Of a DNA stretch of 37,278 nt, positions 1-37,278 are shown one piece after another. Position 1 is the first letter of the stretch, and every line of letters begins with the position of its first letter. The stretch comes from Granulosicoccus sp. (GTDB lineage: Bacteria > Pseudomonadota > Gammaproteobacteria > Granulosicoccales > Granulosicoccaceae). Below the pieces are notes generated by a model, which made no database searches, had not been told where the DNA came from, and saw only the letters and a program-made list of their open reading frames with translations. A program made the translations under genes and the position numbers. The DNA is taken from positions 1 to 37,278 of the forward strand of contig JABDKN010000180.1 in the NCBI GenBank assembly GCA_013002205.1, in the 5' to 3' direction.

Positions 1-53
1 GCTTCGGCTTCGGCTTCGGCTTCGGCTTCGGCTTCGGCTTCGGCTTCGGCTTC
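1..53. repeat. GCTTCG hexanucleotide tandem repeat encoding (Glu-Ala)n
   Basis: Eight perfect GCTTCG units (1-48) plus a partial unit run off the left edge, so the true length is unknown. On the minus strand they read GAA GCC and encode alternating Glu-Ala in the C-terminal part of the DUF3306 protein. The unit is 6 bases, so copy-number changes would lengthen or shorten the tail without shifting the frame. Confidence 0.9.
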
Positions 54-599
54 TCGTTCAGCTTCCAGTCTGGCACGCTCCTTACGCGCAGAGTGAAATT
101 TCATGTCGGCCGTGATCGTATCACCCAGCGGTTCGAATACCGTGTAATCGCCATCGTAGTCATTCAGCCCGTCACGTACATTGAATACGGGCTGCCGGAA
201 TACATGGCGCAAGGCGGCCTTGCGCAGGGCGACACTGACCCCTTCACTGAAAAATCCGCTGATATCACTGGCAGCGGTGAGTGTCTCGATGGCTGGCATG
301 TCCTCGTCCGTCAGTAATTTCCCTGCAACGTGGTCAATGGCCGGATCGCGGTCGACGGGGGCCGCCTCCACCGCGGGCACGGGGTCAGCTGCCTGTGCGA
401 TGCTCTGCTTTGTGACCGGCGATTCACTGCCAGAGTGCGCGGTGTGCGACGACTTCTCTTGCGCGGCAGGCGTGTCCGTCAGTGTCGTTCCGGACCGTGG
501 ACCTGCCGCTGCGGCATCCGCAGCGGACTGCCGGATCGTGTCCCGCTTGCGAGTTGACCAGCGATTGAGAAACCCCGGTGATTTTTTTTGATCAGTCAT
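1..599 (-). CDS. DUF3306 family protein, C-terminus cut by the window edge
   Basis: The frame is open from the ATG at 597-599 down to base 1 with no stop, so about 199 residues are visible and the C-terminus is missing. The N-terminus carries the short DUF3306 motif (FLNRWSTRK), then a low-complexity linker. The conserved core follows: a P-x-IE-x-L segment, ISGFFSEGVS, LRKAALRHVF and DGLNDYDGDYT. After the core the protein becomes charged and ends in a run of Glu-Ala dipeptides encoded by the hexanucleotide tract at the edge. DUF3306 genes usually sit with DUF3305, FdhD and formate dehydrogenase subunits; here DUF3305 lies immediately upstream on the same strand. The molecular role is unknown. 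The family call rests on the core motifs and the context. Confidence 0.85.
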   Translation of the reverse strand, partial: MTDQKKSPGFLNRWSTRKRDTIRQSAADAAAAGPRSGTTLTDTPAAQEKSSHTAHSGSESPVTKQSIAQAADPVPAVEAAPVDRDPAIDHVAGKLLTDEDMPAIETLTAASDISGFFSEGVSVALRKAALRHVFRQPVFNVRDGLNDYDGDYTVFEPLGDTITADMKFHSARKERARLEAEREAEAEAEAEAEAEAEAE

Positions 600-661
600 T
601 GCGCTTTTCCAGTTTCTGCCGATGCACTAACTCATCGCCATTGGCCATGATGTCCGGCCAG

Positions 662-677
662 GTCCGCGCTAGCGGAC
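662..677. other. Small hairpin over the DUF3305 stop codon
   Basis: Perfect 6-base arms GTCCGC and GCGGAC flank the loop GCTA. The hairpin covers the stop codon of the DUF3305 gene (669-671) and lies in the 69-base gap before DUF3306. There is no T-tract, so it is not a classical terminator. It could stabilise the upstream message or be incidental. Confidence 0.3.
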
Positions 678-1214
678 ATTGCGATTGGTCGGATCATCAT
701 CGGACCAACGGCGCCGCTTTCGCTTCTTGAACGCCTTCGGCCGGTAATGCTGCAGGACGAAGTTCTCCATATAGTGATACAGCTCGCCGGGGATCGGCCC
801 ACTGAGCACCAGTTCATCGGTTTCGGCGGACGCTGTGGCTTCGTCGTAGTCAATGGTGACGATAACCGGTTCGATGCTCGCAGAGTCGACACTGGCATCG
901 TCAGCCACGGCACCGGCATCCCGACAGACCACGTAGACCAGGGGTTTATCCCCAATCAGGGCGTGCCAGTACCGTTCACAGGCATCCTTGTACAAGTTGA
1001 CGTGAAATCCTGACCAGGCGAAAAGTTCTCCCTTGTCGGTGTGTCCTGCCGCGGCAACGGCACCAGTGCCCGAACTTGCAATGGCCACATTCTCGCCGAC
1101 GGCCACGGTATGCAGGTACCAGGATGGCATCGACCAGAATGATCGACTGATGATCCGGCGCTCGAGCAGCACCGTCACTGGCAGGCTCAAGCGGATAGGT
1201 GGTGAAGTAGTCAT
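669..1214 (-). CDS. DUF3305 family protein (formate dehydrogenase locus)
   Basis: The protein has 181 residues. It starts with a beta-strand-rich segment (LPVTVLLERR, then RSFWSMPSWYLHTVAVG), continues with a region around FAWSGFHVNLYKDACERYW, and ends in a motif reading GELYHYMENFVLQHYRPKAFKKRKRRRW. This order and the basic end are typical of DUF3305. It is transcribed toward DUF3306 and divergently from fdhD, the usual company of these families. The function is unknown; co-occurrence suggests a part in formate dehydrogenase assembly or maturation, which is inference. No good Shine-Dalgarno precedes the ATG at 1214, but no better in-frame start is evident. The 223-base gap to fdhD must hold the divergent promoters; I could not pick convincing boxes. 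Confidence 0.85.
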   Translation of the reverse strand: MTTSPPIRLSLPVTVLLERRIISRSFWSMPSWYLHTVAVGENVAIASSGTGAVAAAGHTDKGELFAWSGFHVNLYKDACERYWHALIGDKPLVYVVCRDAGAVADDASVDSASIEPVIVTIDYDEATASAETDELVLSGPIPGELYHYMENFVLQHYRPKAFKKRKRRRWSDDDPTNRNVR

Positions 1215-1437
1215 GGGTAGTCAACTATTGCATGGCTGTGCCGTGTGGTGAACACTTCGTCGTACTATTGAGTGAAAATTATTCGGGAACAGAAAATTAA
1301 GCGCGATAATGCGACCTCGAAATGGTACATTTTGTCCCAACCAACGGTCAGAAAAAGGCATTTTCACTCGCCTGTATCGTGACTTCTGGCGGATAGACTC
1401 TTAAAGTCCCATCATTCACCAACGAGATCGTAAGATT

Positions 1438-2319
1438 ATGCCTGCTACAGCCCGATATCTACCTGTGCTGAGCGACGAAGGGCTGAAGCCAGCCCACGGC
1501 GTCGTCGCGGTGAACGAATTTCGCGAGAGCGTTGACGCGCACATTCCTGGCGAGCTGCCCTTGACCATCCGGGTGGACGGCATGGAAGTGGTTACCCTGA
1601 TGACCCTGGGAACCCAGCCTGAGGCTCTGACTCTGGGCTATATCCGCAACCAGAAACTGATCGATGACATCAATCTGATCAAGTCAGTCGTCGTCGACTG
1701 GGATCGGGAACTGGTAGACGTGACCACTTTCTCAGGCGCGGGAATCGCGGATTGGCAGGAGAAAATGAAACGGCGGATAGTGACCAGTGGCTGTGGGCAG
1801 GGCACCATTTTCAGTTGCACGGTGGACAAACTCTACGAGGTGAATCTGTCCACACCTGAGCTCAGGCAATCAGAGATCTATACATTGATCAGAAATGTCA
1901 GTCAGCTTAATGATGTCTATCGTGTCTCCGGCGCCGTGCATGGTTGCGGTCTGTGCACTGCAACCGACTCGATGATTCATGTCGAGGATGTCGGCAGACA
2001 CAACGCCGCAGATGCCATCGCCGGGCGGATGTGGCTCGAAGGCATCGATGGAGGTGACAAGATTTTCTACACCACGGGACGTTTGACGTCGGAAATCGTC
2101 ATGAAGACAGCATTCATGGGCATTCCCACGCTACTTTCTCGATCCGGCGTAACGCAGATGGGTCTCGAACTCGCACGCGAGATCGATATGACGATGATTG
2201 CACGGGCCAAGGGCCGGCATTTCCTGATTTACAACGGCCATGAACATGTAAATTTCGACGCCATTCCTCCTGAGCGCCGGAGTCCGCCCCCTACCAAGGG
2301 CATGCGTGATCTGGCCTGA
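1438..2319 (+). CDS. fdhD: Formate dehydrogenase accessory sulfurtransferase FdhD
   Basis: FdhD transfers sulfur from a cysteine desulfurase (IscS in E. coli) to the molybdenum cofactor of formate dehydrogenase. The 293-residue protein keeps the family signatures: LTIRVDG, TLGTQPEALTLGYI, the EDVGRHNAADA block (183-193), the FYTTGRLTSEIVMKTA block and the LSRSGVTQMGLELA block. Where E. coli FdhD has a CxxC loop, this protein reads SGCGQGT, with one Cys (C119). A second pair, C170 and C173, lies in GAVHGCGLC, ahead of the EDVGRHN block. From memory this matches a recognised FdhD subgroup in other Proteobacteria, so it looks like a variant and not a broken gene. The Shine-Dalgarno is weak. The HTH regulator gene begins 5 bases after the stop, so the two are probably cotranscribed. 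Confidence 0.93.
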   Translation: MPATARYLPVLSDEGLKPAHGVVAVNEFRESVDAHIPGELPLTIRVDGMEVVTLMTLGTQPEALTLGYIRNQKLIDDINLIKSVVVDWDRELVDVTTFSGAGIADWQEKMKRRIVTSGCGQGTIFSCTVDKLYEVNLSTPELRQSEIYTLIRNVSQLNDVYRVSGAVHGCGLCTATDSMIHVEDVGRHNAADAIAGRMWLEGIDGGDKIFYTTGRLTSEIVMKTAFMGIPTLLSRSGVTQMGLELAREIDMTMIARAKGRHFLIYNGHEHVNFDAIPPERRSPPPTKGMRDLA

Positions 2320-2324
2320 GTGTC

Positions 2325-3293
2325 ATGACGACCCCCGTGGACACATTGCCTTATCCCGGCATCGACCGGGAAAATGCGGACAGACAGCTCTCGGCCTTCC
2401 TGACCGTACCGCAACTGGCGGAATTACTGCACGTCAATGAAAAGAAGATCTACCAGCTGGCCGGACTGGGAGAAATTCCCGGCACCAAGGTCACCGGTAA
2501 GTGGATTTTTCCGCGTCGTCTCATCGAGGACTGGTTGCTGGAAAACAGCCATGGCGGTGTCATGCATGATCGATTGCTGATCGCGGGAAGTGATGACCGT
2601 CTGGTCCATCAATTGTGCAGCCGAGTTGCCATAGACTGGCAACAGCATGCCCTGCTCAGCTACAGCCCGGCAGGCACTCGTCATGGACTGCGCATGCTGG
2701 ATTCCGGCCGTATCGATGCCTGCTTCATGCACTGGGGGGCAACCGAGGAAAGTGCCAGACGTCACATGGGTCTGCTGCGTTGCTATCGCAATCACCAGAG
2801 CTGGGTGATCGTGCGCTGCCTGCAACGCAGCCAGGGGCTGCTGCTCTCCCGCTCGCTTGCCCATCGGTTGAATGGCTCCTGTGGGAATACGGTGTCCGGA
2901 CTGATCTCAGACCGCAGCCTGCGATGGGCCAGGCGGCAGAGTGATTCCGGAACCGAGCGGCTGCTGGAGGACATGTGCTTGACTGAAGGGCGCGAAATGA
3001 CCGAGTTGCAGGTGTCCACTCAATGCAACAGTGACATCAGCGCAGCGGCGGCCGTCAATACCGGCCATGCAGATATCTGTTGTGGACTGCACAGCACCGC
3101 AGCCGACTTCGGCTTGCCATACCTGGCGGTTACCGACGTCTCACTTGATCTGGTAATGACGCGCAAGACCTATTTCCGCACACTGGTTCAGGAATTCCTC
3201 AATCGCCTGCAGGATACCGAGACGCATGCCTTGAGTGCCAGCCTGGGAGGCTACAGCCTGCTTCCAAATGCCCAGCTGGTGACCATCGACTGA
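2325..3293 (+). CDS. Helix-turn-helix regulator with PBP-like (molybdate/substrate-binding-type) domain
   Basis: The protein has 322 residues. Residues about 24-70 form an excisionase/MerR-like HTH (LTVPQLAELLHVNEKKIYQL, then a wing ending in GKWIFPRRLIEDWL). The rest resembles the cytoplasmic periplasmic-binding-protein-like domain found in ModE-related one-component regulators: LLIAGSDDRLVHQL near the start, a DSGRIDACFMHWG segment, and AAAVNTGHADICCGLHSTAADFGL near the end. It has no signal peptide, so it should act in the cytoplasm. The arrangement directly after fdhD suggests it senses a cofactor-related ligand such as molybdate or tungstate, or formate status, and controls the formate dehydrogenase genes. 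The ligand is not deducible. The start is the ATG at 2325, 5 bases after the fdhD stop. Confidence 0.8.
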   Translation: MTTPVDTLPYPGIDRENADRQLSAFLTVPQLAELLHVNEKKIYQLAGLGEIPGTKVTGKWIFPRRLIEDWLLENSHGGVMHDRLLIAGSDDRLVHQLCSRVAIDWQQHALLSYSPAGTRHGLRMLDSGRIDACFMHWGATEESARRHMGLLRCYRNHQSWVIVRCLQRSQGLLLSRSLAHRLNGSCGNTVSGLISDRSLRWARRQSDSGTERLLEDMCLTEGREMTELQVSTQCNSDISAAAAVNTGHADICCGLHSTAADFGLPYLAVTDVSLDLVMTRKTYFRTLVQEFLNRLQDTETHALSASLGGYSLLPNAQLVTID

Positions 3294-3321
3294 GCGTGGG
3301 CTTGGATAATCATCACCGGAA

Positions 3322-3337
3322 CATCAGTACGCTGATG
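3322..3337. terminator. Hairpin between convergent genes, possible terminator
   Basis: Arms CATCAG and CTGATG enclose a TACG tetraloop in the 58-base gap between the converging regulator (+) and HD-protein (-) genes. There is no T-tract on either side, so intrinsic termination is doubtful. The position suggests a bidirectional end-of-transcript structure. Confidence 0.35.
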
Positions 3338-3351
3338 ACGGCAGCGCAATG

Positions 3352-5535
3352 TCAACTGCCCGTCGCAGCCAGACGGCGACCGTGACCCTGCAACTCGCGT
3401 TGTTTCTCGACCCGGCCGGATTCGCCTTCATGCCACACCGTTCGATCGAACATGCGCAGTACCTGCTCCTGCCGCAATGTCAGTGCCGTCAATTTTTCGG
3501 TGGTGTCGATGCCAAGATCGCGCCGCATCCTATGGCGCCTCAACGCACTGTTCCGGTATTCGATGAAGGTCTGCTCGCTGCGTGATGAGTCAGGCTTTGC
3601 GTTTTTGGCATACAGGGTGGTATAGCCGATGTGGGCCACCTGGCCAGACTCGACATTCTGCCGCAGCTTTTCGTCATCCAGTAATCCGTGCAGCACACGT
3701 TCCTCAAACTGTTTCTGGTTGACATTGCGATCATAGAACAGGCTGATCAGAGTTTCCCTCTGCACCGCATCCAGACTGAACTCCTGCGCCAGAATGGCCA
3801 GGTTCTGTGTTGCATACATGTCCTGGTACATCAACACGGTTTCAAGGATTGCTGAACCTGCGCGCAGGCGTACCGCATTGACATGATGCGGCCGCGTAGC
3901 ATATTTGGGATCGGCCTGGCTGGACTTGAGTTCAATTAGAAGCCTCTTCAGCAGAGGTGTCACGATGGCCCCCCTGTCCCGTTCTGCCCAGTAGATACGT
4001 GCACCACTGTGACGCCAGTGTCCACACATGAGTTCAGGATCACGAATGCCTTCTTCCAGCGATACGACTGTATCGAGTAACTTGATGACGATACCTGCCA
4101 GCGTATAGGGCACTTCCGCCTCCGTGGCCTTGACTGTCATATCGGTGAAACGGCCCACGTTATACTGCGCTTGCGGTAACAGGAGGTGCGGCTGTTGCAG
4201 CGTCAGGTTTGCCTTGCTGGCGCCGGCAGAATGCACAGTGGAATCGGTCAGTTCGGATACCATGGCAGCGATCGGACCACCGAAGCGGAACTGAATCTTG
4301 CGCAATGAATGCCCGTAACCGGTAACCCGCACGGAACCGTCCTCGACGACATCGTGCAGCATCGCAAGCGTCACGATCAACGGCTCGAGCGCGCGCCCCA
4401 GAACCCGCTCTGCGATGGCCGAGATGCGAAAGGCATGCGCGGCCATGCTGCTGAGCGATTTGCGCCGACCCTTTTCCAGGGAACGCATCATCTCCAGACT
4501 GGCGACATGCACCGCCTCAATGGAGTTGGGCGCTTCAGAGACGACGAAATATTCCATGACGGGCAGGTTGATGTGCACCTCATGCACCGCCTTGCCCCGC
4601 CGGCCGGACAACCTTTCACGTTTGGCCGGATCATCCAGGGCATCGCGGACAGCCATCAGCAAGGTATTGCGCAATGGCTCACGCAAGGCGTAATGGTCGA
4701 CTCCCGGCAGCTTGAACGCCTTGAGGGTCAAGTCGTAGTGTTGCTCGAGCATGGGTTGCTCAGGAAAATCGGCCGCACAATCAATGCCCACGGCTTCCAG
4801 TTCGCTGCGTTGTTCCCTGTCCATGAAACTGATGACCTGGTCACCGGCCGCACGGGCCACCAGTCGCAGACGGCTGGCCTGAATGGCTGCCACCGCTGTC
4901 GCGATTTCCGGGGTCGGTGGTTCGGGTACGGGCAGAGCGCCCGCCACCGATTCATTGAACAATGCCAGGTATTCAGCCAGGGCGATGACCAGCTTGCCAA
5001 CCGAATCGCCAAACCAGGTAAAAATGTAGGTGTCGTCCACGATTTCGTGGTCATGTGACGAGAACGCACTGTAACGGTGGGATTTGCCGTAGGAATCCTG
5101 CAGCATGGTGGCCACGATCAGATCATGTGTCATGCTTCGTGTGCCACGACCATGACTGCCGTAGAGGCGCACACCAAGCAACATGTTGGCGGCCAGAACG
5201 GCCTGGTGAATGATGGGTTCGAGCTTGGGCAGGCGGTTCGTATTGATCATACGCCGGCTTCCGGCGATTCGCATGCTCAGATTTTCCGGCTTGATGGTTT
5301 CCGGATCGATATCCTGCTTGGAGAAGAGCTCTGCAGCGAGCAGGTCTCTACCTCGCTGCGTCTCGAACAGTTTTGGGGGTAACGAGGACAGGGGCACCAG
5401 GTGCTCCACCTCCTTTGCGATCCACTCGCGGGACAAAGTACCTGCCAACACACGTTCCATGTCGGAGGTACCTGCCAGAACTCCGTAGGCTCTGACGAGT
5501 TTGACTAGATCAGTGAGCGGATAAGCGCGCGCCAC
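3352..5535 (-). CDS. Large HD-domain protein of unknown function (RelA/SpoT-hydrolase-like core)
   Basis: The protein has 727 residues with no signal peptide or membrane segment. Residues about 360-495 look like an HD phosphohydrolase of the RelA/SpoT type: H367 (MAAHAFRIS), the HDxxED signature H394-D395-E398-D399 (LHDVVEDG) and a distal D488 in IVIKLLDTVVSLEE, which resembles the SpoT VKIADRLHNMRTL helix. The distal helix lacks the Asn that follows in SpoT, and the spacing from HD to the last Asp is longer than in Rel enzymes. No synthetase or TGS domain is apparent. The roughly 350 N-terminal and 220 C-terminal residues are unrecognised. It starts with GTG; an in-frame TAA lies a few codons upstream and no ATG intervenes. 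It lies downstream of the response regulator, 301 bases away. The substrate is unknown; nucleotide hydrolysis is inference. Confidence 0.7.
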   Translation of the reverse strand: MARAYPLTDLVKLVRAYGVLAGTSDMERVLAGTLSREWIAKEVEHLVPLSSLPPKLFETQRGRDLLAAELFSKQDIDPETIKPENLSMRIAGSRRMINTNRLPKLEPIIHQAVLAANMLLGVRLYGSHGRGTRSMTHDLIVATMLQDSYGKSHRYSAFSSHDHEIVDDTYIFTWFGDSVGKLVIALAEYLALFNESVAGALPVPEPPTPEIATAVAAIQASRLRLVARAAGDQVISFMDREQRSELEAVGIDCAADFPEQPMLEQHYDLTLKAFKLPGVDHYALREPLRNTLLMAVRDALDDPAKRERLSGRRGKAVHEVHINLPVMEYFVVSEAPNSIEAVHVASLEMMRSLEKGRRKSLSSMAAHAFRISAIAERVLGRALEPLIVTLAMLHDVVEDGSVRVTGYGHSLRKIQFRFGGPIAAMVSELTDSTVHSAGASKANLTLQQPHLLLPQAQYNVGRFTDMTVKATEAEVPYTLAGIVIKLLDTVVSLEEGIRDPELMCGHWRHSGARIYWAERDRGAIVTPLLKRLLIELKSSQADPKYATRPHHVNAVRLRAGSAILETVLMYQDMYATQNLAILAQEFSLDAVQRETLISLFYDRNVNQKQFEERVLHGLLDDEKLRQNVESGQVAHIGYTTLYAKNAKPDSSRSEQTFIEYRNSALRRHRMRRDLGIDTTEKLTALTLRQEQVLRMFDRTVWHEGESGRVEKQRELQGHGRRLAATGS

Positions 5536-5836
5536 GTTGTTGGATTTCCGATAGTGCCCTTGCTGGGTTTAAGAATAGCAATACAGCGCCCGTTTGAAAC
5601 TGAACTTTATCCGGCCAGCCAGACGGTAATATTCCCACTGCTTCCTGACGAATCTGCATTTGCCATCGAGACATGAGTGAGTGTACTGCTGCACGGCCTT
5701 CGGACACCGAGAGTTCACAGATGTTCACTTCTCCGAAGCGTCGGCCACAGCTCCCAACACTGCATCGACCGTGCCCGGATACACGTTCCCGAACATGCAG
5801 CACCCGCGATGTCAACACGCAGACCGTTCAAGCATC
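5536..5836. other. Intergenic region between response regulator and HD-protein genes
   Basis: This 301-base stretch separates two same-strand genes. It contains a short GTG-initiated frame (minus, 5510-5818), which I do not trust because it has no recognisable motif or Shine-Dalgarno. It is long enough to hold a separate promoter for the HD-protein gene, but I found no convincing -35/-10 pair and no stem-loop with a T-tract. Confidence 0.5.
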
Positions 5837-7249
5837 TTACCCGCCCCGGTCTGCCTTGTGCCACAGAGCCTGTTTGCGTTCGAGCGTCTTGCGGGAAACG
5901 CCGAGCAATCGTGCGGCTGCCGATTTATTGCTACCAACGGAGTCCAGTACCGCCTCGATGTGACTGCGTTCAACCTGCGCCATGGACCAGTCATGTGGGT
6001 ATCCCGGCGCATTCCGGGAAGACTGCACGACGCCCTGGTGCAGACTGTCAACCGGCAACTTGCCGAGAAGCAATGTACGCTCGACTACATTACGCAGCTC
6101 ACGCACATTCCCCGGCCACCCGTAATCACCCAGTTTCTGCCAATCGGCAAACAGTAACTGAACAGGCGACAGACGCAGTTCGGAAGACAGCTGGTCCATG
6201 AAATGCTGCACCAGTAACTCGATATCCTGTCCGCGTTCGCGAAGTGGAGGAACCGTCAGGGGCAGTCCGTTCAGTCGGAATATCAAGCGCTCGCAGGATT
6301 CGCCGAACTCGTCAACCCGATCCGCTTCACTGTTCAAGGTGGCAATGACACGGACATCCACAGGAAATTCGCGCGTACTGCCGATCGGCCGCACCACGCC
6401 TCGTTCCAGTGTACCGAGCAACCGCTTCAGGACAGGCTCGGACAAACACTCAAGATCGTCCAGGTACAGTGTTCCTTTGTCGGCTTGAACGATCAATCCG
6501 TCGCGTGTCTGCTCCGCGCCCGCACAGGCATCCTTCACATGACCAAACAGTTCCCTGTCCATCGTGTCACTGTCTGCGCTCCCGCAGTTCATCTGGATAA
6601 ACGCGCCACCGCGGCGGCTGAGCCGATGAATGACACGAGCAACCAGCGCTTTGCCTACTCCAGGTTCCCCCCGTATAAAGACAGTCGAACGTGTACCTGC
6701 CACGCGCCGCACAATCGTCAGCATAGTTTGCATGGCTTCGCTGTTACCAACCAGTCCATCGCGCTGCTGCATCTGTTCCATCTGCAGGCGCAACAGTGAA
6801 TTCTCTGTTGAAATCTCACGCCGCATCAGCGTTCGCTGTATCGACAGGAAGATCTGCTCTGTTTTGACGGGCGTCAAGATGAAGTCATCCGCACCGTTAC
6901 GCAATGCCGCTATGACCATCTCCAGTTCTGCGTGGTCAGTCATATAGATCACATGTGTTTTAACGCCGCGCTCACGTAATCTTCTTACCCACTCCAGCCC
7001 TGAAAGCCCGGGCAGGCGTATGTCGACCAACAACAGGTCAAAGTGATAGCGCAATCTCAGTGCCTCCGCCTCCTCGGCGCTTCCGGCAACCTCGAGCAGT
7101 GCGCAGCTATCCTCAAATGCCTGTTTGAGAGAATCCCGCGAGTCAGACTCGTCACCGACCAGCAGGATCGCCGCTGAACGCAGTAAACGACTGAATTCGA
7201 GCTCCGCGCTCGCATCGCTGATGGGGGTATCCGGCAGCGTGACGCTCAT
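5837..7249 (-). CDS. Orphan NtrC-type response regulator with degenerate sigma54-contact motifs
   Basis: The 470 residues form a receiver (about 25-140), an AAA+ domain (about 165-390) and a Fis-type HTH (about 428-465, NKSAAARLLGVSRKTLERK). The receiver has the acidic pair D33-E34 and phospho-acceptor D76, but the Lys expected before the conserved Pro is Thr (T126-P127). The Walker A is GEPGVGKA (194-201). The loop that should read GAFTGA reads DACAGA (240-245), after ELFGHVK. Walker B ends LDDL where LDEI is usual. The FRLNGLPLTVPPLRER stretch and WPGNVREL are intact. The protein therefore probably binds DNA and nucleotide but may not activate sigma54 in the normal way. No histidine kinase is adjacent. 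Its ATG overlaps the nth stop (ATGA), implying translational coupling. Confidence 0.88.
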   Translation of the reverse strand: MSVTLPDTPISDASAELEFSRLLRSAAILLVGDESDSRDSLKQAFEDSCALLEVAGSAEEAEALRLRYHFDLLLVDIRLPGLSGLEWVRRLRERGVKTHVIYMTDHAELEMVIAALRNGADDFILTPVKTEQIFLSIQRTLMRREISTENSLLRLQMEQMQQRDGLVGNSEAMQTMLTIVRRVAGTRSTVFIRGEPGVGKALVARVIHRLSRRGGAFIQMNCGSADSDTMDRELFGHVKDACAGAEQTRDGLIVQADKGTLYLDDLECLSEPVLKRLLGTLERGVVRPIGSTREFPVDVRVIATLNSEADRVDEFGESCERLIFRLNGLPLTVPPLRERGQDIELLVQHFMDQLSSELRLSPVQLLFADWQKLGDYGWPGNVRELRNVVERTLLLGKLPVDSLHQGVVQSSRNAPGYPHDWSMAQVERSHIEAVLDSVGSNKSAAARLLGVSRKTLERKQALWHKADRGG

Positions 7250-8097
7250 GCGTTTCCGTTTTTCCCGGAAGCCGAATGACCAGCCGCCGTGCGCCTCGCC
7301 CGCAGCCTGGTACGCGACGACGTTCCCTTGCCTGATTTCCCGGCATCCTCCCTGGCACCCTTGCCGGCAGTATTACCATCAGGATCGCGTCCGGGCGGAC
7401 CGCCAGGCGTATCGTCCCCGGCTGTCCTGCTGGCCTTTGCCGATTGTCCGTCCGGCTTACCAGGCACTGGTGTCTTGGTCCTGAATTCGCACAAATCGCT
7501 GATCAGGCAGTTCGGACAATCCGGTTTTCTGGCCTGACATACATAACGTCCGTGCAGAAGAAGCCAGTGATGGGCATTGAGCAGGTATTCCGCGGGCACC
7601 AGTCGCAGGAGCCTCCTCTCCACCTCCAGCACATTCTTGCCGGTTGCAATGCCGGTGCGGTTGGCAACTCTGAAGATATGGGTATCCACTGCCATGGCGG
7701 GCTGGCCGAATGCGGTGTTGAGAACCACATTGGCCGTCTTGCGGCCTACTCCCGGCAAGGCCTCAAGCGATTCACGGGTATTCGGTACGCTTGAATCATG
7801 TTGCTCACACAGTATTCGACAGGTGTCGATGACATTTCGCGCCTTGGCATTGAACAAACCGATCGTACGAATGAAGGGTGTTATTCCGTCCACCCCCAGA
7901 TCGAGCAGACCCTGCGGTGTATTGGCAATTGGAAACAATCGGGCGGTCGCCTTGTTGACGCTGACATCGGTGGCCTGGGCCGACAACATCACCGCGATCA
8001 GCAGCTCGAAAGGTGTTTCATAGGCAAGCTCTGTTCGCGGCTGGGGATTGGCCAGTTTGAAACGGCGGAATATCTCGGCACGCTTTTCCTTGTTCAT
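7246..8097 (-). CDS. nth: Endonuclease III with long basic C-terminal tail
   Basis: Nth is a base-excision repair DNA glycosylase/AP lyase that removes oxidised pyrimidines. The helix-hairpin-helix reads LPGVGRKTANVVL, with catalytic K120, followed by D138 in AVDTHIFRV; both match E. coli numbering. The C-terminal 4Fe-4S cluster ligands are C187, C194, C197 and C203, also at the E. coli positions. E. coli Nth is 211 residues; this protein has 283, the excess being a Gly/Lys/Arg/Ala-rich tail (about 208-283) with no recognisable fold, which may be a disordered DNA-binding extension. The gene is first in a leftward group and its stop overlaps the response regulator start by 4 bases. Upstream, 195 bases separate it from a divergent regulator gene. 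Confidence 0.95.
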   Translation of the reverse strand: MNKEKRAEIFRRFKLANPQPRTELAYETPFELLIAVMLSAQATDVSVNKATARLFPIANTPQGLLDLGVDGITPFIRTIGLFNAKARNVIDTCRILCEQHDSSVPNTRESLEALPGVGRKTANVVLNTAFGQPAMAVDTHIFRVANRTGIATGKNVLEVERRLLRLVPAEYLLNAHHWLLLHGRYVCQARKPDCPNCLISDLCEFRTKTPVPGKPDGQSAKASRTAGDDTPGGPPGRDPDGNTAGKGAREDAGKSGKGTSSRTRLRARRTAAGHSASGKNGNA

Positions 8098-8292
8098 GTA
8101 TAGCTGATTGCCCCTGAATCCTGGTTCATCAAGGCTGCAAACAGCCAGTGTAACCTATCAAATCTTGCGCTCGCCGAGGACGATCCACTATCTATATACC
8201 ACTATCATTACCGATTTCGGCACGATGATGCCGATGACACCCATGCCTGTTAGAGCGCGGCGACATGATGGATAGAAGGTAGCTAGCTCGTC

Positions 8293-9486
8293 ATGCAAAA
8301 ACCGCCCATCCCCCCAGGCGAGGTTCATCCTGGATACGAGCGAATCATGAAAGCTCTTCAGGGCATTCTCGCCTCGGAGAAATTTCTCGCAGCGCCACAG
8401 ATGTCAGCCTTTCTGCGTTATGTCGTGGAACAGACGGCCTCGGGCAACAAGAATCGGATCAAGGCCTATACCGTCGCCGTGGACGCATTGGGGAAGCCTG
8501 AGACCTTCGACCCCCAGAACGATCCCGTCGTACGCGTTCTCGCAGGTCGCCTCAGATCGACGCTCACGGCCCATTGGGAGATGCACCCGGACGCCGACGT
8601 CATCATCCAGATGAAGCCCGGCTCCTATGTACCGAATTTCATTCTCAGGGATGTCGCGGGAACCTCGGCAGAGGGTGCCTCGGGCACTGACCAGGCCAGG
8701 GCAGAAACACCGCCACGGTTGAATCCGTCCGCCTCAACCGGAACGCTTGCCATCGATCCAGAGCCGAGTGCCCCAGACAAGCAGGAGCGGGAGCAGGTAG
8801 TTGATCACCGATGGACCGAGGAGCCAGTCTCTACTGAAATGGAGCAGGTTCACGGCGCAGGCAGGGTCGCTGGATTGCAGGAGAGGGTGGGACCCGCCAC
8901 TGGGCGAGGACAGGCAGTCAATGAGTCTGTTACCCGCAATGCGTCATCGCCGTGGCAACTTCCTCGACGCTTTTCATCTGCGCTCATTGCCTGTGCAATG
9001 CTGGTCGTAACGGGTATGGGTTGGGTATGGCTCAAGGCCAATGAGCAAGCCGAACCTGCCCTGGAAGCCGGTAATCCTGCGGGTATTCCGGCGTTTTCCT
9101 CGGGCAGCATTCGCCAGCGTCCTGAAGGTGTTACCGTTTTTGTCAGTGCCATGGAATCTGCAGGATCACTGGAGAGCCAGTTGAACACACTGCTGAGTGG
9201 CGTTTTTTCCGAATCGGAGAATATACGTGTGCACCGTCTGCTACGCACCGCTCAGGTAGAGCAATTTTGGCCCGACGACTACCTGATCTCTCTGGATGTC
9301 GTTCCGTTGCCGGAGGAAACCCGAGTCAGTGTCCAGCTGGTCAACGCACTGTCTGGTCGCATCAGCCATTCTGAGACGCTGCACCTGAGCGAACGAGCGC
9401 CTGAGGAACTCAGCAATGAAGAACTGACGAGAATCATGGAATTCGCCCGTACCCTGATCAGTGACGACGGGCCACTGAGCAGGTAG
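8293..9486 (+). CDS. Membrane-anchored regulator-like protein: winged-helix-like N-domain, one TM, periplasmic domain
   Basis: The protein has 397 residues. Residues about 12-117 match a recurrent N-terminal domain that precedes TPR, cyclase or FlgO-like domains in many Proteobacteria. Its features are ILASEKFLAAPQMSAFLRYV, KAYTVAVDALG, FDPQNDPVVRVLAGRLR and KPGSYVPNF. A Pro/Glu-rich linker (about 118-225) follows, then one hydrophobic segment (about 228-246, SALIACAMLVVTGMGWVWL). The last 150 residues (GVTVFVSAMES onward) would be periplasmic and resemble the small alpha/beta domains of FlgO/TolB-N type, a weak similarity. The layout recalls CadC/ToxR one-component regulators. Target and signal are unknown. 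A GAAGG lies about 15 bases before the chosen ATG; a later ATG (8347) is possible but would clip the N-domain. Confidence 0.65.
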   Translation: MQKPPIPPGEVHPGYERIMKALQGILASEKFLAAPQMSAFLRYVVEQTASGNKNRIKAYTVAVDALGKPETFDPQNDPVVRVLAGRLRSTLTAHWEMHPDADVIIQMKPGSYVPNFILRDVAGTSAEGASGTDQARAETPPRLNPSASTGTLAIDPEPSAPDKQEREQVVDHRWTEEPVSTEMEQVHGAGRVAGLQERVGPATGRGQAVNESVTRNASSPWQLPRRFSSALIACAMLVVTGMGWVWLKANEQAEPALEAGNPAGIPAFSSGSIRQRPEGVTVFVSAMESAGSLESQLNTLLSGVFSESENIRVHRLLRTAQVEQFWPDDYLISLDVVPLPEETRVSVQLVNALSGRISHSETLHLSERAPEELSNEELTRIMEFARTLISDDGPLSR

Positions 9487-9529
9487 CGCCGCATCAACGA
9501 ACCAGTAAGGCCCGCAGGCAACGGTTTGT

Positions 9530-9931
9530 CTAGCTCAGTTCACCGTTGGCACTGATTTTCAGTGGAGGGGGTGTTGCCACCACGGTCCCGCTTTCACGGC
9601 TGGCCGCCGCAGCGGCGAGATGGAGCAGTCGTGAATCGCTGATGAACTGCTCGAAGCTGGCACAATCGGTGATGCCCAGGGTTGGTTCCAGAACTGAGGC
9701 AGAAGGTTCGGTGACGGTCATGGCCAGTGCGTCCGCACCTGGCTGTGGGGTAACGGCATGGGTGAGATAGATGCGATACAGGTCCATGAAGTTCGCCAGA
9801 CGCATCAAATCCAGATCAGCTTCATGCTCACAGGTCGTTTCGACAATATTGACCATCAGACTGATGGCTGTCCTGACACAATTGTCGGACATGGGGATCG
9901 TGCCGGACTTCCTGGAAACTCGGATACTCAT
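9530..9931 (-). CDS. Hypothetical protein, unrecognised
   Basis: From the ATG at 9931 the product has 133 residues; the frame extends to a GTG at 9991 with no Shine-Dalgarno, so I chose the internal ATG (a GGA lies 12 bases before it). The N-terminal half is helical and includes AISLMVNIVETTCEHEADLDLM and FMDLYRIYLTHAV. The C-terminal half is Ala/Ser/Thr-rich with a predicted helix (FEQFISDSRLLHLAAAAA). There is no signal peptide, TM segment or known motif. It converges on the one-TM regulator gene, 43 bases apart. Its coding status is likely but not certain. Confidence 0.5.
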   Translation of the reverse strand: MSIRVSRKSGTIPMSDNCVRTAISLMVNIVETTCEHEADLDLMRLANFMDLYRIYLTHAVTPQPGADALAMTVTEPSASVLEPTLGITDCASFEQFISDSRLLHLAAAAASRESGTVVATPPPLKISANGELS

Positions 9932-10409
9932 TAAAAAGGTGTCCAAATGCTGTTCGTATTTTACGACGACGACATAAGACGGTCTGCTCACCGTCGTCGA
10001 TAAGCTGTTTTCAGACAGGTACGCAAATAACCTGCCGGTTAACCGCTGCGCAACTCGTTGCTGGTCTGATAAATGACTGATTTAAGGGATCTTTACCGGA
10101 GTGCCTGCAGTTACTTGCCATCCGGAAGTAACTGTCTTTCTAACCTGACAGTCCATTGTCCCGCCATTGGCTGAAGCCTGCCAATCGGCGATCACGAGGC
10201 GCATTCGCACGCGCGGACCATTAATAGCATAGTTCAAATAACTGGTCCAAACCTCCTGGTGAGATTTTACAATCGTTGAGAAACAGGTCACTGAACGAGA
10301 TCCAGCGAGTGCCGACAGGAGACTTCCCGTAGTGGCCCAGGACTCAATACGGTTTTAATCCGGATTCGATAGGGACTCAATGCAGAGTCAATCGAGCGTC
10401 AATCCAGCG
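9932..10409. other. Non-coding stretch with phased short repeats at its right end
   Basis: I see no convincing gene here. A 69-codon GTG-initiated frame on the minus strand (10082-10291) lacks motifs. The right end holds the 11-base-period repeats described separately. The stretch lies downstream of the lexA/DUF427/72-aa group and upstream of the hypothetical gene ending at 9530, so a promoter for the latter should lie near 9950-10080; none stands out. Confidence 0.45.
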
Positions 10410-10414
10410 TCAAT
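10343..10414. repeat. Short repeats (C/G)TCAAT with 11-base period
   Basis: The hexamer CTCAAT or GTCAAT starts at 10376, 10387, 10398 and 10409, exactly 11 bases apart, and a further copy at 10343 keeps the same phase. The last units share a longer core (AGCGTCAAT). The array ends over the stop codon of the 72-residue gene. Copies spaced by about one helical turn are typical of protein-binding arrays, but a decayed microsatellite is equally possible. Confidence 0.55.
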
Positions 10415-10628
10415 ACGAAGAGTTGTTAGCCTGATCAGGGTGAATTTCATCGGCAACTTCGTCCGGATCGACCCCGTTTATCAGTAGCACCTCCCTCACC
10501 GTCTCGATATCCTCGATGATCTGCTGTACACGGCCGGGATGGTCGAATTCATTGACATCATTGGTCTTGGGCATGTAGCAGAACGCAGTCTTGAGTGCGG
10601 TCAGTGCCTGTTCATCCAGTGCGGTCAT
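10410..10628 (-). CDS. Small acidic protein downstream of DUF427 and lexA
   Basis: This is a 72-residue protein that I do not recognise. It is acidic and mostly helical by eye (ALDEQALTALKTAF, then VQQIIEDIETVREVLL) and ends in a short polar tail. Its ATG lies inside the 3' end of the DUF427 gene (17-base overlap), a tight arrangement that supports a real, cotranscribed gene. If the lexA promoter drives the group, it would be part of the DNA-damage response. No fold or function can be assigned. Confidence 0.6.
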   Translation of the reverse strand: MTALDEQALTALKTAFCYMPKTNDVNEFDHPGRVQQIIEDIETVREVLLINGVDPDEVADEIHPDQANNSSY

Positions 10629-11016
10629 GCAGTGACCCTCCTGTTGAAAACTGCTCTACGAAATGCGCAGGGTCGAATGCCACGCGCGACCTGATTGCCG
10701 CCAGCTCATCCGGTGCCGACGGGTAGGCCCAGGCACCGTCCAGGATGGTCTCCCCGCCCGGTAGATTTACATCGTAGTACCGAGCCTCGCCCTTCCAGCG
10801 ACACTGGAACCGGGTCGCCGATTCCCGCAGGATTGCCCCCGAGACGTCGTTCAACGGCACATAGGTCACCGCCGCCCGCTCGCCCTCGACCAGTTCCAGG
10901 GCATTTCCGGTCTTCACCACTGGCGTGCCCGAGCTTGTGATGGTGACGAGTTCGTCGATGAATCGTGTGCTCAGGAATCGATCAGGTGCAACGACCCGGT
11001 AACTTTCTCTAATCAT
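10612..11016 (-). CDS. DUF427 domain protein
   Basis: The protein has 134 residues. The DUF427 pattern is clear: a strand with GTPVVKTGNALELVEGE, then YVPLNDVSGAIL, a TRFQCRWKGEARYYDV segment, then AWAYPSAPDELAAIRSRVAFDP. The fold is a small beta-rich barrel. The biochemical role is not established. The start lies 37 bases after the lexA stop and the 3' end overlaps the 72-residue gene, so the three genes probably form one operon. That would make this DUF427 copy SOS-controlled, which is inference from position only. Confidence 0.85.
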   Translation of the reverse strand: MIRESYRVVAPDRFLSTRFIDELVTITSSGTPVVKTGNALELVEGERAAVTYVPLNDVSGAILRESATRFQCRWKGEARYYDVNLPGGETILDGAWAYPSAPDELAAIRSRVAFDPAHFVEQFSTGGSLHDRTG

Positions 11017-11053
11017 GATATCGGTACCACCAGGTTTGACGGGCGAGAGTAAG

Positions 11054-11791
11054 CTAGTAGCTGCGCAACTGTCCTACAAGTACCCCCTGAAAGCTGACGC
11101 GACTCGCATCATATCGCATGACTGACATCGCGCTATTCTCCGGAATCAGTTCCACCGCGCCACTGTGCATTTTTCCAAGTCGTTTCAGCGTAGCCTCCTG
11201 ACCGTCGATCAGCGCCACGACGATATCGCCCGTTTCGGCGGTGTCCTGTTTGCGCAGAATGACCGTATCACCGTCCAGTATGCCGATATCGACCATGGAG
11301 TCTCCACTCACGCGCAATGCATAGCGATCAGGACCGATGAAGAACGCAGCAAGGTCAAGATAGTTGGCATCTTCGATAGCTTCGATTGGCTGACCGGCCG
11401 CAATGCGTCCCAGCAGGGGGATACGGAAATCACCGGTCGTCTGCTCGCTGGGCTCGGCTGGCAGATCCATCGGCTGGCTGATATTTGACTCCGGTACCAG
11501 GTGTGTCAGCGAACCGGCGCGCCTGGGTGCCGGCAGACGCTGTACGTTGGAGGGACGCTCAGGCATGGCCAGTCCCACGATTCGCAGACCCCGCCAGCCA
11601 TTGCCATGACGCTCCAGACGCCCCTTGGCGATCAGCGACTGCACATAACGATGCACCGTTCCCTTGGATTTCAGTCGCAGATTACCGGCCAGCTCAGCAA
11701 TGGTGGGGGCAACGCCTTCCGCCCTGATGTGGCGCTCTATGGCAGCCAGGACACGGGCTTCCAGGTGGGTGAGAGGATTGCTGGACTCCAT
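11054..11791 (-). CDS. lexA: LexA repressor (SOS regulator), long variant
   Basis: LexA represses DNA-damage genes until RecA-stimulated self-cleavage. The N-terminal winged helix (about 8-72) has APTIAELAGNLRLKSKGTVH followed by VQSLIAKGRLER. The self-cleavage site is A132-G133 in LLGRIAAGQPIEA. The catalytic dyad is S165 (RVSGDSMVDIGI) and K203 (ATLKRLG). At 245 residues it is about 40 longer than E. coli LexA, the excess lying in the linker (about 75-120). The ATG has an AGGAGA Shine-Dalgarno 6 bases upstream. It is the first gene of a leftward group with DUF427 and the 72-residue gene, and divergent from the cupin gene. Confidence 0.95.
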   Translation of the reverse strand: MESSNPLTHLEARVLAAIERHIRAEGVAPTIAELAGNLRLKSKGTVHRYVQSLIAKGRLERHGNGWRGLRIVGLAMPERPSNVQRLPAPRRAGSLTHLVPESNISQPMDLPAEPSEQTTGDFRIPLLGRIAAGQPIEAIEDANYLDLAAFFIGPDRYALRVSGDSMVDIGILDGDTVILRKQDTAETGDIVVALIDGQEATLKRLGKMHSGAVELIPENSAMSVMRYDASRVSFQGVLVGQLRSY

Positions 11792-11833
11792 GAACGTTCT
11801 CCTAATGTACTCTCTAAGAATAGAGAACGTTCA
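11791..11833. promoter_or_regulatory. Paired GAACGTTC palindromes, putative LexA operators
   Basis: Two 11-base inverted copies, TGAACGTTCTC (11791-11801) and GAGAACGTTCA (11823-11833), each contain the 8-base palindrome GAACGTTC. Their centres are 33 bases apart, about three helical turns. One copy sits in the lexA promoter spacer and the other over the Shine-Dalgarno and start codon. No E. coli-type CTGT-N8-ACAG box is present. LexA autoregulation is usual, so these are the best operator candidates; direct binding is inference. Confidence 0.65.
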
Positions 11834-11845
11834 GAGAAAATTCAA
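11817..11845 (-). promoter_or_regulatory. lexA promoter (TTGAAT-N17-TATTCT)
   Basis: On the minus strand a -35 box TTGAAT (11840-11845) is followed by a 17-base spacer and a -10 box TATTCT (11817-11822). Transcription should start near 11810, giving a leader of about 19 bases before the ATG at 11791. The upstream GAACGTTC palindrome fills most of the spacer, so bound protein would block polymerase. Confidence 0.7.
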
Positions 11846-11907
11846 CGGTTCTTTGCGCATCTCGCCGATACCCTCAGGGAGAGATTGCGGTATACAGTGG
11901 CGCGACC

Positions 11908-12723
11908 ATGATCAAGCGAAAAGAATACATCAACGATATCAAACAGGGACTCGAGCTACCCTGGTGGTTTACCCACGAAATCCCGGCCCTCAACGACGAT
12001 TTCAACCAGCGTGTCGTCAGTCTTCCCCAGCACGCCGTGTGGCGTTCGACACAGATTGACGGTGTCGATTTGCGTGTGCTGGAGTACGTACCGGGTATCA
12101 CACCCCGCCTCAGCGGGCAGATCCGTCTCGACCCGGCCTGCTCGCCCGCACGCCTGGGCGACAATCCGGATCTGGAGATCCTCGTGCAACGCGGTGAACT
12201 GGAATCCTCGATGGGCGTCGATCCTGCCGGGATGTACCTGCGCCTGCCGTTGTCTCCGGACAGGCACCTGCAGTCTCTGACCTTTCGCTGTACCGTGCCA
12301 CCGGGCAACGATTCCGGTGAAACGGTGAGAAAATCAGCCGAGAAGGAAACGGCCCTGCTGTACCTGGCTGCCGGACAGATGCTGACCAGTGACACAGAGC
12401 AGCGACGACTCGATACGCGGGCAGAGGACCGCTGGCTGCCGGGTCCGGCGACGAGCACCGAGGTTCTGCCCCTGCACGGGCACGGCACCGGCAATGCCAT
12501 GCTGATTCGCTGGAGCGAGCCGGTGGCATTCATTCCTCGACTCGACCCGATGGGCGAAGAAGTTCTGGTACTCAAGGGGTCGCTTTTCGATGCACATGGC
12601 CACTATCCTGCGGGTAGCTGGATACGCAATCCGGTGGCCGCCTGGCAATCGTGGGGCGCGGTGGAAGGCACTGTCGTGTACTACAAAAGCGGACACTTCG
12701 CTGCACCGCTGGAATCGAGGTGA
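11908..12723 (+). CDS. ChrR-type cupin domain protein
   Basis: The protein has 271 residues and appears to hold two cupin-like halves. The second half is clearest: EVLPLHGHGTGNAMLIRW, then EVLVLKGSLFDAHGHYPAGSW followed by IRNP, which resembles the C-terminal cupin of the anti-sigma factor ChrR. The first half has VLEYVPG and LEILVQRGELESSMGVDPAG. The zinc-binding anti-sigma domain of ChrR is absent, so it is a stand-alone cupin, probably a metal-binding protein of unknown role. A TATACA (11891-11896) lies only 11 bases before the ATG, so the transcript could be nearly leaderless; no Shine-Dalgarno is visible. It shares a 116-base divergent region with lexA and runs directly into queG. Confidence 0.75.
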   Translation: MIKRKEYINDIKQGLELPWWFTHEIPALNDDFNQRVVSLPQHAVWRSTQIDGVDLRVLEYVPGITPRLSGQIRLDPACSPARLGDNPDLEILVQRGELESSMGVDPAGMYLRLPLSPDRHLQSLTFRCTVPPGNDSGETVRKSAEKETALLYLAAGQMLTSDTEQRRLDTRAEDRWLPGPATSTEVLPLHGHGTGNAMLIRWSEPVAFIPRLDPMGEEVLVLKGSLFDAHGHYPAGSWIRNPVAAWQSWGAVEGTVVYYKSGHFAAPLESR

Positions 12724-12734
12724 GCCTGACACCC

Positions 12735-13790
12735 ATGATCGAAAACCCCGGTGAGCTGTCTGCATTCGTCAAACGCTGCGCCAGCGACCTCGGGCTTGCG
12801 CATTGTGCGGTTACCGATACCGAGCTGGACGAACACGAAACACACCTGATCAACTGGCTGAATGCCGGTTATCACGGGACGATGCACTACATGCAGAAAC
12901 ACGGTACCCGCCGATCCAGACCAGCAGAGCTGCTGCCAGGTACCGTCAGGATCATCTCGGTCCGGCTGAACTACTACCCGCCTGACAGTGTCGATGCGCA
13001 GTCCGTGCTGGCAGACCCCGCACTGGGGTATGTTTCCCGCTACGCATTGGGTCGCGACTACCACAAGGTGCTGCGAGCCCGCCTGCAACAGCTGGCTACG
13101 ATGATTGGCGAGCACTTCGGTCCATTTGGGTACCGGGCCTTTGTCGACAGCGCACCCGTACTTGAAAAGGCCCTGGCGGAAAAAGCCGGACTCGGCTGGA
13201 TCGGCAAGCATAGCAATCTGTTATCTGCCGATGCCGGCAGCTGGTTCTTTCTCGGTGAGTTGTATACCGATCTGCCCCTGCCGATAGATCCTCCGCAGAG
13301 CGAATCACACTGTGGAAGCTGTACGGCCTGTATCCAGGCTTGTCCCACCGGGGCTATCGTTGCGCCATATCAGGTGGATGCCAGGCGTTGCATCTCTTAC
13401 CTGACAATCGAACTGAAAGGGTCGATTCCGGTCGAGTTCCGTACACCGATGGGCAATCGGATCTATGGTTGTGATGACTGCCAGCTGGTCTGCCCGTTCA
13501 ACAAGTTCAGCGAAGATACCAACGAACAGGATTTCCGTGTGCGTCATCAACTGGACAGTCCAGCACTCGTGACGCTCTTCCGATGGACCGAGGAGGATTT
13601 CAGGTCTCGAATGGCCGGCAGCGCGATCTACCGAATCGGCTACGAAAGCTGGATACGAAACATTGCGGTGGCACTGGGCAATGCGCCAGGCACGGCGGAA
13701 GTTCTGCAGGCCCTGCATTTGCGCGCCGAGGATCCCTCACCGGTCATCCGCGAACACGTGGCCTGGGCCATCTCGCAACACGGTGAATGA
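12735..13790 (+). CDS. queG: Epoxyqueuosine reductase QueG
   Basis: QueG is a cobalamin-dependent iron-sulfur enzyme that reduces epoxyqueuosine to queuosine in tRNA, the last step of Q biosynthesis. The 351-residue product has AVTDTELDEHE and the loop GYHGTMHYMQKH near the N-terminus, DSAPVLEKALAEKAGLGWIG (D is the expected catalytic residue), and two 4Fe-4S motifs. These are C193-C196-C199-C203 (CGSCTACIQACPTGAI) and C246-C249-C253 (CDDCQLVCPF). A C-terminal HEAT-like segment follows. A GTG at 12720 overlapping the cupin stop (GTGA) is in frame and would add five residues; I prefer the ATG, but both are plausible. It is probably cotranscribed with the cupin gene. Confidence 0.95.
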   Translation: MIENPGELSAFVKRCASDLGLAHCAVTDTELDEHETHLINWLNAGYHGTMHYMQKHGTRRSRPAELLPGTVRIISVRLNYYPPDSVDAQSVLADPALGYVSRYALGRDYHKVLRARLQQLATMIGEHFGPFGYRAFVDSAPVLEKALAEKAGLGWIGKHSNLLSADAGSWFFLGELYTDLPLPIDPPQSESHCGSCTACIQACPTGAIVAPYQVDARRCISYLTIELKGSIPVEFRTPMGNRIYGCDDCQLVCPFNKFSEDTNEQDFRVRHQLDSPALVTLFRWTEEDFRSRMAGSAIYRIGYESWIRNIAVALGNAPGTAEVLQALHLRAEDPSPVIREHVAWAISQHGE

Positions 13791-13820
13791 ACAGTACGCC
13801 TGCACACTCGGCGGCAGTTT

Positions 13821-14333
13821 TCACTTACACAACTGCTTCTGTAAAAACAGCGCGTGGCCAGTGGATTCATCCAGTGTATAGGGGGTAAAACCGAACCGCT
13901 CATACGAACGACGGGCCGGTCGGTTTCCAGTCAGCACTTCCAGAGTGATCTTGCAGCACCCCATGCGGCTTGCCTCACGTTCGATGTACATCAGCAATTG
14001 CTGGCCTATTCCCAGCCCGCGGGCATCGGCCACTACTACCAGGTCGTGAACATTGATCAATGGCTTGCAGGCGAAGGTGGACAGTGCCGTAAAACAGTTG
14101 GCCAGGGCTACCGGCTCACCCTTGCGCCTGCCAATCACCGAAAATGCACCCGGGGTTGTCGCCATGGCCTTTGGCAGATTGGCACGGGCGTACTGTCCAA
14201 GCGGCTCACCACCGCCCATGGGATCACGAGCATAGGCATCCAGCAGGTCAATGACGGCCAGACAGTCAGCGGGATCATCCCAGCGTGCCCGGGCAAAGAC
14301 GACCGTGGTTTCACGTAGTGCAAATTCCGACAT
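13821..14333 (-). CDS. GNAT family N-acetyltransferase
   Basis: This is a 170-residue acetyltransferase. The acetyl-CoA-binding motif ARGLGIGQQLLMYIE follows the VHDLVVVADA strand, and the closing part reads ITLEVLTGNRPARRSYERFGF, the classical C-terminal GNAT signature. The acceptor is unknown. The ATG at 14333 has a strong GGAGAGGTG ahead of it, so I prefer it to the in-frame ATG at 14366, which has none. It lies 86 bases after rarA on the same strand and converges on queG with a 30-base gap. Confidence 0.9.
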   Translation of the reverse strand: MSEFALRETTVVFARARWDDPADCLAVIDLLDAYARDPMGGGEPLGQYARANLPKAMATTPGAFSVIGRRKGEPVALANCFTALSTFACKPLINVHDLVVVADARGLGIGQQLLMYIEREASRMGCCKITLEVLTGNRPARRSYERFGFTPYTLDESTGHALFLQKQLCK

Positions 14334-14419
14334 GTTCACCTCTCCCATGGAGCGGATAGGGACCACCTGTCAGTGCCACCGACGAGATGAAGGCCTGCTA
14401 CGGCGCTGGACACCGGTAG

Positions 14420-15760
14420 TCAGCCTGCAGAGCTCTGCTGGTTGCGCCGTCGAAGTTCCCTGAGCCGCTCGCCAATTCGAATTTCCAGGCCCCGTTCCAC
14501 CGGTTCATAAAACCTGACCGCCTCCAGTGTATCTGGAAAATAGTCAGCGCCAGCGGCAAAACCATCCACCTCGTCGTGAGCGTAGCGATACCCCTCACCG
14601 TGGCCCAGTTCGTTCATGAGCCGAGTCGGGGCATTTCGCAGGCTCATCGGCACAGGCTGATTGCCGTGTTCCTTTGCGTACGACATGGCAGCCTTGAATG
14701 CAGTGTAAACCGCATTGCTCTTGGCGGCGCAACTCATGAACACGATGGCATGGGCAATGGCCAGCTCACCTTCGGGACTGCCCAGTCGGGCGTAGCTGTC
14801 CCAGGCATACAACGCATGCTGAAAAGCGCGCGGATCGGCATTGCCGATATCCTCTGATGCGAAACGCAAGAGACGTCGCGCAATATACACAGGATCGCAA
14901 CCACCATCGAGCATGCGACAGTACCAGTACAGTGCCGCGTCCGGATCAGACCCGCGCATGGATTTGTGCAAGGCCGAGATCTGGTCGTAAAACATATCTC
15001 CGCCTTTGTCGAACTGGCGGAAGGAGTCACGGGTGACCTCACGGATAACCGACTCGTCGATAATGAGCCTGCCTTGCGTGCGACGTGCGCAATCAGAGGC
15101 AAGTTCCAGCAGCACCAGCGCATGCCGTGCATCCCCATTTGCCGTGGCCGCCAGCAGATCCCGATATTCCTCAGCCATATCGATGTCCAGCGCGCCCAAG
15201 CCCTTGAGCCTGTCCTCCAGTGCGCGATCGATGACTGCACGGATGTCGGCGTTCTCCAGATGCTTCAGAACGTAGACTCGCACCCGTGACAACAACGCGT
15301 TGTTGAGTTCGAACGACGGATTCTCGGTGGTGGCGCCCACGAAGTACAGGGTGCCATCCTCGATATGCGGCAGAAACGCATCTTGCTGCGCCTTGTTGAA
15401 TCGATGAACTTCATCGACGAACAACACACTGCGCTGGCCCTGGGTGTCCAGCCTCTCACGTGCCTCGACGACGCGTTCACGGATGTCCCTGACCCCGGAG
15501 AGTACCGCGGACAAGCTCATGAAGTGTGCGTCACAATGACTGGCAATCATCCTCGCCAGGGTTGTTTTACCGGTCCCAGGCGGACCCCAGAACACCATGG
15601 AATGCAATCGATTACGTTGCAGGGCCTGGCGCAAGGTACTGTCACTGCCAAGCAGGTGAGACTGGCCGACGAAGTCCGCCAGTGCTTCGGGTCTGAGTCG
15701 GTCGGCCAATGGCCTGACCGCGTCATCTACGGTAAATAGCTGGCCTGTTTCAGTTGTCAT
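14420..15760 (-). CDS. rarA: Replication-associated recombination protein A (RarA/MgsA AAA+ ATPase)
   Basis: RarA is a clamp-loader-like AAA+ ATPase acting at stalled replication forks. The 446 residues include LADRLRPEALADFVGQSHL at the start, Walker A GPPGTGKTT (59-67), Walker B VLFVDEVHRF (D116-E117), a sensor segment GATTENPSFELN and the C-terminal tetramerisation region with DGGCDPVYIARRLLRFASED. Length is standard for the family. The start codon overlaps the lolA stop by 11 bases. The ftsK-lolA-rarA order is conserved across gammaproteobacteria and supports the call. Confidence 0.97.
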   Translation of the reverse strand: MTTETGQLFTVDDAVRPLADRLRPEALADFVGQSHLLGSDSTLRQALQRNRLHSMVFWGPPGTGKTTLARMIASHCDAHFMSLSAVLSGVRDIRERVVEARERLDTQGQRSVLFVDEVHRFNKAQQDAFLPHIEDGTLYFVGATTENPSFELNNALLSRVRVYVLKHLENADIRAVIDRALEDRLKGLGALDIDMAEEYRDLLAATANGDARHALVLLELASDCARRTQGRLIIDESVIREVTRDSFRQFDKGGDMFYDQISALHKSMRGSDPDAALYWYCRMLDGGCDPVYIARRLLRFASEDIGNADPRAFQHALYAWDSYARLGSPEGELAIAHAIVFMSCAAKSNAVYTAFKAAMSYAKEHGNQPVPMSLRNAPTRLMNELGHGEGYRYAHDEVDGFAAGADYFPDTLEAVRFYEPVERGLEIRIGERLRELRRRNQQSSAG

Positions 15761-16427
15761 CGAGCCCGATTACATCGACGCCTTCCGGCACCTGAAAGTC
15801 GAACAGTGAATCCTCCAGCATCACCCCCGGCTCAAAGTCACTGAATCGGATTTGCGTGGCCTGCCCGAAGTTGTCCCGCAATTCCATGGCTGCCAGACCG
15901 GTTGCATCCAGACCGATGAACACCAGCTCGAAATCTGAGGTCTCGGCACGGGGTGTCAGTTCCAGCCAGTTGACTCCCTCAGCTTCACCCAGTTCGACAA
16001 TGTCGAAACTCTCTTCCAGCGGCTCGCTGCGCATCAGCAGGATCAGCGGAGTACCGGCAATACGCTCATCGATATCGTTGACGGTGACCTGTTCCAGATC
16101 CTTGTCATACAGCCAGATTCGCTGACCATCGGCAACGATCTCCTGGGTTGCCGGAGACGTGTAGCTCCAGATGAAGCGCCCCGGCCGCTTGAGCCTGATG
16201 GTACCGGAGGAACTCTGCAGCGGTACCGAGTCCTCGTCATACACGGTCTGCTCGAAATTCGCCTGGAACGTCTCTACATCCTGGATAAAGCGCTCCAGTT
16301 GCGTCAGGGCTTCGCCGCCCAGTACCGGAAGCGCCATCATCGCCGTGAACAGGCTGGTCAGCGACCACGACAAGGCAGCAACTACCCACCTGTTCCGACG
16401 ACGGCGTCTGGTTGAGTGAAATTGCAT
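15750..16427 (-). CDS. lolA: Outer-membrane lipoprotein carrier protein LolA
   Basis: LolA is the periplasmic chaperone that carries lipoproteins from LolCDE to LolB. From the ATG at 16427 the precursor has 225 residues: an Arg-rich N-region (STRRRRRNR), a hydrophobic core (WVVAALSWSLTSLFTAMMA) and a likely cleavage after VLGGEA. The mature part has LTQLERFIQDVETFQANFEQ, SSGTIRLKRPGRFIWSY, DGQRIWLYDKDLEQVTV and a C-terminal FSDFEPGVMLEDSLFDF, all typical. The frame stays open to 16559, but an AGGA precedes the chosen ATG and the extra 44 residues would bury the signal peptide. It sits between ftsK (129 bases upstream) and rarA (11-base overlap). Confidence 0.95.
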   Translation of the reverse strand: MQFHSTRRRRRNRWVVAALSWSLTSLFTAMMALPVLGGEALTQLERFIQDVETFQANFEQTVYDEDSVPLQSSSGTIRLKRPGRFIWSYTSPATQEIVADGQRIWLYDKDLEQVTVNDIDERIAGTPLILLMRSEPLEESFDIVELGEAEGVNWLELTPRAETSDFELVFIGLDATGLAAMELRDNFGQATQIRFSDFEPGVMLEDSLFDFQVPEGVDVIGLDDN

Positions 16428-16555
16428 ACGGGCGTCCTGTTGGGCAGACCGGATCATGTCCGGCAGTCTACCCTGATGCCTGGCACTCGCGTTAGTTCCG
16501 CCAGCGGGAGAGATGCCCCAGCGGTCAACGGCAAAACTGCGCCAGGCGTTCGATT

Positions 16556-19465
16556 TCACCCACCGGGGGGCGGTGCCAGCACCTCACGCGTCCCACTGGA
16601 CGTGACCTGACTGACGACCCCGGCCGCTTCCATCTCTTCAACCATGCGCGCCGCCCGGTTGTAGCCTATTTTCAAGCGTCGCTGGACATAGGATATCGAG
16701 GCCTTGCGCGACTCCAGGACGACTGCAACGGCCTGATCGTAGAGCGCATCACTTTCACCGACGCCGCCCTCGGACTCACCTCCGGAGAGACCAGGTATGG
16801 CAACACTGCTCTCCTGCAATATTTCATCGATGTAGTTGGGCTCGCCTGTCTGCTTGATATGCGCAATGACATTCTGCACCTCATGGTCATCGACGAAGGC
16901 ACCGTGCACGCGCACCGGTAATGCCGTACCCGGCGGCAGGTAGAGCATGTCGCCGTGACCGAGTAGGGATTCTGCGCCCCCCTGGTCCAGTATGGTGCGC
17001 GAATCGATCTTTGACGATACCTGGAAGGCAATTCGAGTGGGTACATTGGCCTTGATGAGGCCCGTGATGACATCGACCGAGGGACGCTGCGTTGCCAGAA
17101 TCAGATGGATGCCTGCGGCTCGGGCCTTTTGTGCAATCCGGGCGATCAGCTCTTCTGCCTTCTTGCCAACCTGCATCATCATGTCGGCAAATTCATCCAC
17201 GACCACCACGATGAATGGCATGGGTTCCAGGGTTGGCGGTGCCGCCGTCGGTGTCAGTGACAATTCGGCCTGATACAGTGGATCGACAATGGGTGTCCCC
17301 AGCTTGATAGCCTCATTCACCTTCTTGTTGTACCCGGCGATGTTGCGCACCTTGAGTGCAGCCATGACCGTGTAGCGCCGCTCCATTTCACCGACACACC
17401 AGCGCAGCGCGTTGGCCGCCTCTTTCATGTCGGTGACAACCGGTGCCAGCAGGTGCGGTATGCCGTCATAGACATTCAGTTCGAGCATCTTGGGATCGAT
17501 CAGTATGAGGCGGACGTCTTTCGCAGTTGCCTTGTACAGCAGACTGATCAACATGGAATTGACCGCGACCGACTTGCCTGAACCCGTGGTTCCGGCCACC
17601 AGCAAGTGCGGCATACGTCCCAGATCGGCCGTGACCGACTGGCCGCTGATATCCTTGCCAAGCGCAAGCGTCAATGGCGACTTCTTCTCGATGTACTGCG
17701 GCGACTGCAGCATCTCGCTCAGTTGCACGATCTCGCGATGATCATTGGGCACCTCGATGCCGATGGTCGACTTACCAGCGATGACTTCGACCACCCGCAC
17801 GCTGACCAGCGACATGGACCGCGCAATGTCCTGCGATAACCCGGTGATCCGGCTTGCCTTGATACCGGGCGCAAGTTGCATCTCGAAGCGCGTGATCACA
17901 GGACCGGGGTGTACGGCAACGACTTCCACGACGATGCGGAACTCTGCAAGCTTCTCCTCCAGCAGGCGGGAGAGCGCTTCCAGGTCGGCGTCGGAAAACC
18001 CGGGACGCTGGGGTTCCGGCGCATCCAGCAGGGACAGTGGCGGTAAATCTGAATCAGGTACATCGAGAAACAGTTTCGCCTGCTTCTGTTCGGTTACGCG
18101 GGGCTTGATCGCGATCTTCTTCTTTTTCGCCGGATCGATGGTGGGCAGTATGGTGTGGTGAACCGGTGTGGAAGGTTCGGCTGTCACCGTCTCCGTATCC
18201 CGGCGCGTGGTCTGCCCGGACGGCCGTGTGGTCACCGGCTTGTCCAGATTGTCCAGTGCGTCGGCGGTGGCGGCATCGATCGGCATAGGGGTATCGAAAT
18301 GTTCGCTCAACAGTGCATCTGCTTCGCCCAGTGAGCGATCCAGAGCTTCGATACGGCGCTTGTTCGACGTTGACCCAAGGGCCGTTGCAGCACTCCTGGC
18401 AACACCGGTAGCGGCCTGTGTTCCGGCCAGGGCCTTTTCCCGTGCCGCCGCCAGGGCGGCGGCCAGCCCGGTACGCGGAGGATGTTCAGCATCGATGCCC
18501 AGCAGGGGATCAAGCTCTGGTAACGAGGTGGCAGGCGATGCTGAACGTCGGCCTTCTGAGGCGCCGGATTCCTGTGACACCTGACGCAGGTGCGTTTCCC
18601 GGGCACGGTCTGCCGAGCGTATCCTGGCCTGTTCTGCATGCGATTCGGTGATCGATCGGACGCTGCGCTTGGCGGTTTCGCCGAGACCGACAACCGCGCC
18701 CCCGAGGAATTCGATTAACTGCAGCCAGGATGTGCCAAATGCCAGCGTCAGACTGCTGAAGAATATTGCCAGCAACAGCAGTGTGGTGCCCAGATGGTGC
18801 AGAAAACCTACCAGTCGCCAGGCGACGGCCGTACCCAGAATGCCACCCCCGAACGTGTTGTGCGGTAACGTACCTTCCGGCACACCGAAATGCAGATCGG
18901 CCAGTCCACTGGCACTGGCCAGCATGAGCGCGACGCCGATGATACGCACGAATACGAACGGCTGGTAGGCATCTGCAACGCGTCGCTCGTCACGGAACAG
19001 CAGCCAGCCACAGACGCCAAGGACCAGTGGCACCAGAAATGCCATGTAACCGAACAGCGAGAAAGAGACATCGGCAAACCAGGCCCCGACCCGACCGACA
19101 CTGTTCTGGATGGGCGCACCCGCACCGGTATGTGACCAGCCGGGATCGTTGGCATCAAAGCTTGTCAGTGCCAGCAGTGCGATGAGTGCGGCAAAGGCAC
19201 ACACGATGCCCCCCACTTCGCGGGACAGGCGACCCATATTGCCCAGTGCTTTGTTACCGGTCAGGCTGGCCGTTGCCGCCGCTCGCGTTCGTGCCGCCGA
19301 GCCGTTTCTGGAACCCTGGGCTGCAGCACGTCGCGCAGCAGGGGAACGTCGACTGGCGACGCGGCCGGCGCCCTTGCCGGTGCCCTTGGCAGCACCGGCT
19401 TTGCGCGACGCAGGCGCTTTTTTTCGGCGTGCCGCAGCGGCCCGCTTTTTGGTAGCTTGTGCCAA
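16556..19465 (-). CDS. ftsK: DNA translocase FtsK
   Basis: FtsK anchors at the division septum and pumps chromosome termini to the dif site. The 969 residues contain a strongly basic Ala/Lys/Arg/Gly-rich N-terminus (about 1-75), four membrane segments (about 85-270; for example [16 protein letters not shown] and [17 protein letters not shown]), a linker, and the motor domain with Walker A GTTGSGKS (625-632, K631) and Walker [17 protein letters not shown]-terminal gamma winged helix follows ([21 protein letters not shown]), which reads KOPS. The start is TTG: an in-frame TAA lies five codons upstream with no ATG between, and AGGA lies 9 bases ahead. It is divergent from trxB and first in ftsK-lolA-rarA. 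Confidence 0.97.
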
Positions 19466-19555
19466 AAAACTGTCCTGCCCTTATTCTTGAGTGGAGGCGT
19501 GATTCTTCAAGCCGGCCTCATACCCGCCGCCAGTTCGCCAGAATCAAAAGTGTAG

Positions 19556-20608
<1,053 letters not shown>

Positions 20609-20638
20609 CATTTTGTCGATCACCGGCCAATGACAGCG

Positions 20639-20657
20639 AGGCAAAGAGCTCTTGCCT
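20639..20657. other. Stem-loop between trxB and the FemAB-like gene
   Basis: Arms AGGCAA and TTGCCT flank a 7-base centre that itself contains GAGCTC. It lies 30 bases after the trxB stop. No T-tract follows, so intrinsic termination is unlikely; partial attenuation or mRNA end protection are possible. Confidence 0.3.
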
Positions 20658-20707
20658 GCCACGACCTGTGGGACTGAGTTACTCTGCATACGTTCGCTTG
20701 GCTGCCT

Positions 20708-21988
20708 ATGATTCCCAGACCGCAGATTGAAGTCAGAGATTCCCTGGCGCTGGTTCCCAGCGACCAGTGGAATGCGTTGTGCCGCGACGGCAATCCGTTT
20801 CTGCGCCATGAGTTTCTGCACACTCTGGATGAGACGGGTTGCCTTGGTAAGGTGACAGGCTGGTATCCACGCTATTTTCTGCTGTGGTCCGGTGAGGATG
20901 GCGACAGAGAGCTGACCGGCGCCGTACCGGCCTATGTCAAGACCAATTCCTACGGTGAATTCGTGTTCGACTGGGCCTGGGCAGAGGCGTACCAGCAGCA
21001 TCAGCTCGAGTACTATCCCAAGCTGGTGTCGAGTATTCCGTTTACGCCTGCCACAGGTCGACGGATACTGGTGAGAAACGATCAGCCTGAGCAGCACAGT
21101 ATCAGGCTGCTGGCGCGTGCCGTGCAGCAGTTTTCCGACAGCCAGGGTTATTCCGGTGTCCATTACCTGTTCCTCACTGAAACCGAGAGTGACATCCTGT
21201 GTGCCCATGAATCAACGGGTACGGTCAGCGACCTCGAGGTTGCAGCAAACGACCCGGGAGCACGACCCGCTACACAATCCATACCGGATGCCGAGTCGGT
21301 AGCCGAACATCTGCTGCGTCTGGATTGCCAGTATCACTGGCAGAATGATGGATACACCGACTTCGACGACTTCCTGGCTCGTTGTACGTCGAAGCGGCGA
21401 AAAACCATACGGCGGGAACGACGGTACGTCAGCGATACCGGTTTGCGGCTGACTCAGCGACTGGGCAGTTCTCTGTCAGCTGCCGAATGGCGCTGGGTTC
21501 ACGACTTCTATCAGTCGACCTTCGACCGTAAATGGGGCAATCCATCGCTGACACAGGCGTTCTTCATGGCCATCGGCGACAAGATGGGTGACCAGGTGCT
21601 GATCGTCTTCGCCTACGATGACAACGACGAGCAGCCGCACTGGCCGGTAGCCTGTTCCATCATGTTCATCGGTGCGACGACGTTATACGGACGCTTCTGG
21701 GGATGCCGGAAGGACTACAACTCCCTGCATTTCGAGGCATGCTACTACCAGGGCATCCAGTACTGTATCGATCACGGAATACGTCATTTCGAACCGGGTG
21801 CTCAGGGAGAACACAAGATCAGCCGCGGTTTCATACCCACCATCACACGTTCCGCCCACTACATCCGGCATGCCGGTTTTCGCGAAGCAATTGCTGACTA
21901 CCTGTCCCGGGAGCGGCCCCACGTGCGGCAACGCTGCGCAGGGCTCAGTGATTTGCTACCGTTCAAGACTGGCACCTTTACCCCATAG
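20708..21988 (+). CDS. FemAB-like GNAT family protein (PF04339 type)
   Basis: The protein has 426 residues. The family pattern is visible: NPFLRHEFLHTLDETGCL near the start, AVPAYVKTNSYGEFVFDWAW, KLVSSIPFTPATGRRIL, a YTDFDDFLARCTSKRRKTIR block, GRFWGCRKDYNSLHFEACYY, and FEPGAQGEHKISRGF near the end. These proteins combine two GNAT-like folds and are often listed as peptidoglycan-related, though their reaction is not established. A polar insert (about 160-195) lengthens the middle compared with relatives I recall. aat starts 6 bases after its stop, so the two are almost certainly cotranscribed; trxB lies 99 bases upstream. Confidence 0.9.
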   Translation: MIPRPQIEVRDSLALVPSDQWNALCRDGNPFLRHEFLHTLDETGCLGKVTGWYPRYFLLWSGEDGDRELTGAVPAYVKTNSYGEFVFDWAWAEAYQQHQLEYYPKLVSSIPFTPATGRRILVRNDQPEQHSIRLLARAVQQFSDSQGYSGVHYLFLTETESDILCAHESTGTVSDLEVAANDPGARPATQSIPDAESVAEHLLRLDCQYHWQNDGYTDFDDFLARCTSKRRKTIRRERRYVSDTGLRLTQRLGSSLSAAEWRWVHDFYQSTFDRKWGNPSLTQAFFMAIGDKMGDQVLIVFAYDDNDEQPHWPVACSIMFIGATTLYGRFWGCRKDYNSLHFEACYYQGIQYCIDHGIRHFEPGAQGEHKISRGFIPTITRSAHYIRHAGFREAIADYLSRERPHVRQRCAGLSDLLPFKTGTFTP

Positions 21989-21994
21989 CTGTCC

Positions 21995-22690
21995 ATGCCG
22001 ATACCGTTCCTGGCTCCCGACGACGATGTGACACCTTTCCCATCCGTACGCACGGCGCTGAGCGAGCCCAATGGACTGTTGATGGCGGGTGGCAACCTGA
22101 ACCCTGAACGTCTGCTGAGTGCCTACAAGGCGGGAATATTTCCCTGGTATGAGTCGGAAGAACCCATTCTCTGGTGGTCGCCCGACCCGAGATGCATCAT
22201 CTGGCCGGAAGAGCTGCGCATCACGCGCAGCCTGCGCAAGACAATCAACGGAGCTCACTTCGAAATCACTGAAAACAAGGCCTACCGTGACGTCATGAGG
22301 CAGTGCGCTGCACCGCGCAAGGGCAGCAGCGGAACCTGGGTCACTGATGAGATGATCGACGCCTATTGCGAATTGAATTCCATGGGTGTGGCCCGATCAG
22401 TCGAAGTGTGGCTGGCGGAGCAGCTTGTCGGCGGGCTCTACGGCATTCAGCTGGGTCGGGTATTCGTCGGTGAATCCATGTTTTCAAGAGAGCGAGACGC
22501 CTCCAAGGTGGCCCTGGCACACCTGGCGCAATGCGGCCGATACAGCCTGATCGACTGCCAGCTCGAGACCCCGCATCTGGTGAGTATGGGAGCCACCACC
22601 ATTCGGCGTGAACACTACATCCATCTGCTGCAGGAATACGGCAAATCAGCTGACGAGCACATCAGATATGCGCCAGTATCGCAGCTTTGA
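21995..22690 (+). CDS. aat: Leucyl/phenylalanyl-tRNA-protein transferase
   Basis: Aat adds Leu or Phe from aminoacyl-tRNA to proteins with N-terminal Lys or Arg, marking them for ClpAPS. The 231 residues contain the family signatures LMAGGNLNPERLLSAYKAGI, FPWYESEEPILWWSPDPRCI, RQCAAPRKGSSGTWV, GGLYGIQLGRVFVGESMFS and ASKVALAHLAQCG. Length is normal. The 3' end overlaps the 3' end of thrC on the opposite strand by 29 bases. Confidence 0.97.
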   Translation: MPIPFLAPDDDVTPFPSVRTALSEPNGLLMAGGNLNPERLLSAYKAGIFPWYESEEPILWWSPDPRCIIWPEELRITRSLRKTINGAHFEITENKAYRDVMRQCAAPRKGSSGTWVTDEMIDAYCELNSMGVARSVEVWLAEQLVGGLYGIQLGRVFVGESMFSRERDASKVALAHLAQCGRYSLIDCQLETPHLVSMGATTIRREHYIHLLQEYGKSADEHIRYAPVSQL

Positions 22691-23798
22691 CCGATTGCAG
22701 ATCTGCGTTGACAGTCTGCACCGCTCGCTGACCGCGGATGGCGATATCCGGATCTTTCAGGCCGTGACCGGTCAGCGTACAGGTGACCAGGCTACCGGCA
22801 GGAATTCGGCCAGTCCGGACATCCCGCAATGCGCCACACAGTGACACAGCAGAAGCCGGCTCACAAAACACGCCTTCCTGGCGGGCCAGCATGGCCTGCG
22901 TGGCGAGCAGTTCATCGTCGCTCACTTCATCGAACCAGCCCCCTGACTCATTCACCGCAGCGTGTGCCAGATCCCAGCTCTGCGGGTTACCGATTCGTAT
23001 GGCCGTTGCCAGTGTTTCGGGTTCCAGTACCGGTTCGTCACGCATGAACGGCGCAGCGCCATCGGCCTGATAGCCGACCATGACAGGACGCGTATCTGTC
23101 AACGGATTATCCAGGTAAGGACACTGGCCGTGGCATAGCGTGCACGATGCGGTGTTGTGGCCACAGGCTTCACTGTAGCCAATCCAGTACCCGGAGATAT
23201 TGCCGGCATTACCCACCGGGATGCAGTGATAGTCCGGTGCACGACCCAGCGCTTCGACAATTTCAAAGGCCGCCGTTTTCTGACCCTGAAGACGAAACGG
23301 GTTGATCGAATTGACGATGGCAACCGGTGCCTCACCGGCCACCTCTTTCACCAGTCGCATGCCATCATCGAAATTACCTTTTATCTGCAGTACCACAGCG
23401 CCATGGGCGATTGCCTGAGCCAGTTTTCCCATTGGAATCTTGCCTTCCGGAATCAGCACGAAGGCGGTCATGCCTGCCCTCGCAGCATAGGCTGCGGCTG
23501 ATGCAGAGGTATTTCCGGTAGAGGCACACACGATTGCCCTGGCCCCTTCTTCGGCAGCCTTGCTCACCGCCATGGTCATGCCTCGATCCTTGAAAGAAGC
23601 TGTCGGATTCAAACCCTCGTACTTAACGAAGATGTCCACATCCGTACCCAGTTCCCGCGGGATATTCTCGAGGCGAATCAGGGGTGTGTCACCTTCATTG
23701 AGCGAGATGACCGGTGTGGCATCGGTCACGGGCAGACGTTCACGATAACGATCGATCAGACCTGTGTAATGGGCGGGGCGACTGTCAGTTGCAGGCAT
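22662..23798 (-). CDS. thrC: Threonine synthase with a four-cysteine insertion
   Basis: ThrC converts O-phosphohomoserine to threonine with PLP. The 378-residue protein has EGDTPLIRLENI, the PLP-lysine motif NPTASFKDRGMTMA (K70), CASTGNTSASAAAYAARAG, the PLP phosphate-binding loop PVGNAGNISGYWIG, and TLTGHGLKDPD near the end. Between GYSEACGH and VMVGYQADGAAP, where I recall only a short segment, there is an insert (about 211-238) with C212, C219, C222 and C226, a possible metal site. It lacks the extra N-terminal domain of long yeast/E. coli-type enzymes, so it is the short form. It is 105 bases downstream of hom on the same strand. Confidence 0.93.
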   Translation of the reverse strand: MPATDSRPAHYTGLIDRYRERLPVTDATPVISLNEGDTPLIRLENIPRELGTDVDIFVKYEGLNPTASFKDRGMTMAVSKAAEEGARAIVCASTGNTSASAAAYAARAGMTAFVLIPEGKIPMGKLAQAIAHGAVVLQIKGNFDDGMRLVKEVAGEAPVAIVNSINPFRLQGQKTAAFEIVEALGRAPDYHCIPVGNAGNISGYWIGYSEACGHNTASCTLCHGQCPYLDNPLTDTRPVMVGYQADGAAPFMRDEPVLEPETLATAIRIGNPQSWDLAHAAVNESGGWFDEVSDDELLATQAMLARQEGVFCEPASAVSLCGALRDVRTGRIPAGSLVTCTLTGHGLKDPDIAIRGQRAVQTVNADLQSVKAAILAHI

Positions 23799-23812
23799 GT
23801 TGAGGACTCTGG

Positions 23813-23830
23813 ATCCGGAATCTACCGGAT
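23813..23830. other. Stem-loop just upstream of thrC
   Basis: Arms ATCCGG and CCGGAT enclose a 6-base loop. It ends 14 bases before the thrC start codon in the hom-thrC gap. The position could affect translation initiation or protect the thrC message, but there is no leader peptide or T-tract to suggest attenuation. Confidence 0.3.
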
Positions 23831-23903
23831 AAATGTCGATGATGTGGTAGTGCGAGGGTGGCGCCGATGAAGAGCGCGCCGCATCTGCTCCTGTCGATGC
23901 CGG

Positions 23904-25241
23904 TCACAGCGATTCCACCCGTATGCGGGTAACCGGCTGTGTGATGGTCGACAGCGCCTGAATTCTTTCGATGGCCTGCTCGATGAGACCCTCCCTGACA
24001 CGTCGGGTCAACAGGATGATGGGGACTATCGGCACCTCGATCGAATCTTCGGTCAGCTCACCCGCTATGGCCATTTCCGGTTCTTTCTGCAGTATCGCCT
24101 CGATACTGATCCCCAGTTTGCCGAAAATGTCCGTGACGGTGGCCAGTACGCCAGGTTGATCCAGCGCATGCAGGCGCAGGTAGTAGGCCGCCTGGTAGTC
24201 GGCCGTCTTCAGCATGACATGCTCTTTCAGCGCATCATCCTGAAACCCGAGTATCGGCACACGATGGGATGGATCTGCATCCAGGGCCCGTACGATATCG
24301 ATGATGTCAGCCACCATTGCCGAGCCGGTGGGTTCCGAGCCGGCACCTGCACCATAGTACAGCGTGGGTCCGACTGCATCCCCGTACACGACGACCGCAT
24401 TCATGACGCCATTGACATTTGCCAGCAAGCGCCTTTCGGGTATCAGGGTGGGATGAACGCGCAGCTCGACACCGTCCTTGCGCCGGCGGGCGACTCCAAG
24501 GTGCTTGATGCGATAACCCAGTTCGTCCGCAAACTCGACATCCTCGCGTGTGACCTTGCTGATACCTTCGGTGTAGACGGCATCGAACCGCAGTGGCATG
24601 CCGAACGCCACCGAGGCCATGATGGCCAGCTTGTGAGCGGCGTCGATTCCTTCCACATCGAAGGTGGGGTCCGCCTCGGCATAACCAAGCGCCTGTGCTT
24701 CTGCCAGAACGTCATCGAATCTGCGGCCCTTCTCGGCCATTTCACTGAGAATGAAATTGCCAGTGCCGTTGATGATACCGGCCAGCCACTGGATGCGATT
24801 TGCCGCCAGGCCTTCACGCAATGCCTTGATGATCGGAATTCCCCCGGCAACCGCAGACTCGAAGGCCACGGTCACGCCGTGCGTGTGCGCCGCCCTGAAC
24901 AACTCGTTTCCGTGAATCGCTATCAGGGCCTTGTTGGCTGTCACAACGTGCTTGCCATTGGCAATCGCGCTGTGCAGCAACGCGAGCGTGGGATCTTCGC
25001 CGCCGATGGCCTCACACACGATGTCTATCGACGGATCACTGACCAGCGCTTGTGCATCGGTGGTTATTCCGATACCCAGGTTCAGTGCCTCAGCCTTGTT
25101 CCGGTCACGCACGGCCGCCAGCGTCACGCGAATGCCACACCCTGTTCGGCGCTCGATTTCGGCGGCGTTACGAGTCAGTATTCTGGCCACACCCTGGCCT
25201 ACCGTGCCCAGGCCCAACAGGCCGATCGATACCGGTTTCAA
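23904..25241 (-). CDS. hom: Homoserine dehydrogenase with C-terminal ACT domain
   Basis: Hom reduces aspartate semialdehyde to homoserine, feeding threonine and methionine synthesis. The 445 residues have the NAD(P) motif GLLGLGTVGQGVARIL, TANKALIAIHGNEL, the SAVAGGIPIIKALREGL segment with the catalytic Lys, GIINGTGNFILSEM, and LGYAEADPTFDVEGIDAAHK. An ACT domain (about 350-445, LRLHALDQPGVLATVTDIFG) suggests feedback by threonine. It is monofunctional, with no aspartokinase fused. The start is TTG with AGGAG 8 bases ahead. It precedes thrC; no thrB homoserine kinase lies between them. Confidence 0.96.
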   Translation of the reverse strand: MKPVSIGLLGLGTVGQGVARILTRNAAEIERRTGCGIRVTLAAVRDRNKAEALNLGIGITTDAQALVSDPSIDIVCEAIGGEDPTLALLHSAIANGKHVVTANKALIAIHGNELFRAAHTHGVTVAFESAVAGGIPIIKALREGLAANRIQWLAGIINGTGNFILSEMAEKGRRFDDVLAEAQALGYAEADPTFDVEGIDAAHKLAIMASVAFGMPLRFDAVYTEGISKVTREDVEFADELGYRIKHLGVARRRKDGVELRVHPTLIPERRLLANVNGVMNAVVVYGDAVGPTLYYGAGAGSEPTGSAMVADIIDIVRALDADPSHRVPILGFQDDALKEHVMLKTADYQAAYYLRLHALDQPGVLATVTDIFGKLGISIEAILQKEPEMAIAGELTEDSIEVPIVPIILLTRRVREGLIEQAIERIQALSTITQPVTRIRVESL

Positions 25242-25311
25242 GGAAGTCTCCTGCGATAAGATAGAGCCTGCCAGGGTGTTCAGCCGGGCTCGGGGCCTCT
25301 ATTATAGCCAG

Positions 25312-25704
25312 ATGAGAATGCAACTAGAGACTTCTGATCAAAACCTGATCAGCAACTACGGCGAAGGGGTTCTGAGTGTCAATGGCCAGGACTATCACGG
25401 CAACATCCTGATCACCCGCACGCGAGTCATCGAGGATTGGTTTTGCGGCGATCTGCAGACATTGACCGTCGGGCATTTCGCGCCGCTGTTCGACGATGCG
25501 GAGACGATACGCCCCGACATCGTCGTGCTGGGCACAGGCCACCTGCATGTCTTTCCCGACTTCGCTCTCCTGGCCGACCTGCAGCAACGTGGTATCGCAC
25601 TGGAAGTGATGAACACCCGGGCGGCGTGTCGCACCTACAGTGTGCTGGTCAACGAGTACCGGCCGGTCGCTGCCGCATTACTGCAGATCGAACCCCGGCC
25701 TTGA
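25312..25704 (+). CDS. Mth938-like domain protein (DUF498/NDUFAF3-like)
   Basis: The 130-residue protein shows the family pattern: SVNGQDYHGNILITRTRV near the start, then IVVLGTGHLHVFPDFALLADLQ and GIALEVMNTRAACRTYSVLVNE. The mitochondrial relative NDUFAF3 helps assemble complex I; the bacterial role is not established. A TATTAT (25300-25305) lies 7 bases before the ATG, so transcription may start at or next to the start codon, giving a leaderless message. There is no Shine-Dalgarno. A second in-frame ATG (25318) follows two codons later. The gene is divergent from hom. Confidence 0.9.
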   Translation: MRMQLETSDQNLISNYGEGVLSVNGQDYHGNILITRTRVIEDWFCGDLQTLTVGHFAPLFDDAETIRPDIVVLGTGHLHVFPDFALLADLQQRGIALEVMNTRAACRTYSVLVNEYRPVAAALLQIEPRP

Positions 25705-25808
25705 TCCGGATCATTCATGAACAGGCCAGCTCCTTCCGCCTGCAACGCGACCGGTCTCTGCCCGATAAGCCATCCCCGTACAATCCAGGCTTGCATTACC
25801 CACATTGC

Positions 25809-25871
25809 TGCTGACTGCTGACTGCTGACTGCTGACTGCTGACTGCTGACAGCTGACTGCTGACTGCTGAC
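25809..25871. repeat. TGCTGAC heptanucleotide tandem repeat (9 units)
   Basis: Nine 7-base units: TGCTGAC six times, one AGCTGAC, then TGCTGAC twice. The tract lies between the 3' ends of the Mth938-like gene and rpoS, so copy-number change would not alter a protein. Frames through it encode Ser-Gln-Gln-Ser-Ala-Val repeats and are not genes. Strand slippage is the likely origin. Confidence 0.9.
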
Positions 25872-25900
25872 CGGCATCCTGTCCGATCAGATGATGCACA

Positions 25901-26893
25901 TCATGCCAGGAACAGGTTCTCGGCAGAGTAACCACTGCCTTCCAGTATGCGGCGCAATCGCTTGAGGGCTTCCATCTGGATCTGGCGTACGCGTTCGCGT
26001 GTCACACCCAGTTCCTGCCCGACCTCCTCGAGCGTGGATTTTTCATGCCCGTACAGACCGAAGCGACGGACCAGGACTTCGCGTTGCTTGGTCTCGAGCT
26101 TCTGCAACCATTCATTGATATTGGAGTTGACCGTTTCATCTTGCAGCACCATGGACGGATCGACGTTGTTTTCATCAGGGATGATATCCAGCAACGGTCG
26201 CTCACCGTCCTTGCCGATGGCGACATCCACCGAGGTGACTCGATCGCGCAGTGCCAGCAGGCGCATGACATCTTCAACAGGGCGTTCCGTCAGCGCAGCA
26301 ATATCATCGGCGGTTGGCTCGCGATCCAGTGATTGCTGCAATCGACGCTCCGCCTTGATGTACACGTTCATCTCCTTGACCACGTGAATTGGCAATCGGA
26401 TGGTACGCGTCTGGTTCATCAGGCCGCGCTCGATGGTCTGGCGTATCCACCAGGTGGCGTACGTGGAAAAGCGGAAGCCACGTTCCGGATCGAATTTCTC
26501 GACGGAGTGGATCAGCCCCAGGTTGCCCTCCTCGATGAGGTCGAGCAAGGCCAGTCCGCGATTCATGTAACGTCGCGCGATCTTCACCACGAGTCGCAGA
26601 TTGCACTCGATCATCTTGGCCCTGGATTTCTCACACCCCTTCTGGGCCAGCCGCGTGTACATCTTCTCCTCGTCGGCGTTGAGTAGTTCGGAGTGTTCTA
26701 TCTCTTTAAGATATAATCGCGTGGCGTCCATTTCCTTTCTGGAGCCATCTCGCAGCTTACTGGCGGTAATCTTTTCGCCAGTATCGTCATCGTCAGCCAC
26801 GGTTGCTACAGGCGCACCAGTGTCGACGCTTCTCCGGTTCCAACCGGTGCGCTCGTCAGTGGACATCGTAAAATTTCCCCAATGCTGTGTCAT
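25901..26893 (-). CDS. rpoS: RNA polymerase sigma factor RpoS (sigma38)
   Basis: RpoS directs the stationary-phase and general stress regulon. The 330 residues include region 1.2 ([21 protein letters not shown]), region 2 ([20 protein letters not shown], then [20 protein letters not shown] and [14 protein letters not shown]), region 3 and the region 4 HTH ([20 protein letters not shown]). The [13 protein letters not shown] form and the NlpD-adjacent position favour RpoS over RpoD. Two starts are possible: ATG 26893 (GAGAG ahead) and ATG 26866 (GGGGAA farther ahead); I used the first. An AT-rich region upstream contains palindromes described separately. In many gammaproteobacteria a main rpoS promoter lies inside nlpD. 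Confidence 0.97.
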
Positions 26894-26944
26894 AGGACAC
26901 TCTCTAGTTTTTTTATATATTAAAGGAACTTAGACAAACTTGCT

Positions 26945-26984
26945 AATGTAAATTCACCGGATTTACATTTGTTTTTTTTCCGGT
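26945..26984. promoter_or_regulatory. Overlapping palindromes in the nlpD-rpoS gap
   Basis: A perfect 9-base inverted repeat, AATGTAAAT (26945-26953) and ATTTACATT (26961-26969), has a 7-base centre. A second pair, ACCGGA (26956-26961) and TCCGGT (26979-26984), overlaps it. T-runs follow both on the plus strand, but no plus-strand gene ends here, so termination is unlikely. The site lies about 50-90 bases upstream of the rpoS start and is a candidate operator. Confidence 0.45.
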
Positions 26985-27032
26985 AGGTTTTTTTACATGC
27001 CATACGTGTATTCAATTGCTTGATCAGGTCCC

Positions 27033-27959
27033 CTACCGGGCACTCAGGAAGTCCATAGGATTCAGTGAATTACCGTCCCGTCTCACCTCGAAACGCAACA
27101 CAGATTCCTGTTGCGCGTTCCAGCCAAGCGTGCCGATCGGATCTCCGGCACGAACGGTGTCATCTTCCGCCACATAGAGATCCTTGGTATGCGAATAGGC
27201 ACTGAGCAGCGAATCGTCGTGTCGAATGATGACCAGGTTTCCGCTACCACTGGGATCCTTACCTGAGTAGGCAACCGTTCCGTCCATCACGGCGACCACT
27301 GGCTGGCCAGGTAATCCGGCTATATCCACGCCATGTCGACCTTCCTCGGTGGGTGAGAATCCACGCGCCACCTGACCCTGCGTCGGCCAGATCCAGCGAC
27401 CGACCATTGGCTGAAGCTGTTCACTCACATCCGCACTGTCCAGGGTATCCCTGCCGCCCGTGTATTCTTCTTCGATGACTTCTCGCGGCGCATAGGCGGT
27501 GTCGTCTTCCAGTGCCCCTTGACGCATAGTGGGTTTGCCCGCGCCGAGCAAGGTCACGTCTGAAACCACTGCATTGAGCGCCGGTGTAACTATCGAACGG
27601 TTGCCTGACTGACTCCCGGCCCTTTCCGGTACTGCCCGTGGCGTATCCACGGGAGAGGTGAATGCAGCGTCTACAGACTCGGTACGGTAGGTGCCGCCGG
27701 AGCGTGATACGGATCTGACATTGAGGGCAGTACCCGGGGCGAACCGCCTGCCCTTACCCGGATTCAGCGCAGCGAGTTCATTTGGCGACAACCTGTATCG
27801 AAAAGCGATGGTTTCCAGGGTATCGCCGGCACGAACGACGTAGGTCTCTGCTCCCAGGTCGATACTGCGCAGGCTTTCCTCCAACCGTGGCACGGTCGAG
27901 CAGGCCGTGGCTGTCAGGGCCAGCGTACAGATGCAACAGGCTCGTGACAGTAGCTTCAT
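27033..27959 (-). CDS. nlpD: NlpD-type lipoprotein with LysM and degenerate M23 domain
   Basis: NlpD activates the septal amidase AmiC at the division site. The 308 residues start with a lipoprotein signal ending TATAC (C20). A LysM domain (about 40-83, YVVRAGDTLETIAFRYRLSP) is followed by a Pro/Ser/Thr-rich linker and an M23 domain (about 190-308; RHGVDIAGLPGQPVVAVMDG, LSAYSHTKDLYV, LRFEVRRDG). The motif expected to hold the last metal-binding His (HxH) reads VLRFEV, so catalysis is lost, as in E. coli NlpD. Its place between pcm and rpoS supports the name. Confidence 0.95.
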   Translation of the reverse strand: MKLLSRACCICTLALTATACSTVPRLEESLRSIDLGAETYVVRAGDTLETIAFRYRLSPNELAALNPGKGRRFAPGTALNVRSVSRSGGTYRTESVDAAFTSPVDTPRAVPERAGSQSGNRSIVTPALNAVVSDVTLLGAGKPTMRQGALEDDTAYAPREVIEEEYTGGRDTLDSADVSEQLQPMVGRWIWPTQGQVARGFSPTEEGRHGVDIAGLPGQPVVAVMDGTVAYSGKDPSGSGNLVIIRHDDSLLSAYSHTKDLYVAEDDTVRAGDPIGTLGWNAQQESVLRFEVRRDGNSLNPMDFLSAR

Positions 27960-28046
27960 CGGTCAATCTACAGTGCAGTATGTCATCGTCACAGGACCAG
28001 ATTACAGTCAAGGTTTCGCTCGCGACTCAAGAGTGTAGTAGGCAAT

Positions 28047-28718
28047 TCAGGACTTGCCAGAAAGAAAGGGAACAAATTTCACATCACTCTCCTGATGTTC
28101 AGTGAATCCGCTCCGCGTTCGAGTAATGATGGTCAATGACTGCACCCCGGTCTGCTCACCAACCGGAACGATCATGCGCCCGCCGGTTGCCAGTTGGTCC
28201 AGCAAGGGTTCCGGTATTGTCGATGGAGCGGCGGTCACCATGATGCCATCGAACGGGCCATGACTTGCCCAGCCCCAGCCCCCATCGCTGTAGCGCGAAT
28301 GTATGTTCCGGTATTGCAGGGCGCGAAAGCGCTGCCGCGCACGATCCAGCAACGTTCGGATGCGCTCGACGGTGAACACCGTGCCTGCCAGTTGCGACAG
28401 CACGGCTGCCTGATAGCCTGAGCCTGTGCCCACCTCGAGCACCCGCTCTACCGGACCTTCCTGCAACAGGATCTCCGTCATGCGCGCCACTGCATAGGGC
28501 TGGGAGATGGTCTGCCCCTCACCAATCGGCAGCGCCACGTCTTCATAGGCACGTGTGGAGATGGCTTCGTCGACAAACAGATGCCGCGGCACCGTCGCCA
28601 TGACCTGCAACAGTTGCTCATTCTGGATGCCTCGATCGATCAGGCGTCGAATCATCCGTGTGCGCGTGCGCTGCGAGGTGAAACCGATGCCGGCAATCTG
28701 CTGGGCGCTGGCAATCAT
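28047..28718 (-). CDS. pcm: Protein-L-isoaspartate O-methyltransferase
   Basis: Pcm repairs isoaspartyl residues in aged proteins using S-adenosylmethionine. The 223 residues have RHLFVDEAISTRAYEDVALP, GEGQTISQPYAVARMTEIL, the SAM motif VLEVGTGSGYQAAVL and FDGIMVTAAPSTIPEPLLDQL, all family hallmarks. Its ATG overlaps the surE stop (ATGA), so translation is probably coupled; nlpD follows 87 bases later. Confidence 0.97.
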   Translation of the reverse strand: MIASAQQIAGIGFTSQRTRTRMIRRLIDRGIQNEQLLQVMATVPRHLFVDEAISTRAYEDVALPIGEGQTISQPYAVARMTEILLQEGPVERVLEVGTGSGYQAAVLSQLAGTVFTVERIRTLLDRARQRFRALQYRNIHSRYSDGGWGWASHGPFDGIMVTAAPSTIPEPLLDQLATGGRMIVPVGEQTGVQSLTIITRTRSGFTEHQESDVKFVPFLSGKS

Positions 28719-29464
28719 GTCAGTCTCTCCAGCCAGGCGGACACCGGCGCAATACTGTCGAATCTGGTCAAGTCGATCTGCAGTGGTGTGACCGACACGT
28801 ATCCATCCCGTACTGCGCCAAAATCCGTTCCCGGACCGTCATCGGCAATGTCACCGGCGGCACCGATCCAGAAAACAGTCTCGCCGCGCGGACTCAATTG
28901 CCGGATAGCGTCCTTGGAAGGATGACGGGTACCCAGGCGAGTGGCACGTACACCTGATAGCTCATTGTAGGGAACATCTGGCACATTGATGTTGAGGATG
29001 GTGTCCATGGGCAGCGGTACATCCCGTAGATGTGCCACCAGGTTACTGACGACCTGAGCTGCGGTTGCGTAGTGCCGTGGTTCATGAGAGGCCATGGACA
29101 CGGCAACGGCCGGATGCCCCAGATGCCGACCTTCGATCGCCGCCGCAACCGTGCCGGAGTACAGAACGTCATCACCCATATTGGGACCGTCATTGATGCC
29201 ACTGACCACCATGTCCTGTTCTTCCTCCAGCAGACCACTCAAGGCGATATTCACGCAATCTGTGGGGGTGGCTTCAAGCGAGTAGATGTCCGGCTCATGC
29301 TGGCGTACGTGCACGGGATGCGACAGAGTCAGGGAGTTGCTGGCACCGCTGCGATTGCGATCAGGTGCAACGATGGTGGCTTGACCAAGTTGGCGCATCG
29401 CGGCTTGCAGCGCCCGGATACCGGGAGACAGGTATCCGTCGTCATTGGCGATAAGAATGCGCAT
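28715..29464 (-). CDS. surE: 5'/3'-nucleotidase SurE
   Basis: SurE dephosphorylates nucleoside monophosphates with broad specificity and uses a divalent metal. The 249-residue protein begins MRILIANDDGYLSPGI (metal ligands D8 and D9), continues with APDRNRSGASNSLTL and holds VVSGINDGPNMGDDVLYSGT. The frame is open another 142 codons upstream, but that part lies antisense to the YheT-type gene, and all SurE proteins start at this MRIL. It is first of surE-pcm-nlpD-rpoS. Confidence 0.97.
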   Translation of the reverse strand: MRILIANDDGYLSPGIRALQAAMRQLGQATIVAPDRNRSGASNSLTLSHPVHVRQHEPDIYSLEATPTDCVNIALSGLLEEEQDMVVSGINDGPNMGDDVLYSGTVAAAIEGRHLGHPAVAVSMASHEPRHYATAAQVVSNLVAHLRDVPLPMDTILNINVPDVPYNELSGVRATRLGTRHPSKDAIRQLSPRGETVFWIGAAGDIADDGPGTDFGAVRDGYVSVTPLQIDLTRFDSIAPVSAWLERLT

Positions 29465-29560
29465 GTGCCCAGATCTGCTGCAGGTGAGTGTGGCAATTGA
29501 GTGTAAATTTAGTTCGAGTTGGCAGTTAAGCAACACATTATTTGCAATAAAGTGTCCCCC

Positions 29561-30544
29561 ATGCCAATCATCCAGAGTCCTTATAAAGCTGCGCGCTGGT
29601 TGCGTAATCCCCATTTGCAGACCGTATTGGCCAGTCGGGTGTTCACACCCGACGTCGTGGATACCGACTGCGAGCGCATCGAGCTGCCTGACGGCGACTT
29701 CGTGGACATCAATTTGAGCAAGCGGCCGGTTGGAGACGTCGTCGCCATTTTTCACGGGCTGGCCGGTTGCATGCAGAGCAGCTACATACGAGGCGCCTTC
29801 CAGACACTGGAACAGGCTGGCCACCGACCGGTCCTGATGCACTGGCGAGGGTGCAGCGGTGAACCCAATCGACTGGCCCGCTCTTATCATTCAGGTGCCA
29901 GTGATGATATCCGCTGGTTCATCAATTACCTGGTCACGCGTTTCCAGGGCACGCCGCTCCTGGCACTGGGCTATTCACTCGGCGCCAATGCCCTGCTCAA
30001 GTACCTGGGGGAGGAAGGCGATCAGTCACCGCTGAGCGGTGCGCTGGCCGTCTCGCCACCGCTGGTTCTGCAGGAAGGTGCAAACAGGCTGAACCAGGGG
30101 CTGGCACGCATCTACCAGCGACACCTGCTCACGCTGATGCGTCGACAGCATGAGCAGAAGCGTCTTCGTCATCCGTCACTGAATCTGCGTGCTGCCACCC
30201 CTGATCTGGATTCTTTCTGGAAATTCGATGATGCTATTACGGCTCCGTTGCATGGTTATGCCGGCGTCGACGACTATTATCACCGCTGCAGCGCACGTCA
30301 GTACCTGCCGGACATTCGGGTACCGGTCCATATTCTGTGTGCGCGCGACGATCCCTTCTTTACTCCGGATATCCTGCCGCACGCCAGTGAATTGAGCAGG
30401 CAGACCACTCTGGAGCTGACGCCAAACGGCGGACATGTCGGCTTCCTGCAGGGGCGGGAACGATGGCTGGACAAACGGGTGGCGGAGGTCCTGAGTGGAT
30501 TGAGGGTATCGCCTGGCCGATCTCCCACGCCGGGCTGCAGGTAA
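29561..30544 (+). CDS. YheT-type alpha/beta hydrolase
   Basis: The 327-residue protein belongs to the YheT/ABHD1 branch of alpha/beta hydrolases (COG0429). It has RWLRNPHLQTVLASRVF near the start, HGLAGCMQSSYIRGAFQTL, the nucleophile elbow GYSLGAN, an ARDDPFFTPD acid segment and GGHVGFLQG holding the catalytic His. Substrates of this branch are poorly known. The ATG at 29561 fits the family N-terminus; an upstream TTG (29519) is in frame. No clear Shine-Dalgarno is visible. It is divergent from surE with a 96-base gap. Confidence 0.9.
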   Translation: MPIIQSPYKAARWLRNPHLQTVLASRVFTPDVVDTDCERIELPDGDFVDINLSKRPVGDVVAIFHGLAGCMQSSYIRGAFQTLEQAGHRPVLMHWRGCSGEPNRLARSYHSGASDDIRWFINYLVTRFQGTPLLALGYSLGANALLKYLGEEGDQSPLSGALAVSPPLVLQEGANRLNQGLARIYQRHLLTLMRRQHEQKRLRHPSLNLRAATPDLDSFWKFDDAITAPLHGYAGVDDYYHRCSARQYLPDIRVPVHILCARDDPFFTPDILPHASELSRQTTLELTPNGGHVGFLQGRERWLDKRVAEVLSGLRVSPGRSPTPGCR

Positions 30545-30580
30545 TTCCACTGAGCACAGAGCCTGCGCGGCAATTACCTG
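30538..30580. other. Inverted repeat across the YheT-type gene stop codon
   Basis: Nine-base arms CAGGTAATT (30538-30546) and AATTACCTG (30572-30580) flank 25 bases that contain a smaller GC-rich pair, GCC and GGC. It spans the stop codon and lies between converging genes. No T-tract follows. It may act as an end-of-transcript structure for both. Confidence 0.35.
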
Positions 30581-30627
30581 GCCGGCCACAGAAAACTTAA
30601 GTGGTCTTGCCCGAACCGCAGTCCTGA

Positions 30628-31194
30628 TTACTCCTGCAACGGGGTTCGCCTGTCGAGCAGGCGCTGGACATGTTCCTCGATGACCTGTCGATCGGCATCA
30701 CTCATGCGCACGAACACGGCCCTGTAGCTGGGTTCATCGTGGCGGGCCAGATCGGGCGATTCGTTGCCGGAGACAATCCGCGCATCGCTACCGATGCGTT
30801 TCCCACCGGGAAAAAGTGTCAGGGTAATACCGACCATCTCACCTGGTTGCAATAATTGCTTGTCGGCAAAATAGATGCCCCCGGCCGAGAGACTGACTTT
30901 ATGCGACGGGTTGCTGGCAGCCACGTCCCCATCAAGGTGTAATTCCCGGATCCTCTCTTCCAATGCGTCGATGTAGCTGGCCACAGCGGGGTAGTCGCGC
31001 CGCACCTCACGATAGCCTTCGATACCGTATTTATCGGCTTTTCGAACAGTGTTCGCAACGGGGGCGGGTACGCTCTGACCTGCGGCAGGCATGTCGGCCA
31101 GACGCTGGACATGCAGCCCCACTGCGTCGTGGATGCGCACATGCTGTCGCCGTTCCGGCGCGTTGTCTGTCGTAGTCTCTGACTCGCGTATCAT
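30628..31194 (-). CDS. PilZ domain protein, putative c-di-GMP receptor
   Basis: The protein has 188 residues. An N-terminal ERRQHVRI (R15, R16, R20) resembles the RxxxR c-di-GMP motif, and KVSLSAGGIYFADK (about 107-120) matches the second motif (D/NxSxxG), with Ser-Leu-Ser-Ala-Gly-Gly in place of the usual Asp/Asn start. The order RxxxR, helical insert (SYIDALEERIRELHL), then SxSxGG is that of several stand-alone PilZ proteins. The C-terminal part reads FVRMSDADRQVIEEHVQRLL. There are no membrane segments. A role in c-di-GMP-controlled motility or surface traits is inference. It converges on the YheT-type gene. Confidence 0.75.
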   Translation of the reverse strand: MIRESETTTDNAPERRQHVRIHDAVGLHVQRLADMPAAGQSVPAPVANTVRKADKYGIEGYREVRRDYPAVASYIDALEERIRELHLDGDVAASNPSHKVSLSAGGIYFADKQLLQPGEMVGITLTLFPGGKRIGSDARIVSGNESPDLARHDEPSYRAVFVRMSDADRQVIEEHVQRLLDRRTPLQE

Positions 31195-31360
31195 CTGCCT
31201 GCCTTCACTGGATGTGACCGGGTCATGGTGAATCAGCGATCAGCGCATCCACCCGCCGATTCACCATGCATCCTTCGGGCCTTGTTTCGTCTTTGACGCT
31301 TTGGGAAACGTGGAATCGGTCTGGAAGGATCTGGCGATTTCATGAATTGTTCAGGTTAGC

Positions 31361-31366
31361 TATACT
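31361..31366 (+). promoter_or_regulatory. Likely -10 box of the tRNA-Arg promoter
   Basis: TATACT lies 17 bases before the mature tRNA 5' end (31384). The segment at the expected -35 distance (TTTCAT, 31338-31343, 17-base spacer) is a weak match. No other strong box is visible in the 189-base gap. Confidence 0.5.
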
Positions 31367-31383
31367 GGTGAATCGTGCTTGCC

Positions 31384-31460
31384 GTCCCGGTAGCTCAGCT
31401 GGATAGAGCAGCCCCCTCCTAAGGGGCAGGTCGGGGGTTCAAATCCCTCCCGGGACACCA
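31384..31460 (+). tRNA. tRNA-Arg (anticodon CCU)
   Basis: A complete cloverleaf is visible. The acceptor stem is GTCCCGG paired with CCGGGAC, the D arm GCTC...GAGC, and the anticodon stem GCCCC/GGGGC around the loop CTCCTAA with anticodon CCT at 31418-31420. A TTCAAAT T-loop follows, then discriminator A (31457) and an encoded CCA (31458-31460). It reads the rare codon AGG. The encoded CCA fits gammaproteobacteria. Confidence 0.97.
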
Positions 31461-31504
31461 TGCTCGCCGTGCCTGCCAGTCGGTTTACGTTCAGATGATC
31501 ACGT

Positions 31505-31543
31505 CCCGGTCGTCTGCAACATGGTGACAGACGGCACACCGGG
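31505..31543. terminator. Strong stem-loop downstream of tRNA-Arg
   Basis: CCCGGTCGTCTG (31505-31516) pairs with CAGACG (31528-31533) and, after a 4-base bulge, with ACCGGG (31538-31543), a 12-base-pair stem with an 11-base loop. It sits 45 bases after the tRNA and 48 bases from the end of the converging peptidase gene. No T-tract follows, so it may stop or trim transcripts without being a classical intrinsic terminator. Confidence 0.45.
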
Positions 31544-31591
31544 CCCGTGGTCAATGCCGTCGATGCACCGACGGCCTGACACGGCTGAAGC

Positions 31592-32845
31592 TCACTGCTT
31601 CGCCTTTTTCTTGTCCAGCTTCTCGAATCCCCGATGCGTCAAAGTCGTCGTCTGATCCAGTCGCGGATGAGAGTCCTGGAATGCCTGTTTGAGGTCCTCT
31701 TCCCGGTCCATCGCCAGCAACGTCGATTTAAGGACATGAATGGCAGCGAGCACATCACCGGTGTGTCCGGATTCGGAAATCGTGTGCATGTTGCGTGTCG
31801 GAAACCCCACGGAGGTAGCGGCGCTGTCGACACTGGCCAGCACCGACGCCATACCGTCAGTCCCGGTGTCCCGACCACTGACATCTATCTGCATGGGAAT
31901 TCCCTCGCTGGCGGCAGCCGTCTTGATGCGCGCATTCAATTGTTCACTGACTATTGCTCCGGTGGTCAGGGTAAACCCCTTCCCCATCTCCAGTGGCTGC
32001 ATGTTGCGGTCACCGATGCCCGGCGCCGCCACATAATCGTGGTTGACGTCGATGCCAATCAGAACATCCGGTACCAGTGCACCTGCCAGTATCCGGCTGC
32101 CAAAGCGTCCTATCTCCTCATGCGACGCGATCGCATATAACACACGGATACGGTCGGTCCCACCCGCTTCCACGACCAGTCGCGCCACCTCGGCTGTGAC
32201 GAAACAGCCCAGGCCGTTGTCCAGATAGGCGCCATAAAACGTGTCCGGACTGAATCCACGCCTGATCGGACGATTGAGCAGAATGGGGTCACCTGGCTTG
32301 AGGCCCAACCGCTTGACCTGATCCGCCTTGTTCTCACCGTAAATCTGCAGGTCGAGATACAATGAATTTGGGCGAATACCCTTCTCACCGGTGCGCTGAG
32401 CCGGATCGGAAAAATGGATGGCACCCATTGCTTCGACAGTTCCCCCGGTGAAAGACCGGTATTGCCCTGGCGTTTCAGGGTCCTCGCTGAAGACGGTCAC
32501 TTCATGACCAAGCAACGTGCACGGCAGAAATGAATCACTGTTGATGTACACCTTGCCATCGCTACCGATCTTACGCACCTGCATGCGGATCTTGTCCGCA
32601 TGACCTACCAGCATGACACTGAAGCGATCATCTTCACCTGGATGGGAATCCCATACGACACCGGCATTGCCGATGAACTGGTGCATCGTCCAGGACTTCG
32701 GCATGAAGTTGTCAAAATGAGGTTTCAGGACGCCGATCGTCATCGCTGATTCCAGTCCGACCGGGCTCGGTGCCTTGAGAATGTTGCGCATGAACTCGAA
32801 CTGGTCTTCCGGCATGGGGGATGACCAGGGTTTGGCTTTTGTCAT
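31592..32845 (-). CDS. M42 family metallopeptidase (glutamyl aminopeptidase-like)
   Basis: The 417-residue cytoplasmic protein has the two-metal site of M42/M20 aminopeptidases: H82-x-D84 (MLVGHADKI), D209 in GAYLDNGLGC, the catalytic pair E243-E244 (ASHEEIGRFG), D266 in IGIDVNHD and H354 in RNMHTISESGHTGD. The body reads as a full-length M42 enzyme, and a Lys-rich tail ends it. These enzymes trim N-terminal residues from peptides; specificity cannot be told. No strong Shine-Dalgarno precedes the ATG. Confidence 0.9.
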   Translation of the reverse strand: MTKAKPWSSPMPEDQFEFMRNILKAPSPVGLESAMTIGVLKPHFDNFMPKSWTMHQFIGNAGVVWDSHPGEDDRFSVMLVGHADKIRMQVRKIGSDGKVYINSDSFLPCTLLGHEVTVFSEDPETPGQYRSFTGGTVEAMGAIHFSDPAQRTGEKGIRPNSLYLDLQIYGENKADQVKRLGLKPGDPILLNRPIRRGFSPDTFYGAYLDNGLGCFVTAEVARLVVEAGGTDRIRVLYAIASHEEIGRFGSRILAGALVPDVLIGIDVNHDYVAAPGIGDRNMQPLEMGKGFTLTTGAIVSEQLNARIKTAAASEGIPMQIDVSGRDTGTDGMASVLASVDSAATSVGFPTRNMHTISESGHTGDVLAAIHVLKSTLLAMDREEDLKQAFQDSHPRLDQTTTLTHRGFEKLDKKKAKQ

Positions 32846-32955
32846 GATAGTTAAAGTGATCCGTTAAAAATTCGACTGACTTGAACCGATTATACCCAGC
32901 GGCAATGCGTCGGGCACGGCATGGGTGTATGCAGCCCGAAACCCCTGAAGTTACG

Positions 32956-33918
32956 CTACGTATCCTGCGCCTCGACAGTAAGCTTGCTGCGCTGGCCTAC
33001 TGCGATACCTGCCAGAATCAGGCCCAGTGACAGCCACATCACCAAAGAAGGTTGCTGAGAGAGGAAGATCCAGCCCCAGGCAACTGCGAACAACGGGATC
33101 AGATAACCCACGTTGGACATGAACACCGCACCATTGACCTGGACGATATGAGCCCTCAGCACATAGGCAATGGCCGTGGGACCAAGTGCCAGAAACACCA
33201 GGGCGCCCAGCGTATCCGCATGCCAGCTCTGCTGCCAGGGCGGGTGCAGATACAGCAGGACAGGCACCAGAACGATGCAAGCTGATACCAGGGTGCCGGC
33301 AACCAGTACAAGCGCTGGCGTGCCCGCCAGTCGGCGTATCAACAGCGAGGACATTGAATAACAGCAGCCGGCCAGAACGATCGCCAGCATCCCTGCCAGA
33401 CTTCCACCGCCACGCAGGACGCCATCGCCGAGCAGGACAAAGACCCCGATGAATCCCAGCGTCAGTCCCGCAAGCTTGGACCAGCTGAAGCGATCATCCC
33501 GCGTCATGAAGTGCGAGAACAGGAGTGTCGAGAACGGTGTACTGGCCAGCAGGATTGCCGTGGTTGCGCTGTCTATTCTCAACTGACCCCAGCCGATCAG
33601 GGTAAATGGCACGGCGCTGTTCAGAATACCGATGGCGGCAAACAGTAAAATGGTCCGACGGCTCAGCCTGACCCGCAGCGCCAGCCGGCGGCAGATCACG
33701 CACACGACTGCCGCGGCCAGTACGATGCGGTATGTGGCTATGGCAACCGGGGGGAAATCGGCAAGTGCCACCTCGTTGAGAATGAACGATGACCCCCACA
33801 GAGCCGCCGCGCCCAGCAGGCACGCATGATCCGCCAATCCGGGTTTTCGCAGTTCAGGCCCGTTAAGCTCTTGCAAGGTGCCGACGACAGCTCGAAAATG
33901 TGCGTGAAGGGCAGGCAT
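32956..33918 (-). CDS. EamA/DMT family transporter
   Basis: The 320 residues carry about ten hydrophobic segments in two EamA repeats (for example ACLLGAAALWGSSFILNEVA, TYRIVLAAAVVCVIC, LAGLTLGFIGVFVLLG and MWLSLGLILAGIAVGQ). The family exports or imports small metabolites, and substrates are not predictable. The annotated ATG gives about 30 residues before the first membrane segment, more than usual, so a downstream start (for example the TTG 14 codons in) is possible. The divergent GH20 start lies only 31 bases away. Confidence 0.9.
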   Translation of the reverse strand: MPALHAHFRAVVGTLQELNGPELRKPGLADHACLLGAAALWGSSFILNEVALADFPPVAIATYRIVLAAAVVCVICRRLALRVRLSRRTILLFAAIGILNSAVPFTLIGWGQLRIDSATTAILLASTPFSTLLFSHFMTRDDRFSWSKLAGLTLGFIGVFVLLGDGVLRGGGSLAGMLAIVLAGCCYSMSSLLIRRLAGTPALVLVAGTLVSACIVLVPVLLYLHPPWQQSWHADTLGALVFLALGPTAIAYVLRAHIVQVNGAVFMSNVGYLIPLFAVAWGWIFLSQQPSLVMWLSLGLILAGIAVGQRSKLTVEAQDT

Positions 33919-33949
33919 AATGCCAGCTCTTACGTTTCAACACATGATC

Positions 33950-36736
33950 ATGAACAAAATACCCTTGAAGTCGACCCTGCTGTTATCGCTTGTGTCACTG
34001 TTGGCTGCAGCCTGTGGGGGATCGGACAGTTCCGATGGAGACGCCGGCTTTCCAGCCGATGTGTCCACATTGAGCCACACCAGTACAGCACTGCCGCGAA
34101 ATCCAGTCGACCCCACAGCTTCTGCACTGTACTCGGAGGTGGGACGCACCAAGGCCGCAGCAATGACTGACAGTCTGGCCGTGGTCTATGAGGTGGTCGA
34201 GAACCACGGCGGCGATGCCTTCCCGTCCGGAGGCAACACCAGCTGCAGCACTCTGGCGGCTGCCTATGCATCCTGCAGCGTCACCAACCTGCACATCAAG
34301 GATATGAATGGTGTACTGAACGATGGTAACTGGAAAATCTACTTCCACAGTATCCGCCGCATCCTGCGCGTGGACAGCAACGAATTCAGCGTCTCCCGGG
34401 TCAATGGCGATTTGAATTACCTGGAACCAACCGATGCATTCACAGGCTTCGACGACAGTATCAAGACGATCGCACTGGTCACCGAGTTCAATCACCTCAT
34501 GGAATCCGATTTCATGCCGCGCTACTGGCTGGTCAGGAACGATGGTGAAGTAACACTGATCGGCAACACGGATGAGGACACCGATGAAAGTCGATATGCC
34601 GTCGCCATCACTGGTGAAAACCGCAAGTCTTTCAATGGCGAAGTCACGCCGATTGCCTCTGCCAGCAGTCGATTCCAACAGAACGCAGCAGTGCAATCCG
34701 CGGCTGACCAGTTGACCGATCGACAGATCCAGGCGCGAATCATTCCACAACCCTCCAGCATCGTAATCGGCAGTGGCGACCTGGACATTGGCAGCGGTTT
34801 TTCCTTTGTCGGGACCGATCTGTCCGCCGCGTCGGTCGCTGCGTTGCAGGCTCGACAGAGCAGCCTGGGGTTAACCGGCGCCGGCACCCCGCTGAGCGCG
34901 ATGATCGACCCGACGCTGGCTCCGGACACCTACATGCTCGAGGTCGAGACCGGCGGCATCAGCCTCACCGGTGTCGATGAAACGGCCCTTTTCCATGCCG
35001 CACAGTCCTTACTGGCGCTGATACAACCCGGAGTCACCACACTGCCGGCCGTCACGGTGGTGGATGCACCCCGCTTCGCTTTCCGCGGCATGCATATCGA
35101 CGTTGCGCGTAACTTTCACTCCCTGCAATCGCTGCAACGGTTGCTGGACCAGATGGCTGCCTACAAGCTGAACAAGCTGCATCTCCATCTGTCCGATGAT
35201 GAAGGCTGGCGTCTGCAGATTGCATCGCTGCCCGAGCTTACGGACATCGGTGCACGCCGCGCTTTCCAGCTGGATACCGCTGGCAATGTCACGGAAATCG
35301 GCGGTTTGATGCCGCAACTGGGCTCTGGTCCGGCCAGCAACAACCAGGGAACCGGCTTCTATACGCGCGCGCAGTTTGTCGAGCTTCTGCGGTATGCCGC
35401 AGCGCGCAAGATCGATATCATCCCCGAATTCGACATGCCGGCACATGCCCGCGCCGCGGTGGTAGCCATGCGCGCCCGTGCGCTCAATCTGGGGACCGCA
35501 GACGATGTATTCGTACGTCTGGATGATCCGGCAGACACGTCTCGTTATTTGACGATCCAGCACTACGATGATGGCATTCTGAACCCGTGCATTCCGGGCA
35601 CCTACGAATTTATCGACACGGTGATTGCTGAAGTCAAGTCCATGTACGACGACGCTGGCCTCACGCTGGATATATTCCACATGGGCGGAGATGAAGCACG
35701 CAATGTGTTCATGGGTGGTGGCTTCCAGGATGTAAATTCCACGGATAAGGTGACCTGGCGCGGGGACATAGATCGCAGCGAGTGGGATTTTCCCTGGGCT
35801 CGATCACCGGCCTGCGTCAGCCTCATCGCCAGTAACCCGGACATTTCATCACGTGAAGACCTGCAATCCTATTTCGTCAGGGAAGTCGCCACGCGCGTAG
35901 CCGCTGCCGACATACCCGCGATGTACGCCTATCACGATATCTTTGACAACCTGGATACCAGCGAGCTGGCAACCCAGCGCGTCGGGGTCAACTACTGGCA
36001 GCGGATCTCCGCCGAGGAGGGTTACAACCCCATCAACGGTTTCTCCAACCGTGGTTATGAAACCGTCGTGTCAGTACCGGATTTCCTGTACTTCGATTTT
36101 CCCCAGGAGGTCAACCCCGAGGAGCGCGGGTATTACTGGGCTACCCGCTACACTGACACCCGCAAGGTATTCGGATTTGCACCCGAAAACCTGCCCCAGA
36201 ATGCCGAAACTTCCGTCGATCGTGAAGGCCTTGACTGGAACGCCACCGGCGATACCCCAAACGAAGGTTTTCTCGGCATGCAGGGCATGCTGTGGAGCGA
36301 GACCGTCCGCACCCCGGAACAGTTTGATTACATGCTCTTTCCAAGGCTCATCGCCCTGGCAGAGCGGGCCTGGTCACGTGCCACCTGGGAGCTCGACTAC
36401 AATCCCGGCCAGAATTATTCGGGCACTACTGACTGGGTCGACAAGGCGGCGTTGACCCGGGACTATGCAGGATTTTCTGCAGCACTTACGAGAAAAGAGC
36501 TGCGAAAACTGGACCTGGCGGGGTTGTACTATCGCATCCCGGTTCCCGGAGCCAGTACTGCAGGTGGCCAGCTGTCGATGAACAGCGACCTGCCTGGCCT
36601 GCCACTGGAATACTCGTTGGATGGTATGAATTTCACGACCTACACACCGGGCGTCTCCGCAAGCGGCGTCGTGGCCATCAGAGCGCGCTCTGCCGATGGC
36701 CAACGCGCAGGTCGCTCCGAGGTCCTGTCACCCTGA
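33950..36736 (+). CDS. GH20 beta-N-acetylhexosaminidase (chitobiase), lipoprotein
   Basis: The enzyme removes terminal N-acetylglucosamine from chitin oligosaccharides. From the ATG at 33950 the product has 928 residues. A lipoprotein signal (STLLLSLVSLLAAAC) ends at C22 followed by Gly-Gly-Ser, which predicts an outer-membrane lipoprotein. Next come a carbohydrate-binding CHB_HEX-type domain (about 60-230), the GH20b domain (about 266-375), the catalytic barrel starting FRGMHIDVARNFHSLQSLQR, and the catalytic pair D581-E582 in HMGGDEARNV. An Ig-like C-terminal domain ends it (about 850-928). Starts at 33944 and 33920 are in frame, but the MNK start best fits the signal peptide. Confidence 0.95.
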   Translation: MNKIPLKSTLLLSLVSLLAAACGGSDSSDGDAGFPADVSTLSHTSTALPRNPVDPTASALYSEVGRTKAAAMTDSLAVVYEVVENHGGDAFPSGGNTSCSTLAAAYASCSVTNLHIKDMNGVLNDGNWKIYFHSIRRILRVDSNEFSVSRVNGDLNYLEPTDAFTGFDDSIKTIALVTEFNHLMESDFMPRYWLVRNDGEVTLIGNTDEDTDESRYAVAITGENRKSFNGEVTPIASASSRFQQNAAVQSAADQLTDRQIQARIIPQPSSIVIGSGDLDIGSGFSFVGTDLSAASVAALQARQSSLGLTGAGTPLSAMIDPTLAPDTYMLEVETGGISLTGVDETALFHAAQSLLALIQPGVTTLPAVTVVDAPRFAFRGMHIDVARNFHSLQSLQRLLDQMAAYKLNKLHLHLSDDEGWRLQIASLPELTDIGARRAFQLDTAGNVTEIGGLMPQLGSGPASNNQGTGFYTRAQFVELLRYAAARKIDIIPEFDMPAHARAAVVAMRARALNLGTADDVFVRLDDPADTSRYLTIQHYDDGILNPCIPGTYEFIDTVIAEVKSMYDDAGLTLDIFHMGGDEARNVFMGGGFQDVNSTDKVTWRGDIDRSEWDFPWARSPACVSLIASNPDISSREDLQSYFVREVATRVAAADIPAMYAYHDIFDNLDTSELATQRVGVNYWQRISAEEGYNPINGFSNRGYETVVSVPDFLYFDFPQEVNPEERGYYWATRYTDTRKVFGFAPENLPQNAETSVDREGLDWNATGDTPNEGFLGMQGMLWSETVRTPEQFDYMLFPRLIALAERAWSRATWELDYNPGQNYSGTTDWVDKAALTRDYAGFSAALTRKELRKLDLAGLYYRIPVPGASTAGGQLSMNSDLPGLPLEYSLDGMNFTTYTPGVSASGVVAIRARSADGQRAGRSEVLSP

Positions 36737-36814
36737 AGTCACTGCTACACCCGGCCAGCCTTACCCGCCTGCATAGTCCCGGCCAGGAGTCAAAAAAGGG
36801 ATCTTTCGGACGGC

Positions 36815-37278
36815 TTATAGTGTCGGATCGAGGCTGGGCTGGAGTCGGCTCAGCGGCCGTTCGTTGATCGGCAGGTGAACGATGGCTGCCAGCAGGCCGA
36901 GAAGAATTCCGGCCCACCACATGCCATCGTAACTGCCGGTCGAATCGTACAGTACGCCGCCGAGCCATACGCCGATAAAGCTACCGAGCTGATGGCTCAG
37001 GAAGACGATGCCGAACAAGGTAGCCATATAACGAACACCGAAAACCTGCGCGATGATGCCGGTGGTCAGGGGTATGGTGGATAACCAGAGAATCCCCATG
37101 CTGGCAGCAAAACACAGAATGACCAGGGGAGTCTTCGGTAGCAGCAGCAAGGACAGTATCACCATCGCTCGTGCAAAATAGATGGCAGAGAGACTGGTTT
37201 TCATACTGAAGCGCTGTCCCGCTACACCGGCAAGGAAGGAACCGACGATATTGAACAGGCCGATCAGGGAGATACTCC
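36815..37278 (-). CDS. MFS transporter, N-terminal part cut by the window edge
   Basis: About 154 C-terminal residues are visible; the frame is open through the right edge, so the start lies outside. At least four hydrophobic segments are seen, including ISLIGLFNIVGSFLAGVAG, ILWLSTIPLTTGIIAQVFG and IVFLSHQLGSFIGVWLGG, with the GG-x-x-YDSTGSYDG loop typical of the MFS C-terminal half. The substrate is not predictable. It converges on the GH20 gene (78-base gap) with no obvious terminator between. Confidence 0.88.
   Translation of the reverse strand, partial: SISLIGLFNIVGSFLAGVAGQRFSMKTSLSAIYFARAMVILSLLLLPKTPLVILCFAASMGILWLSTIPLTTGIIAQVFGVRYMATLFGIVFLSHQLGSFIGVWLGGVLYDSTGSYDGMWWAGILLGLLAAIVHLPINERPLSRLQPSLDPTL

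Follow-up and report, generated by a model that had tools for sequence, protein, structure and literature searches.

A second LexA in Granulosicoccus with a predicted autoregulatory operator pair of the direct-repeat type

Introduction

LexA-binding motifs have been called stable across broad bacterial groups, with a change of motif being monophyletic for a clade (PMC8565304, PMC3323433). In the passages drawn on here, PMC8565304 gives 17 reported LexA motifs, the direct repeat of the Alphaproteobacteria and a model of LexA evolution by duplication and take-over, and PMC9578287 gives the Caulobacter LexA box as GTTCN7GTTC. In P. putida and Xanthomonas two LexA regulons are described, the second LexA recognizing a sequence of its own (PMC9578287, PMC3901139). 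For Geobacter sulfurreducens, two autoregulated lexA genes and a lexA-imuB-C-polY operon are described (PMC6511836), and the Geobacter motif is listed as the palindrome GGTT-N10-AACC (PMC8565304).

We analysed the promoter of a lexA gene, here lexA2, in a 37,278-nucleotide stretch of DNA from the marine bacterium Granulosicoccus sp. (GCA_013002205.1, contig JABDKN010000180.1), referred to as the window. A second LexA as such is already known elsewhere. Searches of an open-access library turned up no paper describing the GAGWAC repeat (see below) for Gammaproteobacteria, and none on a LexA from Granulosicoccus. LexA2 resembles the LexA of Caulobacter and other Alphaproteobacteria in the 11-bp-period direct repeat, the GAAC core (in the window operators a 7/8 match each), a helix of the SK-x-x-(I/V)HR type and its side of the tree. 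It differs from them in its gammaproteobacterial host, in a half-site extended to GAGWAC, in often having two opposed operators (39/63 loci), one of them forming the promoter spacer, and in a small regulon that, as far as seen, does not include recA. As described for P. putida and Xanthomonas, it has a predicted binding sequence of its own and shares its genome with another LexA. Like the described G. sulfurreducens protein, it appears self-regulated, not bound to recA and tied to a Y-family polymerase, whereas the Geobacter motif is given as palindromic and the bacterial class differs. Self-repression at the own promoter, predicted for LexA2, is shared with the E. coli-type SOS system; the CTGT-N8-ACAG box of that system is absent at lexA2, whereas the genome's canonical lexA has it in a 7/8 form. 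We put the probability that the element is, as predicted, the autoregulatory operator pair of this second LexA at roughly 0.85.

The lexA2 gene and its neighbourhood

The window LexA2 scored 149.6 bits against TIGR00498, above the curated cut-off of 110.95, and its domains were identified by Pfam as PF01726 and PF00717. The residues for self-cleavage are in place (A132-G133, S165 and K203). Over 48 aligned LexA2 rows the alanine was kept in 44, the glycine in 48, the serine in 44 and the lysine in 47; changed cleavage residues were found in five rows (L113, L124, L134, L135 and L136). The changes there were Ser to Thr or Ala, A-G to S-G, N-G or E-G, and Lys to Arg (L134). The genomes of L124, L135 and L136 yielded no further LexA, yet the operator was kept.

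The sequence-only reading had linked the unusual operator to a long linker. The linker is real (53 aa in the window protein, measured by script), but it was 6–24 aa long in 15 of the 17 measured rows outside the genus (22 more rows were without a measurement), so a long linker does not explain the operator and was rejected as its cause.

In the window, lexA2 adjoins a DUF427 gene and is divergent from a cupin-queG pair; it does not head an imuA-imuB-dnaE2 cluster. A scan of the minus strand from 10400 to 12000 called no terminator-like site, and the DUF427 gene is possibly co-transcribed with lexA2. PADLOC returned no match. Several Granulosicoccaceae had SRAP and/or endonuclease III-like genes near lexA2; Pfam identified those of L018, and those of L027, L028, L029 and L035 were identified by eye. 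At L143 and L146, lexA2 lay near a recA gene, the distance at L143 being some 1.3 kb; recA was confirmed by family search in G087 and by eye for L146. Both genomes also had a canonical LexA.

Table 1. Coordinates of genes and predicted regulatory features. Positions refer to the window unless a locus is named.
Feature	Position	Strand	Details
lexA2	11054..11791	(-)	245 aa; DNA-binding domain of LexA, linker of ~53 aa, S24 peptidase
DUF427 (PF04248) gene	10612..11016	(-)	37 bp downstream of lexA2
ChrR-like cupin gene (PF12973)	11908..12723	(+)	divergent from lexA2; Pfam
Predicted operator 1	11823..11839	(+)	GAGAACGTTCAGAGAAA = GAGAAC-N5-GAGAAa, 11/12; exactly the 17-bp promoter spacer
Predicted operator 2	11796..11812	(-)	GAGTACATTAGGAGAAC = GAGWAC-N5-GAGWAC, 12/12; over the Shine-Dalgarno sequence
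-35 hexamer TTGAAT	11840..11845	(-)	from sequence
-10 hexamer TATTCT	11817..11822	(-)	from sequence
Shine-Dalgarno AGGAG	11799..11803	(-)	within operator 2; from sequence
11-base copy TGAACGTTCTC	11791..11801		
11-base copy GAGAACGTTCA	11823..11833		
Palindrome GAACGTTC	11792..11799 and 11825..11832		centres 33 bp apart
Small MCGG (or M...PWGRR) gene with LexA2 box	L180:2564-2953, L186:2082-2471		aligned
Small MCGG (or M...PWGRR) gene near lexA2 and polymerase	L133:5078-5500, L368:5840-6280		aligned

Promoter and predicted operators

The features of the lexA2 promoter are listed in Table 1. Two direct repeats in opposite orientation, operators 1 and 2, were found in the 146 bp upstream of the gene, where GAGWAC-N5-GAGWAC scored 12/12 forward and 11/12 reverse; such scores were reached by fractions of 0.00005 and 0.0015, respectively, of 20,000 single-base shuffles. 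Each operator matched the strict alphaproteobacterial core GAAC-N7-GAAC at 7/8. The absence of a CTGT-N8-ACAG box, noted earlier, was confirmed, the best match upstream of lexA2 (6/8) being at the level of shuffled DNA; the canonical gammaproteobacterial SOS box is thus missing here. The promoter had been described as clear. Its hexamers are present on the minus strand at a spacing of 17 bp, but a strict consensus scan called no promoter at this place (8/12 against a threshold of 9/12). Among 49 related loci in which the repeat forms the spacer, the -35 was TTGAAA or TTGAAT in 37, and TATTCT was the commonest hexamer at the -10 place (14 loci).

We propose that a LexA2 dimer would sit on each repeat. 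On operator 1, between -35 and -10, it would block RNA polymerase, and operator 2, over the start region, would also be held by LexA2. After DNA damage, by what is known of the family, activated RecA would induce self-cleavage at A132-G133 by S165/K203 and so lift repression. With the operator doubling as the 17-bp promoter spacer, the repressor design would be a compact one.

Conservation of the direct repeat

Related loci were collected by a search for the peptide motif [KQN]S[KR]G[TS]VHRY, and upstream DNA was read for 63 of them (62 titled as gammaproteobacterial taxa, one as Proteobacteria only). GAGWAC-N5-GAGWAC was present at 11/12 or better on the forward strand in 55 of the 63, on the reverse strand in 42, on either in 58 and on both in 39, many of the loci being closely related, so that these counts are not independent. 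When spacings from N0 to N12 were tried, any other than N5 gave at most two loci per strand, and shuffled upstream DNA yielded 0.0006 repeats per sequence. A chance repeat was rejected on the basis of this spacing specificity together with the conservation over the 63 loci. In 49 of them a repeat (at 10/12 or better) occupied exactly the 17 positions next to a TTG-type -35, with six -10-like bases following, and the forward repeat mostly overlay the ribosome-binding site. Five loci (L098, L101, L102, L104 and L110) had no repeat at 11/12. A LexA from outside the search pattern (SRGVVHRY, G121) had a 12/12 repeat upstream. CTGT-N8-ACAG scored much as in shuffles across the 63 promoters.

The sequence-only reading had placed a paired palindromic operator at this promoter. 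It was right that two 11-base inverted copies, TGAACGTTCTC and GAGAACGTTCA, lie over the lexA promoter and start, and right about the distance between their centres; the paired arrangement stands, while the unit is a different one. That LexA binds two palindromic GAACGTTC sites and through them governs a non-canonical SOS regulon is very improbable, real as both palindromes are. Two GAACGTTC in 37 kb are not rare (0.60 expected; two or more in 10 of 100 shuffles), so the count itself proves little, and the strong evidence for the element is the conservation of the direct repeat. The palindrome forms where GAGAAC happens to precede GTTC. It is not conserved at the promoter, being kept in five of the 63 loci, on which ground it was rejected as the operator unit; in the Granulosicoccaceae subset (L085-L108) it occurred in 3 of 24 loci, against 20 of 24 for the direct repeat at 11/12 or better. 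The genome-wide scan proposed earlier also spoke against it, as the four other matches to GAGAACGTTCA in the window's own genome all lay within long ORFs. Judged by these counts, the conserved unit is the 11-bp-period direct repeat GAGWAC-N5-GAGWAC and not the palindrome.

Relationship to alphaproteobacterial LexA

GAGWAC-N5-GAGWAC contains the alphaproteobacterial LexA core GAAC-N7-GAAC, which was exact in 41 of the 63 related loci. SK/RGTVHRY, the recognition helix of LexA2, is similar to SKSG(I/V)HR of Alphaproteobacteria. A phylum-wide scan matched 102 of 200 genomes and gave 29 loci outside the own genome, of which 26 were examined (L359, L363 and L367 were omitted). Exact GAAC-N7-GAAC was present at all four named alphaproteobacterial lexA promoters (plasmid records) and at 16 of 16 further promoters whose LexA was called alphaproteobacterial by its helix alone; it was found at none of nine LexA with neither helix (one of them without upstream DNA).

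In a careful, unrooted tree of 73 proteins, LexA2 and alphaproteobacterial LexA were separated from canonical gammaproteobacterial and delta LexA with support of 97/92, and LexA2 formed one side of a branch supported at 95/81; four long-branch rows (L134, L139, L339 and L369) had been omitted. In a quick tree that included them, the separation from canonical and delta LexA held (95), but LexA2 was not resolved as one group. Since LexA2 groups with alphaproteobacterial LexA and apart from the canonical gammaproteobacterial one, a recent duplication is an unlikely origin of the two Granulosicoccus LexA.

A canonical LexA in the same genomes

The window's own genome (98.68% complete) encodes two LexA, a canonical one on contig C274 (246 bits) and LexA2 (147 bits). 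Among 27 genomes of the genus, the own one included, LexA2 was found in 26 and a canonical-like match in 24 (scored with the family model for the own-genome copy only); G001, G004 and G025 had no canonical-like match, and G010 had that type alone. Within the Granulosicoccus records, identity in the LexA2 DNA-binding domain was at most 99% (named-genome scan). The promoter of the own canonical lexA has an E. coli-like box, CTGTAAATATACTCAG, at 7/8. The sequence-only reading had suggested an operator that may differ from the gammaproteobacterial norm; LexA2 does not take the place of that norm but is present in addition to a canonical LexA, whose promoter has the E. coli-like box. At G000:C274:11116-13888 the canonical lexA precedes a weakly RecA-like ORF and a weakly Y-family-like one, which we take to be ImuA/ImuB-like; no dnaE2 was noticed adjoining. 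In P. putida, lexA2 heads imuA-imuB-imuC (dnaE2), whereas in the own genome it is the canonical LexA that has ImuA/ImuB-like ORFs behind it.

Eight canonical lexA promoters had SOS boxes of 8/8 (three), 7/8 (three) or 6/8 (two, one of them with little upstream DNA), and none had a GAGWAC repeat above 9/12. The last result bears on whether a regulator other than LexA2 binds the repeats. Canonical LexA or another factor could act on the lexA2 promoter, LexA2 binding being our inference, but we consider this unlikely, given the repeat-free canonical promoters. The motif also tracks LexA2 across lineages, including the 17 of 39 LexA2 genomes outside Granulosicoccus in which no second LexA-family match was found (mostly metagenome assemblies, completeness not given), and the LexA2 helix resembles that of alphaproteobacterial LexA, whose box has the same core.

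A search of 30 genomes located recA in 27. Some of the recA starts were mis-set, but 300 bp were scanned; in the 25 upstream regions read, the LexA2 repeat never scored above 9/12. The own genome, G012 and G023 share an E. coli-like box at recA (CTGAAAATATTTACAG, 7/8), and G017 has one there at 8/8 (CTGTAACTGTTTACAG). Single 7/8 matches also occurred at recA of L310 and L329, whose genomes have no canonical LexA, so 7/8 alone is weak evidence. A general SOS response under LexA2 in its own genome, recA included, is very improbable: the genomes without another LexA would suit it, but the recA regions lack the repeat and in these four genomes carry E. coli-like boxes (with the stated weight of a 7/8 match), and the own canonical LexA has CTGTAAATATACTCAG and the downstream ORFs described above. 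The regulon of the canonical LexA could not be defined by a CTGT-N8-ACAG scan of the own genome, which was too loose (62 sites against 58 in the control).

Predicted targets within Granulosicoccus

Exact GAGWACNTTNNGAGWAC had 16 matches in 15 of the 27 genus genomes, against two for the reversed-pattern control; 15 matches were at lexA2, the sixteenth lay within an ORF of G023, and 12 genomes had none. The looser GAGWACN5GAGWAC gave 65 matches in the same 27 genomes against 39 for the reversed control. By coordinates 18 of these were at lexA2; a nineteenth (G019:C38) belongs to the intergenic region of lexA2, there on a split contig. We read 18 of the other 46: 16 lay within the longest ORF (L307 near its start), and the two outside it were L299 and L306, the latter just before a binding-protein-like ORF. 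No gene was common to these 18. In the own genome, a scan allowing three mismatches gave 52 matches against 56 in the control and no second target stood out, so a role in DNA damage there rests on relatives. A search of the own genome with the LexA2-linked polymerase returned one match, at 28% identity, hence no clear ortholog. The Granulosicoccus LexA2 regulon seems to consist of lexA2, perhaps with the DUF427 gene; weaker targets may lie among the other 28 looser matches or the 2- and 3-mismatch ones. Most likely LexA2 acts in this genus as an autorepressor with a tiny regulon, perhaps lexA2 only.

Predicted targets in other Gammaproteobacteria

In 35 LexA2 genomes outside Granulosicoccus, exact GAGAACN5GAGAAC occurred 67 times in 31 genomes, against five for the control; four genomes had no exact match. 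Seventeen places were away from lexA2. Ten, in ten genomes, were at the start of a gene for a Y-family (Pol IV-like) polymerase, and at all ten promoters the repeat directly followed a TTGA-type -35, with a -10-like hexamer 0–1 bases on. Two further places preceded a small MCGG/PWGRR gene (Table 1). The remaining five comprised two in one 665-aa gene family (L191 and L192), one within an ORF (L193), one at an ORF start (L194) and one among genes without assigned identity (L182). The polymerase gene directly followed lexA2 in at least four loci (L123, L133, L144 and L145) and also on a Methylophaga thalassica plasmid. In lineages with LexA2 alone, the same operator design would be extended to a translesion polymerase.

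We tentatively suggest, at somewhat less than even odds, that a second lineage of LexA, using an operator grammar of the alphaproteobacterial kind, exists within the Gammaproteobacteria and is either of early origin or transferred from Alphaproteobacteria. In some lineages it would be the only LexA, with a minimal damage module of LexA2 itself, the Y-family polymerase and the MCGG/PWGRR protein, and in Granulosicoccus it would persist next to the canonical LexA in a circuit confined almost to itself. If so, the genomes with this lineage would show stages of the take-over model, effected by an incoming lineage and not by local duplication. Because the alphaproteobacterial grammar occurs in Gammaproteobacteria beside a canonical LexA or apparently alone, the model becomes testable in living relatives. 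It would also be a warning that SOS regulons are not predictable from one class-wide LexA box.

The small MCGG/PWGRR proteins had no Pfam or NCBIfam match (L180 and L133) and no PDB match (L180); their MCGG start is reminiscent of SRAP. On the M. thalassica plasmid (NZ_CP143310.1, L368), lexA, a Pol IV gene and a hypothetical gene form a cluster, and the repeat there is weak (10/12). On a Methylobacter plasmid (NZ_CP091426.1, L369), a divergent lexA lies beside umuDC, with a repeat at 11/12 and an exact GAAC-N7-GAAC.
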